From NCBI RefSeq assembly GCF_020042285.1, contig NZ_CP083388.1:1204001-1268000 (forward strand): a stretch of DNA of 64,000 bases, read 5' to 3'. The stretch comes from Ferruginibacter albus. GTDB taxonomy: Bacteria > Bacteroidota > Bacteroidia > Chitinophagales > Chitinophagaceae. Positions 1 through 64,000 of this stretch are shown here, piece after piece. The position numbers and the translations under genes are program-made. A model generated the notes under the pieces. That model ran no database searches. It saw only the letters and a list, made by a program, of their open reading frames with translations, and had not been told where the DNA came from. Position 1 is the stretch's first letter. Each line of letters begins with the position of its first letter.

Positions 1-877
1 CTTACGCAGCCCGCTGTTGGCGCTAACACCACCGGCAATACATAAATTGCTAACACCGGTTTCCTTTGCAGCTTTTTTTAATTTATTTAATAAGATGGAA
101 ATAATTCTCCATTGTATAGAAGCGCAAATATCATCAAGGTTCTCAGCAATAAATTTTTTCTTCTCTTCTTCACTTGCAATGAATTCTTCTTTATATGCCA
201 GACTCTTTCCGGCATTTTGTAAAAAATAAAGAATAGAAGTTTTTAATCCGCTGAAACTAAAATTCAATCCCGGTATTTGCGGTTCGGGAAATTGATACTT
301 ATTTGGATTGCCTGATGCAGCATACTTGTCAATCAATGGACCACCGGGATAGGGAAGTCCTAATAATTTGGCACTCTTATCAAAAGCCTCTCCGGCAGCA
401 TCATCAATTGTTTCACCTAATACTTTCATTTGTAAAGGTGATTGGCATAAAACAATTTGAGTGTGACCACCGCTAACCGTTAAACATAAAAAAGGGAAAG
501 CTGGTTTATCATCCGGGATCAAATTGGCCAACACATGCGCCTGCATATGATGCACAGCGATCAACGGTTTATTTAACGCCAGCGATAATGATTTGGCAAA
601 CTGTGTTCCAACTAATAAGGAGCCAATTAAGCCGGGTGCTTGCGTGAAAGCAATGGCATCAATTTCCGATAGATCTGTCTGTGCTGTTTTTAAAGCAGCA
701 TCCACTACAGGAACAATATTCTGCAAATGTGCTCTGCTGGCCAGTTCCGGTACTACTCCTCCATATTTTTCATGTACGGTTTGATTGGCAATATGATTGG
801 ATATTATTTTCCCATCCCTGCAAATTGCAGCAGATGTTTCATCACAGCTTGATTCTATCGCAAGAATAACAGACAAT
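1..877 (-). CDS. tsaD: tRNA N6-adenosine threonylcarbamoyltransferase TsaD (C-terminus cut by window start)
   Basis: TsaD transfers the threonylcarbamoyl group to A37 of ANN-decoding tRNAs in the cytoplasm, together with TsaB and TsaE. The reading frame runs off position 1, so 292 residues are visible and roughly the last 40 are missing. The N-terminus reads MSVILAIESSCDETSAA, the ASKHA-fold nucleotide-binding start of the family. The metal-binding HHMQAH motif, the SGGHTQIVL stretch, the GEAFDKSAKLLGLPYPGG loop and the C-terminal CIAGGVSANS motif all follow. No in-frame ATG exists; TTG at 877-875 is the likely start, and a TACCTTTG box lies 39 bases upstream. The family assignment is certain; the start is inferred. 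Confidence 0.95.
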
Positions 878-915
878 TTTTTAAATTTTAAATTCCAAAT
901 TGGATTTAGGGTTCG

Positions 916-923
916 CAAAGGTA
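916..923 (-). promoter_or_regulatory. -7 box of the tsaD promoter
   Basis: On the minus strand these bases read TACCTTTG, matching the Bacteroidota -7 consensus TAnnTTTG. The box lies 39 bases upstream of the TTG start of tsaD. I see no clear -33 TTTG. It supports the choice of the TTG start. Confidence 0.5.
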
Positions 924-953
924 ACCTGTAATTTGTTATTTATAATTTGGAAT

Positions 954-2195
954 TTAGGAACGTATAGCCACCACAGGGTCTAACTTGGCTGCCCTGGATG
1001 CAGGGAATATACCTGCTAGTATTCCTACTACAATACAAAGAATGACCGTAGCTATTAATAACGGAACTGAAATGAAAACAGGAAAGTTCAGCGGTCCGGA
1101 TAAAACCAGGGTTAATATATAAACAAAGATCAAACCTATAAAACCACCCAGCAGGCAAAGAATAGCGGCTTCCATTAAAAATTCAAACAAAATGCTTCTG
1201 CTTTTGGCACCGATGGCTTTTTTCAATCCAATAACAGGAGTACGTTCTTTTACTGTAACAAACATAATATTGGCAATGCCAAACATTCCTACGATCAAAC
1301 TAATTACGCCGATCAATGCTCCCACCAGGTCAACTATTCCGAATAACCCTGTAACTGCTTTGCTGAAAGCTTCTACGCTGTTTAACGTAAAATTGTCTTC
1401 AGTCGTAGGACTTAATCTTCTTATCTGCCGCATCACGCCTTCCAATTCAGCTTGCACAGCAGTGGTCGCAACACCCTCTTTTCCTTTGGCGATAATTACC
1501 GGGTTGGAATTATCAACATCGATCAATTGCTTACAAAGATTATAAGGAATCATTACGCAATTGTCATAATCCCAGCCTACGAAATTTTTTCCTTCTTTTA
1601 TAAAAACTCCTACAATGGTTATCTTCTTTCCTTTCATTTCAATTTCTTTTCCTAACGCACGGGATGCAATGCCAAAGAGTTTTTCAGCATTATCAAAACC
1701 AATTAAAGCAACTGCACTGCCGCTATTGAATTCAACATCGGAAATATATCTACCACTTTCAAAACGCATAGGCTGAATGATAGATTGCGATTCAGTGACA
1801 CCATACACAGAAGAATTTTGAACCACATTATCACCATATGAAACATTCTCCGCATCTCTCACTACAAAACTGGCCGCATCCAATAATTGTGTTCGTTTCA
1901 TTATCAGCGATGCTTCTTCATATTTCATTACCGGTCTTGCCCGGTATTTCCACATCGGTTTATCCGGTCCGCCACTATAATCCCACCGGTCAATAAAAAT
2001 GGTATTGCTCCCCAGGCTCTTTATTTCATTTTGAAGGTTCACTTCAAAACTATTTACCGTTGCCAGAACACCCACAATACAAAATATCCCAAACGCAACA
2101 CCAATAAGGCTTAACACTGTTCTAAGCTTATTGACTTTCAGCTCCTGAAAAGTCAATCTCAGCGAGCTGCGCATTATGTTCAGTGATTTGTTCAC
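954..2195 (-). CDS. ABC transporter permease, MacB/FtsX type
   Basis: This is an inner-membrane ABC permease of the MacB family, 413 residues. It has one transmembrane helix at about residues 25-47, a large periplasmic MacB core domain (about 50-270), and a C-terminal FtsX domain with three helices. It ends in the typical FPASRAAKLDPVVAIRS tail. No ATPase or membrane-fusion gene is adjacent in this window, so the substrate is unknown. The start used is GTG at 2195; an internal ATG at 2174 is a reasonable alternative that loses seven residues. Such permeases export peptides, macrolides or lipoproteins, but no choice among these can be made here. Confidence 0.9.
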   Translation of the reverse strand: MNKSLNIMRSSLRLTFQELKVNKLRTVLSLIGVAFGIFCIVGVLATVNSFEVNLQNEIKSLGSNTIFIDRWDYSGGPDKPMWKYRARPVMKYEEASLIMKRTQLLDAASFVVRDAENVSYGDNVVQNSSVYGVTESQSIIQPMRFESGRYISDVEFNSGSAVALIGFDNAEKLFGIASRALGKEIEMKGKKITIVGVFIKEGKNFVGWDYDNCVMIPYNLCKQLIDVDNSNPVIIAKGKEGVATTAVQAELEGVMRQIRRLSPTTEDNFTLNSVEAFSKAVTGLFGIVDLVGALIGVISLIVGMFGIANIMFVTVKERTPVIGLKKAIGAKSRSILFEFLMEAAILCLLGGFIGLIFVYILTLVLSGPLNFPVFISVPLLIATVILCIVVGILAGIFPASRAAKLDPVVAIRS

Positions 2196-2325
2196 GTATC
2201 AAAATTAGGCGTTATTTAATATCAGGCGAACGATTTGTTTTCTTTATGTAACCAACAATTGTACTATTATTAAACATTGTTGTGTCACTCCCTTGTACGG
2301 CATATTTCTATTCATCCAACTTCAA

Positions 2326-2333
2326 TATCTTTG
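2326..2333 (+). promoter_or_regulatory. -7 box of the prfC promoter
   Basis: The bases read TATCTTTG, a perfect TAnnTTTG match, 60 bases upstream of the prfC ATG. No good -33 element is visible at the expected distance. Confidence 0.5.
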
Positions 2334-2392
2334 CGCCGCTTTTAGCATAGGGAAAGCCATATGTTTTCACTATAGACCATTCACTATTCACA

Positions 2393-3979
2393 ATGAAGTA
2401 TATCAACGAAATAAACAGACGTAAAACATTCGCTATCATTTCTCACCCGGATGCGGGTAAAACCACCTTAACGGAAAAGTTCCTGTTATTTGGTGGTGCT
2501 ATACAAACAGCGGGCGCAGTAAAGAGCAATAAAATAAAAAAGCATGCTACTTCCGATTTTATGGAAATAGAGCGCCAGCGTGGTATCAGCGTTGCCACCA
2601 GTGTGATGACGTTTGAATACAAGGATCATTTAATAAACCTGTTGGATACACCGGGGCACAAAGACTTTGCAGAAGATACTTATCGTACATTAACTGCTGT
2701 GGATAGCGTAATATTAGTAATTGATAGTGTGAATGGGGTAGAGCCGCAAACAAGAAGATTAATGGAAGTAATTTCCATGCGTAAAACACCGGTGATCGTC
2801 TTCATTAATAAGATGGACAGAGATGGTAAAAACCGTTTTGATCTGTTGGAAGAAATTGAGAACGAATTAAAGATCCAACTACATCCAATGACGGTGCCGA
2901 TTAACAGCGGTAAAGATTTTAAAGGAGTTTATGACCTGCATAATAAAAGCTTAGTGTTGTTTACAGCCGGTACCAAAGCCAATGATGAAGATGTAGTGGA
3001 GATAAAAGATCTCAGCGATGAGATTTTGAATACCAAGATAGGGGAGACAGATGCAAACATATTGCGGGAAGATGTGGAGCTTATTGACGGTGTGTACGGT
3101 GAATTAAACGTGAACGATTATTTGATTGGTAAAACAGCACCCGTATTTTTTGGAAGTGCCGTAAACAATTTTGGTGTAAAAGAAATGTTGGATGCCTTTA
3201 TACGTATAGCTCCCACACCACGCCCGCGCCATACAACAACAAGAGATATTAAACCTGAAGAAGATAAATTCAGCGGCTTTATTTTTAAAATTCATGCTAA
3301 TCTTGATCCTAAGCATAGAGATAGGATTGCCTTTTTACGTGTATGCAGCGGACGTTTTGAACGCAATAAATATTATGAGCATGTTCGGTTAGACAGGGAG
3401 TTTCGTTTCAGCAATCCCTATAGCTTTTTAGCTCGACAAAAAGATGTAATTGAAGAAGCATATCCCGGCGATGTAGTGGGTTTGTTTGATACTGGTAATT
3501 TTAAAATTGGCGATACATTGACAGAAGGTGAAAAATTTTATTTCACCGGCATACCAAGCTTTAGTCCTGAGATATTTAAAGAAGTGGTGAATAAAGATCC
3601 AATGAAAACAAAACAATTGGAGAAAGGCTTAATGCAGCTAACAGATGAAGGAGTAGCTCAATTGTTTACACAGTTTGGCGGTAACAAAAAAATTATTGGT
3701 TGTGTAGGTGAACTACAGTTTGAAGTTATTCAGTACCGCTTGTTACAGGAGTATAGTGCATCGGTACAAATGAATAGCTTACCTTTTTATAAAGCTTGCT
3801 GGATCACCAGTAAAGATCCAAAAAAATTGCAGGATTTTATTCGTTTTAAACAATCAAACATAGCGGAGGATAAAGACGGTCACCTGGTTTACCTGGCACA
3901 AAGCGAATGGTTCCTGAACACAGAACGCCAGAATAATCCTGATATCGAGTTTCACTTTACGAGTGAGATACATAAATAA
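2393..3979 (+). CDS. prfC: peptide chain release factor 3
   Basis: RF3 is a translational GTPase that removes RF1 or RF2 from the ribosome after peptide release. The protein is 528 residues, normal for the family. The G1 loop [10 protein letters not shown] lies at about residues 17-26, followed by the switch region [14 protein letters not shown]3 DTPGHKDF and G4 [14 protein letters not shown], where NKMD is the guanine-specificity motif. The ATG is preceded by a TATCTTTG promoter box. The gene stands alone between convergent and divergent neighbours. The [16 protein letters not shown] stretch distinguishes RF3 from EF-G. Confidence 0.96.
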
Positions 3980-4009
3980 ATCCCAATTGATTTGTTCTCA
4001 ACTGTACAA

Positions 4010-5449
4010 TTATCTTATTAATACAACATAACTCTTTTTTATAGCATACCCGCAATTGGTTCTTGCACGAAGTATATAAACATAGTTGGCCTGGTCGGCA
4101 GGCTTGCCTTTGTAAGTACCATCCCAACAACCAAAACGATCAGTAGTGTAGAACACTCTATCACCCCATCTGTCAAAAATTGCCAGGTCCATAAAAGGCA
4201 GGCTGTCCTTTAGTTTGCGGCTAAAGCCAAAACAATCATTTAAACCATCACCGTTAGGGGTAAACGCAGTGGGCATGTAAGCATCAAGGGGGTCAATGCA
4301 ATCACTATAGGTTTCATCGCAGCTCAGTGAGTTTTTATAAGTAAGATTAAAATTATTAGGCAAAGAAGACGTGCTGTAATTTAAACCTTTTACTATACCG
4401 GTATCTACATTGCAGTACCAGCTATAATTATTTGGTGAACTTATTCTTCCTAAAGACAAGGTATCATCTGTAGTAAAATATATTCTTCCATCAGGTGCCA
4501 GTTGAAATGTATACGTAGCAGGATAATATTCTGATACCTGAATTTGTGATGCGATCACATCATTCAGATCCTGATGGTTCAAATTAAATTGATGAACAGG
4601 CGCTACACTGTTTTCTCCTACATACAACTTTTTATTATCCGGCGAAAACTCAAGTCCATAAGGATGTTTAATAGAAGCGGTGCTGATACCTTCCTGCACA
4701 ATCCCCGATGTACTGCTGAAATGAAAAATTTCAACAACAGCCGAGTTACCAAAAAGCCCCTGTGTAGTGGAAGCCAGCCAACAACTATTATTCGATGCTT
4801 TGATAGAGCCGGAGTAATCACCATTGCGAATGGGCACACCTGCTGCAGATATTACCGGTTGTATATTCAAGCCGCTTTTTGTAACAGCGTAAGATTTAAA
4901 TCTGCCGGCAGTCATATTTTTATCGATCACCCAAAAATCTTTTTGATTGTAATTGCGAACAGCGGTTAATTTATTGGTTACATCATCATCCAGTAATGTA
5001 TTTTTTTGAATGACATCTCCCAACCCATTATTTTGTTGCATATCCACAATAGAATAATACAATGCTTTTTTACCGGGGTTTGGGGAACTGCCAATGGTAA
5101 ACACATAATAAACAGAAGCCGAATCGGGAAGCGGTACGATCAATACATCTTGTGGGATAGTTCTGTCGCTAAAAAGGCCCGTACCGTTGGGCATAATGGA
5201 ATTATCTTTTGCCCAAACAGTATCACTATTAGTATAAAATAAAAGATTGCCCAGGGTATCGCTGATACTGGCAGCAGCGTAGCCGCTATTAATAGCCGAT
5301 GTGTTGTGTACTGCCGGAAAGCCTCCTGAAAAATTGATGGAAGTATTGATCCCAAAATGCCAATTATCATATTGACTTTGAGCCATTAAGAGATTGTAAT
5401 TCACTAAAACCAAAAATACCGGGATAAGCTTTTTCATTCTTCGGCTCAT
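4010..5449 (-). CDS. secreted beta-propeller-like protein with T9SS type B (CHU_C) C-terminus
   Basis: The 479-residue protein begins with a signal peptide (MKKLIPVFLVLVNYNLLMAQ, either from the second Met or extended to MSRR). The middle resembles a beta-propeller: repeated strands such as GLEFSPDNKKLYVGENS and FQLAPDGRIYFTTDD. The last 85 residues, from YMPTAFTPNGDGLNDCFG through FDRWGDRVF to YVVLIR, are the gliding-motility-associated CHU_C domain, which directs T9SS type B export to the surface. It lies just downstream of a giant protein with the same C-terminal domain and strand, so the two may be co-transcribed. The specific function is unknown. The internal ATG at 5437 may be the true start. 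Confidence 0.88.
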   Translation of the reverse strand: MSRRMKKLIPVFLVLVNYNLLMAQSQYDNWHFGINTSINFSGGFPAVHNTSAINSGYAAASISDTLGNLLFYTNSDTVWAKDNSIMPNGTGLFSDRTIPQDVLIVPLPDSASVYYVFTIGSSPNPGKKALYYSIVDMQQNNGLGDVIQKNTLLDDDVTNKLTAVRNYNQKDFWVIDKNMTAGRFKSYAVTKSGLNIQPVISAAGVPIRNGDYSGSIKASNNSCWLASTTQGLFGNSAVVEIFHFSSTSGIVQEGISTASIKHPYGLEFSPDNKKLYVGENSVAPVHQFNLNHQDLNDVIASQIQVSEYYPATYTFQLAPDGRIYFTTDDTLSLGRISSPNNYSWYCNVDTGIVKGLNYSTSSLPNNFNLTYKNSLSCDETYSDCIDPLDAYMPTAFTPNGDGLNDCFGFSRKLKDSLPFMDLAIFDRWGDRVFYTTDRFGCWDGTYKGKPADQANYVYILRARTNCGYAIKKSYVVLIR

Positions 5450-5575
5450 TTCAGCGCAATAATGATACCAATTAATTTTTCTTTATAACTGGTTTTGGTA
5501 TTGCTATTAAGCAGCGTTGTGTCACTCATTGCAACATCAATACTACTATTAACTTTTAATTGAAGTGTAAATGCA

Positions 5576-8500
5576 TTATCGTAGTAAAACCACATTCCCT
5601 TTCCTGTTTATATTTCCGCAGGCTGTTTGTGCTACAATATAGTACACATAATTCCCTGCGTTAGCAGGTACTCCTGCGTACAAACCATTCCAGCAATCAT
5701 CAGGATTATTGGTATGAAACACCTGGTTGCCCCAACGGTCATAGATCGAAAAATCCAGTTTATCAATTCGCCCCCAGTACTTAATGCCAAAGCAATCATT
5801 TAGCCCATCACGGTTAGGTGTAAACGCATTTGGCATGTAATATCCTGATTTATCCAGGTAGTTCACAAAAATGGTTATCGTATCTGAACCAATACAACCA
5901 TCCACGCTTTTGCCTTTAACAATATATTGTTGTGTGCTTAATGGAGAGGCTATAGGATGGCTTGAGGTAGAGTCATTCAACGCATCGCCGGGTGACCATA
6001 CATAATAATTAGCACCCGAAGCAGTTAATGTGCAATAGCCATTACTGCAATCCAGGTCGTTTGATTTGGATGCAACAATAGTTAATGGCGGTGCTAAGGT
6101 AATAGTGGTAGAAAGAGTGGTTGAATTATTGCAAGTTGATTCCTTGATGGTAACTGTGTAGGTCGTTTTACTTTGTACAGGAGTAGTAACAGGATTTGCT
6201 ATTGAAGGGTCGCTTACCAAATTTGCCGGGCTCCATAAATAAATATCTCCACCGTTTGCATTTAATTGTACAGGAATAGATGTGCAAACTGTTTGATTGG
6301 GAGAAACAGTAAATACAGGATCAGGGCGTATTGAAATTTGTACAGAATCGGTATTGGTACAATTGTTTACATCAGTAACCAACACATAATAAGTGGTATT
6401 GTTTGTTGGCGATGCAATAGGAGTAGCGCTTGTAGGATTGTTAAGCGTACTGCCGGGTTGCCATTGATAACTAACGCCGCCGCTTACACTCAATTGCGTT
6501 GTAGTGTTTTTGCAAATAGCAGTATTCTGCGATTTGGTGATGGTAGGTTTTGGCAGTACGGTAATTACAACAGAATCCTTTGCAATACATCCATCAACGG
6601 TAATGCCTGTAACAATATATTTGGTTGTATTGGCAGGGCTTGCCACAGGATTGCCGATGGAAGCATTGGAAAGCCCGGTTACAGGAGACCATTGATAAGA
6701 GGCTGCACCGCTGGTGCTCAATGAAGAGGATTTACCTGAACAGATCGAAGCATTGGCACTTGTTTTAATAACTGCTGTATCAACGTTGATAACAACACTG
6801 TCCTGTTGAATTTCGACAGGTGAAAAAGAGATGTCATCCAATGCAAAATCGTTGCCTGCTTTAATAGTGTTCTTATTTACAATAGAGATCACTGCAGTGG
6901 AGTTATTACCTGAGTTCCAGCTTGAATAAAATTGCTGCCAGGTACATGTTCCGGTGGGAGCTATAATCGTATTACCTAAAACAATTCCATTGATCGAAAA
7001 TTTAAGTTGCGCAGGATTTGCTAATGACAAGGATTGTATCCATGCAGCAAAAGCATAATTGGTATTAGGAGATACAAGAATAGTTTCCGACCATATGATC
7101 GCATCAATTGTAGGGGAACCGTTTACCAGCATCATATTGCCTGTTGCGGTAGTATGATCATTACAAGTACCTAGTCCACCATTCCATGCTTTTGGATTAG
7201 CACTGATAAAATATTGCCCTTCTGTTTGATTTGGATTGGCAAAATTATATTGAGAAGTGAAGCCCGTATTTCCGGCAGTAAAATCTCCATTGGTAATAAG
7301 GTTCTTTCCGGGTGTTTTAGAGTTCAGGTAATAGGTTATTTTTCTGGGAGTAGAAGTGGTTGGCGCAGCCAGAGAAGCATTATCCAAATAAGTAGAAGGT
7401 GTCCAGCAATATTCCAGCCCCGGTTTTGACTGCAGCTGTTTGCTGGCGCCAAAACAAATAGTCGTATCCTGGGTTGTTATCACATCAGCCTTTATAACGC
7501 CTATCGTAATGATTTTTGTAATAGTATCCCTGCAGCCATTGGCGTTGCTGACACTGAATTTTACAGTATACGTTCCCGATAAAGTATATACATGTGTCGG
7601 CTGTAAATTATTCGTGATAGAATCTCCATCCCCAAATAAGAAAACAGGATTTTGAGTATTGGTACCCGCTGCAGAAAATTGTACAGACAGCGGATTGCAG
7701 ACGTCCTGTATATATGAAAAATCAAAATTAAAAATAGTATCAACGATAACTTTTATTGAATCAACATTAGCGCAAGTACCGGGGTTTGAAACGGTTACTG
7801 TATATATGGTCGTTGCGGTTGGAGATGCTACAGGATTTGAAATAGCAGGATCACTTAATGTATTGGCAGGTTGCCATTGATAACTTGTTCCGCCGGATAC
7901 GTTTAATTGTGTAGTGGTATTTTTACAAATAGTAACATCCGGCGATTTGGTAATGGTTAATTTAGGTTTAATTAAGATCGTAACCGTATCATTGGCAGTA
8001 CATCCGTAACTGTTAGTTCCTGTAACAATATACTGTGTACTGTCTGTCGGTGCAGCAACAGGATTGCCTATATTAGGATTGGATAATGCCGTAGTTGGAT
8101 TCCACTTATAGCTTGTTGCCCCGGTTGTTGCTAATTGAACATTACTTCCTGCGCAAATAGTAGTATCGTTACTTGTTTTAATAGCAGGGGTGTCAACTGT
8201 TATTATAACGCTGTCTTGTTGTATCTGCAAGGGTGCAAAAGATATATCATCTAATGCAAAATCATTTCCTCCGAATGTTAGTGTGTTATTTACTAATGAA
8301 ATAGTAGCAGTGGTATTATTGCCTGAATTCCAAATTGCATAAAAATTTTCCCATACACAAGTGTTGAAATTTGTTTTGAATACGTTCCCTATCAAATTAT
8401 CATTAATAGAAAATTGAAGAGATGATGTTGTAGGATCATTAACCGTTAGATTTTGGCCCCAGGCAGAAAACGCATAATTAGTATTGGGCGTTACATTAAT

Positions 8501-11500
8501 AATTTGCTTCCATACGTTTACGTTAGGAGTAGAAGATCCATTTACTAACATCATATTGCCGTTGCCTGATGCTCCCGTATGATCGCTACAGGAAGACATG
8601 CCCGGATTCCAGCTTTTTGGATTTGTGCCAATGAAATATTGTGCTGCAGTAGTATTGTTATTTGTATAGGTATAAGCAGAGGTAAAACCTGTATTCCCAT
8701 TATTAAAATCTCCATTGGTAATAAGATTAGTACCTTGAATTTTTGAGGTAAGGTAATAGGTTATTGTTTTAGGTGTAGATGTTACAGGTGTTGCAGTGGC
8801 TGTATTATCTAAATAAATTGAGGGAGACCAACAATATTCCAACGCAGGTTTCGACTGTAATTTTTTGGTGCTGCCAAAACATATCGTTGTGTCTTTGGTT
8901 GTAATGATATCTGCTGATGTAACTACAATGGGTATCTTTTTAGTTGCTGTATCTGTACAGCCTTTTGTATTTATGGCACTGAACTGGACAGTGTAGGTTC
9001 CCAAATTTGAATAGGTTACATTAGGTGTTAACGTACTGGTATTTGTAGTGTTATTTCCAAAATCCCATTTATAACTTGTATAAGGAGAAGAAATAGTACC
9101 GGTAAAGGTTACGTTCTTTGGGTTACAAACATCCTGGTTAAATGAAAAATCAGCAGATGGTCCATCTAATACAACTATTTGTTTGCAATAAGATGATTGA
9201 GTTGGCAAACTATCATCTGTAACCAAATTGATGGTATAAGTACCTGCAGAGGAATAGCTAAATGTTGGTGGTGTATATGCTGTAGAGCTTGGAATAGAAA
9301 CTCCTGTGCAACCTGCAAAACGAAGTCTTGTAATACTATTGCCAAGGTTGGTCACAAAACTATATAGATCGCTGCCTACTCTAAAGAACTTTGATATGGA
9401 ATGAGGTCCGTTTAGTTGCCCTATATTACCTAATGAAGAACCCGTTGGAACACTTGTAAGGTTGTTATGAAAATCGAGCTTAACCACATCGCTTAAATTT
9501 TCATTTACAACAAAACCAACATCGTTACCACAAACTTTTACAATGTATATGTCTCTCGGATTATTCAATAACCCGCCGATATTACCTAAGTTAACTGCTG
9601 TAGGTGTATTTAATAATGAATTGCCAAAGTTGAGTCTTGTTATCGTTCCATAATTAGGATTGGTAGGGTCATCCTGGTAACTGTTTACAACATATGCGTA
9701 CCAATTACCGCCATCATAAATGGCATAAATACCTGTAGGATTATCAAGATTGCCGATGTTACCCAAATTAGTTGCCGTTGGAGTATTGGAAAAGCTGCCG
9801 GTAAAATTAAACAGCGTGATCGTGCTGCTTCCTTTATTAACAACCAATCCATACCAATTACCACTTTGTTGAAACATGTATATATCATGCGGATAAGAAA
9901 GACTACCAATGTTACCCCAATCTGTAGCTACCGGAGATGCGTTGGTGATAGAAGCGCCAAATTCTATTTTTATAATATGTGCTGTCGGGGCATTTCCTTT
10001 AATACCCACCATAACAAATGCATACCATTTATTTTCGTTGTAAACAACCTGTATGCCTTCTGTACCGCCGGGTAATAATTTTCCGCCAAAATTTCCAAGG
10101 TTAGTAGCAGTAGGAGTGTTAAGCATATTATTCCCAAAATCCCATCGTACCAGGTTACCTGTAGAATAATTATTTATAAAAAGATGATAGTTTCCAAGAT
10201 CATCTTTCACATAATCAGAAAATACAGAACCGCTTAAATAATTCCCGGGATTACCCAGGTTAACAGCATCAGGAGTAGAATTAATATTTGCCGAGCAAAA
10301 GCTCCAGAAATAACTGGATGTGCAGGTGGATGTATTGACAATGTTGATAGGACTATTGATACAAACAGTATCGGGCGCAGTAAAGCCAATGTTTTGCGGC
10401 GTTACTGTAAGATGAGTAGTTACAATGCTATCGCAACCTCCGGAATTGGTAAGCGTATCATTATACGTACCTGTTATTATATGATTTAAAAAGCTTTTTC
10501 CCTGGCAGATAGTAGTATCAATGGTACTGGAAGTTGTAATACAACAAGTTTTATTTTGTAAAACATTATTAGTAGAAGTTATTGTACCATTAACAGCAAT
10601 TCCAAAAGGATTAACCTGTCCTTGTGTACCATTTGACGGAAGTGTATAGTATATCCCGTTTGCTTCTTCAAAATTTGCCGCAGTTATTGTCAAGGTATGA
10701 TTTCCCGGTGCAAGCACTTTAGAAGTTGTTATCTGTACCGGAGGAATTAAAGTTCCTAAGGTGCCTGAATAAGTGTATAATGTTATTGCATTAGGAGTGC
10801 CTGCATCTATTATAACAGACTGGGCAGCATTATCTACAGATACATGAAAATTAAAATTTACATTCTCACTGGTAGCGCTGTTGATAAAAAAGGTTCTTTG
10901 AATTGTTACAGTACAGTTAGTAAAATTATCTACCTGTGTTTTGGGTGTATATATTGTATTAAATGGAAAACAGCTCAGGTAGGTATCTGTTTGTATCCAG
11001 GGTGATGGATAGGTTTTAATTACATAAGGGCTTGTTCCTATTGCAGCAGGGCTTGCACTTACTCCGGAAGGCGGAACAAAATTAGAAGGAGTATTGGTAT
11101 TGCTAAACGAGTTTTTCATGTCGTTAGAGATAGCAGTAACGATCCAACTGCTATCTCTTTGTCCGGCGGGAATTATTGAGTTTGTAGTAGCGTTGTAGCC
11201 GGTAGTAATATTTATTGAATTAATTGCAGGACAATTGCAATTACTTTTGATAGTAAGATTTGTAGTTATAATGCTATCACATCCTGCAACATTAGTAATA
11301 GTGTCTTTATATGTACCGGTTGTTGTATGGGTTAAAAAACTCTGACCCGGGCAAATGGTTGTATCTATAGTCACAGAAGTAGGAGTACAACAAGGCTTAT
11401 TCTGCAAAACATTGTTTGTAGAAGTGATAGAACCGGAAACTCCTATTGCAAAAGGATTCCATTGGTATTGGGATCCGTTAATGGTAGTATAATAGCCTCC

Positions 11501-12793
11501 GGTTGCACTTTCCAGGTTGTTACACTGAATATCTATAGTATGTGTTCCGGGTGACAAACTTTGTGTACTAGTAATTGTTACAGCAGGTGAAATGCTATTC
11601 GTAACCGCATTGAGTAATGTGATTGCATTGGGCGTGCCGGCATCAATAATTACTTTACTTATTGCATCATCACATGTAATAGAAAAATTAAAATTTACTT
11701 GTGTGGAAGTTGAACTATTAATAAAGAATTGCTTTCTTATGGTTGTTGTGCAATTGGTATAATTTGTTACACCAGATTTTAGGGTGTAAATAAGATTATA
11801 AGGAAAACAACTTATCAAATTTACGCCTGCCGGCATCCCGGGATAGCTAGGTATTACAAAAGAAGCATCCCCTAAATTAGCAGGCAATGAATTAGGGGTT
11901 CCGGGTGGTGGAGTTGGAACTCCATTCGTTTCATTATTATAACTAAGAGCGTTTTGCATATCACTCGACATGCTGACAATAGTCCAGCTACTATCTCTTT
12001 GTCCTACTGCAATGGAAGCATTGGTTGTAAAACTGTATCCAGAAGAAATATTTATAGCATTTGTAGGAATACATTGAAGAATACACGGACGATCCTGGCT
12101 TATCGCTGTAATTTCCTGCGAATTCAATACTCTGTTATAAATTCTCACATCATCCATCTTACCTTGATAATAGTCTCCATTAGCTTCTCCTTTTTTGCCA
12201 AAATCGATCATAGAACTATTATCTTGAAGAATATAGTGGGTTTGTGAGTTGTCTGAATTCTCTAAGTTCCCGTTTACATAAATAGCCCATTTGCCATTAT
12301 TGTAAGTAACAATTAAATTGTACCAACATTGTTGTGTTGCGAAAGTAGTGGTGCCAATTAAAAAATTAGTATTGGCATATCCGGTCATCATTTTATAGTT
12401 ATAACTATAAATCCCATAGTTCCAGTCAGAATTTATAAAATTTGGCTTGTATGGCGCTTTAACAACAATAGCTTGTGCCGGCCATGAATTATTTAAGTCA
12501 GGTTGTACCCAAACAGAAATAGAAAAACTTCCCGATGGTGCAAAATTGTATAAGTTGGAAAAAGGAAGTTCTATAGACGAACTGGTGCCATTAAAATAAT
12601 AAGCCCCATTAGCTTGCCCGGTTCTATCCGTAGTAAGTGTAGCATTATTAACTACTCCATTAACATTATTGCCACTGGCATCATTGGCATTGCCATTAAA
12701 AGGGAAGTATCCTACTAATCCTTGCGTTAAATTTACCTGTGAATAAGCGTGGCTGCTTATCAATAATAAAAGGAAGAAAATAATTTTTTTCAT
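5576..12793 (-). CDS. giant multidomain secreted protein (LamG, novel modules, propeller, PKD/Ig repeats, T9SS type B C-terminus)
   Basis: This 2405-residue protein has an N-terminal signal peptide (MKKIIFFLLLLISSHAYSQ). Approximate layout: LamG/concanavalin-like lectin domain (25-230); two copies of an unrecognised ~230-residue module (241-468 and 520-750), each followed by a short TIDTTIC...GxSF Ig-like segment; a six-bladed propeller-like stretch with NLGNxG repeats (833-1164); PKD domains; two tandem copies of a ~470-residue block containing PKD, Ig-like and a NLITNGDF carbohydrate-binding-like domain; and a C-terminal CHU_C domain from YMPNAFTPNRDGLNDCFG. The CHU_C domain indicates type IX export and surface anchoring. 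A role as an adhesin is inferred. Nothing enzymatic is visible. Confidence 0.92.
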   Translation of the reverse strand: MKKIIFFLLLLISSHAYSQVNLTQGLVGYFPFNGNANDASGNNVNGVVNNATLTTDRTGQANGAYYFNGTSSSIELPFSNLYNFAPSGSFSISVWVQPDLNNSWPAQAIVVKAPYKPNFINSDWNYGIYSYNYKMMTGYANTNFLIGTTTFATQQCWYNLIVTYNNGKWAIYVNGNLENSDNSQTHYILQDNSSMIDFGKKGEANGDYYQGKMDDVRIYNRVLNSQEITAISQDRPCILQCIPTNAINISSGYSFTTNASIAVGQRDSSWTIVSMSSDMQNALSYNNETNGVPTPPPGTPNSLPANLGDASFVIPSYPGMPAGVNLISCFPYNLIYTLKSGVTNYTNCTTTIRKQFFINSSTSTQVNFNFSITCDDAISKVIIDAGTPNAITLLNAVTNSISPAVTITSTQSLSPGTHTIDIQCNNLESATGGYYTTINGSQYQWNPFAIGVSGSITSTNNVLQNKPCCTPTSVTIDTTICPGQSFLTHTTTGTYKDTITNVAGCDSIITTNLTIKSNCNCPAINSINITTGYNATTNSIIPAGQRDSSWIVTAISNDMKNSFSNTNTPSNFVPPSGVSASPAAIGTSPYVIKTYPSPWIQTDTYLSCFPFNTIYTPKTQVDNFTNCTVTIQRTFFINSATSENVNFNFHVSVDNAAQSVIIDAGTPNAITLYTYSGTLGTLIPPVQITTSKVLAPGNHTLTITAANFEEANGIYYTLPSNGTQGQVNPFGIAVNGTITSTNNVLQNKTCCITTSSTIDTTICQGKSFLNHIITGTYNDTLTNSGGCDSIVTTHLTVTPQNIGFTAPDTVCINSPINIVNTSTCTSSYFWSFCSANINSTPDAVNLGNPGNYLSGSVFSDYVKDDLGNYHLFINNYSTGNLVRWDFGNNMLNTPTATNLGNFGGKLLPGGTEGIQVVYNENKWYAFVMVGIKGNAPTAHIIKIEFGASITNASPVATDWGNIGSLSYPHDIYMFQQSGNWYGLVVNKGSSTITLFNFTGSFSNTPTATNLGNIGNLDNPTGIYAIYDGGNWYAYVVNSYQDDPTNPNYGTITRLNFGNSLLNTPTAVNLGNIGGLLNNPRDIYIVKVCGNDVGFVVNENLSDVVKLDFHNNLTSVPTGSSLGNIGQLNGPHSISKFFRVGSDLYSFVTNLGNSITRLRFAGCTGVSIPSSTAYTPPTFSYSSAGTYTINLVTDDSLPTQSSYCKQIVVLDGPSADFSFNQDVCNPKNVTFTGTISSPYTSYKWDFGNNTTNTSTLTPNVTYSNLGTYTVQFSAINTKGCTDTATKKIPIVVTSADIITTKDTTICFGSTKKLQSKPALEYCWSPSIYLDNTATATPVTSTPKTITYYLTSKIQGTNLITNGDFNNGNTGFTSAYTYTNNNTTAAQYFIGTNPKSWNPGMSSCSDHTGASGNGNMMLVNGSSTPNVNVWKQIINVTPNTNYAFSAWGQNLTVNDPTTSSLQFSINDNLIGNVFKTNFNTCVWENFYAIWNSGNNTTATISLVNNTLTFGGNDFALDDISFAPLQIQQDSVIITVDTPAIKTSNDTTICAGSNVQLATTGATSYKWNPTTALSNPNIGNPVAAPTDSTQYIVTGTNSYGCTANDTVTILIKPKLTITKSPDVTICKNTTTQLNVSGGTSYQWQPANTLSDPAISNPVASPTATTIYTVTVSNPGTCANVDSIKVIVDTIFNFDFSYIQDVCNPLSVQFSAAGTNTQNPVFLFGDGDSITNNLQPTHVYTLSGTYTVKFSVSNANGCRDTITKIITIGVIKADVITTQDTTICFGASKQLQSKPGLEYCWTPSTYLDNASLAAPTTSTPRKITYYLNSKTPGKNLITNGDFTAGNTGFTSQYNFANPNQTEGQYFISANPKAWNGGLGTCNDHTTATGNMMLVNGSPTIDAIIWSETILVSPNTNYAFAAWIQSLSLANPAQLKFSINGIVLGNTIIAPTGTCTWQQFYSSWNSGNNSTAVISIVNKNTIKAGNDFALDDISFSPVEIQQDSVVINVDTAVIKTSANASICSGKSSSLSTSGAASYQWSPVTGLSNASIGNPVASPANTTKYIVTGITVDGCIAKDSVVITVLPKPTITKSQNTAICKNTTTQLSVSGGVSYQWQPGSTLNNPTSATPIASPTNNTTYYVLVTDVNNCTNTDSVQISIRPDPVFTVSPNQTVCTSIPVQLNANGGDIYLWSPANLVSDPSIANPVTTPVQSKTTYTVTIKESTCNNSTTLSTTITLAPPLTIVASKSNDLDCSNGYCTLTASGANYYVWSPGDALNDSTSSHPIASPLSTQQYIVKGKSVDGCIGSDTITIFVNYLDKSGYYMPNAFTPNRDGLNDCFGIKYWGRIDKLDFSIYDRWGNQVFHTNNPDDCWNGLYAGVPANAGNYVYYIVAQTACGNINRKGNVVLLR

Positions 12794-12847
12794 GTAAGGG
12801 CAAAATTCAGGTGTACAGTTGGTTTTGCCAGATGAAGATAGGTATTT

Positions 12848-14182
12848 TTACACACCTGTATAGCTGTGCGGTGTTATCTTTTTTAATTCTTCTTTGATCT
12901 TTGCAGGCACTTTTAATTTGCTGATAAATTGATGGATGGCTTTCTTGTCAATTGCAGATTTTCCTCTTGTAAGATCTTTCAATGCTTCGTAAGGTTGTGG
13001 GTAGTTTTCTCTTCTTAAAATAGTTTGAATGGCTTCTGCTACAACAGCCCAATTATCTTCCAGGTCGGCTTTCAGTTTTGCTTCATTTAACACCAGTTTT
13101 TCCAATCCTTTTTCAAAAGATTTTACGGCAATTAAAGTATGTGCAGCCGGTACACCAATATTTCTTAAAACAGTAGAATCGGTTAGGTCTCTTTGTAAAC
13201 GGGAGATAGGCAATTTTGCAGAAAGATGCTCCAGTAAAGCGTTTGCAATACCCAGGTTACCTTCTGCATTTTCAAAATCAATAGGGTTTACTTTATGCGG
13301 CATGGCAGATGAACCTACTTCACCTTTTTTGGTTTTTTGTTTAAAATAATCCATGCTGATGTATGTCCAGATATCGCGGCTAAGATCGATCAAAATGGTA
13401 TTGATACGTTTAATGGCATCAAAATGCGCCGCCAAGGTGTCGTAATGTTCAATTTGTGTAGTGTATTGCTGGCGCTGCAAGCCTAGTTTATTCTCACAAA
13501 ATTCGTTGGCAAATTTTACCCAGTTATATTTAGGGTAGGCTACACTGTGAGCATTGAAATTTCCGGTAGCGCCGCCGAATTTTGCAGTGAATGGAATGTA
13601 ACTGAACAATTGGATCTGGTTTTCCAAACGCTCTACAAATACCATTAGCTCTTTACCTAATTTAGTAGGAGAAGCAGGCTGTCCATGTGTTCTGGCAAGC
13701 ATTGGAATATCCTTCCATTGTACAGACAAATTATAAATGGCAGATTGTAGATTTATAATTGATGGTAAATAATCATTCTCAACAGCGTGTTTCCAAAGCA
13801 ATGGAATGGCCGTATTGTTAACATCCTGCGATGTCAATCCAAAATGTATCCATTCTTTTAAATGCGATAATTTAAAATCATCCAGTTTGGATTTTATGAA
13901 ATATTCCACCGCTTTAACGTCGTGGTTAGTGATCTTTTCTGTTTCCTTGATCTTTGTTGCATCAGCAATGGAAAAATTTTCTGCAATTGATAACAATTGT
14001 TTTTTGTCCGTGCTTGACACCTTAAAAAACTTTTTCTCAGCAAGAAATAAAAAGTATTCAACCTCAACGATCGTTCTGTATTTTATCAGGGCAAACTCGC
14101 TAAAATATTCGTCTAAATGGGCAATTTGTTTCCTGTAACGTCCGTCGATGGGTGAAATAGCAGTAAGTTGAGTTAAATCCAT
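12848..14182 (-). CDS. purB: adenylosuccinate lyase
   Basis: PurB cleaves SAICAR to AICAR and adenylosuccinate to AMP, releasing fumarate in both reactions of purine synthesis. The 444-residue protein carries the fumarase/ASL superfamily signature SSAMPHKVNPIDFENAEGN. It also has LTSQDVNNTA and ARTHGQPASPTKLGKE (catalytic His) in the expected order, and the N-terminal SPIDGRYR of the bacterial long-form enzymes. The ATG start lies only 40 bases from the divergent mqnA start, and a TAATTTCG box on the minus strand (14204-14211) is a probable -7 element. Confidence 0.96.
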   Translation of the reverse strand: MDLTQLTAISPIDGRYRKQIAHLDEYFSEFALIKYRTIVEVEYFLFLAEKKFFKVSSTDKKQLLSIAENFSIADATKIKETEKITNHDVKAVEYFIKSKLDDFKLSHLKEWIHFGLTSQDVNNTAIPLLWKHAVENDYLPSIINLQSAIYNLSVQWKDIPMLARTHGQPASPTKLGKELMVFVERLENQIQLFSYIPFTAKFGGATGNFNAHSVAYPKYNWVKFANEFCENKLGLQRQQYTTQIEHYDTLAAHFDAIKRINTILIDLSRDIWTYISMDYFKQKTKKGEVGSSAMPHKVNPIDFENAEGNLGIANALLEHLSAKLPISRLQRDLTDSTVLRNIGVPAAHTLIAVKSFEKGLEKLVLNEAKLKADLEDNWAVVAEAIQTILRRENYPQPYEALKDLTRGKSAIDKKAIHQFISKLKVPAKIKEELKKITPHSYTGV

Positions 14183-14192
14183 AATGATGCAG

Positions 14193-14211
14193 TAGATTTG
14201 CGGCGAAATTA
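14193..14211. promoter_or_regulatory. overlapping divergent -7 boxes of mqnA and purB
   Basis: On the plus strand 14193-14200 reads TAGATTTG, a perfect TAnnTTTG match facing mqnA. On the minus strand 14204-14211 reads TAATTTCG, one base off consensus, facing purB. The whole divergent intergenic region is 40 bases, so each promoter must extend its -33 region into the other gene. The boxes are seen; the promoter function is inferred. Confidence 0.45.
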
Positions 14212-14222
14212 AACCAAAGGAA

Positions 14223-15002
14223 TTGGAAAGAAAAATAAGAGTGGGGGCGGTTAGCTATCTCAATACAAAACCTCTGATATACGGCTTTGAACAGGGAATG
14301 ATGAAGGATGAAATGGAACTGGTGTTTGATTATCCTGCAAAAATTGCATCGGCTTTATTAAAGGATGAGATTGATATAGGATTGGTGCCGGTTGCTATTC
14401 TTCCTGAAATGAAAGAATTTCATATCGTTTCAGATTATGGAATTGCCTGCGATGGAGAAGTTGCCAGCGTATGTTTATTCAGCGAAGTTCCACTGGAAGA
14501 GATCAAAACAGTTTTGCTGGATTACCAAAGCAGAACATCGGTAGTATTAGCAAAAGTACTAATGCAGGAATATTGGAAAATAGCTCCTGAAATAATTAAT
14601 ACCAATACAGATTTCAGTTCTCAAATAAAAGATACCACGGCTGCCGTTATTATTGGAGACAGGGCACTTGAGCGGAGGCAGGCATCAAAATATGTATATG
14701 ACCTCGGTGAAGCATGGAAGCAATACACGGGCTTGCCGTTTGTATTTGCAGCATGGGTAAGTAATAAACCAATTCCCCTGGAATTTATTGATCATTTTAA
14801 TGAAGCAAATCGTCGTGGCTTAAATGATATAGAAAAGATCGTACAGCAAAACCCGTTTGCTGCTTATGATCTTGCAAAATATTACACGGTTAATATAAAA
14901 TTTCAGCTAAACAACTCCATGAGAGAAGCGGTTGATCTATTTTTAAACAAGCTTAAAGCCTTGCAAAATCAAGCAACGACAAGTGAGGTTTTATTCAAAT
15001 AA
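14223..15002 (+). CDS. mqnA: chorismate dehydratase MqnA, futalosine menaquinone pathway
   Basis: MqnA converts chorismate to 3-enolpyruvyl-benzoate, the first step of the futalosine route to menaquinone. The 259-residue protein has the periplasmic-binding-protein-like fold signature of the family: RVGAVSYLNTKPLIYGFE at the N-terminus, the DIGLVPVAILPEM segment, and AAVIIGDRAL followed by GEAWKQYTGLPFVFAAWV. The start is TTG at 14223, preceded by AAAGGA. An upstream ATG is not available because the divergent purB begins 40 bases away. No other mqn genes are in this window. Confidence 0.93.
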   Translation: MERKIRVGAVSYLNTKPLIYGFEQGMMKDEMELVFDYPAKIASALLKDEIDIGLVPVAILPEMKEFHIVSDYGIACDGEVASVCLFSEVPLEEIKTVLLDYQSRTSVVLAKVLMQEYWKIAPEIINTNTDFSSQIKDTTAAVIIGDRALERRQASKYVYDLGEAWKQYTGLPFVFAAWVSNKPIPLEFIDHFNEANRRGLNDIEKIVQQNPFAAYDLAKYYTVNIKFQLNNSMREAVDLFLNKLKALQNQATTSEVLFK

Positions 15003-15045
15003 ATACTATTAAAAGCATAAATTCGCAACTGATTAAAACAACACT

Positions 15046-15489
15046 ATGGCAGAAACTTTGGGTATGTTATGCGATAAGCTAACAATTGTAAAGCTAAAGC
15101 AATATCATACCGATGATGAAAAGCGTTTGGAAAGTTTGAATAAACAGGCAACTCAGTTGCAGGAAGAAATTGATACATATGTGGCTGATGCAGTTGTTGG
15201 TAATATTCCGCCTGAAAAATTAACCTTTGCTGCCAACAAGGTTTTTAAAAAAGAAGGCAATGAAACGAAGGAAGTTGTTGGGGATATCGGTGCATTGTTT
15301 TTTCAATTGGCTGATGTTAACTGTCGCCTTTGGCACGAAGTGGAAAAAGGCTATGATATAGAAAATATACCGGTGAGCGAAAAAGATAATTTAGTAAAAA
15401 TGCTGGCAGTGTTAAATTTAGAAAGAAATAAATGTATTGATGCCATCGATGCCCGTTTCTTAGATTTGATCGTTTCAAAAAAATCCTAA
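15046..15489 (+). CDS. small helical protein, DUF4254/DUF6165-like, unknown function
   Basis: The 147-residue soluble protein is predicted to be almost all helical. It has an N-terminal LCDKLTIVKLKQYH stretch and later NCRLWHEVEKGYDIEN and LNLERNKCIDAID segments, which recall DUF4254/DUF6165-type proteins found in glycan gene clusters; this similarity is from memory and not certain. It is followed within 8 bases by a methyltransferase and a glycosyltransferase on the same strand, so it is probably the first gene of the polysaccharide operon. No catalytic motif can be named. Confidence 0.75.
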   Translation: MAETLGMLCDKLTIVKLKQYHTDDEKRLESLNKQATQLQEEIDTYVADAVVGNIPPEKLTFAANKVFKKEGNETKEVVGDIGALFFQLADVNCRLWHEVEKGYDIENIPVSEKDNLVKMLAVLNLERNKCIDAIDARFLDLIVSKKS

Positions 15490-15497
15490 TAAAATAT

Positions 15498-16754
15498 ATG
15501 CACATCCGAAAAAGAACAACCTGCAGGGTTTGCGGCTCAGCTTCATTAACTCCTGTTATTAGTTTAGGTCCTCAATATCTACAAGGTTCGTTTGTAAAGC
15601 CGGGAAAAGAAATGCCATCGCACCGTAAGATAAATTGTTCGCTGGTGCGTTGTAATCCTCAGATCGATGAGAATGCTTGTGGCTTGTTGCAAATGGAACA
15701 CAGTGTACCACCTGAAATTTTGTATGCAGCATATTGGTACAGAAGCGGCACCAATAAAACCATGCGTGATCATTTAAAAGGCATTGCAGACAGTGCACTG
15801 GATCTGGTTAAGAAGAAGAAAAGCAATGTATTGGATATTGGTTGTAACGATGGAACTTTATTAGGGTATTATCCTGAAACGTTTGAAAAGTTTGGTTGCG
15901 ATCCGAGTGATGTAGCACAGGAAGTAAAGCATGCAACAGTTGTACAGGATATTTTTCCTTCGGCAGAATTGTTTAAAGCAATTGGCGATAAAAAGATGGA
16001 TGTTATTACTTCTATCGCTATGTTTTATGATTTGGAAAACCCGGTTGATTTTGTAAAAAGTATTAAACGTTTATTATCTCCTGAAGGTATCTGGGTATTT
16101 GAAATGAGTTATATGCCTAAAATGCTGGAGATGGATAGCTATGATACGATATGCCACGAGCATTTGGAATTTTACAGTTTAGCCGTGTTGGAAAAAATTG
16201 CGGCAATGGCAGAGATGAAGATATTCAAAATTTCTTTCAACGATATTAATGGCGGCAGCATTCGTTGTTACGCTACTCATAAAGAAAGCAGTCTTTATTA
16301 CAATAAAGAAAATTATGCGTTGCTGAATGAGATCCGTCAAAAAGAATTTGACCTGGAATTAGATACGGACAAACCTTATGTAGCATTTCAATATCGTATA
16401 GAAAAAGTAAAGAATGATCTGCATAATTTATTACAACAATTAAAACAGGAAGGTAAGAAAGTTCATATCTACGGGGCTTCTACCAAAGGTAATACCATAT
16501 TGCAGTGGTGCGATATCAATAACATGCTGGTAGAATATGCCGCAGAAAGAAACCCTGATAAATACGGAGCATATACTTTAGGAACAAATATTCCTATCAT
16601 CAGCGAAGCCGAAAGTCGTGCTATGAATCCTGATTATTATTTAGTGTTGCCATGGCATTTTAAAGAGGAGTTTATTGAAAGAGAAAAAGATGCGTTAGAT
16701 AAAGGCACCGGGTTTATTTTCCCGATACCAACCATCGATATTTATAAAAAATAA
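15498..16754 (+). CDS. zinc-binding SAM-dependent C-methyltransferase (sugar-modifying type)
   Basis: The 418-residue protein has the three-part architecture of NDP-hexose C-methyltransferases. An N-terminal zinc-binding region contains C9, C12, C52 and C61. A Rossmann SAM domain follows, with VLDIGCNDGTLLGYYP at about residues 115-130 and DVITSIAMFYDLENP. The C-terminal domain contains VHIYGASTKGNTILQW. The CHEHLEFYS motif is typical of the family (catalytic His-Glu-His region). It acts on nucleotide sugars for surface polysaccharide. It starts 8 bases after the preceding small gene and is followed 14 bases later by a glycosyltransferase. The exact sugar substrate is not evident. Confidence 0.88.
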   Translation: MHIRKRTTCRVCGSASLTPVISLGPQYLQGSFVKPGKEMPSHRKINCSLVRCNPQIDENACGLLQMEHSVPPEILYAAYWYRSGTNKTMRDHLKGIADSALDLVKKKKSNVLDIGCNDGTLLGYYPETFEKFGCDPSDVAQEVKHATVVQDIFPSAELFKAIGDKKMDVITSIAMFYDLENPVDFVKSIKRLLSPEGIWVFEMSYMPKMLEMDSYDTICHEHLEFYSLAVLEKIAAMAEMKIFKISFNDINGGSIRCYATHKESSLYYNKENYALLNEIRQKEFDLELDTDKPYVAFQYRIEKVKNDLHNLLQQLKQEGKKVHIYGASTKGNTILQWCDINNMLVEYAAERNPDKYGAYTLGTNIPIISEAESRAMNPDYYLVLPWHFKEEFIEREKDALDKGTGFIFPIPTIDIYKK

Positions 16755-16768
16755 TTTGGCTCGCGTAC

Positions 16769-17977
16769 ATGGCTATAAAAACTATAATAGACGGAGCTTT
16801 GCTGGCGGAGTGTGAAATTACCGGAAGTGTACGTTTTGGAATGCATCGCGTTGCAGAAGAAATTACAGAACGGCTTATCAAGAATAATGATCTGGATATT
16901 TCCTTTGCCAACACTATTTATTCTGCCAGGTTTCATCGTTTATTAAATGTTTATCTCGCAAAAAATTATCCTTCTTACCAAAGTAAAGTTGTTTCCGGTT
17001 TTCCGGTTTTAAATCCTGAAATACCTGTTATTGGTAAGATCACAGACAGGCTTTCAAGAGACCTGTCTTTAAAGCCTGCTATTAAAGACCTGGATAAAAA
17101 TGATCTTTTCTTTTCTTATTATTATCCTTTTCCAAAGAGCGTACAGAATGCTAAGATTAAGAAGTGCATAACCTACTTAGATATTATTGCCTTGCGTATG
17201 GAAGGGTATAACAGCAAGCTGATAAATCTCACCAGGAAAATAGTAGAAAGCATTGTGCCTAATTATGCAATTGCTATTTCAGAATATTCCAAACAGGATA
17301 TTTGCGATTACGATAAACGCATTGATGCCAATAAAATATTTGTTGTTCCTTTAGCTGCATCACCGGAATTGTTTTATGTAAACAAGGAAGAAAATGAATG
17401 GAAAAAAGTTAAGGAGAAATACAAATTGCCGGATGAATATTTTTTATGTATCTCATCTACAGATCATCGTAAAAATTTACCGCACATTATCAAGAGTTTT
17501 GGAAAATTGGCAATGCAGCAAAACATTGGTGATCTGCATTTGGTAATGACGGGCAACATGACGCTGAGTGAAAGTGTTTTTGATGAATTGAATATTGATA
17601 AGAAAGTTCGCAATAAAATTGTATTAGCGAAGTCGATCGCTAATGAAGATATGTCGGCAGTTTACAGCAATGCCAAATGTTTTTACTTTATGTCGAAATA
17701 TGAAGGCTTTGGCTTGCCGGTTTTGGAAGCTATGCAATGTGGTATTCCGGTAGTAAGCTCCAATGCCTCTTCTTTGCCCGAAGTAGTTGGCGACGCAGGA
17801 ATTATGCTATCTCCAACAGATGAAGATGGGTTGTGTGATGTGATGTATAAAATGTATAGTGATGCAGCAATGAGAGAAAAATATGCTGCATTAAGTTTGC
17901 AGCAGGCAAAAACTTTTTCGTGGCAACGATGTGCGGATGAATATGCAGCCATATTTAAAAAAATAGTACAGGGTTAA
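16769..17977 (+). CDS. glycosyltransferase family 4 (GT-B)
   Basis: The 402-residue cytoplasmic enzyme has the C-terminal GT4 signature EGFGLPVLEAMQCGIPVVSS, where the first Glu and the EX7E pattern bind the donor diphosphate. FLCISSTDHRKNLPHIIKSF lies at the start of the C-terminal Rossmann domain. ISEYSKQDICDY in the middle is typical of mannosyl- and rhamnosyltransferases. It ends 3 bases before the next gene, an SDR reductase, so the two are surely co-transcribed. Donor and acceptor are unknown; a GDP-deoxyhexose donor is suggested by the neighbouring gmd-type genes. Confidence 0.92.
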   Translation: MAIKTIIDGALLAECEITGSVRFGMHRVAEEITERLIKNNDLDISFANTIYSARFHRLLNVYLAKNYPSYQSKVVSGFPVLNPEIPVIGKITDRLSRDLSLKPAIKDLDKNDLFFSYYYPFPKSVQNAKIKKCITYLDIIALRMEGYNSKLINLTRKIVESIVPNYAIAISEYSKQDICDYDKRIDANKIFVVPLAASPELFYVNKEENEWKKVKEKYKLPDEYFLCISSTDHRKNLPHIIKSFGKLAMQQNIGDLHLVMTGNMTLSESVFDELNIDKKVRNKIVLAKSIANEDMSAVYSNAKCFYFMSKYEGFGLPVLEAMQCGIPVVSSNASSLPEVVGDAGIMLSPTDEDGLCDVMYKMYSDAAMREKYAALSLQQAKTFSWQRCADEYAAIFKKIVQG

Positions 17978-17980
17978 GTA

Positions 17981-18943
17981 ATGAAAAAATATTTAATTAC
18001 AGGGTATAGCGGTTTTGTTTCGCATCACTTTTTAAATTATTTAGAAAGCTTGCAGCAGCCCTGTAATATTTTAGGGGTGGATATTAATGAAGCTGCCTTT
18101 GATCTGGGTTCATATAAATATGTGCAAGGTTCTTTTAAAAATGTAAACTTATTAAACAGGGAAGAGGTTGATGTGTTGATACATGATTATAAGCCTGATT
18201 ATATTTTACATTTAGCTTCTTATAGTAGTGTAGCAAGCAGTTGGAAAAATCCTGTTACCTCTTTTGTAAACAATACCAACATCTTTCTTAACCTTGTAGA
18301 GCAAGTTCGTTTATTAGGATTGGCCTGCAGAATACTTTCTGTTGGGTCTTCTGAAGAATATGGTAAAGTGGATGTTTCAACATTACCATTGCATGAAGAA
18401 TTACCTACCAACCCTGTTAGTCCCTATGCAGTAGCACGGGTATCGCAGGAAATGTTGTCGCAGATATATGCAAAGAGTTATGGGCTGGATATTGTATTAA
18501 CACGTTCCTTTAATCATATAGGACCGGGACAAAAAGAGATGTTTGCTATTTCCTCTTTTGCTAAAAAGATGATAGGCATTAAACATTCATCTTCCGGAGA
18601 AAAAACAATGACCGTTGGCGATATCGAAATAGTAAGAGATTTTGTAGATGTACGTGATGTGGTGAAAGCTTATTATCTGTTATTACAAAAAGGAGAAAAA
18701 GGCGAAATATATAATATCTGCTCCGGCAAGGGAATTACGTTAAAGGAAGTTTTACAAACGATGAAGAATATTCTGCAAATAGAAGTGAATATTCAAATCG
18801 ATAAAGAATTGATACGTCCTGCGGATAATCCGGTGATCATTGGGTCCAATAAAAAAATTAAAGATAAAATCGGTTGGCAACCATCTATTTCTTTGGAAAC
18901 AAGTTTAAAAGATTTGCTGAACTATTGGGATAATAATCAGTAA
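17981..18943 (+). CDS. NAD(P)-dependent SDR, GDP-6-deoxy-hexose reductase-like
   Basis: This is a 320-residue extended short-chain dehydrogenase/reductase. The NAD(P) motif is GYSGFVSHHFL at residues 8-18. The Ser of the catalytic triad lies in LSVGSSEEYG and the Tyr in SPYAVARVSQ. The Lys of YxxxK is replaced by Arg. The closest named families are GDP-6-deoxy-4-keto-mannose reductase (Rmd) and GDP-mannose 4,6-dehydratase relatives. With gmd nearby, reduction of GDP-4-keto-6-deoxymannose to a GDP-deoxyhexose is the likely role, but this is inference. The start overlaps nothing and follows the GT4 stop by 3 bases. Confidence 0.85.
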   Translation: MKKYLITGYSGFVSHHFLNYLESLQQPCNILGVDINEAAFDLGSYKYVQGSFKNVNLLNREEVDVLIHDYKPDYILHLASYSSVASSWKNPVTSFVNNTNIFLNLVEQVRLLGLACRILSVGSSEEYGKVDVSTLPLHEELPTNPVSPYAVARVSQEMLSQIYAKSYGLDIVLTRSFNHIGPGQKEMFAISSFAKKMIGIKHSSSGEKTMTVGDIEIVRDFVDVRDVVKAYYLLLQKGEKGEIYNICSGKGITLKEVLQTMKNILQIEVNIQIDKELIRPADNPVIIGSNKKIKDKIGWQPSISLETSLKDLLNYWDNNQ

Positions 18944-18947
18944 AAAT

Positions 18948-19922
18948 CTATTTTTCAAGCCGATTTAAAACTAATCGTAACGCTTTTATTGCTTTGTCTT
19001 TGATGAAAGATTTCTTTTTATAAGAAACACTTTTCCCATACAGAGCCTTTATAGACAGGAATTTTTCGAAGTTATTTTGAATTAAAGATTGGCGATAATC
19101 TTCAAAAAAATCTTTCAGGTACTTATTATCTGAAAATGAAAAGCGGTTTTGATGGATAGATATTTTTTCCGGTTGATCAATTCTATATCCACTGAAATGA
19201 AAAAATATCAATGGCACATTATTTACAAAATATGAATTGTCTTTTTTCTCAAGCGTTCTTTCGTGCATATTCCAATAAGCAAAGTTACATCCCGGATGAT
19301 CTATCAATAAAACGTTTCTAAAAAAAATGGGAACATGATTCAGCCATAATTGGTCAACCATTAATCCAATACAAACATTGTTGAAACCTTGATCAAATAA
19401 ACGTTCTTTCCACCATTTCAAAAATGCCATTGTATTGATGTCGTTTTTTAACCCGATGAAGCCGGCGTTATAAATGCCGGAATTTAAAAAATCTCTCTCC
19501 ATTATATATTTATTATCTGCCGGTAAAGGAGAGAGTATATGAGGCGTCAACAAAATGGAGTGATTATTCAGCTTGTCTTCCAGTACCTTTAATGAATCAT
19601 ATATTTTAATATCTGTATCAAAATAAAAAACAATATCGGGTTTATAGGTTTTAAAAATGTAATCTCCATAATAGGCCTTTAATGCGCAACTCAATTCAAA
19701 AACATCGTATTGTTCTGTTAGTTGTTTTTGGTCCGGAGAGTTTAATTGAGATAAAGAGATGAATTCAAAAGGTTTGTAATCTTCAATATTTATTCTGTTA
19801 TCTACTTCATCCGCTAAACCAATAATAAAGTGATAGTCAGGATTATGCTGCAGAAGTGATTTTCCTAAAACAGCTATCTGCCCTAATCTATTAAGCGTAC
19901 AAACAGTATAAACGATCTTCAT
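18948..19922 (-). CDS. glycosyltransferase, GT8-like GT-A fold
   Basis: The 324-residue protein begins IVYTVCTLNRLGQIAVLGKSL and contains VFYFDTDIKIY at about residue 100, a DxD motif binding the metal and nucleotide-sugar diphosphate as in GT8-type enzymes. NAGFIGLK and VDQLWLN follow, as in related family members. It is on the minus strand and its ATG abuts the stop of the upstream methyltransferase (TAAATG), so the two form a small operon inserted between plus-strand polysaccharide genes. Its 3' end converges on the reductase gene 4 bases away. The transferred sugar is unknown. Confidence 0.85.
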   Translation of the reverse strand: MKIVYTVCTLNRLGQIAVLGKSLLQHNPDYHFIIGLADEVDNRINIEDYKPFEFISLSQLNSPDQKQLTEQYDVFELSCALKAYYGDYIFKTYKPDIVFYFDTDIKIYDSLKVLEDKLNNHSILLTPHILSPLPADNKYIMERDFLNSGIYNAGFIGLKNDINTMAFLKWWKERLFDQGFNNVCIGLMVDQLWLNHVPIFFRNVLLIDHPGCNFAYWNMHERTLEKKDNSYFVNNVPLIFFHFSGYRIDQPEKISIHQNRFSFSDNKYLKDFFEDYRQSLIQNNFEKFLSIKALYGKSVSYKKKSFIKDKAIKALRLVLNRLEK

Positions 19923-20621
19923 TTAATTTCTCTTTTCTGCTATTATTATATTATTGAGGTATAAATACTTTTTACCGGGGAAAATTTTACTTAATACAAT
20001 ACCGGTAATAGTAAGAATAGGCATTGCGATGAATTTAGCGATCTTTATTAAAATGGGAAATGTAAGTTTCGGAAAAAACACATCTGATAAATATACCTGT
20101 TGCATTTGCCAAATAGCTGTAAAGAAATTGCCTGATTTGTCTATCACAACAATATCAAATCCATTCTTTTCAAATTTTGATTTAAGAGCAAATTGAGTGT
20201 AACGTGCATAGTCATTCGGTATTTCATGCTCCGGCCAAACAAAAGGACAGGTGATTAAGATTTTTCCACCTGGTTTAAGTACACGATTCAGTTCTAACAT
20301 CATTTCATCCAGATTAAATACATGTTCAAAAACTTCGCTGCTGAATATTGAATCAAAAGTATCCTTGTTGAAAGGAAGTGTTTTGCCATCATAATAGTAC
20401 TCTATTTGTTCGTTCTTATGACTGTGTCCCTCATTTTCAAAATCAACACCAACATAAGAGTCCGCTTTAGTAAATAAAGATTGATAAGGTTTGGTTCCAC
20501 ATCCAAAATCCAATACATCACCCGTCATATGTGACGAATATTGCGTGATTTTTTTTAATAATCCTTTTCTGGTAAAATAATATGGATGAAATAAAGAGGG
20601 GTTAAACTCAGGATCTTTCAT
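19923..20621 (-). CDS. class I SAM-dependent methyltransferase
   Basis: The 232-residue protein has the SAM-binding motif DVLDFGCGTKPYQSLF at about residue 35, the acidic loop SYVGVDFE, and motifs DSIFSSEVFEHV and LKPGGKILITCPF typical of Methyltransf_11. Hydrophobic segments near residues 170-210 may associate it with the membrane. It probably methylates a sugar or lipid-linked intermediate for surface polysaccharide. The gene abuts the downstream GT8-like gene. A TAGATTTG -7 box at 20657-20664 lies 36 bases upstream of the ATG. Confidence 0.88.
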   Translation of the reverse strand: MKDPEFNPSLFHPYYFTRKGLLKKITQYSSHMTGDVLDFGCGTKPYQSLFTKADSYVGVDFENEGHSHKNEQIEYYYDGKTLPFNKDTFDSIFSSEVFEHVFNLDEMMLELNRVLKPGGKILITCPFVWPEHEIPNDYARYTQFALKSKFEKNGFDIVVIDKSGNFFTAIWQMQQVYLSDVFFPKLTFPILIKIAKFIAMPILTITGIVLSKIFPGKKYLYLNNIIIAEKRN

Positions 20622-20656
20622 ATAAATTACTTATAAAACTGCCTTTTTGAATGGAA

Positions 20657-20664
20657 CAAATCTA
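20657..20664 (-). promoter_or_regulatory. -7 box upstream of the methyltransferase-GT8 pair
   Basis: The minus strand reads TAGATTTG, a full TAnnTTTG match, 36 bases before the methyltransferase ATG. This gives the inserted minus-strand pair its own promoter. Confidence 0.45.
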
Positions 20665-20738
20665 CAATTTCTATTCTATAATAGATGATTTAATATATTG
20701 CAGTCTCTTAAGCTATTTAGATTAAGAAATCTTATTTT

Positions 20739-21596
20739 ATGACCGCACTTATTTTTGGCGCTAACGGGCAGGATGGTTTTTATTTAACTGAACTATTGCA
20801 ATCAAAAGGTATTGCTGTAATAGGTATTGGAAGAAAAGCTGCAATCAATATCATTGATTATACCTCTATATGTGACACAGTAAATCAATATAAACCTGAT
20901 TTTATCTTTCATTTTGCTGCAAACTCAACAACCCGCCACGATGCTTTATTCGAAAACCATGAAGTGATAAGTACCGGAACATTAAATATTTTAGAAGCGG
21001 TTAAAAAATTTTCTCCTGCAACTAAAGTATTTATTTCGGGAAGCGGACTGCAATTTGTAAACAATAATCAACCAATAAAAGAAACAGATCCGTTTGAGGC
21101 GAGAGATGCTTATTCCATAGCGAGGATACAATCAGTATACGCAGCAAGATATTTTAGAAGACTAGGATTAAAAGTATATGTGGGTTATTTCTTTAATCAT
21201 GATAGCCCACGTAGAACAGAGCGGCACATGGCGATGAAAATATCTGCAGCAGTAAAAAGGATAGCTGATGGAAGTGATGAAAAACTGGAAATAGGAGATA
21301 GTAGTGTGATAAAGGAATGGACTTATGCAGGAGATGTGGTAAAAGGAGTTTGGACCTTGGTAAACCAGGATAAGGTTTGGGAAGCCAATCTTGGTTCTGG
21401 GTTAGGCTATTCAATCGATGACTGGATAAGCATATCTTTTAAATTAATTGGAAAAGATCCGAAAGACCATGTAGTAAAAACGGAGGGTTTTACTGCAGAA
21501 TACCGGCAATTAGTGTCTGACTCTTCACTTGCTTTTTCTTTGGGATGGAAGCCTGAAGTCTCGTTTGAACAACTGGCAAAAATGATGCTGCAATAA
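20739..21596 (+). CDS. NAD-dependent epimerase/dehydratase, divergent Gmd-like SDR
   Basis: The 285-residue SDR opens MTALIFGANGQDGFYLTELL, very close to the GANGQDG cofactor loop of GDP-mannose 4,6-dehydratase. It is about 65 residues shorter than Gmd. The usual STSEMYG segment is replaced by SGSGLQFVNN, and the catalytic motif reads DAYSIARIQ, giving YxxxR. The NHDSPRRTERHMAMKIS stretch again matches Gmd ([17 protein letters not shown]). It may be a dehydratase-like reductase, or act on another NDP-sugar. It lies 5 bases upstream of the GT9 gene and is certainly co-transcribed with it. Confidence 0.83.
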   Translation: MTALIFGANGQDGFYLTELLQSKGIAVIGIGRKAAINIIDYTSICDTVNQYKPDFIFHFAANSTTRHDALFENHEVISTGTLNILEAVKKFSPATKVFISGSGLQFVNNNQPIKETDPFEARDAYSIARIQSVYAARYFRRLGLKVYVGYFFNHDSPRRTERHMAMKISAAVKRIADGSDEKLEIGDSSVIKEWTYAGDVVKGVWTLVNQDKVWEANLGSGLGYSIDDWISISFKLIGKDPKDHVVKTEGFTAEYRQLVSDSSLAFSLGWKPEVSFEQLAKMMLQ

Positions 21597-21601
21597 AATC
21601 C

Positions 21602-22705
21602 ATGGCTTCTGTAAAAAAAATATTACTCCTTCATTTATACTCCAATGGCGATTGCCTGTATGCTACTACCATAGCCAAACAAATAAAAACAGATTATCCG
21701 GGATGTCACTTGTCCTGGGCCATAGCTTCTTTTTGTAAAAATATTATTACCAATAATCCTTATGTTGATGAAATTCTTATAGTAGATTCTGTCAAAAAAA
21801 ATGATGTGACAGCCTTCAGAAAATTAAAGAAAGAATTTTATCTGCAAAATAAATACGACGAGATATTTATAACGCAAAACATGGAAGCCAATCAGGCTTT
21901 TTACGATGGAAGCACTAGAAGCAATGTATTAAGAGCTTATCCTCATAAAATAACGGTACCGGTTACACCTGTTCTCCGGTTAACTCAAGCAGAGATAGCA
22001 ACGGCACAACAATTTGCTCTTCAACATCGGCTATCGGATTATAAGAATGTTATTTTGTTTGAGTATGCTCCGCAGAGCGGTCAATCAAAAATCACAAAAG
22101 AGTTTGCTGTTAGAGTTGCAGAAGATTTAACTAAAAACGGTGATGTTGCTGTTGTTCTTTCATCAGCCAATAAAATAAACAGTGCACATAAAGCAATTAT
22201 AGATGGCAGTGTATTAACTATGAGAGAGACGGCAGCATTAACACATTACTGCACTTTTTTATTGGGAACAACATCCGGTATTACCTGGTTATCTACGAGC
22301 GATGCCGCAAAGCAATTGCCAATGCTGCAATTGTTTACTCCTTATACACGTTATGAGAACCCTGTATCAAGAGATTTTAAGCGATTTAATTTATCTGCTG
22401 ATGGACTCATAGAAATACTTCAGCTGAATGAAAAACAGATCGTTGAATGTGTGAATCTTGCATTACAGAATTTCCCCGAAGCAAAACAAAAATACAATCA
22501 GTCCATACCGTTACACTTTAAAACCACCCGAAGCATTGTTTATAATTTGCTTTGTTATTTACAATTCAACGCTATTCTTACGCATATAAAAGTTAACAGG
22601 GAAGTTTATGGAAATAATCCGCTGTTTTATAAAGAAGTGTTCGTCGGTTTTATAACTTTTCCGTTTAAGCTGGTAAGTAATTTAGTTACAAAAAGGTTTA
22701 AATAG
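21602..22705 (+). CDS. glycosyltransferase family 9-like (heptosyltransferase fold)
   Basis: The 367-residue protein begins KKILLLHLYSNGDCLYATTIAKQIKTDYP, the GT9/ADP-heptose transferase N-terminal pattern (usual GDxxxxTP region). The later TMRETAALTHYCTFLLGTTSGITWLS matches the C-terminal donor-binding region, where a Gly-rich loop follows a His. The last ~90 residues form an amphipathic tail that may touch the membrane. It ends the operon with the SDR. Because the family's usual heptose donor is not shown, the sugar cannot be named. Confidence 0.82.
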   Translation: MASVKKILLLHLYSNGDCLYATTIAKQIKTDYPGCHLSWAIASFCKNIITNNPYVDEILIVDSVKKNDVTAFRKLKKEFYLQNKYDEIFITQNMEANQAFYDGSTRSNVLRAYPHKITVPVTPVLRLTQAEIATAQQFALQHRLSDYKNVILFEYAPQSGQSKITKEFAVRVAEDLTKNGDVAVVLSSANKINSAHKAIIDGSVLTMRETAALTHYCTFLLGTTSGITWLSTSDAAKQLPMLQLFTPYTRYENPVSRDFKRFNLSADGLIEILQLNEKQIVECVNLALQNFPEAKQKYNQSIPLHFKTTRSIVYNLLCYLQFNAILTHIKVNREVYGNNPLFYKEVFVGFITFPFKLVSNLVTKRFK

Positions 22706-22762
22706 CATCTCGTATCATTTTCAGTTTTATCCTTATATTTACTCTTGTTTAAAAAGTATAAT

Positions 22763-23929
22763 ATGAATGTCTGCATGCCCTCATTATTTAAAAAATGGTT
22801 AACTACTCTAACCTTGTTTATAGCAAGTATATCGGTTAATGCTCAAGCCACCAACTCGATTGATATTGGCTCGGCATTACAAAATACTGATACTGCAACT
22901 ACTCTTAATCCATGGATCGTAACTAATATGACAGATCATATGAAAAATGCCATCTGTGTAGGAAATTCAGATGCCTGGAATTGCCCATATAATACTACAC
23001 CCATATTACCTGTTGCAATAGGGGCTAATGCCATTTTAATAGATCCGTTAATAGATGGTAATGGTAATTATCCTTGGCCGGCCGGTTCTTACTTAAGCTG
23101 TTTTAATGCAAACACTATTTATACACCACCCGTAACACAATCCAATTCAACTGCTTGTGCAATGACAATAAGTAGAAGATTTATTGTTAATACTGCTGCC
23201 AATACAGAGAATATTACATTTAAGTTTACAATTAACGTCGATAATGAAGTAAATGCTATTGTGTTAGATGAAGGAACTGCTAATGCTATTAATGTGCCTT
23301 TCACTTATTCTAATGTAAAAGTAAGTCAACAGGTTACTATAGATACAACTATTATATTATCAAATGGCATGCATACGGTTGATATTACCTGCGCTAATGG
23401 TGAAATGGCAACAGGTGGCAGATATTGTTATACAATGAATAACTGGCAAATGAACCCTTTTGGTATAACTATCCGTGGAAATATTTCTTCTAACGCTGAT
23501 ATTCTAGTAAATTCAAAAAGTAGTCCTGTCACAACCTGCCGTCCTTGTCAAGATTCGTGCAATAAATTTAATACAGTTGTAACCAATCTTGAAAATAGAG
23601 TTACAAAGTTAGAGAATGCATTAAAGGCTTTACTGAATATTGCTGCTAACTGCCCGCCCATCGTTGCCTCTAATACTTGCACATTGGATATTTCTCCTGT
23701 ACCTTTTTCAAATGCTACCACAGTAAATTATGCTATTCAAAATTTTTCAGGTAATGGTATATTGCAGGTTACTGATTTAAGTGGCAACTTGCTTAAATCT
23801 TATCCGATCTCTCAAGAGAATGGACAAATGGCAGTAACAGATATTTCCGGTCCGGATGCTGTGCTGATCTTTAGTATTGTTAGTAATAATAAAGTATTGA
23901 TCTCTAAAAAATCAATCCGAATAAATTGA
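22763..23929 (+). CDS. secreted protein with the novel ~230-residue module, coiled coil and T9SS type A-like C-terminus
   Basis: The 388-residue protein has a signal peptide ending ...SISVNAQ. Residues about 30-255 form a module shared with two copies in the giant protein: DHMKNA, LSCFNANTIYTPP, FTINVDNEVNAIVLDEGTANAI, GxHTVDITCAN-E-ATGG and NPFGITIRG. The segment FNTVVTNLENRVTKLENAL is a short coiled coil, which suggests oligomerisation. The C-terminal ~75 residues, from LDISPVPFSNATTVNYAI, resemble a Por-secretion (type A) sorting domain. I use ATG 22763; TTG 22745 and ATG 22775 are alternatives. It is followed by a strong bidirectional terminator. Confidence 0.83.
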   Translation: MNVCMPSLFKKWLTTLTLFIASISVNAQATNSIDIGSALQNTDTATTLNPWIVTNMTDHMKNAICVGNSDAWNCPYNTTPILPVAIGANAILIDPLIDGNGNYPWPAGSYLSCFNANTIYTPPVTQSNSTACAMTISRRFIVNTAANTENITFKFTINVDNEVNAIVLDEGTANAINVPFTYSNVKVSQQVTIDTTIILSNGMHTVDITCANGEMATGGRYCYTMNNWQMNPFGITIRGNISSNADILVNSKSSPVTTCRPCQDSCNKFNTVVTNLENRVTKLENALKALLNIAANCPPIVASNTCTLDISPVPFSNATTVNYAIQNFSGNGILQVTDLSGNLLKSYPISQENGQMAVTDISGPDAVLIFSIVSNNKVLISKKSIRIN

Positions 23930-23943
23930 ACGGATGATTGTAT

Positions 23944-23982
23944 AAAAGAAGAAGCCCATATTTGATATGGGCTTCTTCTTTT
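23944..23982. terminator. bidirectional rho-independent terminator
   Basis: A perfect 17-bp stem (23944-23960 with 23966-23982) closes a 5-base loop. A-rich and T-rich flanks make it work for both the upstream secreted-protein gene and the convergent gmd gene. Confidence 0.9.
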
Positions 23983-23999
23983 ATGTTTTAAATGTTTTA

Positions 24000-25055
24000 T
24001 CACTGTATCTTCAATTCTTCCTGTACCATTTCTTTCACCAATGCAGCCAGGTCGTACTTAGGTTTCCAGTCTAATTCAGTATTTGCTTTGGTAGCATCAC
24101 CGATTAACAGGTCAACTTCTGCCGGGCGGAAATATCTTGCATTGATACCCACTACTTGCTTACCTGCAGGCAGTTGATATTTAGGATTTGCACATTTCAC
24201 AACATATCCTTTCTCATCAATGCCTTCTCCTTTAAATTCTAATTCAATGCCTGCTTCTGCAAACGACATTTTTACAAAGTCTCTAACGGTGGTGGTTATA
24301 CCTGTTGCCAAAACATAATCCTGCGGTTTTTCCTGTTGCAGGATCAACCACATACCTTCCACGTAATCTTTCGCATGTCCCCAGTCACGTTTAGCATCCA
24401 GATTTCCTAGTAATAACATTTCCTGTTTGCCTGCAGCAATTTTTGCGGTAGCGATGGTTATCTTACGGGTAACAAAGGTTTCACCTCTCAACGGACTTTC
24501 ATGGTTAAATAAAATACCATTTACCGCAAACATATCATACGATTCACGATAGTTCACCGTGATCCAGTAACCATATAATTTAGCAACGCCATAAGGAGAA
24601 CGTGGATAGAAAGGAGTAGTTTCTTTTTGAGGAATTTCCTGCACCAATCCATATAATTCAGAAGTAGAAGCCTGGTAGAACTTGGTTTTCTTTTCCAAAC
24701 CTAAAATGCGGATCGCCTCCAATATTCTCAATACGCCGATTCCGTCGGAGTTAGCGGTATATTCAGGCGCTTCAAAACTTACCTGTACATGGCTTTGCGC
24801 TCCCAAATTATAGATCTCATCGGGTTGTGTTTGTTGGATAATTCTCAAAAGGCTGGAAGAATCTGTCAGATCACCATGATGTAAATGAAAACGATCTTGT
24901 AATGATTTGTCGTTAAAAAGATGATCAATTCTGTCGGTATTAATTAAAGAACTTCTGCGTTTAACACCGTGTACATTATAACCTTTACTCAATAGCAGTT
25001 CAGATAAATAAGCACCGTCCTGGCCGGTAATACCTGTAATCAAAGCCGTCTTCAT
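24000..25055 (-). CDS. gmd: GDP-mannose 4,6-dehydratase
   Basis: Gmd converts GDP-D-mannose to GDP-4-keto-6-deoxy-D-mannose, the precursor of GDP-fucose, GDP-rhamnose and related sugars. The 351-residue enzyme has the NADP motif [16 protein letters not shown], the RRSS residues that bind the 2'-phosphate of NADP, the catalytic STSELYG, and YGVAK with the canonical YxxxK. The substrate segment [18 protein letters not shown] is present. It is the last gene of a minus-strand operon with two GT2 genes. It supplies the keto sugar that the SDR reductases at 17981 and 20739 may use. Confidence 0.95.
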
Positions 25056-25070
25056 CGTTTAGTTTTGGTT

Positions 25071-25931
25071 TTAAAATTTTTTAAAAAGTTTCCCTATCCA
25101 TAAGGCTCCGTATTGCTTGGGGTAATAAATGGCTGCAAAAATATACCATCTGAGGTCAGGATAAAATTTTTTCATGAATTTTGCATGGTTTCTGATAGAA
25201 GTAGTCCTGATTTTTAGCCATTTATCCTTACTCACACTGCCTTTATGCACGTGCATCACCTTTGCCTGCGGTAAAAAATGGATTTGATACCCTAATTGCT
25301 TAAAATCCCAGCACCACAATACATCTTCACAATACATAAAAAAGTCATCAGATAACTTCTTTTTCGGTAATTGAGCAAGAATTGACCTTGGAAATAGCAT
25401 AAAAGCGCCCCAAACCCAATCTACATTGGCAAAACTCTGGTGATCGAAATAATGGTGCAGCATTAAATGCTCCCGTTTTTCCTTCGGCATCAATTTGTAA
25501 AAAGGAAAAATCTCTAATAATTCCCAACCGATTGTTCTGAACCTGCGTGTGGTATATTGTATCCTGCCATCGGGGTAAGTTAACTGGCAGCTTACCATCC
25601 CAACCTCTTTATGTTGTTTGATATAATCCAGGCAAATTTTTGGGGCGTTATTGATTAGCTGTGTATCACTGTTCAATAATAAAAGATATTCGCCTTTGGA
25701 ATGTTCAATACCGGTATTGTTGCCGCCGGTAAAACCGGTATTAACAGGGTTTATTATTAAGTTTATGTTAGGAAACTTTTCTTTGAAAAGAGTTGGATCA
25801 CATTCTACAGAAGCATTATCTACCAATACAATTTCATAATCAACATCTATCAGTTTTTCCTGTATTGATTGAATGCAATTACAGGTAAGCTGAAAAGTAT
25901 TGTAATTAATTATGATGACAGATAATTCCAT
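25071..25931 (-). CDS. glycosyltransferase family 2, rhamnosyltransferase-like
   Basis: The 286-residue GT-A enzyme opens LSVIIINYNTFQLTCNCIQSI, with VDNAS and NPVNTGFTGGNNTGI. The acidic motif LLNSDTQL binds the metal. VDWVWGAFMLFPRSI and DDFFMYCEDVLWCWDFKQLGY are the WbbL-type rhamnosyltransferase signature region. It sits 5 bases downstream of a paralogous GT2 gene and 15 bases upstream of gmd. The acceptor is presumably a growing polysaccharide on the cytoplasmic face. The exact donor is inferred only from the neighbouring deoxyhexose genes. Confidence 0.9.
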   Translation of the reverse strand: MELSVIIINYNTFQLTCNCIQSIQEKLIDVDYEIVLVDNASVECDPTLFKEKFPNINLIINPVNTGFTGGNNTGIEHSKGEYLLLLNSDTQLINNAPKICLDYIKQHKEVGMVSCQLTYPDGRIQYTTRRFRTIGWELLEIFPFYKLMPKEKREHLMLHHYFDHQSFANVDWVWGAFMLFPRSILAQLPKKKLSDDFFMYCEDVLWCWDFKQLGYQIHFLPQAKVMHVHKGSVSKDKWLKIRTTSIRNHAKFMKKFYPDLRWYIFAAIYYPKQYGALWIGKLFKKF

Positions 25932-25936
25932 TGTGG

Positions 25937-26959
25937 TTATGCAACTTTATAAAAATAAGGCTTGTTAACTAACATCTTAAAAGAATATTTAAGCAAGATG
26001 CCTACATTAGAAATATAGCCCGCAACATTTTGCCATTTATATTTTGCTTTTTTCCCTTTAAAGATCTTTTCGATCAGCAAACAAAAAGCAAATACAGGTA
26101 TTTCAAACAGGTAACAGATCATCATGAACAGGTACCAGCATATTCCCCATGTTTTTCTTATATACAAAATATTAGAAAGTACTACCTGTCTTCCTTTTCT
26201 GTTCCAAAGATTTTTACTGTTCTCATTTTCGGTAGTATCATAATAATCGCTGCTTGTGCCGCCGCCTATATGAATTACTTTCGGATCAGCGTATAAATAA
26301 ATATCTCCCAACTTACGTAACCGGCTGCACCATTCTATTTCTTCGGCATACATAAAAAAGTCTTCGTTCATTAAACATTGCATAGCTGTGGAACGGCGCA
26401 ATAAAATAAAAGCGCCGATGATCCAATCTACTTTTGTTTTTGATTCAACATTGCTAACACTGGGAACTTTTGTTTTTAAGCTATACCCTAAAAAGCGTAT
26501 CAATTTTCCAAAATAAGGGAGAGGCAATAAGATGTTCAATCCTCCTGTTATAAAGTGAGCGCCGGATATTTGTTGTGAACCATCCGGATTGAGCAGCTGA
26601 ATGCCGCAGGCAACTGCATTTTTTTCTGCTTCAAATAAAGCCACCGCTTTATCCAATGCATTTTCTAAAATGATAGTGTCGGTATTTAATATCAACACAT
26701 ATTCGCCTGTTGCATTCCGTATGCCTTCATTATTGGCTCTTGCAAAGCCGGCATTGTATCCCATTGGTATCCATTTAATTGCCGGATACTTATTTGATAC
26801 AATTTCATGACTGTTATCCTGTGAAAAATTATCTACTACTATTATTTCGAATGAAAGCTTTTTCGTTTGTTCATAAATGCTATCCACGCAATCCAAAACA
26901 AGTTGAGGACTTTTATAGTTAACAAAAATGATCGAAATATCCATGCTGTTGCTGTTCAA
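25937..26959 (-). CDS. glycosyltransferase family 2 with C-terminal hydrophobic tail
   Basis: The 340-residue enzyme is a paralogue of the next gene. It begins DISIIFVNYKSPQLVLDCVDSIYEQ, followed by NAGFARANNEGIRNATGEYVLILNTDTII, with the metal-binding DTD. VDWIIGAFILLRRSTAM and EDFFMYAEEIEWCSRLRKLG correspond to the catalytic end of the domain. Residues about 265-300 contain a hydrophobic membrane-like segment absent from the shorter paralogue. It is the first gene of the GT2-GT2-gmd operon. A TATCTTCG box about 30 bases upstream is one base off the -7 consensus. Confidence 0.9.
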   Translation of the reverse strand: MNSNSMDISIIFVNYKSPQLVLDCVDSIYEQTKKLSFEIIVVDNFSQDNSHEIVSNKYPAIKWIPMGYNAGFARANNEGIRNATGEYVLILNTDTIILENALDKAVALFEAEKNAVACGIQLLNPDGSQQISGAHFITGGLNILLPLPYFGKLIRFLGYSLKTKVPSVSNVESKTKVDWIIGAFILLRRSTAMQCLMNEDFFMYAEEIEWCSRLRKLGDIYLYADPKVIHIGGGTSSDYYDTTENENSKNLWNRKGRQVVLSNILYIRKTWGICWYLFMMICYLFEIPVFAFCLLIEKIFKGKKAKYKWQNVAGYISNVGILLKYSFKMLVNKPYFYKVA

Positions 26960-27075
26960 AAATTAAGCGAAGATATTGATAATGTATTAATGTGATAATT
27001 GCTGTTATTGCCGAAATTTTATTTGGATTTTGCAATGTGTGACAGCTTTCTATTTGCTTTGTAATTTTTTATGGA

Positions 27076-28272
27076 TCAATAATAATCCAATTTTATTCTA
27101 CCTATTGTTCCGGGCTTTATTCTGCCTTCTATTTGTAAAATATATGTTCGCCCCAAAATACTTCCGGCAGCAATAACGGGGGATATCACATTCTCAATTT
27201 TTTTATACAGCGTTGATCTGCCTTCTATATCTGAATACAGAATACTTATGTTTTTTGTATTGCCTATAACAGTAACAACACTATCGCCCGTAGATCTGTA
27301 AATAAAAGCCCGGTCTGAAGTTGTATAGTCCACGGGCATCTCGGATTCGTACTTCTTATTTTTTCCATAGAAATCGCTGATTAATTTATATTTTTTTATA
27401 CCCTTTCCATCAGAAAACAATGTAAGCAAATGATAAGACTCATTTCCGGCAGCCAGCTTTAAAATAGAATGGTCTTTACTCATTCCTTCGGATACAAGAG
27501 TTGCACTTTCCAATTTGGTAGTATTCAAGAAGATCGCTGAATCCTTATTGTTTAAAAAATACGAATAGTCAGAATTCAAAACCGGGTTTAAATAATCAAT
27601 GCTGGATAAATAATTTGCCATTTTTTGATATTCTTTTGAAAGTCTCTTTCCGGTTGTTATATCAAATTGTACAAAAAAATAAATAGGATAAACATGTTCT
27701 CCAAATGTTCCATTTTTGTAGTCTGTTTTTTTTGACACATCAAAAGATACTAAAGCGCTTACTCTTTTATCATCAACATAAATAGCATTGACATTATTTA
27801 AACTGTCGAGCTCTGTTTGCCAAAGAACTTTACCCTTTAAGTCAATTTTTTTAATTGTTATTTTGCCTTCATCTTTTGCAGACTCCCCCGAGAATATATT
27901 ATCATTATAAAGTACGACAGGACTTGGCGTGGATTTATTTGAATAGCCTAAAGTAACATCCCATAAAACGTTGCCCTGGTTATCTAAAGAGTACAGCTTA
28001 GATTCAAATCCATTAGTATACATTGAAATATTGGTAGCTTCAAAAGGTGCCATCAAATAATTCATAGGCGAGTTCTTGGAAGGTTTTGTGGCATTGCTAA
28101 TTTCATCTTTTGTTGGGTTGTATTTTTTTATAGAAACAAAGAGCCCATTGTTGTTGGCACATGTATTGGCTTCTGAAGTAAAAAAACCTTCTGCCAATTC
28201 TTTTTGAGCGAATACGGAAGTTGGGCAAAAAATTATAGTAAGTCCCAGAATAGTTAAAAGAATATATTTCAT
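27076..28272 (-). CDS. secreted propeller-like protein, unknown function
   Basis: The preferred start is ATG at 28272, giving 398 residues with a signal peptide (MKYILLTILGLTIIFCPTSVFAQ); the frame extends upstream to 28500 but that part is not signal-like. The body has repeated strands such as LYSLDNQGNVLWDVTLGYS and KIDLKGKVLWQTELD, as in PQQ/Kelch-like propellers. It lacks a visible T9SS sorting domain. It is divergent from a TonB receptor with 305 bases between. A sequence just upstream of the start closely resembles that upstream of the lipoprotein gene at 41285, which supports the chosen start. The role is unknown. Confidence 0.8.
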   Translation of the reverse strand: MKYILLTILGLTIIFCPTSVFAQKELAEGFFTSEANTCANNNGLFVSIKKYNPTKDEISNATKPSKNSPMNYLMAPFEATNISMYTNGFESKLYSLDNQGNVLWDVTLGYSNKSTPSPVVLYNDNIFSGESAKDEGKITIKKIDLKGKVLWQTELDSLNNVNAIYVDDKRVSALVSFDVSKKTDYKNGTFGEHVYPIYFFVQFDITTGKRLSKEYQKMANYLSSIDYLNPVLNSDYSYFLNNKDSAIFLNTTKLESATLVSEGMSKDHSILKLAAGNESYHLLTLFSDGKGIKKYKLISDFYGKNKKYESEMPVDYTTSDRAFIYRSTGDSVVTVIGNTKNISILYSDIEGRSTLYKKIENVISPVIAAGSILGRTYILQIEGRIKPGTIGRIKLDYY

Positions 28273-28577
28273 TATAGTTTGTTTTGGCACATCAATGACA
28301 CTAATATAGCGTGCTTTATGCACTTGACAAATATAATCACCAAAGAAGATTTCTTGGTAAGCCTCATGCAAGAATAGTAAACATAGATGTTTCATAGATA
28401 TTCCATGTTTATATGGTTCAATTTTATTTTGAATTGTAACATTTCTAAAAGTGTTTGAACTAATATTACTAAAACTAAGTTTCCTTTTTTCGTAATTCAA
28501 TTTTCCCGATACAGCGATTCATTGTTGCAACATGCAAATAGTTTTGCGACCTATTATTTTATCAATATTAAAATACT
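28273..28577. other. divergent intergenic region with promoters
   Basis: The 305 bases between the secreted propeller-like gene and the TonB receptor contain a minus-strand TATATTTG box at 28328-28335, 56 bases before the propeller gene, and a plus-strand TAGTTTTG box at 28539-28546, 32 bases before the receptor. I see no iron-box or other operator with confidence. Confidence 0.5.
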
Positions 28578-30968
28578 ATGCTTAAGAGACTTATTGCTAT
28601 GGCAACACTGTTATTTACAATAGTGATTGCATTTGCTCAAACAGGAAACATTAAGGGAGTCATCAAAACATCTGACGGGCAACCGGCAGAGTTTGTAAAT
28701 GTAGAATTAAAAGGTGCTGCCAAAATGCACGCTACCAATAGTGATGGAGAGTATGAAATAAAGAATGTAAAGCCTGGTGCTTATACTATTGTAGTTTCTT
28801 ATGCAGGACTTAAAACACAGGAGCAGAATGTAGAAGTAAAAGCAGGAGAGACTGCTACATCCAACTTTACTTTAAGTGAAAATGCCACGCAGATAGAAGG
28901 TGTTATCATTAATTCGCACCGTGCTAAAACCAGCAGTGATTATGCATCTAAAATGCCTTTGAAGAATTTAGAGAACTCACAGGTATATAATGTAGTATCT
29001 GCCGACCTGATGAAACAACAAGGCACTACTAATTTTGATGATGCGCTAAACAATGTTCCCGGTATTCATAAATTATGGGAATCAACCGGGCGTGGATATG
29101 GCGATGGTGCTGCTTATTATTCTTTAAGAGGTTTTGAAGCACAGGCAACCATAGTAAATGGTTTGCCGGGTGTTACCAGCGGAAGTCTCGATCCTTCCAA
29201 CATAGAAAAAATAGAAGTTATTAAAGGTCCTTCCGGTACTTTATTCGGAAGCAGCCTGATCTCTTATGGTGGTTTTGTAAATACCGTTACCAAAAAACCA
29301 TATGCTGATTTTGGCGGAGAAATAGATTATATAGCAGGCAGCTTTGGATTGAACCGCATCACAGCTGACATCAATACTCCATTAGATAAAGAAAAGAAAG
29401 TGTTATTAAGAGTAAATGCAGCGTATCATTCTGAGAACAATTTCCAGGATGCAGGTTTTAGGGATGCAGTGTTTTTAGCTCCCACATTATCGTATAAAGT
29501 AAACGATCGTTTATCGTTCGACATAAGTACAGAGTTTATGCAGGAAGAAAAAACAAATCCTATGATGTTGTTCCTGGGAAGAAACACGCCGTTGCAATTT
29601 AAAAACTTAGCAGAGCTGAATTACAATCGCAATCTTTCTTTAACCAGTAACGATCTTTCTATTAATAACCCACGCTATAATTTACAGGCACAGATGAAAT
29701 ATAAGCTGTCTGATAAATGGACATCGCAAACGGTGCTATCTAGATGTACTTCTGGATCAGACGGATATTATTCTTATTTGTATGATAATGAGAATGGCAC
29801 CGGGCAATTCAGCTTATGGGTAAGCAAACAAAAAGCACACACCAATACATCAGACATTCAACAAAACTTTATCGGCGATTTTAAAATAGGTTCGGTACGC
29901 AACCGCATGGTAATAGGATTGGATTATTTTGAAAGAAACATCATTGATAACAGTACCGGCTATGCCTGGGTAGAAAATGTAACGCCACAGGGAGATGTGA
30001 ACTACATCTACCCTTATACGGGAGATACTTTAGCGCCGATCTCATTAAGCAAACAATCAGTAGACAATGCATTGGCACCAACCGGCATCAGCAACAGCAA
30101 TTCAAAAGATGAAACGATGAGCGCCTATGTAGCAGACATCGTTAATATTACTCCTAAATTGATTGCTACTGCAAGCATTCGTGCAGATTATTTTCATGTC
30201 ATCAATGGTTATAATCAAACCGGCTTTTCACCAAAATTCGGCTTGGTGTATCAATTGCTTAAAGATAAAATATCGGTATTTGGTAATTATATGAATGGCT
30301 TTAAGAACGTAGCCCCATCACAAGCAGATGATCCTACAGATACCTTGCCCCCAACTATTCAAACCTTTAAGCCGGAGCATGTAAACCAAATGGAGTTTGG
30401 TATTAAAACAGAGCTTTCTGAAAAACTAAATGCTACGTTAAGCTTCTATGATGCTAAAGTTGCCAATGTAGTGATCGCTATACCGGGAACTGTATTTAGT
30501 TCACAAGGCGGTGAAGTGGAAAGCAAAGGTGTTGAATTAGACCTCAATGCAAATCCTGTAAAAGGCTTGAATGTGATTACTGGCTTTAGCTATAACGATA
30601 GTAAAGTAATTAAAGGTGATGATGCCAATGTATGGTTGGAGACAGGCAGAAGACCTATTTATTCCGGTCCTAAAACAATGGCAAACTTTTGGGCAACGTA
30701 CGATTTTAGTAATAAGCTGAAAGGATTCGGCATTGGCTTTGGTGGAAATTATTCCAGCGAGCTGGCGATACTTGACAGCAAAGTTACCGGCACTTTCGTA
30801 TTGCCTTCATACACCGTATTAAATGCTTCTGTTTATTATAATGTAAACAAATTCAGGTTGGCATTGAATGTAGATAATGTAACCAACAAAGATTATTTTA
30901 CAGGTTACTCCACTATCAATCCTCAAAAGCCACGTAACGTAGTAGTTACTTTAGGGTATAAGTTTTAG
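28578..30968 (+). CDS. TonB-dependent outer-membrane receptor, siderophore type
   Basis: The 796-residue protein has a signal peptide (about 1-20) and a carboxypeptidase-like regulatory domain (about 24-105: GNIKGVIKTSDGQPAEFVNVEL). The plug domain (about 125-235) contains SLRGFEAQATIVNGLPG and PSNIEKIEVIKGPSGTLFGS. A beta-barrel follows and ends in the terminal aromatic VTLGYKF. The plug and barrel motifs are those of ferrisiderophore receptors such as FhuA/FoxA. The likely substrate is an iron chelate, but no siderophore or Fur site is seen. It carries a TAGTTTTG promoter box upstream and a terminator downstream. Confidence 0.92.
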   Translation: MLKRLIAMATLLFTIVIAFAQTGNIKGVIKTSDGQPAEFVNVELKGAAKMHATNSDGEYEIKNVKPGAYTIVVSYAGLKTQEQNVEVKAGETATSNFTLSENATQIEGVIINSHRAKTSSDYASKMPLKNLENSQVYNVVSADLMKQQGTTNFDDALNNVPGIHKLWESTGRGYGDGAAYYSLRGFEAQATIVNGLPGVTSGSLDPSNIEKIEVIKGPSGTLFGSSLISYGGFVNTVTKKPYADFGGEIDYIAGSFGLNRITADINTPLDKEKKVLLRVNAAYHSENNFQDAGFRDAVFLAPTLSYKVNDRLSFDISTEFMQEEKTNPMMLFLGRNTPLQFKNLAELNYNRNLSLTSNDLSINNPRYNLQAQMKYKLSDKWTSQTVLSRCTSGSDGYYSYLYDNENGTGQFSLWVSKQKAHTNTSDIQQNFIGDFKIGSVRNRMVIGLDYFERNIIDNSTGYAWVENVTPQGDVNYIYPYTGDTLAPISLSKQSVDNALAPTGISNSNSKDETMSAYVADIVNITPKLIATASIRADYFHVINGYNQTGFSPKFGLVYQLLKDKISVFGNYMNGFKNVAPSQADDPTDTLPPTIQTFKPEHVNQMEFGIKTELSEKLNATLSFYDAKVANVVIAIPGTVFSSQGGEVESKGVELDLNANPVKGLNVITGFSYNDSKVIKGDDANVWLETGRRPIYSGPKTMANFWATYDFSNKLKGFGIGFGGNYSSELAILDSKVTGTFVLPSYTVLNASVYYNVNKFRLALNVDNVTNKDYFTGYSTINPQKPRNVVVTLGYKF

Positions 30969-30993
30969 TTAAGAGAATAGTTTCATTTTTTCT

Positions 30994-31025
30994 GCCGGTG
31001 TAATACAATTGCACCGGCTTTTTTT
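30994..31025 (+). terminator. rho-independent terminator after the TonB receptor
   Basis: The GCCGGTG arm at 30994-31000 pairs with CACCGGC at 31012-31018, with further AA/TT pairs inside. A run of seven or more T follows. Confidence 0.88.
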
Positions 31026-31126
31026 ATTGTATTATAATAGTCTGTAGTTGTTGATCGCGATGTGATTTTATCTGTTAAAGAGGAGGCTAAAAAGCAATCA
31101 TCTTTCTTATTACATTTATCTTCTCA

Positions 31127-31498
31127 ATGAAACATACACTATTAATAATAACTTTTATACTGGGTGCTGTTTCTTCATTCGCCCAAACTGATTATTTTAA
31201 TCTTAAGCCGGATACATTAATTGATAAAAAAGAATCCGTTAAATACATTCTTGATTCCTTGCATAAATGTGTAACTGCTTTTGATAGTGCGGGTAAGCAA
31301 CTGTGGATAACTGACTTAGTGAAAGCTGAAAAAGAATTATTTCATCCACAAGATAAAGAGGAAGAATTTGCTATAGCAATGGACTTTATCGATGTAATTA
31401 ACCTGGGAGATAAGTTGCTTTCATTTGAAAGCTTTCATATATGCTATGGTACAATAGATAAAAAAAGCGGCAGTATTCAGCTTAGTGGTTGTGATTAG
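31127..31498 (+). CDS. small secreted protein, unknown function
   Basis: The 123-residue protein has a signal peptide (MKHTLLIITFILGAVSSFAQ). The mature part is hydrophilic with two Cys near the C-terminus (SFHICYGTI and SGCD) that could form a disulfide. FDSAGKQLWITDLV is reminiscent of a propeller-like strand. No family is recognised. AGGAGG lies about 40 bases upstream, too far to be a normal ribosome-binding site. It stands alone downstream of the receptor terminator and has its own intergenic space. Confidence 0.72.
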   Translation: MKHTLLIITFILGAVSSFAQTDYFNLKPDTLIDKKESVKYILDSLHKCVTAFDSAGKQLWITDLVKAEKELFHPQDKEEEFAIAMDFIDVINLGDKLLSFESFHICYGTIDKKSGSIQLSGCD

Positions 31499-31508
31499 AA
31501 TTCCTGCC

Positions 31509-31608
31509 GTTGTTGGTGCCTGACCAAAGACAGGGTTAATTTGTTATTGTTGGAACGAGTTGGGTTACTTACTATGAATAAATAGTTGTTGATCAGGCGA
31601 CCAACAAC
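31509..31608. repeat. imperfect inverted copies of a ~20-base dispersed repeat
   Basis: GTTGTTGGTGCCTGACCAA at 31509-31527 pairs imperfectly with 31586-31608 (one indel, one mismatch). A third related copy lies at 33352-33374. The copies flank an intergenic stretch between two genes. They may be remnants of a small mobile or structural element. Confidence 0.5.
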
Positions 31609-31623
31609 GTAAGAGGATGTCAT

Positions 31624-31860
31624 CTATATTGGCAATAAATCCTTTATATCAACGCCTAATCCTTTACTGATCCGATACAGAGTTATATAACTTAGGTTTA
31701 CCTTCCCGGCTTCTATTTTAGACATGGTCGATTTCTCGAAATTGCAATTAATCGAAAGCTGGTTTTGGGTCATGTCTTTATTACGACGGATAGAGCGGAT
31801 CTTCTTTCCAAGTGCCAATAATAATAGAGAATCATCCATATATCTGGTAAAAGTACCCAT
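31624..31860 (-). CDS. XRE-family transcriptional regulator
   Basis: The 78-residue protein is a single helix-turn-helix domain: LGKKIRSIRRNKDMTQNQLSINC at about 17-39 (helices 1-2), then FEKSTMSKIEAGKVNLSYITLYRISKGLGVDIKDLL. SKIEAGK is the typical recognition-helix end. It probably binds DNA as a dimer. It is divergent from a response regulator gene, with 127 bases between the starts. That region contains a GGCAAA-N9-TTTGCC dyad, a plausible operator. Confidence 0.9.
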   Translation of the reverse strand: MGTFTRYMDDSLLLLALGKKIRSIRRNKDMTQNQLSINCNFEKSTMSKIEAGKVNLSYITLYRISKGLGVDIKDLLPI

Positions 31861-31900
31861 AACTGTACTATAAGAGGTTAATCTATTCGCCTATAAAGTT

Positions 31901-31921
31901 GGCAAATACGCCTACTTTGCC
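31901..31921. promoter_or_regulatory. candidate operator dyad between xre and response regulator
   Basis: GGCAAA at 31901-31906 and TTTGCC at 31916-31921 form a perfect 6-bp dyad with a 9-base spacer. CGCCTA is repeated directly at 31888 and 31909, 21 bases or two helical turns apart. It is a likely binding site for the XRE protein, but that is inference. Confidence 0.4.
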
Positions 31922-31987
31922 TATATTGTAGAAACTTCCAATATCAACCACACTATAATCAGCCATTTAACCTTTAACCAATAAAAA

Positions 31988-32404
31988 ATGGCTAAAATAT
32001 TAATCGTAGAAGATAATGATGAATTAAGAGAGTTCTTTGTTATACTACTTAACCTCAATAAGCACGCCGCGATTGCTGTTTCTACTAAAAAAGAAATAGT
32101 AACGCAAATTGAATTGCTAATTCCCGACCTGATAATAATGGATGTAATGCTCGGTAATGAAGATGGAAGAGAAATATGCAAAGAGATAAAGAAATCACAT
32201 AAGAATATCAAAATACTTTTAATGTCGGCAAGTCCAAAACTATTGCAAAATTATAAAGACTGCAATGCTGATGGAACAATAGAAAAACCCTTTGAATTAA
32301 AAAGTATCCTGGATAAGATTGAATCATTGTTAGAAATAAAATTAGAAGTTCCTTCTTTAGTGTTGGCAAAAAAATGGACATTAGTAAAAATTGGGCCTCA
32401 TTGA
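31988..32404 (+). CDS. single-domain response regulator
   Basis: The 138-residue protein is a receiver domain: acidic pair near residues 9-11 (VEDNDE), phosphorylation site Asp52 in LIIMDVMLG, Ser81 in LLMSAS and Lys101 in EKPFE. About 20 residues follow the receiver without a DNA-binding domain. It may relay phosphate to another protein or control a partner by binding. No histidine kinase gene is next to it. It is divergent from the small XRE regulator. Confidence 0.9.
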   Translation: MAKILIVEDNDELREFFVILLNLNKHAAIAVSTKKEIVTQIELLIPDLIIMDVMLGNEDGREICKEIKKSHKNIKILLMSASPKLLQNYKDCNADGTIEKPFELKSILDKIESLLEIKLEVPSLVLAKKWTLVKIGPH

Positions 32405-32499
32405 TTTTTACTCCGTGTTTTAACACGCATATAGTTACGATGGATCTATTTCTTCGAAAATCAAATAATCTCATTTCTTTATAATGCAGTAATAAAAAA

Positions 32500-32529
32500 A
32501 ACCACCCTTCCTGGAAAGGAAAGGCGGTT
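32500..32529 (-). terminator. rho-independent terminator of the minus-strand small gene
   Basis: A 12-bp stem with two mismatches (32500-32511 with 32518-32529) has a 6-base loop. On the minus strand it is followed by a run of eight T. Confidence 0.7.
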
Positions 32530-32567
32530 GTTTATGTGTACCCTACTAGAACAAAAAGTTAAGATGT

Positions 32568-32921
32568 TTAGGATTGGTTTTTCTTTGGCGCAGGTCTTTT
32601 TCTTTCCGGTTTTCTTTTGCCGCCGGCTTGTTCATATTGGCTGCTGCTTTTGCCGTACTTGGATGCAACGCCTGTTAAAATGCGTTCGTTCCAATCTCTT
32701 AGTTCTTTTTCTTTGTCTTTTAAAAAATTCAATTTGTCATCAACAGTGCTAAGAATGGTATTGTATTCATCCATAGCATTTTTTACATTATCAATAGCGC
32801 CCTGGTAGTTCGCCTGTGTAAGATCATTACCTAGATCAAAATTACTGTCGATGCTTTTTACAGATGCGATACGGCGGAAGGCTTTTTCGTATGCGCGGGA
32901 GGAAGTTTTTTTACGTGCCAT
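32568..32921 (-). CDS. conserved-looking basic coiled-coil protein, unknown function
   Basis: The 117-residue protein is helical in its middle (about 30-80: AIDNVKNAMDEYNTILSTVDDKLNFLKDKEKELRDWNERIL) and ends in a basic tail rich in Lys, Arg and Pro. No signal peptide is present, so it is cytoplasmic. It may bind nucleic acid through its tail, but this is only suggested by charge. It has a good terminator. The 21-bp repeat array begins 110 bases upstream of its start. Confidence 0.75.
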   Translation of the reverse strand: MARKKTSSRAYEKAFRRIASVKSIDSNFDLGNDLTQANYQGAIDNVKNAMDEYNTILSTVDDKLNFLKDKEKELRDWNERILTGVASKYGKSSSQYEQAGGKRKPERKRPAPKKNQS

Positions 32922-33033
32922 TTTAAAGAGTTTAGATTATTACTATTGTGTTCGATCTGTTATAGAGTGAAAAAACATTACAAAGATTGCATGGCAACGA
33001 TAAAGAAGAGGTTGATAATTGTCTAATTTTTGT

Positions 33034-33264
33034 TTGTTATTACACATTGAGTGTTTGTTATAGCACAATGAGTGTTTATTGTGACAACTTGTACGTTACT
33101 AATGGCACTTTAAGTGTTTCTTGCGGCACAACGAGTGTTACTTACAACACAATGAGTATTTATTGTGGCAGCTTGTGCGTTTGTTATAGCATAATAAGTG
33201 TTTGTTATAGCAGCTTTAGTATTTGTTACTGCACAACGAGTGTTTGTTGTAAACACTTGAATGG
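33034..33264. repeat. array of eleven 21-bp degenerate tandem repeats
   Basis: Eleven head-to-tail units of exactly 21 bases run without gaps. The common core is CACAATGAGTGT preceded by TTGTTATAG. Most units keep a CAC-N5-GTG dyad (for example units 1, 2, 4, 5 and 10). Units 3 and 7 share a different core with CTTGT. Units differ at several positions, so this is an old or diversifying array rather than a fresh expansion. It is not a CRISPR: there are no unique spacers. Confidence 0.85.
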
Positions 33265-33351
33265 CTATTAGAAACACTTATTGTGTGGTTAATAATGTAG
33301 AAGTTGTTGGTAGGGAAGTGGGAGTTACTACAATTTTTGCTGTGTGAATTG

Positions 33352-33374
33352 TTGTTCGTCAGGCAACCAATAAC
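33352..33374. repeat. third copy of the dispersed ~23-base repeat
   Basis: It matches the copy at 31586-31608 in the form TTGTT-gTCAGGC-ACCAA-AAC with a few changes. It lies downstream of the 21-bp array. Confidence 0.45.
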
Positions 33375-33434
33375 GACGAGAGAAAGAAGAATGGTTTAAT
33401 CAAAAGAGCTATATGAAAGAGTAAATAAACAATA

Positions 33435-33442
33435 TACATTTG
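33435..33442 (+). promoter_or_regulatory. -7 box of the 63-residue gene
   Basis: TACATTTG, a perfect TAnnTTTG match, lies 39 bases upstream of the ATG at 33481. Confidence 0.45.
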
Positions 33443-33480
33443 AGAGTATTTTTTTATTATTTACTTTTAAATTAAATGTC

Positions 33481-33672
33481 ATGTCAACTCAAAAGATTAA
33501 AAAATTCCCAGAACCTCCATTAACTTATCATATAAATCCTAATGAGATTTATAATCAGATCAGCACATTTTTAACCAATAACAAACAAGTAAAGGTTATA
33601 TCATTAAGTGCCACATCGCTGTTTGATGGTTCTAATGGACAAAATGTAGCCTATTTGATTTACACAGATTAG
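33481..33672 (+). CDS. small protein, unknown function
   Basis: The 63-residue protein is soluble and without a signal peptide. It has a NEIYNQISTFLTNNKQVKVISLSATS segment with alternating helix and strand. The gene is credible because a -7 box lies 39 bases upstream and a clear hairpin terminator follows 24 bases after the stop. No family is recognised. Confidence 0.65.
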   Translation: MSTQKIKKFPEPPLTYHINPNEIYNQISTFLTNNKQVKVISLSATSLFDGSNGQNVAYLIYTD

Positions 33673-33695
33673 GTAAATAACACTTTACAATATTA

Positions 33696-33720
33696 AAAAG
33701 AGACATATTATGTCTCTTTT
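33696..33720 (+). terminator. rho-independent terminator
   Basis: An 11-bp perfect stem (33696-33706 with 33710-33720) ends in T-rich sequence, 24 bases after the stop of the 63-residue gene. Confidence 0.8.
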
Positions 33721-33770
33721 GTTTTTAAATACTTGTCTCTTATTATCAGTACTTTTTTTATCTTCCTTGA

Positions 33771-34184
33771 ATGAAAACAATGCTATTGTCCATTTTCTTA
33801 CTTTGTTCTATTAATTCGTTTAGTCAAAAAATAACTTATCACTATTTAGCAGGTACATGGGAAATAGTAGGTTGTGAAAAAAGTAACGGAGCTGCGAGAC
33901 CGGTCCTTGTTGCAACATTTATAGACAGTTCAACAATGTACTTCAAGTTTATAACTAATAAATGGGGAGACTCGCTCTTTATGTATTATAAAATCGATAC
34001 TCTTACAAATCCCGTTTCTATTAATACACGGTTGACGGACAAACAATTCGAGAAAGATGTAAGAATATTTTTAAATCCCATCGATAATAATGTGATACAA
34101 TTTCAAGGGTATCCTTTTGGCAATCACAAAACAAAACAATGGGAACCTAATTCGGAAAGGGGGTTATTTATACGAAGAAATTGA
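33771..34184 (+). CDS. secreted lipocalin-like small protein, unknown function
   Basis: The 137-residue protein has a signal peptide (MKTMLLSIFLLCSINSFSQ). The mature part starts with YLAGTWEIVGCEKSNG, like the GTW strand of bacterial lipocalin-like (DUF-type) proteins, and continues with several strands. The mature protein has a single Cys, so no intramolecular disulfide is expected. It is likely periplasmic or secreted. The resemblance is to the GTW opening only, so the family is tentative. It is separated from the next gene by 215 bases. Confidence 0.7.
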   Translation: MKTMLLSIFLLCSINSFSQKITYHYLAGTWEIVGCEKSNGAARPVLVATFIDSSTMYFKFITNKWGDSLFMYYKIDTLTNPVSINTRLTDKQFEKDVRIFLNPIDNNVIQFQGYPFGNHKTKQWEPNSERGLFIRRN

Positions 34185-34399
34185 TCCCTCTCTTTCTTGC
34201 TTCTTTTTACGGGTATCAAAATAAAAGCCTACGTTCCGATAATTAGTGTTATCTTCACAAAGTGATATAGTTCTTTAGCACTCTCTACGATCGAATAGAT
34301 TTATACTTATTTTCTCTTTAATTATATTTTCCTTCTTTTTTCAGTCTGCTCTTTTCTACCTCACAGGTATTTTAATTTATTATTTAAAAATTATTTTTT

Positions 34400-34693
34400 A
34401 TGAACATTTATGTTTCAAACTTGAGCTTCAATACTGGAGAAGCAGAATTAGAAAAACTTTTTTCAACTTACGGAGCAGTTAATTCCGTAAAGATCATCAA
34501 CGACAAAGAAACGGGCAGACCTCGTGGATTTGGTTTTGTGGAAATGTCTTCAGAAGAAGAAGGCAGAAATGCAATATCGGCACTTGATGGTAAAGAATTG
34601 GAAGGCAGAAATATGTGTGCAACTGTTGCAAGACAAAAAACAGAAGGCTTTAAAAGCATAGGAAGCCGTAGTAATCACAGTAAGATCTGGTAA
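34400..34693 (+). CDS. RRM-domain RNA-binding protein
   Basis: The 97-residue protein is a single RNA recognition motif. RNP2 is NIYVSNLSF at residues 2-10 and RNP1 is RGFGFVEM at about 42-49. The rest of the fold (ELEKLFSTYGAVNSVKI, EEGRNAISALDGKELEGR) is complete. A short basic tail follows. Such proteins bind single-stranded RNA in the cytoplasm and are often cold-induced; the ~215-base AT-rich upstream region could hold such control, but no motif proves it. A strong terminator follows. Confidence 0.95.
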   Translation: MNIYVSNLSFNTGEAELEKLFSTYGAVNSVKIINDKETGRPRGFGFVEMSSEEEGRNAISALDGKELEGRNMCATVARQKTEGFKSIGSRSNHSKIW

Positions 34694-34714
34694 GCATATC
34701 TAACAAATAAAATG

Positions 34715-34736
34715 AAGGGCTCTAAGTAGAGCCCTT
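34715..34736 (+). terminator. rho-independent terminator after the RRM gene
   Basis: AAGGGCTCTA at 34715-34724 pairs with TAGAGCCCTT at 34727-34736, and a T-rich tail follows. Confidence 0.88.
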
Positions 34737-34781
34737 TTATTTTTATAATGATCTTAAGTTGAATTCGTGAAGATCAAATTA

Positions 34782-35210
34782 TTATTCAGCAACTCGTTTT
34801 GCTTTTGTATACCTGAATATTTTGCCAGGTGGCGGCAGGTCTTCCATTCCTTCATAGGCTTCTTTGGGGTAACTGTTCCTGCTATAAAATTGCCCGGTTA
34901 CAATAATACCTGTTTTCCATGCAATGGAATCATTTTCCGGGTTCCATATTGACGTGTCGGCAGGCTCTATGTAAATACAATGTTCAGTAAGCTCTTTTTT
35001 ATTCCGGTCTTGCCACTTAAGCCACTCAGGGCACGCACATCCCATTCCAACGAATTGTAGTCGTAAGGTCTCGATCTTATTTTCTAAAGTATTTGTTGAA
35101 TCCCACAGCATTTTTGGTGTGCTGCTTTTTGTAAGAGTATCTTTTACAGGCAGCTTATGATCAGTTGTTTTACTTTGACAACAAGTTAAAAGACTAACGA
35201 ATGATACCAA
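34782..35210 (-). CDS. lipoprotein, probable frameshift near its N-terminus
   Basis: The open frame gives 142 residues starting from TTG at 35210, with FVSLLTCC as a lipobox but without a normal charged n-region. An ATG at 35256 overlaps the stop of the preceding gene (TAATG) and would start the protein properly, but it is out of frame because of a run of seven T on the minus strand (35241-35247). With six T the start would read MKAFFRGTSPISIIRLV, then the lipobox. The mature part contains GMGCACPEWLKW and a DTSIWNPEND stretch. No family is recognised. It could be an assembly error or a real phase-variable tract. Confidence 0.75.
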   Translation of the reverse strand: MVSFVSLLTCCQSKTTDHKLPVKDTLTKSSTPKMLWDSTNTLENKIETLRLQFVGMGCACPEWLKWQDRNKKELTEHCIYIEPADTSIWNPENDSIAWKTGIIVTGQFYSRNSYPKEAYEGMEDLPPPGKIFRYTKAKRVAE

Positions 35211-35255
35211 CCGTATGATTGATATCGGAGATGTACCACGAAAAAAATGCTTTCA

Positions 35256-35768
35256 TTATTCTTTATATGCATGATTAATATAGTAATTAATAAGATGCTT
35301 TTTTCTTTCCTCTTTAAGAGAAGCAATTAATTGAATTTGCGATTCAGAAAAAAAATGCTCCGGAGTATTTACTCCAAAATTATTAAGTAGATAATCGATC
35401 AATGTCATTGGTATTCTTTTGTCTTCAGCCTGGCACAGAAACCAATCTGTTGTATCTGCTGCGTTTTTAGCAAGTGTCTGCCAAAAAGCAGTAAAATCTT
35501 TTTCAATAAGATACTTTGAAGCGATCATCCTTACGCTGGCTTTGCGATGGTTAGTGAGAATTAGATAATCCTTATTTTTTAAATGCCTAAGCTTTTGCAT
35601 TCCTTTAATGGATACTGTGTCAAATTTTACAGGATTGTTATTATTTGTTTCAGGGAATTGTTGTAAAACTGCAAGAATTCCGGAAGGTAGTTGAAGCGAA
35701 TCAAAAGAGTTTTGAGAATAGCAGCTTTTTGCCACGAAGAATAAGAATAGTATGCAAATATTTTTCAT
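35256..35768 (-). CDS. secreted protein, unknown function
   Basis: The 170-residue protein has a signal peptide (MKNICILFLFFVAKSCYSQ). The mature part is largely helical. It has KDYLILTNHRKASVRMIASKYL in the middle and FSESQIQLIASLKEERKKHL near the end. Its stop overlaps the ATG of the downstream lipoprotein, which implies translational coupling. The family is not recognised. Confidence 0.75.
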   Translation of the reverse strand: MKNICILFLFFVAKSCYSQNSFDSLQLPSGILAVLQQFPETNNNNPVKFDTVSIKGMQKLRHLKNKDYLILTNHRKASVRMIASKYLIEKDFTAFWQTLAKNAADTTDWFLCQAEDKRIPMTLIDYLLNNFGVNTPEHFFSESQIQLIASLKEERKKHLINYYINHAYKE

Positions 35769-35833
35769 AGATCGTATAGCTGGAAATTAAATCTTGTAAG
35801 TATTTTAATTATATCGATGATTTTAATAGATCG

Positions 35834-36283
35834 TTATTTTAGTTCTTCCGCCAAGCCAATTAAAAGCCCTTCGGTTCCACGAATATAACAGAGTCGGTAT
35901 ACATTTTCATACTGAACTATTTCGCCAACCAGTTGCGCTCCATGTTTAGTAGTTAGTCTTGATACCAGCTCATCAATATCTTCAACCGTGAACATAACAC
36001 GTAAATACCCCAGCGCATTTACAGGAGCATCACGATGGTATGCAATAACAGCAGGTGTAAGAAACCGGGATATCTCAAGCCGGCTGTGTCCGTCGGGTGT
36101 AACCATCATAGCAATCTCCACAGACTGGTTACCAAGCCCCGTTACACGACCGGCCCATTCACCTTCTACCATTGCCCGTCCCTCCAGTTTCAAACCTATT
36201 TCTGTAAAAAAAGCAATAGCAGTATCCAGTGATTGAACTACGATACCGACATTGTCCATTCGTAGAAGTTTGTTTTTTGTCAT
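35834..36283 (-). CDS. VOC superfamily (glyoxalase/bleomycin-resistance-like) protein
   Basis: The 149-residue cytoplasmic protein has paired beta-alpha-beta-beta-beta modules: MDNVGIVVQSLDTAIAFFTEIGLKLEGR at the N-terminus and LRVMFTVEDIDELVSRLTTKHGAQLVGEIV in the second half. The SRLEISRFL segment and the C-terminal YRLCYIRGTEGLLIGLAEEL strand carry a Glu near the metal site. Members are lyases, dioxygenases or resistance proteins, and nothing here distinguishes them. It lies among unrelated secreted-protein genes. Confidence 0.88.
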   Translation of the reverse strand: MTKNKLLRMDNVGIVVQSLDTAIAFFTEIGLKLEGRAMVEGEWAGRVTGLGNQSVEIAMMVTPDGHSRLEISRFLTPAVIAYHRDAPVNALGYLRVMFTVEDIDELVSRLTTKHGAQLVGEIVQYENVYRLCYIRGTEGLLIGLAEELK

Positions 36284-36336
36284 TGGGTGATTGTTTTGTT
36301 TATTTTAAGCATCTGCCTTTTTGCAGGTATATAATC

Positions 36337-37098
36337 TTATCTATTATTAGTAAGATATTTCTCGAATGCGCTGATATATTTTTTGTCGGTCTCGCTGGTC
36401 GATTTTTTTAATGCAGTTACAGCAAATTCAATTGCTTTTTCATTATTGCCCAATTGCCGCCAGTACTCAAATAAGAAATATAAAATACCTAATTCAAATT
36501 TGCCAAAATATCGTTGAAGTTGAAAGTCCGGAAAGCCCAGGTAATTGGTTCTATTGATCTGCGTAATATATTCCTGATGGTTTTTAAATTTATTGAAAAA
36601 GTCCATTCCTTTATTGGAAAACACCCGCCAAATATCGTCAACTAATTTTTTGTTTTCATCATCTTCTGTCTTGAAAATCCAAAACCAGGTATCAGGTATA
36701 AGTTTTGTTTTTTTACTGCTTTCAGAAAGTCTATAAAAAAAATCAGCATTTTCCGGTCGAATATCTTTTGTTGTAACCGGATCGTCAAGAGTTGGATCAA
36801 CAATAGTATTAAATTTTACCAGGAGGTCAACTTGAATAGCACCTCCGGTTTTATAAGTCCAAAAAAATATTACTTCGGTATAAATTTCATTTTGTTTATA
36901 ATAGAAGAAATCTTTTCCTTTAAAGCCTAGCTTTTGAATTCTGGGAAGAAATATCTCGTTCACAAATTTTTTAAAATCTGAGCTTTTAATTGGGTGCTCT
37001 CGTGTATAAATTGTCTTAGGCAGTTGTGTCACACCAAGACCATTAATAAGAGGTTTCGTTCTGTTCCGCTTTAATATATCGATAAGTTTATCAAGCAT
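36337..37098 (-). CDS. DUF4304-containing protein
   Basis: The 253-residue soluble protein has the DUF4304 pattern from about residue 38 to 170: FKKFVNEIFLPRIQKLGFKGKDFFYYKQN, then EVIFFWTYKTGGAIQVDLLVKFN. The C-terminal third is helical (LFEYWRQLGNNEKAIEFAVTALKK), resembling a TPR-like pair of helices. DUF4304 proteins are of unknown role and often occur near immunity-like or small-protein clusters. No signal peptide is seen. Confidence 0.78.
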   Translation of the reverse strand: MLDKLIDILKRNRTKPLINGLGVTQLPKTIYTREHPIKSSDFKKFVNEIFLPRIQKLGFKGKDFFYYKQNEIYTEVIFFWTYKTGGAIQVDLLVKFNTIVDPTLDDPVTTKDIRPENADFFYRLSESSKKTKLIPDTWFWIFKTEDDENKKLVDDIWRVFSNKGMDFFNKFKNHQEYITQINRTNYLGFPDFQLQRYFGKFELGILYFLFEYWRQLGNNEKAIEFAVTALKKSTSETDKKYISAFEKYLTNNR

Positions 37099-37147
37099 TT
37101 CCTGCTATTTTAGAGCAACGCCTCTTGCAGATGACGGGTATAAAAAA

Positions 37148-37417
37148 TTAGAGCAAACTTTGAATTTTAAAATCAGGGTTTCTGTTATTAAATTCTTCTA
37201 TTCTGCTATTAAGCCACCCAGTCTTCCCATCAAGTGTTACTCTATCAATAATAGTCTGATACGCTTCATTTATTTTTTCATCCTCATTCATTATTAAAGG
37301 TACATTATGCATTAAATTAGATAACCAAAATGATTTTTTATCATTGTTATCGTAGCTATGCTCTCTAATTTCAATTAGAACTATATATAGCAGGTATTGC
37401 AAAAACTGTTTTTCCAT
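37148..37417 (-). CDS. small soluble protein, unknown function
   Basis: The 89-residue protein is helical, beginning EKQFLQYLLYIVLIEIREHSYD and ending in NSRIEEFNNRNPDFKIQSLL. No signal peptide or known motif is visible. It precedes the DUF4304 gene by 49 bases on the same strand, so both may be transcribed together; small proteins next to DUF4304 proteins are seen elsewhere, but a functional link is only a guess. Confidence 0.6.
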   Translation of the reverse strand: MEKQFLQYLLYIVLIEIREHSYDNNDKKSFWLSNLMHNVPLIMNEDEKINEAYQTIIDRVTLDGKTGWLNSRIEEFNNRNPDFKIQSLL

Positions 37418-37449
37418 TATAATTATTTAGCTATATAAATGTAATAAAA

Positions 37450-37470
37450 AAGGCTGCATTTAGCAGCCTT
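37450..37470 (-). terminator. rho-independent terminator after the 290-residue lipoprotein gene
   Basis: AAGGCTGC at 37450-37457 pairs with GCAGCCTT at 37463-37470. On the minus strand a run of T follows, so it ends transcription of the upstream lipoprotein gene. Confidence 0.85.
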
Positions 37471-37480
37471 AAAGAAAGAT

Positions 37481-38353
37481 TTAATCATATTGAAAATCAT
37501 AAACAATTATCAGTTTCTCTGAACGGTAATGCTCATCTAATTGATAATATTCTGTTTTAATGGGACGATCCCGGCTGTCATAAAAATATCTATTTCCTTG
37601 ATTGAATTCAGCGTTGATCCATTGCCCATCTTCACGTTGCCGCCAGTCTAAATAAGGTTCTTTCCATTTTTCTTCTTTCAGCTTGCCTTTTTCATCACGT
37701 ATAAAAATTCTATGTGTCGTCATTTCTCCTTTTTTGTTGAATGAATTCTTCTCTACTAATTTAGTATTCTTGTAAATGAAGGTATCCATTGAAGTATTTA
37801 TAGAATCAAAAGGAAAATATTCAGACTTGATCTTAAGTCCATTAGAATACGTATTAAGAGCAGTAAATAAATTGGAACCGAAATGTCTATGTAGTTCGAT
37901 CAATTTTTTTTGATCATTATATTTATACGTTTCGTATGGTTTTTGATTTACCAACCATTTGGTTAATTCGCCATTTGTGTATTCGTATGTATAAGTGTCT
38001 TTGTCTTTTGCGCTACCAACTTGGCTATGCGGAAGATACAGTCCAAACTCTTTTTCTCCCTTTGTCTTTTCTTTATTATCGTAAAAATATTTTTCTTTTT
38101 CCGAAAGCATACCCCAATTCGTGTCATTATCAAACGGTGTCGTGAATTGCTCCTTATAAATTAAATTACTGTCAGCGTTGAATGCTTCATACGAGTACTT
38201 AAATTTTGTATGTAGATTTTTAAGCGATACATGAGCGCTGTCAAAACTGGTAAAATAAGTTGTAACGGCGTACTTCTTTTTTTGCGTGCTGTTAAAGCAT
38301 GCAGTAAAAAGAATTGAAACTAACAGAATATAAAATGAATTACGAAGAGTCAT
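37481..38353 (-). CDS. lipoprotein, unknown function (YD/RHS-like strands)
   Basis: The 290-residue protein has a lipoprotein signal ending LLVSILFTAC with Cys at residue 19. The mature part consists of repeated beta strands such as YTYEYTNGELTKWLVNQKPYETYKYNDQKKLIELHRHF and YFYDSRDRPIKTEYYQLDEHY. These resemble the YD or RHS-type strand repeats but are too diverged to assign. It is likely anchored in the outer membrane. A clear terminator follows. Confidence 0.78.
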   Translation of the reverse strand: MTLRNSFYILLVSILFTACFNSTQKKKYAVTTYFTSFDSAHVSLKNLHTKFKYSYEAFNADSNLIYKEQFTTPFDNDTNWGMLSEKEKYFYDNKEKTKGEKEFGLYLPHSQVGSAKDKDTYTYEYTNGELTKWLVNQKPYETYKYNDQKKLIELHRHFGSNLFTALNTYSNGLKIKSEYFPFDSINTSMDTFIYKNTKLVEKNSFNKKGEMTTHRIFIRDEKGKLKEEKWKEPYLDWRQREDGQWINAEFNQGNRYFYDSRDRPIKTEYYQLDEHYRSEKLIIVYDFQYD

Positions 38354-38436
38354 AATGCTACGTATAAATCATGGGTATTTGTGAAGATAACTATGTCTGC
38401 GCAGGAAGTAAAAAATCAATACGTCAAATTAAAAAT

Positions 38437-38465
38437 AAAGCTCCGGGTATACTACCCGGAGCTTT
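38437..38465. terminator. bidirectional terminator, strong hairpin
   Basis: A 13-bp perfect stem (38437-38449 with 38453-38465) closes a 3-base loop, with A-rich and T-rich flanks. On the minus strand it ends the small membrane-protein gene at 38513-38632. Confidence 0.9.
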
Positions 38466-38512
38466 TTATTTGAAACACCGTTCCTCAATGATAAGGCAGG
38501 TTTCTCATCTAA

Positions 38513-38632
38513 TTAATTTGTTAGCGCCATCATAAAAAAAGCGATAATGCTTATTACTGCTATCACTAATAACGCTATCAGTATGAGCCATAAAACATGC
38601 GTGTTTTTATCGTATGAACTATGCGCTTTCAT
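38513..38632 (-). CDS. 39-residue single-pass membrane protein
   Basis: The minus-strand frame from ATG at 38632 gives 39 residues: a charged N-terminus MKAHSSYDKNTH, then a hydrophobic segment VLWLILIALLVIAVISIIAF, then a short tail. It is one transmembrane helix. TAATTTGCG lies about 35 bases upstream, close to the -7 consensus but one base short. The terminator at 38437-38465 follows 48 bases downstream. Clean promoter-like and terminator flanks support a real small gene. Its function is unknown. Confidence 0.6.
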   Translation of the reverse strand: MKAHSSYDKNTHVLWLILIALLVIAVISIIAFFMMALTN

Positions 38633-38763
38633 AGGAAATATGTTTTGCCTGCCATATAAGGCGCAAATTAAAAACCACTTATTTCAGAGGGGAAAATCCT
38701 GTAAATGCCGGAGGTTGCTGCATTTATGCCTCAAAATGGGGTAATTACACCTGCCGGATGCGC

Positions 38764-39393
38764 TTATTTTGTAGTAAGGCCTTTAATCACCAGTTCACGA
38801 TAGCTATCATCTTTTTCCTTTATTTCTATCCAATGTTCTGCTTCATTTATATTAATGTAAAGCTCTGCAGCATCGTCAGGGTTTTTTGTTTCAAAAAAGA
38901 CTTTCATTTCTTTTGTTGAATCCTTATTAGATGGTTCTGCGCCTAATTGTTTTCTAAATTCGTTTAGATCAATGAATGTAATTTTTTTTGAAGGAACAAA
39001 ATGCAAAGAAGTGTCCGCTTTTTGTTTATACAGTTTTGAAAGCGTCTGAACAAGATTGTCGCTGATATTTCCGCTGCTTTGAATTGTCAGCACTTGTGCA
39101 AGTTCTTTTTCATTATTGGGCGAAGCGGTTGGGACTGTAATTTTAAATCCAAGGTTTTTTGTTTCGTACAAAGAATTTGCAAAATAAGATATGGAGCTGT
39201 CTGTTTTTGAAACTTCAGTAATTGAAAGACGAATGTCAGCGCCCCAACCTTCATCATCGCCTTTGTCAATCAATAATTCTTTTGCCGGAAATGTATCTCT
39301 TGATGCAATTGGATCGGTGCTAGTTTTTAAATTGGTTGAATTGTTACAACTAAAAATAGATGCTATGAAAATAAGCAGAACTAATCTTGTCAT
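38764..39393 (-). CDS. lipoprotein, unknown function
   Basis: The 209-residue protein has a signal ending LLIFIASIFSC, with the lipid-modified Cys at residue 16. The mature part is mixed: GWGADIRLSITEVSKTDSSISYFA, KITFIDLNEFRKQLG and a C-terminal HWIEIKEKDDSYRELVIKG. No family is recognised. It lies 27 bases upstream of another lipoprotein gene on the same strand. Confidence 0.75.
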   Translation of the reverse strand: MTRLVLLIFIASIFSCNNSTNLKTSTDPIASRDTFPAKELLIDKGDDEGWGADIRLSITEVSKTDSSISYFANSLYETKNLGFKITVPTASPNNEKELAQVLTIQSSGNISDNLVQTLSKLYKQKADTSLHFVPSKKITFIDLNEFRKQLGAEPSNKDSTKEMKVFFETKNPDDAAELYININEAEHWIEIKEKDDSYRELVIKGLTTK

Positions 39394-39420
39394 GTTGGAA
39401 AGTGTTTAATGATGTATAAC

Positions 39421-39909
39421 TTATTGTTTCACTATTTTATCCGAAATGGTTTTATAGATTATTTCACCATTAATGATCATTTTCAAGCTGGTCAAAATGC
39501 TTATACTTTTTTCTTCTTGTGATTTCAGGAGTGGATGTGTACAGTTAAATGAAAGTATAGTAGAATGCTCAAAGTTCTTTAAACTATAGGGGAGGCTTTT
39601 AAAATTAATGAAATATTGCTTTTGCGAACTCGATGTTTTATTAAGACAAAATGTAGACTTACCTTCTTGCGAATAAATAGAGTCTTTAAAATCTATTATA
39701 GAATATTTATTTAATGAAGTACTTCGCTTTTCAATGATCATGTAGGTTAAACGGATGCTATCATTTTCTTCGCCCGGCGTTCGAAGTATATCTATTAGGC
39801 TATCTTCATATATAGTTTTTATTTTCTCACCATTATCGTTCAAATATTTGAGCTTTGTCTTACATGACAAGAGGTATATTACAAGAAAAAATACTAAAAG
39901 TTTCTTCAT
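39421..39909 (-). CDS. lipoprotein, unknown function
   Basis: The 162-residue protein has a signal ending LLVFFLVIYLLSC with Cys at residue 16. The mature part is rich in Lys and Ser and has STFCLNKTSSSQKQYFINF in the middle. It lies between two other small secreted-protein genes. No motif suggests an enzyme. The family is not recognised. Confidence 0.72.
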   Translation of the reverse strand: MKKLLVFFLVIYLLSCKTKLKYLNDNGEKIKTIYEDSLIDILRTPGEENDSIRLTYMIIEKRSTSLNKYSIIDFKDSIYSQEGKSTFCLNKTSSSQKQYFINFKSLPYSLKNFEHSTILSFNCTHPLLKSQEEKSISILTSLKMIINGEIIYKTISDKIVKQ

Positions 39910-39983
39910 GAATTATATATAGTTGATAAGCTTGCGATTAGGTGCAAAAGCACAGAAGTTCTATTATTAAAACTGATCTATGT

Positions 39984-40562
39984 TTAACGGGAAACAAATT
40001 TTGAATTCAATATAGAAGCCTCAATTGCTTTTTTATCATCATCATTATTATAAATACAGGTTACATTGAGCTCTTTGTTGCCTATTTCTGCTATGTACAT
40101 GGCTGTCCAGTAAGTATAATTTTTTTCTTTGTGATAAACTTTACTTTCAATGACATAGAATTTTACGCTATCAATTAAAGCTTCCCGTGTTGAAACCAGG
40201 GCATCTGTTTTGAGTTTTTCATAATTGGATCGTATAAATGCAGCGAGCTTATCAATATAACCGGGCAGTGAAAATTTGGCTATGTTAGAATTGCCTTTGT
40301 AACTGCCTAAAATGATATTTGCATTGGATGAATCCGTTTTGGCTACGGAAAATAATATTACTTCATCGGTTGATTGATTTACAGCGTTATTCTTTTTAAT
40401 AATGGAATCGCCGGATCTGATTATAGAAGAAAAATTATCTATTCGGTATATGTAATTTTCCGGCTTCTGATATTGCCAGGTTACTTTTCCTACCTCATAT
40501 GTTTTTTGCCCAAAAGAAAATATAGAAAGAGAAAGCAGAAATGATGTTACTATCGTTCTCAT
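39984..40562 (-). CDS. secreted protein, unknown function
   Basis: The 192-residue protein has a signal peptide (MRTIVTSFLLSLSIFSFGQ). The mature part contains VGKVTWQYQKPENYIYRIDNFSSIIRSG and, later, YTYWTAMYIAEIGNKELNVTCIY. The folding pattern recalls small PsbP or DUF-type alpha-beta-sandwich proteins that bind the cell envelope, but this is a weak impression. It is part of the minus-strand run of envelope proteins. Confidence 0.72.
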   Translation of the reverse strand: MRTIVTSFLLSLSIFSFGQKTYEVGKVTWQYQKPENYIYRIDNFSSIIRSGDSIIKKNNAVNQSTDEVILFSVAKTDSSNANIILGSYKGNSNIAKFSLPGYIDKLAAFIRSNYEKLKTDALVSTREALIDSVKFYVIESKVYHKEKNYTYWTAMYIAEIGNKELNVTCIYNNDDDKKAIEASILNSKFVSR

Positions 40563-40612
40563 AAATTGATTGTTTTAGATATAGTTATTTTATGATATTC
40601 TAATGTATATGA

Positions 40613-40744
40613 TTACTTACTCTTTTTCATATCATGTCTATTATAAAAATCCTGTGCTGATCCGTAAGTCCAGTATTTTTCCTCATTTTGTATAATGTAC
40701 AAATCCTTAGCTAGTTTGCCAAAAGTACTCGTCGGTGATGACAT
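40613..40744 (-). CDS. 43-residue small protein, possible gene
   Basis: ATG at 40744 opens a 43-residue frame, MSSPTSTFGKLAKDLYIIQN through FYNRHDMKKSK. It is soluble and helical. It lies 28 bases downstream of the lipoprotein gene at 40773 on the same strand, so it could be the second gene of a transcript. Its length is close to chance, but the codon use and composition look coding. It might instead be the 3' remnant of a longer gene. Confidence 0.4.
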   Translation of the reverse strand: MSSPTSTFGKLAKDLYIIQNEEKYWTYGSAQDFYNRHDMKKSK

Positions 40745-40772
40745 CCGCGAACATGGAGAAAAGCTGTTTGAA

Positions 40773-41285
40773 TTATTTCAGTCTTTCTGCGTCAAGGGCT
40801 TTAATGTATGCTATCATATATTTAGAGTAAAAGCCTGAACTTCCGCCGATATAATCTTTACCTGTTGTTCTATCTGTAACTAAAAGTACTATCCCTGTTG
40901 AGTATGTTGCAGTATTAGGAAATGAGACACTTCCCAGACTTGTTTCCCTTACAAAATCAGAGCTTCGTGTTGTGTAGTTCAAATTGCGATCAAATACAAA
41001 TCTATACTTGCTCATGGGATAATGATCCGGAATCTGGTCTGGAGTAATGATTTTATACTTTCCCGTATAATATGCCAAGAAGTTTTTTTTCAAGCATCTG
41101 TTATAGTCTCCCGAGCCAGGATGTCTTATAACAAGCAACGTATCATTATATCCATTGAATTCTGGTGGAATTTGCCCAGCCTCTTTAGTAAAGGTGACGT
41201 TTTTTACACTAGTGTAACAGCCGGTTATTAAAATAATAATACTTACGATTAAAAAAAAGGTAAAATGATCATGTGTTTTTGACAT
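40773..41285 (-). CDS. lipoprotein, unknown function
   Basis: The 170-residue protein has a signal ending IIILITGC, with the lipid-modified Cys at residue 23. The mature part includes DTLLVIRHPGSGDYNRCLKKNFLAYYTGKYKII and FDRNLNYTTRSSDF, then GIVLLVTDRTTGKDYIGGSSGFYSKY. No family is recognised. The sequence just upstream closely resembles that upstream of the gene at 28272, so both may share a promoter type. Confidence 0.75.
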   Translation of the reverse strand: MSKTHDHFTFFLIVSIIILITGCYTSVKNVTFTKEAGQIPPEFNGYNDTLLVIRHPGSGDYNRCLKKNFLAYYTGKYKIITPDQIPDHYPMSKYRFVFDRNLNYTTRSSDFVRETSLGSVSFPNTATYSTGIVLLVTDRTTGKDYIGGSSGFYSKYMIAYIKALDAERLK

Positions 41286-41377
41286 GGCTTTGGTTTGTTT
41301 TGAGTAATGTTAAGAGTTGTCATTGTCACTAATATACTATGCTTTATACTATTAATTTATTACTGTATTCAAAAATA

Positions 41378-41405
41378 AAAAAGCCCCCGTTTCCGGAGAC
41401 TTTTT
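41378..41405 (-). terminator. terminator of the pyk transcript
   Basis: On the minus strand the RNA would form a 12-bp stem with two G-U wobbles and a GAAA tetraloop (41378-41389 with 41394-41405), then a U-rich tail. It lies 22 bases after the pyk stop. Confidence 0.75.
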
Positions 41406-41426
41406 AAAGCTACTTTTAAATCTATA

Positions 41427-42917
41427 TTAATCGATCTTGGTAATCTTAACAGTGTTGGTAGGTAAGTGATGTTCGATCGGTGTACTACCCGTATTCACCA
41501 CTACATCCCCTTGTTTCAAAAATCCTCTTTCTTTTAAAATATTGATCTGGTCAAAGATGATATCATCCAGGCTTACTTCTTCTGTATAATAAAAAGCACG
41601 TACGCCCCAGCTTAAGCTCAATTGATTGATCAATGTTCTTTCTTTACTGAAAATGTACAACGGAGCTTTCGGACGATAGCTGCTCAACATAAAACCGGTA
41701 TAACCGCTTTGTGTCATACCTACCAAAGCATCTGCACTAACATCCTGTGCCAGTTTACAAGCACTGTAACAAACCGCATCACTTAAGAAAGAAGGAGAGT
41801 GGGGTTGAGGAGCTAATATGTCATCACGATCATAATCGTAATCTTTGCTTTCTACTTCACGAATAATCTTTGTCATCATCTCTACCACTAAAGTAGGATA
41901 TTGTCCCATGGCTGTTTCACCGCTTAGCATTACTGCATCAGCGCCTTCCAATACAGCGTTGGCAACGTCGGTCACTTCACTGCGGTTAGGTTTGGTTCTG
42001 TCCATCATGCTTTCCATCATCTGCGTAGCAACAATTACCGGTTTTGCACGGTGCATACATTTACGGATGATCTCTTTTTGAATAAAAGGAACCTGTTCAA
42101 TAGGAACTTCCACTCCCAAGTCGCCACGGGCAACCATGATACCATCGCTTTCAACTATAATGTCACGAAGATTTTTTAATGCTTCGGGCATTTCAATTTT
42201 AGAGATGGTTTTTATTTTACTTCCTCTTGCTTTTAATCTGTTCTTTAGATCGATAATGTCTTCTGCTTTACGAACAAAAGAAAGAGCGACCCAATCCAAA
42301 TCTTGCTCAATGATAAAATCAAGATCTTCAATGTCTTTTGGTGTTAATGCAGGCATCGTTAATGCAGAGTCAGGAAGATTAACTCCTTTCTTAGGTAATA
42401 ATGTTCCGCCTAATGTAACACTGACTAAAACTTCTTTATCATTCAGAATTTCTTTAACCGCTACTTCCATCTTGCCATCATCTAAAAAAATACGCTCGCC
42501 TTTTTTTACATCCTGGGCGAGCATTGAATACGATACGTATACTTTTTCTTTAGTGCCGACAACCTTTTCTGTGGAGAAGATTATTTCCATTCCTGGCTTT
42601 AATTCGATCTTTCCATCTTCCAGGTCACCCACTCTTAATTTAGGTCCCTGCAGATCGCCAAGTATAGCAATGTTATAAGGCTCTGTTTTATTTATCTGGC
42701 GGATGTTATCAATTACTTCTTTCTTTGAATCATAAGCGCCATGTGAGAAATTTAAACGAAAAACGTTTACACCTGCTTTTACCAGGTCTAACAGTTGATC
42801 GTAGGTGCTACAGGCGGGGCCTACTGTGGCAACAATTTTTGTTCTTTTAATAGAATGTTGAAATCCTGCTTTATTATCCATCTGCTTGTGCAGGTATTTA
42901 CCAATATGCTTACTCAT
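41427..42917 (-). CDS. pyk: pyruvate kinase
   Basis: Pyk converts phosphoenolpyruvate and ADP to pyruvate and ATP, the last step of glycolysis. The 496-residue protein has RTKIVATVGPACSTYDQLLDLVKAGVNVFRLNFSHG (N-terminal barrel and catalytic Arg-Asn), the signature TISKIEMPEAL with the catalytic Lys, DGIMVARGDLGVEVP and IVATQMMESM, and a C-terminal regulatory domain ending in TVKITKID. It lies 48 bases downstream of pfkA on the same strand. Its own -7 box TATATTTG lies at 42955-42962, inside the pfkA-pyk gap. Confidence 0.96.
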   Translation of the reverse strand: MSKHIGKYLHKQMDNKAGFQHSIKRTKIVATVGPACSTYDQLLDLVKAGVNVFRLNFSHGAYDSKKEVIDNIRQINKTEPYNIAILGDLQGPKLRVGDLEDGKIELKPGMEIIFSTEKVVGTKEKVYVSYSMLAQDVKKGERIFLDDGKMEVAVKEILNDKEVLVSVTLGGTLLPKKGVNLPDSALTMPALTPKDIEDLDFIIEQDLDWVALSFVRKAEDIIDLKNRLKARGSKIKTISKIEMPEALKNLRDIIVESDGIMVARGDLGVEVPIEQVPFIQKEIIRKCMHRAKPVIVATQMMESMMDRTKPNRSEVTDVANAVLEGADAVMLSGETAMGQYPTLVVEMMTKIIREVESKDYDYDRDDILAPQPHSPSFLSDAVCYSACKLAQDVSADALVGMTQSGYTGFMLSSYRPKAPLYIFSKERTLINQLSLSWGVRAFYYTEEVSLDDIIFDQINILKERGFLKQGDVVVNTGSTPIEHHLPTNTVKITKID

Positions 42918-42954
42918 TTAGTTTGTTTCTTTTTTGTGTTTGTTTTTCAGGAGG

Positions 42955-42962
42955 CAAATATA
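42955..42962 (-). promoter_or_regulatory. -7 box of a pyk promoter
   Basis: TATATTTG on the minus strand, a perfect TAnnTTTG match, lies 38 bases upstream of the pyk ATG and next to the pfkA stop. It allows separate transcription of pyk. Confidence 0.45.
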
Positions 42963-42965
42963 GAA

Positions 42966-43952
42966 TTATGATGCAAGAATCTTCACAATTTTCATCCATT
43001 CCTCATTCACTCTTGTTTTTAGTTTAGATGCTTTTTCAAATGGAGTATGATTGATGCGGTTTTCTTTGATACCGATCATTACGTTATGAGCGCCGCTGAT
43101 CAAACACTCTACGGCATTATAACCCATGCGGCTTGCAACTACTCTGTCTAAGCAGGTAGGAGAGCCACCACGTTGAATATGACCCAATACGCAGATCCTT
43201 GTATCAAGATCCGGCATGTGTTGCTTGATGATATTGTTAACGCCTACTGCCCCACCAAATTCATCATCACCTTCGGCAACAATGATGAGGTTTACCAGCT
43301 TTTTACGTTTTTCTTTTTCCTGTAAAGATTTTATTACTTCAACAATATCTGTTTTTCTTTCAGGAATAATGATATGTTCTGCACCGGTGGCAATACCACT
43401 GTGCAATGCAATAAAACCTGCGTCACGTCCCATTACTTCAATAATGAACATACGATCGTGTGCATCCATCGTATCACGGATCTTATCAATGGCGCCAACA
43501 GCAGTATTGACAGCTGTATCAAAGCCGATGGTAAAATCGGTACCTACAATATCCCTGTCAATTGTACCGGGAATACCGACACTTGGTATATCAAACTCTT
43601 CGCTTAATTTTTTACCACCACGAAAGGAACCGTCGCCACCAATAATTACTAACCCATCTATACCGCGTTTTTTTAAATTAGCGTATGCTTTTTTTCTTCC
43701 TTCGGGTTCGTAGAATTCTTTACAACGGGCAGTTTTTAAAATAGTGCCGCCGCGTTGAATAATGTTGGCAACACTTTTACTTTCCATAGGGAATATATCA
43801 TCATCCACCATTCCCTGGTAGCCTCTCATAATTCCGTAAACTTCCAATCCATAGTATAAGCCGGTACGTACTACTGCACGTATGGCTGCATTCATTCCCG
43901 GTGAGTCTCCGCCGGATGTTAACACTCCAATCTTAGTTACTTTGTTCGACAT
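42966..43952 (-). CDS. pfkA: 6-phosphofructokinase
   Basis: PfkA phosphorylates fructose 6-phosphate with ATP, the committed step of glycolysis. The 328-residue protein has GVLTSGGDSPGMNAAIRAVV, the GGDGSFRGG nucleotide loop with Gly at the position that favours ATP, the catalytic PGTIDRDI, MGRDAGFIAL and the effector region near GHIQRGGSPTC. The usual TIDND reads TIDRD here (see findings). It probably forms a glycolytic unit with pyk downstream. The TACTTTTG box at 44030-44037 lies 78 bases upstream. Confidence 0.95.
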   Translation of the reverse strand: MSNKVTKIGVLTSGGDSPGMNAAIRAVVRTGLYYGLEVYGIMRGYQGMVDDDIFPMESKSVANIIQRGGTILKTARCKEFYEPEGRKKAYANLKKRGIDGLVIIGGDGSFRGGKKLSEEFDIPSVGIPGTIDRDIVGTDFTIGFDTAVNTAVGAIDKIRDTMDAHDRMFIIEVMGRDAGFIALHSGIATGAEHIIIPERKTDIVEVIKSLQEKEKRKKLVNLIIVAEGDDEFGGAVGVNNIIKQHMPDLDTRICVLGHIQRGGSPTCLDRVVASRMGYNAVECLISGAHNVMIGIKENRINHTPFEKASKLKTRVNEEWMKIVKILAS

Positions 43953-44029
43953 GTTTGTTAATAATAGCTTTTTTGGGGATTAAATAAGCTTTTTCTCGTT
44001 TAAGGTGTATAAAAAACACATTTTGCGAC

Positions 44030-44037
44030 CAAAAGTA
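44030..44037 (-). promoter_or_regulatory. -7 box of the pfkA promoter
   Basis: TACTTTTG on the minus strand, a TAnnTTTG match, lies 78 bases upstream of the pfkA ATG. Confidence 0.45.
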
Positions 44038-44251
44038 CAGATTTAAAATCAATTTCGGCATCGATTGCGATTAATTGTAATTAGTTGTAATGTATGGATT
44101 TATGTGCATAATGAAGTCTTTTGAATTAAACTTAAGAGATATTTAATAAAGAGTCTATTTTAAGCTGTCTGCTTGGGTTTAATAAAACAGTATTTTATAT
44201 GATTTGCGATAATACTTAATCTTAAAGTATTCGGCGGGTTTATAAATAAAA

Positions 44252-44326
44252 GGGCTCTTTTGCTTCTTTTAAAAAACATAAAAGTTTTTAAATTCCGCCT
44301 GCGGCGATAACAAAGCAAAAGAGCCC
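44252..44326 (-). ncRNA. candidate structured RNA or compound terminator
   Basis: A perfect 14-bp stem (44252-44265 with 44313-44326) encloses 47 bases that hold two more small hairpins (CTTTTA at 44266-44271 with TAAAAG at 44279-44284, and CGCC at 44296-44299 with GGCG at 44303-44306). This would make a three-way junction. On the minus strand it is followed by CCCTTTTATTT, so it may also terminate the arsRC transcript, ending 107 bases after the arsC stop. The fold is seen; a separate RNA gene is speculation. Confidence 0.4.
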
Positions 44327-44432
44327 GGTCTTTGCGGTTATTGGTTAAGAATTCGAGGAAAGGAGTTTGCTTATTTATTTTTTAAATAGTAGTCAGTTAG
44401 TTTAAGCTCACCGAAAAGAGAGTGCATATAAC

Positions 44433-44846
44433 TTATAAGTTATTCTTTACAAATTCTCTGCAATACTCTTTAATCATTCCACGTACTTTTTTAAACTGTT
44501 CGTTTATTTCTTCTTCTGTTCCTGTAGCTTTTGCTGGGTCGGGAAAATTGTAATGAAACTTCCTGGCATTGGATGGTAAAACGGGACAACGTTCTTTTGC
44601 ATTATCACAAACGGTAATTACAAAATCAAAGTCGATGTTGGTATATTCATTTACGTTATTGGAAGTATGATGAGAGATGTCCATCCCATCTTCTTTCATA
44701 GTAGCAATGGCTTTGGGATTTACACCATGTGTTTCAACTCCTGCGCTGTAAACAGCTGCTTTATCTCCTGCAAAAAAACGCAGGTAACCTTCTGCTATCT
44801 GGCTTCTGCAGCTATTGCCGGTGCAGAGCACTAAAATTTTTTTCAT
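44433..44846 (-). CDS. arsC: arsenate reductase, thioredoxin-coupled (LMW-PTPase fold)
   Basis: ArsC reduces arsenate to arsenite for export or binding. The 137-residue protein has the phosphatase-like active site CTGNSCRS (Cys8 to Arg14), the second and third catalytic Cys at 80 and 87 in VCDNAKERC, and the acid Asp103 in FPDP. This three-Cys arrangement is the thioredoxin-dependent type. It is the last gene of the arsR operon, after a small membrane protein with an 8-base gap. No ACR3 or ArsB pump gene is in the window. Confidence 0.93.
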   Translation of the reverse strand: MKKILVLCTGNSCRSQIAEGYLRFFAGDKAAVYSAGVETHGVNPKAIATMKEDGMDISHHTSNNVNEYTNIDFDFVITVCDNAKERCPVLPSNARKFHYNFPDPAKATGTEEEINEQFKKVRGMIKEYCREFVKNNL

Positions 44847-44854
44847 AAATTATT

Positions 44855-45010
44855 TTAAACAAACAACCAGATGATATTGATGATACAAAATTTAGGATCA
44901 AAACCAAAGATCAGTTGCAGTATGATCAAAGAAGAAGTTATGATAATGGGTTTGCGGTATTTTTTCCAAAACACCAACTGATCATTTATTGCAGCTTGCT
45001 CTTTTTGCAT
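44855..45010 (-). CDS. small membrane protein of the ars operon
   Basis: The 51-residue protein starts at ATG 45010, one base after the arsR stop (TAATATG), and stops 8 bases before arsC. The N-terminus is hydrophilic (MQKEQAAINDQLVFWKKYRK), and residues about 21-50 form one or two hydrophobic segments with IIITSSLIILQLIFG and a Cys-bearing CIINIIWLF. It is too small to be an arsenite pump alone. It may be a helper or a sensor for arsenite. The longer upstream frame (start at 45121) overlaps arsR and is unlikely. Confidence 0.65.
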   Translation of the reverse strand: MQKEQAAINDQLVFWKKYRKPIIITSSLIILQLIFGFDPKFCIINIIWLFV

Positions 45011-45011
45011 A

Positions 45012-45344
45012 TTAGCAACAGGTATTTTTCTTTTCAAGTTTGATAGAAATATTTCCAAAATAATCTTTGAGCTTAGCGATCCCTTTTTCGTCAATACAAT
45101 AACAAACGGAGGTTCCTTCAATATTTCCTTTTATTAAGCCTGCATTTTTCAATTCTTTTAAATGTTGCGAAATAGTAGGCTGTGCCAACGGTAATTCAGA
45201 AACAATATCGCCGCAAATACAGGATTCTACTTTCATCAGGTATTCCATAATGGCAATTCTTGCAGGATGTCCCAATGCTTTTGCAAGCGTTGCAATGGCA
45301 TTCTGCTTGTCTGTAAAATGGTCTGTTTTAGTAGCCCCCATCAT
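45012..45344 (-). CDS. arsR: ArsR-family metalloregulatory repressor
   Basis: ArsR represses the ars operon until arsenite or antimonite binds. The 110-residue protein has a winged helix (LPLAQPTISQHLKELKNAGLI at about 51-71) and metal-site Cys42 and Cys44 in SCICGD, the alpha-3 CxC position. Further Cys pairs lie at 81/83 and 109/110 and could add metal ligands. The start is ATG 45344. Two 14-base AATATTGCAATATT-like sites lie just upstream, so autoregulation is likely. Confidence 0.93.
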   Translation of the reverse strand: MMGATKTDHFTDKQNAIATLAKALGHPARIAIMEYLMKVESCICGDIVSELPLAQPTISQHLKELKNAGLIKGNIEGTSVCYCIDEKGIAKLKDYFGNISIKLEKKNTCC

Positions 45345-45352
45345 TTAATTTT

Positions 45353-45386
45353 AATATTGCAATATTACGATTAATGTTTCAATATT
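45353..45386. promoter_or_regulatory. candidate ArsR operator, two repeated palindromes
   Basis: AATATTGCAATATT at 45353-45366 is a perfect 14-base palindrome. AATGTTTCAATATT at 45373-45386 is a second, imperfect copy, 20 bases away start to start, or about two helical turns. Both lie just upstream of arsR. Binding by ArsR is inferred from position. Confidence 0.5.
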
Positions 45387-45479
45387 CCAACTTTTAGTTC
45401 GGTGGCGTAATATTTGTCTATTTATAATGAGACAATTATTTTAACTTAGTAACATTGTTCATCATTAAATTTTTTAATT

Positions 45480-45695
45480 ATGGGTACAAGTCGTAAAGTC
45501 CTTACTGCTGTAGCGGTAGGAGCTGCAGTAGGTGCTGTTTTAGGAATATTATTTGCTCCTGATAAAGGCACAGAAACAAGAAAGAAAATAGCAGAACGTG
45601 GAAAAAAATTCTCAGATGACGTACATAATAAATGGGAAAAAGGGAAAGAATATTTTAATCACGCTAAGAACGGTAAAGAAGAAACTGCTATTTAA
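45480..45695 (+). CDS. YtxH-domain membrane protein
   Basis: The 71-residue protein has a single N-terminal transmembrane segment (VLTAVAVGAAVGAVLGILFAP) with the conserved LFAPDKGTETRKKI that defines YtxH. The rest is charged. It is the first gene of a three-gene run with a holin-III-like protein and a small coiled protein. YtxH proteins are stress-related envelope proteins; their exact role is unclear. Confidence 0.9.
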   Translation: MGTSRKVLTAVAVGAAVGAVLGILFAPDKGTETRKKIAERGKKFSDDVHNKWEKGKEYFNHAKNGKEETAI

Positions 45696-45711
45696 AAATT
45701 AAAATTATTGC

Positions 45712-46071
45712 ATGCAAGAGATTTTGGCCAGGTTCGAGCAACTGTTTTCGCATATTAAAGAGTATGTGGACAATCGTATAACGACTATCAAGTTGAGTAT
45801 TGCAGAAAAAGTTTCTAAGCTGATAGCCGGCTTATTGGCTGCAATGGTGGCAATTTTTTTCATTCTTCTTTTTGTGGTATTTGCAGGGGTAGGGCTTGCA
45901 TACATTATCGCAAAATGGACAGGCGAAGTGTATGCAGGCTTTTTAATTGTAGGATTTTTGTTTTTACTCTTGGGTATAATAATATGGTTTGCAAAAGAAA
46001 AATTGTTGCGCATAGCCATCATGAATGTAATAATAAAAGCTATTTTCTCTGATAAAGATGATGAAGTTTAA
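45712..46071 (+). CDS. DUF1469/phage holin III-like membrane protein
   Basis: The 119-residue protein has an amphipathic N-terminal helix (ILARFEQLFSHIKEYVDNRITTIKLSIAEKV) and two hydrophobic segments (about 37-60 and 70-92), the usual pattern of DUF1469, called holin-like because of shape. It is a bacterial envelope protein, not phage. It overlaps the following small gene by 14 bases, so the two are coupled. Confidence 0.85.
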   Translation: MQEILARFEQLFSHIKEYVDNRITTIKLSIAEKVSKLIAGLLAAMVAIFFILLFVVFAGVGLAYIIAKWTGEVYAGFLIVGFLFLLLGIIIWFAKEKLLRIAIMNVIIKAIFSDKDDEV

Positions 46072-46267
46072 AAATATATCTCAGCTAAAAGCCCACCAAA
46101 AGCAATTGCGTAAACGTAAAGGAGAGTTGGAAACACTTATTAATTATGGATGGCGGGATATGAAAAATTCTACTGTTTCTGATATAGTGGATGAAGGGAA
46201 GTCAATATTGCTTACAAAGGCAATTCAATTTGCAGGAAAACTGTTTGTTTCTAAAACTTCAGATTAA
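46058..46267 (+). CDS. small basic protein, unknown function
   Basis: The 69-residue protein starts at ATG 46058 or 46061, overlapping the upstream gene. It begins with a basic helix (KNISQLKAHQKQLRKRKGELETLINYGWRDMK). It follows the YtxH and holin-III-like genes, and these three are found together elsewhere in Bacteroidota. No function is assigned. Confidence 0.75.
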   Translation: MMKFKNISQLKAHQKQLRKRKGELETLINYGWRDMKNSTVSDIVDEGKSILLTKAIQFAGKLFVSKTSD

Positions 46268-46268
46268 G

Positions 46269-46682
46269 CTATCTTCTTTTTAGGTTTGAAAAATTCAGAT
46301 CTAATTTGACCGCTTCTTTCAGTATCTTTTTAAGTGCTCTTTCGTTAATTTCTTCGGGTGTTTTATAGATCTTGTAAAAGATCTGCTTATTGGTTCCGTG
46401 GGTTAAAAAATTATCTACATCGTTTAGCCTGTTGCCGTACCAGAATCCTAACAATACGCCTTCTTTAATACCACCTCTCGGAATGGTAGCCGGCCAGATA
46501 AGGCAAATACTTCTGTTGCCATAAAAGAAAGGAACATTATACGATATCTTTTCTTTGCAATGGGATGGAAGATTTTCAATAGCGATCTGTCGCAACACAT
46601 CCACAATGATACGTTCATTCTCCGGCAGCAACTTAAACAAATGAACAAGCGATCTTATTTTTATAGAGGAATTGGTCGGCAT
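46269..46682 (-). CDS. DUF1801 (YdhG/YdeI-like) protein
   Basis: The 137-residue soluble protein has the DUF1801 pattern KEKISYNVPFFYGNRSICLIWPATIP in its middle and an NDVDNFLTHGTNKQIFYKIY segment with an ending helix. It is likely a small cytoplasmic dimer. The role of the family is not known. It is convergent with the small gene at 46058-46267 and lies 1 base from its end. Confidence 0.82.
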   Translation of the reverse strand: MPTNSSIKIRSLVHLFKLLPENERIIVDVLRQIAIENLPSHCKEKISYNVPFFYGNRSICLIWPATIPRGGIKEGVLLGFWYGNRLNDVDNFLTHGTNKQIFYKIYKTPEEINERALKKILKEAVKLDLNFSNLKRR

Positions 46683-46738
46683 GTTTTAAATGTACAAATA
46701 ATCAACGAAACCTTATCTTTAACACATAACCGCATGCA

Positions 46739-48301
46739 ATGAATAAAAGGTTGCTTTTTTTATTTGTTATTGTTTACTGTTTATTATTTGCTTTCGTATA
46801 TCCCTGGTATCAATATGTATTTGACCCGGATGCTACAGGTTATTTACGGGTGGCAGAAAGAATTGCAGCAGGCGATTATTGGAACTCGGTTAATGGTTAT
46901 TGGAGTCCGCTGAATTCGTGGCTGTTGGCACCTTTTATAAAAATGGGCTTTAATGCTGTGTTGGCGGCTAAATGGTTAAATGGCGTTTTTGGTGTAGTGG
47001 CCTTGATCAACGCTTATTTTTTATTGAAGAAATTCAAATTGCATTCTAAAGTTGCCGTTGCGATCATGGCATTAATGGTAATTGTTTTTCTCCATTTTGC
47101 TTTCTATCAATTGTTCGGCGATTTTCTGCAGGTGCTCTGTTTGCTTATTTATCTCAATATAATTTGCTCAAAAGGCTTTATTAAAAGCAATAAAAAAATA
47201 ATTCTCAGCAGCATTGTTTGTGGGGTGGCCTATTATGCAAAATATTATTCTTTGTATTTTGGGGTGATATTTATTGCGATAACATTTTTTCTTTTATTGA
47301 AGAATGACCGGCCCGAATCTTTATATAAAACATGGATCAAAAAAGCGGGACTTGCTTTGCTGATACTGGTGTTGATAGCTTTGCCATGGGCAATAACACT
47401 TAGTTCAAAGTATCATAATTTCTCTTTTACAACAAGCGGGAAAATCAATTATTCCTGGTACCTGTCAGTAGCCTATGAACAACCAAGAGTTTTGGTACAG
47501 CCATTGGCGTATGATAACAGTAGTTCTTTTTGGGATGATCCTTCTTTTTGGAAAGGCGATTTTATCACACCCGTTACCAATAAAGCTGTATTCCTTTTTC
47601 AAATAAAATTATTCATTAGTCATGTATTGCAATATATCGGCATTTTAAATGCCTTTTCATTTTTAACCATAATAGTTTTATTGCTATGTGCAGGCCTCTA
47701 TTTATATAAAGAAAAAAGTTTTATCTACAACAATGCAAACAGTGTATTATTGGTGATGGCATTAGTGATGCCCATCGGTTATCTATTGGTTTCTATGGAT
47801 GACCGCTATGTTTGGATGGTGTATATCTCCGCAATTATTTTGGCAGGAGTTCTATTGACTGTTTTTGAGATAGAAAAAAGGGTTTTTTCAAAATTGTTTA
47901 CAACGATCATTGCAATAGTGTTTGGTAGTTTTTGTATATACCCTTTGAATCAATTACAAAATCAAAAGGCTTCCGGAAAAAATGTTTATGAAATAGCAGA
48001 GGCACTTAAAAAGAATTCAATACATGGAAAATTCATAGCTAATTGCACTACTGCCGAAGAGCAGGCTAATTGTACCGTACTGGCTTATTTAGTAAAAGAC
48101 CAGTTTTATGGGCCTTCCGTTGTTAATGTAACTCCTGATGAAATGAATGGAGTAATTTCAGATTATAGAATAAATTACCAGTTGGTTTTTTATAACGCAC
48201 CTTTACAAAAGCAGCAAGCGCTTCATTCTACGCAGGCGCAGGCTGCAGCGAAAGTTTTTCCTGATCTATATCCTGGTGTTATTGTTTTGCAATATAAATA
48301 A
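46739..48301 (+). CDS. polytopic membrane glycosyltransferase, GT39/ArnT-like
   Basis: The 520-residue protein has about ten transmembrane helices. The first periplasmic loop contains YVFDPDATGYLRVAERIAAGDYWNSVNGYWSPLNSW, where the Asp pair and the YWSP stretch resemble the acceptor and lipid-phosphate-sugar site of GT39-type enzymes. The C-terminal soluble part (from about 420) contains ANCTVLAYLVKDQFYGPS. It would use a polyprenyl-phosphate sugar outside the membrane. The substrate is unknown. The ATG at 46739 is followed by a clear hydrophobic helix. Confidence 0.82.
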   Translation: MNKRLLFLFVIVYCLLFAFVYPWYQYVFDPDATGYLRVAERIAAGDYWNSVNGYWSPLNSWLLAPFIKMGFNAVLAAKWLNGVFGVVALINAYFLLKKFKLHSKVAVAIMALMVIVFLHFAFYQLFGDFLQVLCLLIYLNIICSKGFIKSNKKIILSSIVCGVAYYAKYYSLYFGVIFIAITFFLLLKNDRPESLYKTWIKKAGLALLILVLIALPWAITLSSKYHNFSFTTSGKINYSWYLSVAYEQPRVLVQPLAYDNSSSFWDDPSFWKGDFITPVTNKAVFLFQIKLFISHVLQYIGILNAFSFLTIIVLLLCAGLYLYKEKSFIYNNANSVLLVMALVMPIGYLLVSMDDRYVWMVYISAIILAGVLLTVFEIEKRVFSKLFTTIIAIVFGSFCIYPLNQLQNQKASGKNVYEIAEALKKNSIHGKFIANCTTAEEQANCTVLAYLVKDQFYGPSVVNVTPDEMNGVISDYRINYQLVFYNAPLQKQQALHSTQAQAAAKVFPDLYPGVIVLQYK

Positions 48302-49357
48302 TCACTGCATTTGAACCGGGTAGCTGCTTTTTTTATTTCCTGGTTTAATAACCTCTAATTGATATAAACCTTTTGGCAGATCATTGTTAAGCTGAATGGT
48401 TTGATGTGTGTTGCCGGCTGTTATGTATAATTGTTTATTGGCAAGCAGTTGCCCACTAACACTTAATAATTTAAAACTGTAATTTCCGGGAATGACATTA
48501 TTCATCTTAAGATTTACTGTTCCATTCTTTACAGGATTTGGATAGATAACTATATCGTGGTTGTTTGATGACAGCTTAATAGTTGTGATCTCGCTGTATT
48601 GAATATTTCCGCTTCTATCGGTACAGCGTACACGATAATAGTTTTCGCCATTCGCAGGAGTCATATCTGTAAGATCGTAAATAGATGCGCCGTTGCTTTT
48701 TATAGTAGCAATGGATGCAAATGACTGTCCGTCTGAAGATCTTTCAATAGAATAGGATGCAATGTTCACTTCATTGGCGATCTTCCATTCAATAGTAACA
48801 TTGCTATTTTGCTGAACAGCTTTTATATTGGTGAATGTAACGGGTAGTGGTCCTGCATCCGGCAATGTATTGAATACAACCATAAAGCGTGCTGCATCTT
48901 GCGAAGCTATTGTATTGTCAATGCTGAAATCATAACTGGTTACACCATTAAGATCAACTGCAACAGAATCACCGGTATAGGCATCTTTTAAAAAACACAC
49001 CAGGTTAGGTTGCGTAAGATTGGTTGTAGTCAATTGAAATTGATATTTGCGTTGAGTGGTTTTGGTAAGATTAAAAAACAAAGTATCTCTTACATGTATG
49101 ATGGGTCTTCTTTCTATTGAAAGTAAATAACCATCCCTTCTAAAGGAAAACTCTTCATTGATATTATGTAGCTTGGCTGCATCCAGGTAATCAACACCTG
49201 CGCTAAATGCATTATTATATTGTGCAACGGCGCCATCAGCAGGATAGGTAGAACCATCATTATACAACAAGTATAGATCAGCCTGGAATAATTGTGCCTT
49301 TGCTGGAAGAGAAAATAAAATTATAAGGGCAATGGTGCAAATAGAAAAGCGGTTCAT
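48302..49357 (-). CDS. secreted protein with T9SS type A sorting domain
   Basis: The preferred start is ATG 49357, giving 351 residues with a signal peptide (MNRFSICTIALIILFSLPAKAQ); the longer frame from 49432 is less signal-like. A fibronectin-like domain lies at about 190-270 (VTIEWKIANEVNIASYSIERSSDGQSFASIATI), followed by the type A sorting domain IYPNPVKNGTVNLKMNN through LPKGLYQLEVI. The N-terminal half is beta-rich with a CFLKDAYTGDSVAVDLNG strand. It is a T9SS cargo of unknown role, converging on the GT39 gene at its end. Confidence 0.86.
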   Translation of the reverse strand: MNRFSICTIALIILFSLPAKAQLFQADLYLLYNDGSTYPADGAVAQYNNAFSAGVDYLDAAKLHNINEEFSFRRDGYLLSIERRPIIHVRDTLFFNLTKTTQRKYQFQLTTTNLTQPNLVCFLKDAYTGDSVAVDLNGVTSYDFSIDNTIASQDAARFMVVFNTLPDAGPLPVTFTNIKAVQQNSNVTIEWKIANEVNIASYSIERSSDGQSFASIATIKSNGASIYDLTDMTPANGENYYRVRCTDRSGNIQYSEITTIKLSSNNHDIVIYPNPVKNGTVNLKMNNVIPGNYSFKLLSVSGQLLANKQLYITAGNTHQTIQLNNDLPKGLYQLEVIKPGNKKSSYPVQMQ

Positions 49358-49507
49358 CACAAGATGGGGGTTTGGTAAAACAATCGTTATAATGAAGCTA
49401 TGGAAAAAAATGATAAAAAAAGCAACAGCCAATAAATAGTTTATTGACTGCGCTTTTAATTATAACCATGCACAAAATGCATTAAAAATAATCTATATGA
49501 GATGAGC

Positions 49508-49954
49508 CTATTCTTCTGCTTTTTTCTTGATAAAATAATCAATGCTTATTCTTCCCGGGCCATTTGCCAGTAAAGCAAATAACATAATTAAATAATACAA
49601 CGGAATTTCAAAACCGTTATCGCCCGCATCAAAGCCATTTGCCCAATGCACCGTTTTAATAGCAACGATCATTGTTATAATTAACGGAATAGAAATAAAA
49701 CGGGTTGCCAGTCCTAATATTAATAATGCAACACCAACCGATTCTGTACCTGCCGCTAAATAGGCATTAAATTTTGGCGCAGCAATTCCGATACTGGCAA
49801 ACCAATCTGCTACAGAGTTAATATCGCTCCATTTCATTTTTGCAGTTTGGTAAAAACCATACGCTAATACCCAACGCATAAATAATGGTGGAAGGTCTTT
49901 TAATGAGCTTATTGCATTTAAAATAGTAATGTAAAATTTAGCAAGCTTTTGCAT
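49508..49954 (-). CDS. DoxX-family membrane protein of the bufferin-like operon
   Basis: The 148-residue protein has four transmembrane helices. LFMRWVLAYGFYQTAKMKW lies in the first, GTESVGVALLILGLATRF in the second and FEIPLYYLIMLFALLANGPGRISID at the end, all typical of DoxX. It follows the DUF2063 gene by 29 bases on the same strand. In bufferin (gig) operons a DoxX protein is the last gene, possibly passing electrons or reducing equivalents at the membrane. That role is inferred. Confidence 0.88.
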   Translation of the reverse strand: MQKLAKFYITILNAISSLKDLPPLFMRWVLAYGFYQTAKMKWSDINSVADWFASIGIAAPKFNAYLAAGTESVGVALLILGLATRFISIPLIITMIVAIKTVHWANGFDAGDNGFEIPLYYLIMLFALLANGPGRISIDYFIKKKAEE

Positions 49955-49983
49955 GATTTTGTTTTTATAATGATAAAGCCGTT

Positions 49984-50733
49984 TTATGCAGCAAATCCTA
50001 TAATTAATCTTTGCTCGTAAGCGGCTTCAAAAAAAGCAATTATGGATTGTTTGTCTTCTTTGGTAAGAAGTATGTTGAATTCAGTTTCAAATTTCTTGAT
50101 TGTCTCGTGTATGCTTAATGAGTGTGCTGTAAGATATTCCAGCATTTTTACAAAGGCCGGTGATAGATCGGTAAAGATCACATTGCCATCAGGGTGCCGG
50201 TGTGCCATCACAAAATAAGTTTGCTTATCATCCGGCTTAATTTTCTTTGCACTCTTGTTATGAACAGGATAAGAGAATGATAATAAATGATGTTCAGGAT
50301 TTACCACAAGTTTGTTTATGATAATATCTCCTTCTTTTGAATAATCAATTAAATGATCTTCCATCATAAATACTTCTACTTCCATCCATTCAAACAAAAG
50401 CAAGTCTTCTAAAAAAGGGTATTTTTTGGTAAGCGGATCTTCTGTTTCAACAATGTATTCATAAAATTCCTTTGGCATATACCAAACCTGCGGCGATTGG
50501 CAGGAGTGATTAATGAAGAAATCATTTACCGCATTGTTCCATTCTTTTTTGGTCAATAAATTATAGGTAAGAGGATAGGCATTTTGCAACATATCGTCTA
50601 CTACATTATAAACCAGCCGGCGATATTGCGTAATATTCTCCTGCTTTATACCGGGTATATTTTTCAGCTCGCCGGTGCGGCAATAACTTGCCAGCGACGA
50701 TTGATGTGCACGTGTTGTGTCAAGCAATTGCAT
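49984..50733 (-). CDS. DUF2063 partner protein of the MNIO enzyme
   Basis: The 249-residue protein begins QLLDTTRAHQSSLASYCRTGEL with the DUF2063 helix pair QYRRLVYNVVDDMLQNAYPLTYNLL, followed by ADP-like strands (VVNPEHHLLSFSYPVHNK, YFVMAHRHPDGNVIFTDLSP) and a C-terminal winged-helix-like part (AHSLSIHETIKKFETEFNILLTKEDKQSIIAFF). It overlaps the end of the MNIO gene by 14 bases, showing coupling. BufC-type proteins bind the precursor leader and help the MNIO enzyme; this is by analogy. Confidence 0.88.
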   Translation of the reverse strand: MQLLDTTRAHQSSLASYCRTGELKNIPGIKQENITQYRRLVYNVVDDMLQNAYPLTYNLLTKKEWNNAVNDFFINHSCQSPQVWYMPKEFYEYIVETEDPLTKKYPFLEDLLLFEWMEVEVFMMEDHLIDYSKEGDIIINKLVVNPEHHLLSFSYPVHNKSAKKIKPDDKQTYFVMAHRHPDGNVIFTDLSPAFVKMLEYLTAHSLSIHETIKKFETEFNILLTKEDKQSIIAFFEAAYEQRLIIGFAA

Positions 50734-51550
50734 AATTGCTGTTTTTTATAACTGAATATTTTATTGTTTTCAGGCGTTCAATTTCCTCTTGCAGTTCTTC
50801 CAATTCGGGAATATTGAAATCTCTTTCCAGCAAAACCGGTACATCGCGGTTTAAACGTTTCATAGTATGTTCAAACAGATCATATACCGGGTCAATGATG
50901 GCTTCGCCGTGTGTATCTATAATTAAAGTATCCGAAACCTTTTCGTGCCCTGCCATGTGTATATAGCTCACTCTTTCCATGGGTAGCTTATCAATAAACT
51001 GTTTGGCGTCGTAATTATGATTGAATCCGTTTACGTAAACATTGTTTACATCCAATAACAGATCACAGTCTGCCTCTTCCAGTATGGCATTAATGAAATC
51101 TATTTCAGATAGTTCAGGAGCAACGGGAGTGTAGTAGCTTACAATTTCAATAGCGATCTTTCGTTCCAAAACATCCTGCACAGTTTTTATTCTTTCAGCA
51201 ACATGCTTAACAGCATCGTTAGTAAAAGGGATTGGCAACAGGTCGTACAAATGCGCATTGTCGCATTTGGAATAACTTAAATGTTCGGAATAAATGCGTG
51301 CATTCGTAGCCGCTAAAAATGTTTTTACTTTTTTCAGAAATTCAAAATCCAGTTCATCCGGGCTTCCTAATGAAAGCGATAAGCCATGTGTAAACAATGG
51401 ATATTTTTCTAATGCTTTCATCAATTGCTTTTTCCAAAAGCCGCCAACGCCTACCCAGTTCTCGGGAGCTACTTCAATAAAAGAAGGTTTTAAAACATCA
51501 CTCTGCAAAAACTCTTCTGCAAAATCTTTTCTATAGCCTATGCCAACCAT
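50720..51550 (-). CDS. MNIO (DUF692) multinuclear iron oxidase, BufB-like
   Basis: DUF692 enzymes use two or three iron ions and oxygen to modify Cys residues in RiPP precursors. The 276-residue TIM-barrel protein has VGIGYRKDF at the start, HGLSLSLGS, SEHLSYSKCDNAHLYDLLPIP, LLLDVNNVYVNG, YIHMAGHE, DTHGE and LLERDFNIPEL. These His, Glu, Asp and Asn residues are the expected metal ligands. I use ATG 51550; TTG at 51577 would add nine residues. It follows the precursor gene after a 63-base gap holding a hairpin. Confidence 0.93.
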   Translation of the reverse strand: MVGIGYRKDFAEEFLQSDVLKPSFIEVAPENWVGVGGFWKKQLMKALEKYPLFTHGLSLSLGSPDELDFEFLKKVKTFLAATNARIYSEHLSYSKCDNAHLYDLLPIPFTNDAVKHVAERIKTVQDVLERKIAIEIVSYYTPVAPELSEIDFINAILEEADCDLLLDVNNVYVNGFNHNYDAKQFIDKLPMERVSYIHMAGHEKVSDTLIIDTHGEAIIDPVYDLFEHTMKRLNRDVPVLLERDFNIPELEELQEEIERLKTIKYSVIKNSNYAIA

Positions 51551-51575
51551 ACAAAACGTTTTACAATTAAAGATC

Positions 51576-51601
51576 AAAGGCAGACATGATCGTCTGCCTT
51601 T
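51576..51601 (-). terminator. hairpin between precursor and MNIO genes (partial terminator)
   Basis: A perfect 10-bp stem (51576-51585 with 51592-51601) has a 6-base loop. On the minus strand the stem ends in TTT and is followed by GATCTTTAATTG. It is a weak terminator or RNA-stabilising hairpin, suited to make more precursor message than enzyme message. Confidence 0.6.
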
Positions 51602-51613
51602 GTAATAAAGATC

Positions 51614-51952
51614 TTAGCTTGATTTTTTTGTACCGCCGCATTTTCCTTCACCACATTTAGCGTCTTTGGTTTTGCCTGCTTTTTTAGCGCCTTTTTTAGC
51701 ACCACATTTTCCTTCACCACATTTTCCTTCGCCGCATTTGCCGTCTTTTGCTTTTGATGTAGAGTCAGCACCGCATTTTAATTCGAAGTTTTTAGCAGTA
51801 TTGCTGTTCTTTAATAAGGAAGCTCTAACGGCGTCGCCTGTACCCAAATTGTTGTAGTGGAATAACCCGTTGGCGTTAGAAGTAAAGCCGGTAGCAGCAA
51901 TTAAAGCTGATGCAATGATAGATCCTTTAAGGATGTTTTTGTTGTTGTTCAT
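51614..51952 (-). CDS. Cys-rich bufferin-like RiPP precursor with EGKCG motifs
   Basis: The 112-residue protein starts with a Sec signal peptide (about residues 1-27, IIASALIAATGFTSNA), then a neutral linker and a Cys-rich C-terminus. Six Cys lie at 60, 73, 78, 83, 100 and 105, each followed by Gly (KCG). EGKCG occurs at 75-79, 80-84 and 102-106, and DGKCG at 70-74. The bufferin family is known for EGKCG motifs whose Cys are turned into thiooxazoles by MNIO enzymes. It heads the operon with the MNIO, DUF2063 and DoxX genes. Metal binding and modification are inferred; the signal and motifs are seen. Confidence 0.85.
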   Translation of the reverse strand: MNNNKNILKGSIIASALIAATGFTSNANGLFHYNNLGTGDAVRASLLKNSNTAKNFELKCGADSTSKAKDGKCGEGKCGEGKCGAKKGAKKAGKTKDAKCGEGKCGGTKKSS

Positions 51953-52331
51953 CGTTTTTGTTTTTAAGTAAAAGAAAAGTTAGTTAAACATTCGTTGATT
52001 ATAACGTAATTGCCTTGATATACGTTGCCGGGAAAACTTTGGATTTTAAAATGAAAAAATATTTTTGAAAGGATATATATATACAAATTATAGAAATAAT
52101 TCTGATTTTGAAAATACTATCTTCTAATTTAGAAAAATCAACAAGCATAAAAAGATTCAATGATAGTTATCCAATATAGAAGCCCGATATTGAGAGAGGT
52201 TGATATTTAATATTGCTATCATTAATAAATCTTCTTTGAGGAGGAAGTAAGTAATAGATTTATTTATTAACTATGCATTAATAAATAAACTAAAAAACAA
52301 TCGGTGACTATAAAAATTATTTGATCTGCTT
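51953..52331. other. intergenic region upstream of the bufferin-like operon
   Basis: The 379 bases between the precursor gene and the FG-GAP gene are AT-rich. They hold an ECF-like promoter candidate (GGCAAC at 52024-52029 and CGTTATA at 52000-52006 on the minus strand) and a 12-bp inverted repeat at 52259-52289. No gene is seen. Confidence 0.5.
52000..52029 (-). promoter_or_regulatory. candidate ECF-type promoter of the bufferin-like operon
   Basis: On the minus strand GGCAAC (52029-52024) and CGTTATA (52006-52000) are separated by 17 bases. This resembles an ECF sigma promoter, and no TAnnTTTG box is seen nearby. It is a weak match and only a suggestion. Confidence 0.25.
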
Positions 52332-54914
52332 ATGTTTAAAATAACTTTTTTAATTATACTTTTTTTGTTTTGTGGTATATTATCTAATGCACAATATATA
52401 CAGCAAGGAAATAAATTGATAGGGACTGGTGTTGTGCCTAACTCGTCACAAGGGCAATCTGTTGCCGTTTCTTCGGATGGTAATACAGCAATTATTGGTG
52501 CACCAAAAGATGCTAATGGTATTGGTGCGTCGTGGGTTTTTATACGTTCAGCCGGTATATGGACACAACAGACAAAATTAGTGGCAACAGATGCGATTGA
52601 TGCGTCTGCGCAAGGGCAATGCGTTGCTATTTCTTCGGATGGTAACACAGCTATAGTTGGAGGTAATTTTGATAATGGGGGTATTGGTGCATCATGGATA
52701 TTTGTTCGTTCAGGAGGGGTATGGACCCAACAGGCAAAATTAGTGGCAACAGATGCTTCTGGTGGTTCTCAACAAGGGTATTCAGTATCACTATCTTCAG
52801 ATGGTAATACAGCTGTAGTAGGTGGGTACACTGATAATGATGGTATCGGTGCATCATGGATATTTATTCGTTCAGGAGGGGTATGGACACAACAGGCAAA
52901 ACTAGTAGCAACAGATGCTATTGGTAATGCAAATCAAGGTCAAGCCGTATGCATTTCTGCAGATGGTAATACCACAATAATAGGAGGACGAGCAGATAAT
53001 AATAATATGGGAGCCTCGTGGATATTTACTCGCTCAGGAAACGTATGGTCACAACAGGCAAAATTACTTGGCAAAGATGTAACAGATGGTGCACAGTTTG
53101 GATATGCTGTTTCTTTATCAGCTGATGGAAAAACTGCTTTAGCAGGAGCTCCTAATAACAATAGTATGAGTGGTGCGTCGTGGGTGTTTATTTATTTAAA
53201 TGGAGTTTGGACAGAACAGAATATTTTATTAGCATATGATAATAATTCCTCTAATCAAGGGAAATCAGTTTCTCTTTCTTCAGATGGTAATATAGCCGTG
53301 ATAGGTATGTCTTCGGGTAGTTACTTGTCAGGAGCAGATGGGGGTGCATGGATATTTACCCGTTCGAATGGAGACTGGACCCAGAAAACAAAAATACTTG
53401 GATTGGATTCTGTTGGAGATCCCTTTGAAGGGCAATCAGTTTGTCTTTCTTCAGATGGTAAAACAATATTGATGGGAGGTCCTAAGGATAATAACTCGAA
53501 TGGAGGTTCCTGGGCATTTACTCCATCAGGCGATACATGGATACAACAAGGTTCAAAATTAGTGGGAACCGGCGGCATTGGGGCTGCGCAGCAAGGATAT
53601 ACTGTAAGTCTTTCAGCAGATGGTAATACATTATTAGAATCGGGAGTTGAGGATAATGGAGGTATTGGTGCAGCATGGATCTTCACTCGCTCAAATAATG
53701 TGTGGTCGCAACAAAAAAAATTACTTCCGTCAAATTATATTGCTAATCCGAGGGCGCCATTAATAGGATATGGTTTATCTATCTCACCCGATGGGAATAC
53801 GGCGCTTTTAGGTGGCTTTTTTGACAATAATAGCTTAGGAGCGGCTTGGGTGTTTACCCGTTCAGATGGAGTATGGACTCAACAAGAGAAATTGCTCGCA
53901 AATGATGCAACTGGATTCCCTTCACAAGGTCGTTCGGTGGCCTTATCATACCATGGTGACACTGCAATAGTAAGTGGTGAGCATAATGGCAAAAATAATG
54001 AAGGTGCGGCATGGATATTTACACGTTCAGGCACAATTTGGACACAGAGGGCAAAATTAACAGCAAATAATACCATTGGTTCTTCAAATTTTGGAAGGTC
54101 CGTTCATATTTCATATGATGGAAATACTGCTATAGCAGGAGGGTATCATGATAATAATTCTATAGGTGCTGCATGGATATTTTCACGTGCTGATACAGGA
54201 TGGGTGCAACAGGCAAAATTAACAGGAAATGATATTGTCGGGGCCGCACGTATGGGGATATCAGTTTCACTTTCTGCTGATGGCAATACTGCAATAGTAG
54301 GAGGATACCAGGATAACAATTCTATAGGTGCAGCATGGGTATTCACTCGTACAGCAGGAATTTGGACACAGCAGGGATCTAAATTAGTTCCCAATGATGT
54401 TAATGGCGAGGCTTCTTTTGGACTATCGGTTTCTTTATCTGCAAATGGAGATACTGCTATGATAGGTGGATATAATGATAGTAGTAGTGTTGGTGCATCG
54501 TGGATATTTACCCGTTCAGGAGGGATATGGAAACAACAAGGTTCAAAATTAGTTGGTACAGGGAGTGTTGGAGCTGGTCAACAAGGTTCAAGTGTATACC
54601 TTTCTGCAGATGGAAACACGGCAATTAGCGGAGGGGGCTTTGATAATTATGGACAAGGCGCTACCTGGGTATTTGTAAATACTTCGGCTAATACAAATCA
54701 TTGGACAGGATCTGTAAGTGATGTTTGGGAAAACTCAGCTAATTGGAGTCTTGGTATAGTACCAGATGCTACAACAATCGTATACATTGAAAGCGGTAAG
54801 CTTAATTATCCTGTGATAAACTCTATTGCTACATGTAAAGCTATTTATACTTCTCCCGGGGTATCTATTAAAATAAATACCGGTTTCAAATTAAATGTTG
54901 TAGGTGCTAATTAA
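52332..54914 (+). CDS. secreted FG-GAP repeat protein
   Basis: The 860-residue protein has a signal peptide (MFKITFLIILFLFCGILSNAQ) and fourteen repeats of about 51 residues. Each has the pattern GQSVAVSSDGNTAIIGA...GASWIFTRSGGVWTQQAKL, the FG-GAP_2 type of propeller blade. The last ~60 residues contain HWTGSVSDVWENSANWSLGIVPDATTIVYI, a domain found near the ends of secreted Bacteroidota proteins. I see no clear T9SS type A or B sorting domain at the C-terminus, so it may be cut short. A carbohydrate- or cell-binding role is inferred. Confidence 0.9.
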   Translation: MFKITFLIILFLFCGILSNAQYIQQGNKLIGTGVVPNSSQGQSVAVSSDGNTAIIGAPKDANGIGASWVFIRSAGIWTQQTKLVATDAIDASAQGQCVAISSDGNTAIVGGNFDNGGIGASWIFVRSGGVWTQQAKLVATDASGGSQQGYSVSLSSDGNTAVVGGYTDNDGIGASWIFIRSGGVWTQQAKLVATDAIGNANQGQAVCISADGNTTIIGGRADNNNMGASWIFTRSGNVWSQQAKLLGKDVTDGAQFGYAVSLSADGKTALAGAPNNNSMSGASWVFIYLNGVWTEQNILLAYDNNSSNQGKSVSLSSDGNIAVIGMSSGSYLSGADGGAWIFTRSNGDWTQKTKILGLDSVGDPFEGQSVCLSSDGKTILMGGPKDNNSNGGSWAFTPSGDTWIQQGSKLVGTGGIGAAQQGYTVSLSADGNTLLESGVEDNGGIGAAWIFTRSNNVWSQQKKLLPSNYIANPRAPLIGYGLSISPDGNTALLGGFFDNNSLGAAWVFTRSDGVWTQQEKLLANDATGFPSQGRSVALSYHGDTAIVSGEHNGKNNEGAAWIFTRSGTIWTQRAKLTANNTIGSSNFGRSVHISYDGNTAIAGGYHDNNSIGAAWIFSRADTGWVQQAKLTGNDIVGAARMGISVSLSADGNTAIVGGYQDNNSIGAAWVFTRTAGIWTQQGSKLVPNDVNGEASFGLSVSLSANGDTAMIGGYNDSSSVGASWIFTRSGGIWKQQGSKLVGTGSVGAGQQGSSVYLSADGNTAISGGGFDNYGQGATWVFVNTSANTNHWTGSVSDVWENSANWSLGIVPDATTIVYIESGKLNYPVINSIATCKAIYTSPGVSIKINTGFKLNVVGAN

Positions 54915-54985
54915 GCGTTCTTGATTTACTTCTGCTACTATAACTAAACAATAAAAATATAAATTGCGATACTAAAATCTACACA

Positions 54986-55981
54986 ATGCAATATAGAAAA
55001 ATAGGAGAATCGAATTTACAATTGTCAGTCATCACATTTGGTGCATGGGCAGTAGGTGGTTGGTTATGGGGCGGAGCCGATAGAAAAGAAGCTGTAGAAG
55101 CCATTAAAACAGCCTATGACCTGGGCGTTACATCCATAGACACAGCACCCGTTTACGGACAAGGTGTAAGTGAAGAAATTGTTGGAGAAGCGATCAGAGG
55201 AATTTCCAGGGATAAAGTACAGATATTGACCAAGTATGGTATGCGGTGGGACCTTGCAAAAGGCACGCTTGCTATGAAGAGCCGGGATAACAATGGCAAA
55301 GACATCGATATATATAAGTACTCCGGTAAGGAAAGTATTATCAAGGAATGTGAAGACAGTCTTCGCCGTTTGGGCACAGATCACATCGATCTATACCAAA
55401 TACATTGGCATGATGTTACTACACCGATCGGTGAAACAATGGAAGCCGTAAGCCGGTTAATACAACAAGGAAAAGTATTGCATGCCGGTGTTTGTAATTA
55501 CGGTGTAGCTGAAATGGAAGAAGCTGCAAAACATATTAATCTGGTAAGCGATCAAATCCCTTACAGCATGATGCGCAGGGATATTGAGAAAGATGTATTG
55601 CCTTATTGCATTGAACATAAAAAATCTATTTTGGCATATAGTCCATTGCAACGGGGCTTATTAACGGGGAAGATCAAGCCCGGTTATCATTTTAATGAAG
55701 GAGATAGCAGAGAAACTTTGCAACATTATAAATCGGAAAATATAGAAAGAACCAATACCTTTCTTCAAAAAATAAAACCAATCGCAAACGAAAAGAATGC
55801 GACATTAGCACAACTGGTTATTAGCTGGACATTGCAACAACCGGGCATTACCATTGCGTTGGTAGGTGCAAGAAATGCAGCGCAGGCAATTCAAAATGCA
55901 GGTGCTATTAATGTGCAATTATCTGCAGAAGAAATAAAATTGATCACTACAGAATTGGATCAATTGGTGTTAGTGAAGTAA
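54986..55981 (+). CDS. aldo/keto reductase
   Basis: The 331-residue cytoplasmic enzyme has the AKR tetrad: Asp52 in SIDTAPVYG, Tyr57, Lys83 in ILTKYG and His140 in YQIHWHD. SPLQRGLLTGKI and the C-terminal NADPH-binding part WTLQQPGITIALVGARN follow. The sequence resembles AKR11/12-like (YajO or L-glyceraldehyde reductase type) enzymes. The substrate is not evident. The gene stands alone between two secreted-protein genes. Confidence 0.92.
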   Translation: MQYRKIGESNLQLSVITFGAWAVGGWLWGGADRKEAVEAIKTAYDLGVTSIDTAPVYGQGVSEEIVGEAIRGISRDKVQILTKYGMRWDLAKGTLAMKSRDNNGKDIDIYKYSGKESIIKECEDSLRRLGTDHIDLYQIHWHDVTTPIGETMEAVSRLIQQGKVLHAGVCNYGVAEMEEAAKHINLVSDQIPYSMMRRDIEKDVLPYCIEHKKSILAYSPLQRGLLTGKIKPGYHFNEGDSRETLQHYKSENIERTNTFLQKIKPIANEKNATLAQLVISWTLQQPGITIALVGARNAAQAIQNAGAINVQLSAEEIKLITTELDQLVLVK

Positions 55982-56053
55982 TTCAATCTTGAAAAGTTGT
56001 TTTTAGAAAATGACGAATAATTGTTAACTTGAGTTGAACCAAAGTTAACTGAT

Positions 56054-58924
56054 ATGCGTATAATCAAAACCGCCATCTGTATGGCATTCCCGCTATTATG
56101 CTCATTAATAGCACTCGCTCAAAAATCAACCATTACAGGAAAAATTACGGATGCAGGTTCCGGTGCAGGAGTTGCCGGTGCTGTAGTAAAAGTAAAGGCA
56201 ACGAATGCTACCACTACTACAAAACCGGATGGAAGCTTTTCCATTGAAGCAACGCCCGCAGATGTTTTAGAAGTAAGTTCTTTAGGGTATGCTTCTTTGG
56301 ATGTGAATGTTGATAATCGTACAGACATTGCCGTTAGTTTGACGGCATCGATACAGGACCTCGGACAAGTGGTGCTTATCGGTACCCGAAGCACAGGCAG
56401 AATCAAAACAGAAACGGCGGTGCCGGTGGATGTGATCAGCTTAAAAGATATTGGGCAAACATCTGCCAGACCAGATCTTACTACTTTATTAAATTATTCA
56501 GCACCTTCTTTTAATTATAACAAACAAAGTGGAAGCGATGGTGCAGATGCAATAGACCTGGCAACCTTAAGAGGCTTAGGTCCTGATCAAACCTTGGTTT
56601 TAATTAATGGAAAGCGTCGGCACCAAACAGCATTCGTTGCCATCTTCGGAACAAGAGGTCGGGGTAATTCAGGAACAGATTTAAATGCCATTCCTGATGC
56701 TGCTATCGATAGAGTGGAAATATTACGTGACGGTGCTTCTGCACAATATGGTTCTGATGCGATCGCCGGTGTAATGAATATTATTTTAAAGAAAGATGTA
56801 AAGCATCTTACCATTAATGCAGGTTGGTCCGGTTATGACGATCATAAATACAATGCATTAAATAATATAATGCCCAATCAATATTATACCGGCAGTCAAA
56901 TTGATGGAAACACCGGAAAAATTGCCGTTAATTATGGTGTTCCAGTAGGAAAAAAAGATGGCTTTATTAATTTCTCCGGTAACTTTTTAATACAGGGAAA
57001 AACTTTCCGCCAGGTACCAGATACAAACTATACTACTAATCCCGGAGCATTGCCTGTAAATAATGTACGCCGTGCTAACGGTGATGCATCTGTTACATCC
57101 GGTGGTGCTATGTTTAATATGGAAGCGCCATTGAAAAACAAATCAACTGTATTTTATGCTTTTGGTGGTGGTAATTATAAACAATCAGGTGCTTATGCCT
57201 ATACAAGAAATTTTTCAGGACATCCGGAACGTTTTCCAACCGACGCCAATGGCAATTTAATTTATGTTCCTTCCATTATGCGCTTGGTCGATCCATCTGC
57301 ACCTGTTCAAACGGATCCTGCTCTTATCACAGCAGAGGATGATGTTTATTTTAATCCTATCCAAAATGTTCATATCACTGACTTATCATTAGCTGCCGGC
57401 ATACGTGGTAAATTAAAATGTGGCTGGAACTGGGATGTAAGCAATACGATCGGCAGTAATAACTTTCATTATTTCGTAGACAATACCTTTAATGCTTCAT
57501 TGGGCGCAGATAAAACACATTTTGATGCAGGTGGCTTCAGCTTTTTACAAAATACTACCAACGTAGATTTTAGTAAGTATATTTCAAGTGTTGCAGAAGG
57601 AATGAATATTGGTGCAGGTGCTGAATTCCGGTATGAAAAATATTCCATCTTTAGCGGTGAAGAAGCATCGTATGCTAATTATGATACATTGAAAGCTACC
57701 GGCAGCCAGGGTTTTCCGGGTTTTCAACCGGCGGATGCGGTAGATGCAAACAGAAACGTAGTGGCAGGTTATGGAGATGTTGAAATTGATGTTACTAAAA
57801 AATGGTTGGTAGATGGAGCTTTCCGTTTGGAAAATTATTCCGACTTTGGTTTTGTAAATACCTACAAGTTTGCAACGCGTTATAAAGTTGCTGATAATTT
57901 CAATGTGAGAGGTTCTATCAGTACAGGATTCAGAGCACCTTCTTTGCAACAAATTAATTTCAGCAACACCTTTACAAACGTACAGGGACAACTGATAACG
58001 CAGGTTAAGCTGGCTCCTAATAATAGTCCCATTACAAAAGCAGCGGGTATCCCTAAATTGAAGCAGGAGAAATCGGTGAACGCAAGTTTAGGCTTTTCAT
58101 GGAAACCGATCAAGCAACTAACGGTAACGGTTGATGGTTATTGGGTTAAGATAACGGATAGAGTAGTGTTGTCCGGCTCTTTCCCTAATGATAATACATT
58201 GGCCCCGGCATTGGCAGATGCATTAACTGCAGCCAATGTTACCAACGCACAGTTCTTTGCCAATGCAGTAAATACCACTAACAAAGGATTGGACATTGTT
58301 ATCGACTATACTAAAAAAATGCGCCACAAACAAAGTCTGAAAGTGTTGCTGGCAGGTAATATTCAAAACATGACGATCGATAAGATCAATATACCACAAA
58401 CACTAAATGATAGTTATGTGCATCGTGAATTATTTTTTAGCGATAGAGAACAGGCGTTTGTTTTGGCATCTGCTCCACCACAAAAATTCAGCTTAAGTGT
58501 TGAATATAATATTAATAAACTCGGCATTGGGGCACATCTTACCTATTTCGGCGAAGTAAAATTATTAGGCTATGGTTACTCCGGTGATGATGCATTAGCG
58601 GGAACAGGACAACCCGGCGATCCTAATTTAGAAGCATTAGGCATTGCACCAATGGTAAATTTGGATGCAACAGGTCAGCTGGTGCCTGAACAATTTATCT
58701 ATAGTGGTAAAACAGTAACGGATGTTTATGCTACTTATAAGATCACACCTAAAATAAGTGTTTATGCAGGCGTAGATAATTTATTCAATGTACACCCTGA
58801 TCTTGGCATTACGAAGGGCGCCAATGGTTCTGCATTTGATGGTGAAACCGGTGGACCATGGGACCCGGTACAAATGGGTTTTAATGGCATGCGTTTGTTC
58901 ACTAAATTCTCTTTCAACTTTTAA
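56054..58924 (+). CDS. TonB-dependent outer-membrane receptor
   Basis: The 956-residue protein has a signal peptide (MRIIKTAICMAFPLLCSLIALAQ) and a carboxypeptidase-like domain (about 26-95: STITGKITDAGSGAGVAGAVVKV). The plug (about 110-245) contains RTDIAVSLTASIQDLGQVVLIG, LATLRGLGPDQTLVLINGKRRHQ and RVEILRDGASAQYGSDAIAGVMN. A large barrel follows and ends FTKFSFNF. The plug is of the general iron/cobalamin or small-substrate type, not SusC with a SusD partner, since no SusD gene is adjacent. The substrate is unknown. A hairpin terminator follows. Confidence 0.93.
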   Translation: MRIIKTAICMAFPLLCSLIALAQKSTITGKITDAGSGAGVAGAVVKVKATNATTTTKPDGSFSIEATPADVLEVSSLGYASLDVNVDNRTDIAVSLTASIQDLGQVVLIGTRSTGRIKTETAVPVDVISLKDIGQTSARPDLTTLLNYSAPSFNYNKQSGSDGADAIDLATLRGLGPDQTLVLINGKRRHQTAFVAIFGTRGRGNSGTDLNAIPDAAIDRVEILRDGASAQYGSDAIAGVMNIILKKDVKHLTINAGWSGYDDHKYNALNNIMPNQYYTGSQIDGNTGKIAVNYGVPVGKKDGFINFSGNFLIQGKTFRQVPDTNYTTNPGALPVNNVRRANGDASVTSGGAMFNMEAPLKNKSTVFYAFGGGNYKQSGAYAYTRNFSGHPERFPTDANGNLIYVPSIMRLVDPSAPVQTDPALITAEDDVYFNPIQNVHITDLSLAAGIRGKLKCGWNWDVSNTIGSNNFHYFVDNTFNASLGADKTHFDAGGFSFLQNTTNVDFSKYISSVAEGMNIGAGAEFRYEKYSIFSGEEASYANYDTLKATGSQGFPGFQPADAVDANRNVVAGYGDVEIDVTKKWLVDGAFRLENYSDFGFVNTYKFATRYKVADNFNVRGSISTGFRAPSLQQINFSNTFTNVQGQLITQVKLAPNNSPITKAAGIPKLKQEKSVNASLGFSWKPIKQLTVTVDGYWVKITDRVVLSGSFPNDNTLAPALADALTAANVTNAQFFANAVNTTNKGLDIVIDYTKKMRHKQSLKVLLAGNIQNMTIDKINIPQTLNDSYVHRELFFSDREQAFVLASAPPQKFSLSVEYNINKLGIGAHLTYFGEVKLLGYGYSGDDALAGTGQPGDPNLEALGIAPMVNLDATGQLVPEQFIYSGKTVTDVYATYKITPKISVYAGVDNLFNVHPDLGITKGANGSAFDGETGGPWDPVQMGFNGMRLFTKFSFNF

Positions 58925-58953
58925 AAAATAAACATCGGTTTTTGGCAACCTGT

Positions 58954-58983
58954 AAAAGCTGCTATAATTGGCAGCTTTTTATT
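58954..58983 (+). terminator. rho-independent terminator after the second TonB receptor
   Basis: AAAAGCTGC at 58954-58962 pairs with GCAGCTTTT at 58971-58979, with an 8-base loop and a T-rich tail. Confidence 0.87.
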
Positions 58984-59077
58984 TTAACATGATGTGAATA
59001 ACTGCAACACATAGTACATGTTGTAATTTGTTACATTCGTTGTCAAATCACATTATCAGTATACTAAACCTCAACTA

Positions 59078-62000
59078 ATGAAAAAAACAATACTATTGTT
59101 ATTGCTTCTTGCTTTTGTTTTCTCCTCAAATCTTATTGCTCAAACAACACGTTATGTGGATAACGCTTCTGTAGGTGGTGCCAATAATGGAACCTCATGG
59201 GATGATGCTTTTTTAAAATTAGAAGATGCTATTGCTGCAGCTAATGATGGCGATACTATTTTTGTTGCTAAAGGAACTTATTTTACACCTATAGGTGGTA
59301 CGTTCAATATGAAAGAAGGGGTAAAGATATTTGGAAGTTTCCAGGGTGGAGAAACCAGTTTAAGCCAAAGAGTATTCGGCTTCCAGGCAAGTGATAGTTC
59401 AATACTAAGCGGGCAATACCTTTCCCGTGTAATTGAAAATATTGATAATGGATTAACTACTGCTGCTGTGTTGGACGGTTTTATTTTGACGGATGGTTCT
59501 GCCTTCCAGGGTGGGGCAATGTATAATAAAAATGTTACTCCAACATTCAACAATCTTATCATTAAAAATTCAAGATCAAACGGACCATATAGTGGTGGTG
59601 GTATTTATAATGAAAATGCGTCTATTACATTAACCAACTCAATCATTACTGCTGATACTGCAGGAGTGTATGGTGGTGGTGTTTATAATCTTAATTCATC
59701 TCCTGTATTTAATAATGTACAGATCATTAATAATATTTCTCATAATGATGGAGGTGGTATGTACAATGATAACTCCTTTAATAATCTTAATCCACAATTA
59801 ACCAACGTTATTTTTAAAAATAATACCTGCGGACTACCTAATAACAATGGTGGTGGTATGTATAACTATAACTCTTCTCCCGTATTGCAAAATGTAGACT
59901 TCATTGCAAACACAGCTGGCTTCGGTGGCGGTATGTACAACAACGGTGCTAATTTTAATATATCACCTACACTTACTGATGTAAGTTTTAAGGGAAACAG
60001 TGCTGGCCAGGGAGGCGGTGGGATGTACAACTATGTAGGATCATATCCAACATTAACGAATACATTATTTAGTGGCAACAGTGCCGACCAGGGCGGAGGC
60101 GTATACAGTTACAGCGCTTCAGCTACCTATACCAATGTAACGTTTGCTGGTAATAATGCTGCTACAGATGGCGGCGCTATGCACAACGATTTTGGTTGCA
60201 CAACAACCATAACCAATTGTATTATTTCAGGTAACAGCAGTTCAGTATATACGTATCCTGATCCTGATTTCAGCAATACTAATTTTTCTTATACACTAAT
60301 AGAAGGAGGCATTGGGATAGGTGTTGGTAATGATAATGGAAACAATTTAGTATCAGATCCAACAGATCCATTATATGCTAATCCTGTTGCTTACACATTG
60401 GCGCCTACTTCGGCAGGTGATTATACATTAAAAACCGGAAGCTATGCCATCAATGCAGGTAACAATGCTGCTAATACAACTACCCTTGACTTAGCAGGTA
60501 AACCTCGTATTGTAGATAATACAATAGATATGGGAGCTTATGAATTACCTGTTATTAGATACGATGCCAGCGGTACCACGTTTGTGAAAGAAGGTGGTGC
60601 CGGTAATCTTACCGGTGATAACTGGGCTAATGCAGCTCCGCAATTGGGAGAAGCATTACACGCTGCTGCAAGTGATCCGAGCATTCAACAGATATGGGTA
60701 GCGGGTGGAACTTACAAACCGGTATATGTAATAAATGATAGCTTAACAAGAGAGCAGGATAAATCTTTTGTATTGGTTAATAATGTAAAAGTATATGGTG
60801 GTTTTGCAGGTACAGAAAGTCTTTTGGCAGATAGAGATCTAAGTCTTACTGCTAATAAAAGTATACTAAGCGGAGACTTTGCAAACAATGATGCTGTTGA
60901 TATTATTAATAATGGAGAAGCAAGTTTATTTACGCTTGAAGACAATGCATTCCATGTAGTGGTATCTGCAGGCGATGTTGGCACCGCTGTTTTAGATGGC
61001 TTTAGCATAATTAGTGGTTCAGCATTAGATCTAACTCAAGGCACAAGCGGCAATCTTACAGACCTTATCGATTCCACAACAGTAAATGGCAAACGTGTAA
61101 TTAATTTCTTTGGCGGTGCATTATATAGTGCATCTTCTTCTCCTGCATTGACTAATTTAAAAATAGCCGGCAACTTTGGATATCTTGGAGGAGGAATTTT
61201 TAATGATTCTTCTAATAACATTATCTCCAATACAGTTATTAGTGGTAATTTATCATTGATTGGTGGAGGTATTGGAAATAATGCTTCTTCTCCTTATTTA
61301 ACCAATGTTACACTTGCCGGTAATTTTAGTTTGTCAAGCGGGGCTTTTGGCATGTATAATGCAAATGGAAGCGCCCCTCAAATAAGGAATAGTATTATTT
61401 ACGAATTAGGACCGGCGATTCTTAATGTTGATGATGCTCAACCTGTATTCTACAATAGTCTTATAGGAGGTAGCGGTGGCAGCGCCGGTTGGGATAACAG
61501 CGTAGGTATTGATGGAGGAAATAATTTAGATGCAGATCCTCAATTTACAGCGCCATTAATTTTTGTTCCTTTTTCTACCGGGGGAGATTATTCAATACAG
61601 GGAAATAGTCCTGCAATTAATGCAGGCAACAATACTTATTATAGTGCAGATAGTATCCCTAATCTTTCAGGTATTACAAAAGATATAAAGGGTAGTCCTC
61701 GCATTCTAAATTTTATAGTGGACATGGGCGCTTATGAAACAATGACGGTGTTGCCTGTTACCATCGTGAATTTTACCGGTAATGCACTAAGCAATAACAC
61801 CGCACAGCTTAATTGGAAAACAACTTCAGAGATCAATACTTCTTATTTTGATATCCAACGGAGTGCAGATGCAAAAACATTTACCACTATTGGTACAACA
61901 GGTGCTGTAGGTTCTGGTAGTAATTCTTATAATTATAATGACGGTACACCATTACAATCGGGTTACTATCGTTTACGCATAGTTGATAAGAACGGTACAG

Positions 62001-62272
62001 CTAAGTACACTAATATTGTATACATTTCTTTCAACGCATTTGCATCGTCTATCACTGTGTTCCCTAATCCTGCAACAAGTTTTGTAACAGTAGTTACAAA
62101 TAATAAAACACTGGCAGGAAGCACAGCGATCTTATATAATCTTAATGGACAGACATTGCAAAAAGTGCAATTAGGAAATAGCAGTACAGTAGTTCCTGTA
62201 ATAGGATTAGCAAGCGGCACTTATTTGCTAAAGGTGCAAACAGGGGAAACGTTTAAGGTTATAGTAAAATAA
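59078..62272 (+). CDS. secreted beta-helix protein with T9SS type A sorting domain
   Basis: The 1064-residue protein has a signal peptide (MKKTILLLLLLAFVFSSNLIAQ). Two right-handed parallel beta-helix domains follow (about 25-470 and 490-890), each starting with a RYVDN or YDASG strand and DNGDTIFVAKGTY-like motif. Repeats such as GGGMYNYNSSP and GGGIYNENAS form the helix turns. These are choice-of-anchor/pectate-lyase-like surface helices. A fibronectin-like part and the type A sorting domain (FPNPATSFVTVV through LASGTYLLKVQTG) end the protein. Its role may be adhesion or glycan binding. The next gene is a close paralogue. Confidence 0.9.
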   Translation: MKKTILLLLLLAFVFSSNLIAQTTRYVDNASVGGANNGTSWDDAFLKLEDAIAAANDGDTIFVAKGTYFTPIGGTFNMKEGVKIFGSFQGGETSLSQRVFGFQASDSSILSGQYLSRVIENIDNGLTTAAVLDGFILTDGSAFQGGAMYNKNVTPTFNNLIIKNSRSNGPYSGGGIYNENASITLTNSIITADTAGVYGGGVYNLNSSPVFNNVQIINNISHNDGGGMYNDNSFNNLNPQLTNVIFKNNTCGLPNNNGGGMYNYNSSPVLQNVDFIANTAGFGGGMYNNGANFNISPTLTDVSFKGNSAGQGGGGMYNYVGSYPTLTNTLFSGNSADQGGGVYSYSASATYTNVTFAGNNAATDGGAMHNDFGCTTTITNCIISGNSSSVYTYPDPDFSNTNFSYTLIEGGIGIGVGNDNGNNLVSDPTDPLYANPVAYTLAPTSAGDYTLKTGSYAINAGNNAANTTTLDLAGKPRIVDNTIDMGAYELPVIRYDASGTTFVKEGGAGNLTGDNWANAAPQLGEALHAAASDPSIQQIWVAGGTYKPVYVINDSLTREQDKSFVLVNNVKVYGGFAGTESLLADRDLSLTANKSILSGDFANNDAVDIINNGEASLFTLEDNAFHVVVSAGDVGTAVLDGFSIISGSALDLTQGTSGNLTDLIDSTTVNGKRVINFFGGALYSASSSPALTNLKIAGNFGYLGGGIFNDSSNNIISNTVISGNLSLIGGGIGNNASSPYLTNVTLAGNFSLSSGAFGMYNANGSAPQIRNSIIYELGPAILNVDDAQPVFYNSLIGGSGGSAGWDNSVGIDGGNNLDADPQFTAPLIFVPFSTGGDYSIQGNSPAINAGNNTYYSADSIPNLSGITKDIKGSPRILNFIVDMGAYETMTVLPVTIVNFTGNALSNNTAQLNWKTTSEINTSYFDIQRSADAKTFTTIGTTGAVGSGSNSYNYNDGTPLQSGYYRLRIVDKNGTAKYTNIVYISFNAFASSITVFPNPATSFVTVVTNNKTLAGSTAILYNLNGQTLQKVQLGNSSTVVPVIGLASGTYLLKVQTGETFKVIVK

Positions 62273-62292
62273 CATTCAATAAAAAATAGATT

Positions 62293-62320
62293 AAAGCTCA
62301 TTCGAAAGGATGAGCTTTTT
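62293..62320 (+). terminator. rho-independent terminator
   Basis: AAAGCTCAT at 62293-62301 pairs with ATGAGCTTT at 62310-62318, followed by T. It separates the two beta-helix genes. Confidence 0.86.
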
Positions 62321-62441
62321 TATTCCTGTTCGTGTATTCGCCATGCTTTAATAACATTCTGTGAACAAAAGAGGCGTTGTGCAAAAATGCAATTTTCCTA
62401 TATTCGGCTCGACAAATCGATTTTCCAATAATACCTGGTTT

Positions 62442-64000
62442 ATGAAAAAAACTACTGCTTATCTATTGCTTCTATTTATCCTTATCAGTTTGCATACCAA
62501 TGCGCAAACTATACATTATGTAACTACAACAGGTTCCGGCGATGGCTCAAGTTGGGGTAATGCCTCTGCCGACTTGCAAGCTATTATCGATAATTCTTCT
62601 GCCGGTGATACCATATGGATTGCGGCAGGCACTTACGCCCCAACAGGAGTTGCGTTTGCAATGAAAAACGGCGTTGTGCTCTTAGGCGGGTTTGACGGCA
62701 CCGAAACAACTGCCGCAATGCGTAACTGGCGTACAAATGTTAGTGCATTGACCAATAACGGCAGCAATGCAGCTATGATAAATAATTCTCTTGACAGCAC
62801 CGCCGTATTAGATGGTATCTGGTTTAATGATGTTGACAATTGGAGTTATGACTTAGCTTGCATTCAAAATATATCCTCTTCTCCTACTATAAGAAATTGT
62901 CTGTTTAATCATAATAGTACTTTCAGTAGTAGTGGTGCTATTGATATGGAAAATGATAATGGATCTTCTCCTAAAATAACAAATTGTTTGTTTGCAGATG
63001 GTTATGGCATAATAGGATATAGCCCCAGTATATTAAATAATTCTTCTTCGGCAGTATTTACCAATTGCGTATTTAACAACATCGTGGGTGGCGCAATTAC
63101 TAATCAAACTTCATCATCAGTTACTGTTATCAATTGTACATTTAATGCTGCCTCAATTGCGAGTTACGGATCTTCTTATAGTATTACCAATTGTGTTCTT
63201 GGACATTATTCTTTTTTTTCTGCTAATAATGATGTTGCTGGCAATGTAACGTACAGCTATATGCCGTCTTCTATTCCGGGTACAGGTAATGTCGAGATCG
63301 ATTATTCCATTGATCCTTTTGTAAATTCCGCCAACCCTATAGGCGATGATCTAATATGGATGACCGCAGATGATGGATTAAAGCTTGCAAATAATTATAG
63401 GGATGTGGGAACTCCGGATACTACCGGCTTGCAATTACCTGCAACAGATATTACCGGTACAGCCCGTATTAAGAATAACAGGATAGATATGGGAGCTTAT
63501 GAAAGTGCATTAAGTGCTGTTACATATTACGTTGATAATACTGTTACGGGTGGAAATAATAATGGGAGTTCCTGGGCAAATGCTTTTTTAAAGCTGGAAG
63601 ATGCCATTGCAATAGCTAATAATGGCGATAGCATTTTTGTAGCAAAAGGTACTTACAATGTTCCTGTTGGTGGTTCTTTTGTAATGAAAGAAGGGCTGAA
63701 AATTTATGGAGGCTTTGCAGGCACAGAATCCAATCTTGCACAAAGAATTTTAACACCCATGGCAGATAATGGAAGTATTTTAGATGGAAATAATACAGCA
63801 AGAGTTATAGATAATTATCAAAACGGATTGACTGCTGCTGCTATATTAGATGGCTTTACTATAACACATGGTTCTGCTTTCCAGGGTGGCGGTATTTCTA
63901 ACAATGCTGTTTCTCCTACATTTAATAATTTATACATAGTAAATAATGTTGCCAACGGAACACCGAATGATGGTGGAGGTGGCGGTATTTACAATGAAAA
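62442..64000 (+). CDS. secreted beta-helix protein, C-terminus cut by window end
   Basis: The frame opens at ATG 62442 with a signal peptide (MKKTTAYLLLLFILISLHTNAQ) and runs past position 64000, giving about 519 visible residues. The first domain (about 23-360) is a right-handed beta-helix. The second begins with TYYVDNTVTGGNNNGSSWAN at about residue 360 and closely follows the start of the paralogue at 59078 (the AFLKLEDAIA and IFVAKGTY motifs recur). A T9SS sorting domain is expected beyond the window. Its role is likely similar to that of its neighbour. Confidence 0.85.
   Translation, partial: MKKTTAYLLLLFILISLHTNAQTIHYVTTTGSGDGSSWGNASADLQAIIDNSSAGDTIWIAAGTYAPTGVAFAMKNGVVLLGGFDGTETTAAMRNWRTNVSALTNNGSNAAMINNSLDSTAVLDGIWFNDVDNWSYDLACIQNISSSPTIRNCLFNHNSTFSSSGAIDMENDNGSSPKITNCLFADGYGIIGYSPSILNNSSSAVFTNCVFNNIVGGAITNQTSSSVTVINCTFNAASIASYGSSYSITNCVLGHYSFFSANNDVAGNVTYSYMPSSIPGTGNVEIDYSIDPFVNSANPIGDDLIWMTADDGLKLANNYRDVGTPDTTGLQLPATDITGTARIKNNRIDMGAYESALSAVTYYVDNTVTGGNNNGSSWANAFLKLEDAIAIANNGDSIFVAKGTYNVPVGGSFVMKEGLKIYGGFAGTESNLAQRILTPMADNGSILDGNNTARVIDNYQNGLTAAAILDGFTITHGSAFQGGGISNNAVSPTFNNLYIVNNVANGTPNDGGGGGIYNE

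Follow-up and report, generated by a model that had tools for sequence, protein, structure and literature searches.

Several bacterial operons that join a cysteine-rich precursor peptide to an MNIO enzyme have been described. The HvfABCX operon of Haemophilus influenzae, which makes oxazolin, contains the same four protein families as the locus analyzed here, and its precursor likewise has a signal peptide (putative in our case) and six cysteines in KCG repeats; the oxazolin cysteines are modified, as ours are predicted to be (PMC13419390). H. influenzae HvfB also has the same candidate iron ligands as our MNIO enzyme (PMC13419390). The captophorins fontiphorin (FonABC) and gonophorin (NgoABC) share with our locus the EGKCG repeats and an MNIO enzyme with a PME1 partner; the fon operon, as described, holds only precursor, MNIO and partner genes, whereas ours adds DoxX, and FonA, from another phylum, has seven modified sites against six KCG motifs here, three of them within EGKCG (PMC13097082). 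In Microbulbifer, MmrABC makes bulbicupramide from a precursor that has EGKCG motifs and, as at our locus, a leader with a conserved region, but this host too belongs to another phylum, and the text cited here describes mmrA-C only, with no mention of DoxX (PMC12538549). Bufferins Buf1 and Buf2 have in common with our locus the layout, the signal peptide (again putative for ours) and, by analogy, the thiooxazole chemistry, whereas their precursors are of the DUF2282 or 6/12-Cys form, unlike ours (PMC12452194).

Control by a sigma factor and its anti-sigma factor has already been published for such operons in Neisseria and Haemophilus (PMC2893595, PMC7907618). The H. influenzae operon is under RpoE2 (PMC7907618). 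The Neisseria sigma-E/MseR operon NMB2140-2145 combines a sigma factor and a ZAS anti-sigma factor, the latter with the Cys/His spacing of the Bacteroidota relatives of our locus, and like those relatives also holds a DoxX gene and three genes then unknown; by gene numbering its sigma/anti-sigma genes and DoxX are at opposite ends, whereas in most Bacteroidota loci the pair lies upstream of the precursor (PMC2893595). A counterpart of either the H. influenzae or the Neisseria pair was not found in the genome studied here.

The locus lies in a window of 64,000 nucleotides of the Ferruginibacter albus contig NZ_CP083388.1, in which an earlier note had recognized a bufferin-like MNIO operon. We consider it highly likely that the whole is a four-gene HvfABCX-type (captophorin) RiPP operon for a thiooxazole copper peptide.

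Results and discussion

Gene content and class of the operon

By ORF coordinates the precursor, MNIO, DUF2063 and DoxX genes form, in this order, one cassette on the minus strand (51952-49508). None of the four frames is broken, their spacing is tight, and the DUF2063 gene overlaps the MNIO gene by 14 nt. The row of genes and its contents are thus as the earlier note had them, and the Pfam families of the three non-precursor genes are over cut-off.

The MNIO (DUF692) enzyme (50720..51550, minus strand) has 276 aa from its ATG, or 9 aa more from an alternative TTG start at 51577. It passes the HvfB family model NF003818 (395.1 bits, cut-off 360), against which it has the top score among 395 class genomes, and Pfam PF05114 (333 bits). 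It matches structure 3BWW (E 9.9e-75), which is 72.4% identical to HvfB (PMC13419390). When it was aligned with the MNIOs of 17 of the 19 other over-cut-off Bacteroidia genomes, residues H55, H90, E135, D167, N169, N170, H198, D212, H214 and E242, candidate iron ligands included, were invariant in 18/18. Its LDVNN and IDTHG motifs correspond, within one residue by eye, to HvfB N175, D242 and H244, whose replacement by Ala abolishes activity (PMC13419390).

The DUF2063/RRE partner (49984..50733, minus strand; 249 aa) matches PF09836 (60.6 bits, cut-off 27.2) and misses the cut-off of the HvfC equivalog NF050145 by about 4 bits (137.6 against 142, E 5.8e-40), a model that matches 50/50 aligned partners. 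Its predicted structure (pLDDT 95) best matches 3DEE, which is N. gonorrhoeae PME1 (E 8e-9, TM (target) 0.78), and also TglHI chains. DoxX (49508..49954, minus strand; 148 aa) belongs to the HvfX family (NF050144, 124.9 bits, cut-off 80) and passes PF07681 (71.2 bits). Judged by these matches the class is HvfABCX ("Buf_EGKCG/oxazolin", captophorin) and not DUF2282 bufferin, a kind of system already known and widespread in the host phylum.

Precursor, leader box and core

The precursor (51614..51952, minus strand) has the 112 residues given in the earlier note. It passes NCBIfam NF050137 (44.2 bits, cut-off 19.5), and HvfA models match 19/19 aligned precursors; the leader differs from that of HvfA, and the score in the full HvfA equivalog model NF050188, 29.4 bits, is far short of the cut-off of 95. 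By these scores it is a member of the wider KCG family and not a strict HvfA equivalog. No Pfam family was found for it at E<=1 and hence no DUF2282.

A putative Sec signal peptide, read by eye, covers approximately residues 1-29 (51866..51952, minus strand), with a Lys, a hydrophobic stretch and a cleavage site near SNA/NG; it contains no cysteine, the first in the precursor being residue 60, and therefore no lipobox. It is followed by the box LGTGDAVR at residues 36-43 (51824..51847, minus strand). A box of LGSGxEVR type sits after the signal peptide in related precursors as well, and its strict form LG[STN][GA]xx[VLI]R occurs in 68 of 78 of them, against a mean of 0.005 of 78 in shuffled sequences. 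This conservation suggests that the leader box is probably the recognition site for the DUF2063 partner.

The core (51635..51775, minus strand) holds the six cysteines of the precursor (residues 60, 73, 78, 83, 100 and 105), all in KCG, an arrangement absent from 20000 shuffles (0/20000), with a perfect EGKCG around three. FonBC requires a small residue after Cys (PMC13097082). Since all six lie in KCG, they are predicted 5-thiooxazole sites; fontiphorin and oxazolin lead us to expect, by analogy, that the peptide is secreted and carries as many as six of these rings, which would bind copper. The earlier note had supposed that the chemistry might differ because DUF2282 is absent; this finds no support, since 5-thiooxazole occurs in bufferins and equally in fontiphorin, oxazolin and gonophorin, which are EGKCG products (PMC13097082).

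Distribution in Bacteroidota

Among the best 80 named relatives, 78 belong to Bacteroidota or Ignavibacteriota, and a Bacteroidota host is not unusual for such an operon. MNIO and DUF2063 genes were called at all 80 loci, the precursor at 78, and DoxX, within the DNA examined, at 52. Of the two loci without a precursor call, one (L066) ends at a contig edge and the other (L096) is on the contig of L019, where a precursor was found at a weaker threshold. The gene order is kept in 20/20 over-cut-off class genomes, our own included.

The nearest HvfB matches in Acinetobacter, Moraxella, Pseudomonas and Neisseria are 47-53% identical to ours. In the HvfB tree our sequence falls into an open group of 12 (support 88/84; bootstrap not settled) that includes Sediminibacterium, Daejeonella, Pedobacter and Niabella, so that donor and direction are not assignable. 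Transfer from DNA of unlike composition is unsupported (operon GC 0.370, window 0.364), and a close-relative search of viral_contigs gave no phage-borne relative. Comparison of the insertion site within the genus was uninformative, as the two flanking genes are themselves rare there (4/59 genomes at E<=1e-60 for one and 2/59 at E<=1e-40 for the other, own included).

Putative sigma/anti-sigma control in relatives

A sigma factor gene is found at 59/80 loci and a zinc-type (ZAS) anti-sigma gene at 55/80, and a promoter of TGT[AC]AGG type (sought as TGT[AC]AGG-N15/16-CG[AT]C) lies upstream of 40/76 relatives. Cultured relatives with the pair include Sediminibacterium magnilacihabitans DSM 22423 (locus L035) and Chitinophaga rupis DSM 21039 (locus L043). 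The ZAS proteins have a C-x25-H-x3-C-x2-C zinc site, with C12, H38, C42 and C45 invariant in 49/49 aligned. All 49 match NF052368 at E<=0.1, and the ZAS of locus L035 scores 36.6 against a cut-off of 50. It gave no anti-sigma family in Pfam, and the L035 sigma region 4 is just under its Pfam cut-off (23.8 against 25.7). Foldseek gave no match for the ZAS fold at E<=0.001; in a second look with VIA, ChrR (2z2s_D) ranked third, level with unrelated rows, at Z 3.4 and 9.8 A over 71 residues, and a PDB profile search with the ZAS set gave nothing convincing (best E 0.26).

A word search of the literature, with most subscription journals outside its scope, gave no publication that describes sigma/anti-sigma genes at EGKCG operons of Bacteroidota. 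Neither the leader box nor the sigma/anti-sigma linkage in Bacteroidota is mentioned in the text passages drawn on here from the cited papers.

Proposed mechanism and role

We observe the order of the genes, their family scores, the leader box, and conservation both of candidate active-site residues and of the operon across the phylum; in the following scheme, modification, export, copper binding and physiological role are inferred. The precursor would be synthesized with a Sec signal peptide, and its leader would be bound, probably at the LGTGDAVR box, by the DUF2063 partner, which would present the C-terminal KCG cysteines to the MNIO. With di-iron and oxygen, this enzyme would convert up to six of them to 5-thiooxazoles (-4 Da each). 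The modified peptide would be exported to the periplasm, where its thiooxazoles may bind copper, possibly along with further soft metals, and reduce the harm that metals or oxidants do to the envelope; DoxX would assist in a membrane step. By analogy with the known systems, the product of the four genes is very probably a small secreted peptide with cysteines converted to metal-binding rings.

The link of our operon to copper is likewise by analogy. Of the metal buffering proposed in the earlier note, copper binding by EGKCG peptides stands as a likeness to relatives, but other evidence concerns hypochlorite induction and a copper-silent operon: Microbulbifer mmr is silent in its host with and without copper, and gives slight protection in E. 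coli (PMC12538549). It is conceivable, although we favour it less, that the main role is envelope defence against oxidants such as hypochlorite or thiol stress, with metal binding secondary. All four genes of the H. influenzae DoxX/UPF0276/DUF2063 operon need RpoE2 for HOCl induction, and a DoxX-like protein has been linked to mycothiol balance in M. tuberculosis (PMC7907618); the Cys/His spacing of the Bacteroidota anti-sigma factors is that given for the redox sensor RsrA (PMC2893595). Against this, sigma-E expression in N. meningitidis is unchanged by oxidants (PMC2893595), copper is indeed bound by thiooxazole peptides of the EGKCG type (PMC13097082, PMC12538549), and the sigma/anti-sigma switch was not found in the F. 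albus genome.

An operon apparently without the switch

In the region upstream of the operon (51953..52331, minus strand), neither the TGT[AC]AGG-type promoter nor the sigma/anti-sigma pair common there in relatives is present; the upstream neighbour is an FG-GAP protein gene, and a scan of five flanking genes found no copper gene. TGT[AC]AG is absent from the 400 nt upstream, and the best promoter dyad scores 9 of 13, equalled by 172/200 random pieces of the window. Genome-wide, the promoter form TGTCAGG..ACTAT gave 0 matches (5 in the reversed control), and an alternative promoter, GCAACG-N-CGTTATA, was rejected with 2 matches (1 in the reversed control).

A ZAS profile search of the one-contig genome found none at E<=1. 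The same profile finds ZAS at E<=4e-15 in 7/9 other genomes, two of which (L035 and L036) are in the profile by construction and five were not used to build it. The ZAS family model gives one weak match (E 0.06, 15.6 bits), inside a 972-aa frame; as 0/14 control genomes pass the cut-off of this model, the profile search is the better test of absence, a single-sequence search being insufficient alone. No sigma factor close to that of L035 was found in the genome. Because these searches of a one-contig genome found no ZAS, no such promoter and no close sigma relative, the operon looks uncoupled from sigma/anti-sigma control and would be expressed some other way, if at all.

Lacking promoter and anti-sigma factor, the operon could be poorly expressed or decaying. 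Loss of the pair and its promoter, with the cassette now a silent or decaying remnant, might also agree with the failure to find a close HvfB in the genus, where 35 further genomes were searched, but the intact, tightly spaced frames and the class-leading HvfB score make it improbable; furthermore, ZAS was equally not found in 2/7 of the other genomes in which no pair adjoins the operon. With an HvfABCX-type operon as the preferred reading, we see about equal chances for and against a broader proposal: that Bacteroidota and Ignavibacteriota have their own thiooxazole-peptide branch, with an LGSGxEVR leader code and a dedicated sigma/zinc-thiol anti-sigma switch that works through a single type of promoter and is driven by cytoplasmic thiol oxidation or metal, and that F. 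albus keeps enzymes and code with the switch unhooked, the peptide being constitutive or under another regulator.

Operons for this recently described class of copper-binding peptides are common in a second large bacterial branch, one with cultured representatives such as Sediminibacterium, Chitinophaga and Pedobacter. The leader box is a testable handle, as it should be needed for modification; promoter and anti-sigma factor offer a second, which should reveal whether an oxidant or a metal is the true inducer in this class, and F. albus provides a natural example in which the operon appears to do without the switch.

Relation to bufferins and other MNIO systems

Models for the chryseobactin and aminopyruvatide MNIOs scored far below cut-off. 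Methanobactin systems have a precursor, partner and product of a different type from those of HvfABCX systems. The MNIO superfamily is common to MbnABC and our operon, but the MbnB model TIGR04159 gives our MNIO 52.3 bits against a cut-off of 325, and the MbnABC precursor, partner and product differ from ours (PMC12452194 Table 1). An operon for a bufferin proper, whether of the DUF2282 (Buf1) or the 6/12-Cys (Buf2) kind, is very improbable: gene order is of the same kind and BufB (NF050167) still reaches 272.9 bits, but this misses its cut-off of 310, whereas that of HvfB is passed, and the precursor combines KCG-repeat cysteines with no Pfam match. In the strict sense, then, a bufferin reading fails, whereas the earlier note's MNIO RiPP assignment and layout stand, and "bufferin-like" is a fair name because PMC12452194 files the group as "Buf_EGKCG/oxazolin".

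A cassette of the HvfABCX kind

An earlier note on this DNA had proposed a bufferin-like operon, and all four of its genes, coding for the precursor, the MNIO (DUF692) enzyme, the DUF2063 partner and DoxX, lie in that order on the minus strand (51952-49508). The precursor and MNIO genes are 63 nt apart, the MNIO and DUF2063 genes overlap by 14 nt, and 29 nt separate the DUF2063 gene from DoxX. The genome, a single contig of 3.76 Mb, has no PF05114 match at E<=0.001 other than the operon MNIO. The earlier note's finding is sound and correctly described; the operon is of a known kind, common in its phylum. Directly upstream, a divergent gene (52332-54914, plus strand) codes for an 860-aa protein with nine FG-GAP_2 stretches.

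Against the NCBIfam models, the MNIO protein scores 395.1 bits with HvfB (cut-off 360), 272.9 with BufB (cut-off 310) and 52.3 with MbnB (cut-off 325). DoxX exceeds the HvfX cut-off (124.9 bits; 80), the DUF2063 protein narrowly misses that of HvfC (137.6; 142), and the precursor passes the KCGExKCG domain (44.2; 19.5) and falls below full HvfA (29.4; 95). Pfam results were consistent with these assignments, and no Pfam family was found for the precursor. Both HvfA models match 19/19 aligned Bacteroidia precursors at E<=0.01 (our own and 18 of 19 others), and HvfC matches 50/50 aligned partners at E<=0.001 (our own and 49 of the 80 named loci described below). The predicted structure of the window partner (pLDDT 95) has its top match in the partner of Neisseria gonorrhoeae (3DEE; E 8e-9, TM 0.78 on target), with TglHI chains ranking after it. 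Because of these scores, alignments and the 3DEE match, the cassette is assigned to the HvfABCX kind. This group has been named Buf_EGKCG/oxazolin and described as about 2,000 proteins, mostly of Pseudomonadota (PMC12452194). A lipidated EGKCG peptide is reported from Neisseria dentiae (PMC12636315).

HvfB activity is reported to require N175, D242 and H244 (PMC13419390). In a 3BWW alignment these map, within one residue, onto the LDVNN and IDTHG motifs of the window enzyme. Residues H55, H90, E135, D167, N169, N170, H198, D212, H214 and E242 are invariant among 18 aligned HvfB-type proteins, and the remaining ones we take, from MbnB work, to be candidate iron ligands. All 6 Cys of the window precursor stand within KCG, and six KCG were reached in 0/20000 shuffles. 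FonBC is described as tolerating changes around the Cys and preferring a small residue after it, which is present at 6/6 window sites; the EGKCG products fontiphorin, oxazolin and gonophorin bear 5-thiooxazole, and the name captophorins has been proposed (PMC13097082). By analogy with these products, the predicted modification of the window precursor would be -4 Da per site.

Distribution among relatives

Of 395 class genomes, a sample from a larger group with our own among them, 38 have HvfB matches at E<=0.001, 20 of these above cut-off. Precursor and partner adjoin HvfB in all 20, and DoxX lies within the 1.5 kb flanks in 9. Beside the MNIO of the ten sub-cut-off loci kept (L025-L034), neither precursor, partner nor DoxX was found. 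Four of 59 relatives, our own included, have matches at E<=0.001; in 35 other same-genus genomes no close HvfB was found, the best (G013) reaching 35% identity. A scan of genome contigs (genome_contigs) yielded 248 relatives, the best 80 of which were kept as named loci, a set that shares members with the class genomes. MNIO and partner are present in 80/80, the precursor in 78 and DoxX in 52. By title, 78 of these best 80 belong to Bacteroidota or Ignavibacteriota groups, one to Beijerinckiaceae and one to a Patescibacteria bin. The host phylum is therefore no surprise. The last two (L056 and L061) bear a Bacteroidota-type operon and are perhaps misbinned contigs.

A conserved box in the precursor leader

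Most precursors share the consensus [LF]xYxxLG[ST][GA]xE[VL]RxxL after the signal peptide. The strict box LG[STN][GA]xx[VLI]R is found in 68/78 precursors (shuffle mean 0.005 of 78), with 10 to 25 residues between its end and the first core Cys; a longer first expression matched 59/78, and a looser form, shaped on the same data, 75/78. The box is absent, by eye, from both Moraxellaceae plasmid precursors, and also from the KCG precursors of Cytophaga aurantiaca (L050) and Chryseobacterium (L108 and L019, the latter being the same contig as L096). In L050 and L108 the signal stretch is followed by a Cys and the precursor is lipoprotein-like; in L108 the precursor gene follows the partner gene. 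Shared descent accounts for part of the conservation, and we infer a putative recognition site. A conserved leader in a Microbulbifer precursor has been modelled engaging the partner (PMC12538549). As far as our literature searches can show, in sources seen in part, the box is new.

A proposed sigma/anti-sigma switch in relatives and its apparent absence in the window species

When neighbours in the best 80 loci were clustered, 59 loci proved to encode a sigma-70 family protein and 55 a small protein; the next-ranked family occurs in 10. Both genes stand upstream of the precursor on the same strand in 50 loci (e.g. L035:3656-4509, in the L035-L114 set), and sigma without the small protein in 3. 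Sigma is on the opposite strand in 4; in one of these, L051, it lies at a distance of 2.5 kb and the small protein is missing. From coordinates, the pair lies between precursor and MNIO genes in 2 (L086, L095). Sigma is missing from 21/80, of which 4 (L038, L057, L066, L090), with <1.5 kb upstream, are not judgeable. HxxxCxxC occurs in 55/55 small proteins vs 4/808 other ORFs of 70-120 aa, and C12, H38, C42 and C45 are shared by every one of the 49 (of 55) that were aligned, a spacing reported also for RsrA and N. meningitidis MseR (PMC2893595). The anti-sigma model NF052368 matches 49/49 at E<=0.1, the L035 protein scoring 36.6 bits, below the cut-off of 50, and having no Pfam family; its sigma passes Pfam region 2 and falls just below cut-off in region 4. 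Judged by sequence, the small protein is a putative zinc-type anti-sigma (ZAS). For its fold, Foldseek gave no match at E<=0.001, and a second structural comparison placed ChrR (2z2s_D) at Z 3.4 and 9.8 A over 71 residues, level with unrelated entries.

Of the 200-nt upstream stretches, 76 were usable, and TGT[AC]AG occurs in 62 of them, where random pieces from these loci would give 6.2; TGT[AC]AG-N14-18-[CG][GA][AT]C[TCA] occurs in 40 vs 1.3. These counts are descriptive only because the pattern was derived from the same data. A first strict form gave 16/80 loci vs 0.84. The dyad also occurs in some loci without the adjacent pair (L039, L047, L062, L064, L065, L103).

Beside the window operon neither gene was found, the upstream gene being that of the FG-GAP protein. 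The L035 sigma has only weak matches in the window genome (best E 1.5e-5, 32% over 69 residues), and single-sequence and family searches found no ZAS over cut-off there (one weak match, E 0.06), nor did the family profile A3 at E<=1. The profile was positive in the L035 and L036 genomes, necessarily, since it includes both; among 7 other genomes without the adjacent pair, it found a ZAS elsewhere in 5 (L039, L047, L051, L075, L111; E<=4e-15) and none in L062 and L114 (best E 0.1 in the latter). TGT[AC]AG is absent within 400 nt upstream of the window operon, and the form TGTCAGG..ACTAT has zero matches across the genome. The window operon therefore seems not to be coupled to the switch usual in relatives.

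In N. meningitidis, an autoregulated operon is described that unites the genes of sigma-E and MseR with a DoxX gene, and oxidants were without effect there (PMC2893595). HOCl induction of an H. influenzae operon, which has DoxX among four genes belonging to the families of the window cassette, requires RpoE2 (PMC7907618). Control of this type therefore has precedent in the class, and for one host the signal published is an oxidant, not copper. Sigma and NrsF genes are said to accompany Buf1, not Buf2, clusters (PMC12452194). Copper binding by EGKCG peptides is published (PMC13097082, PMC12538549), with slight protection in one test (PMC12538549). Within the literature searched, and in the parts of it available to us, two further points look new: that sigma, ZAS and promoter are linked at Bacteroidota loci, and that this linkage appears to be absent in the window species.

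Plasmid-borne cassettes

Acinetobacter ursingii pAURM-2 (L115) and a Moraxella sp. DOX410 plasmid (L116) carry KCG precursor-MNIO-partner cassettes with DoxX on the opposite strand and a sigma-70 factor gene; L115 also has a zf-HC2 protein, and L116 an IS4 transposase gene between MNIO and partner. On a Pseudomonas mandelii JR-1 plasmid (L117), a DUF692/DNA-binding-domain pair with a CKG-rich precursor adjoins a heavy-metal P-type ATPase, a MerR regulator and TolC. In the plasmid collection, MNIO relatives occur on plasmids of Escherichia (73 records) and of Klebsiella (18), e.g. NZ_CP043265.1, those of E. albertii being 39.9% identical among the matches listed.
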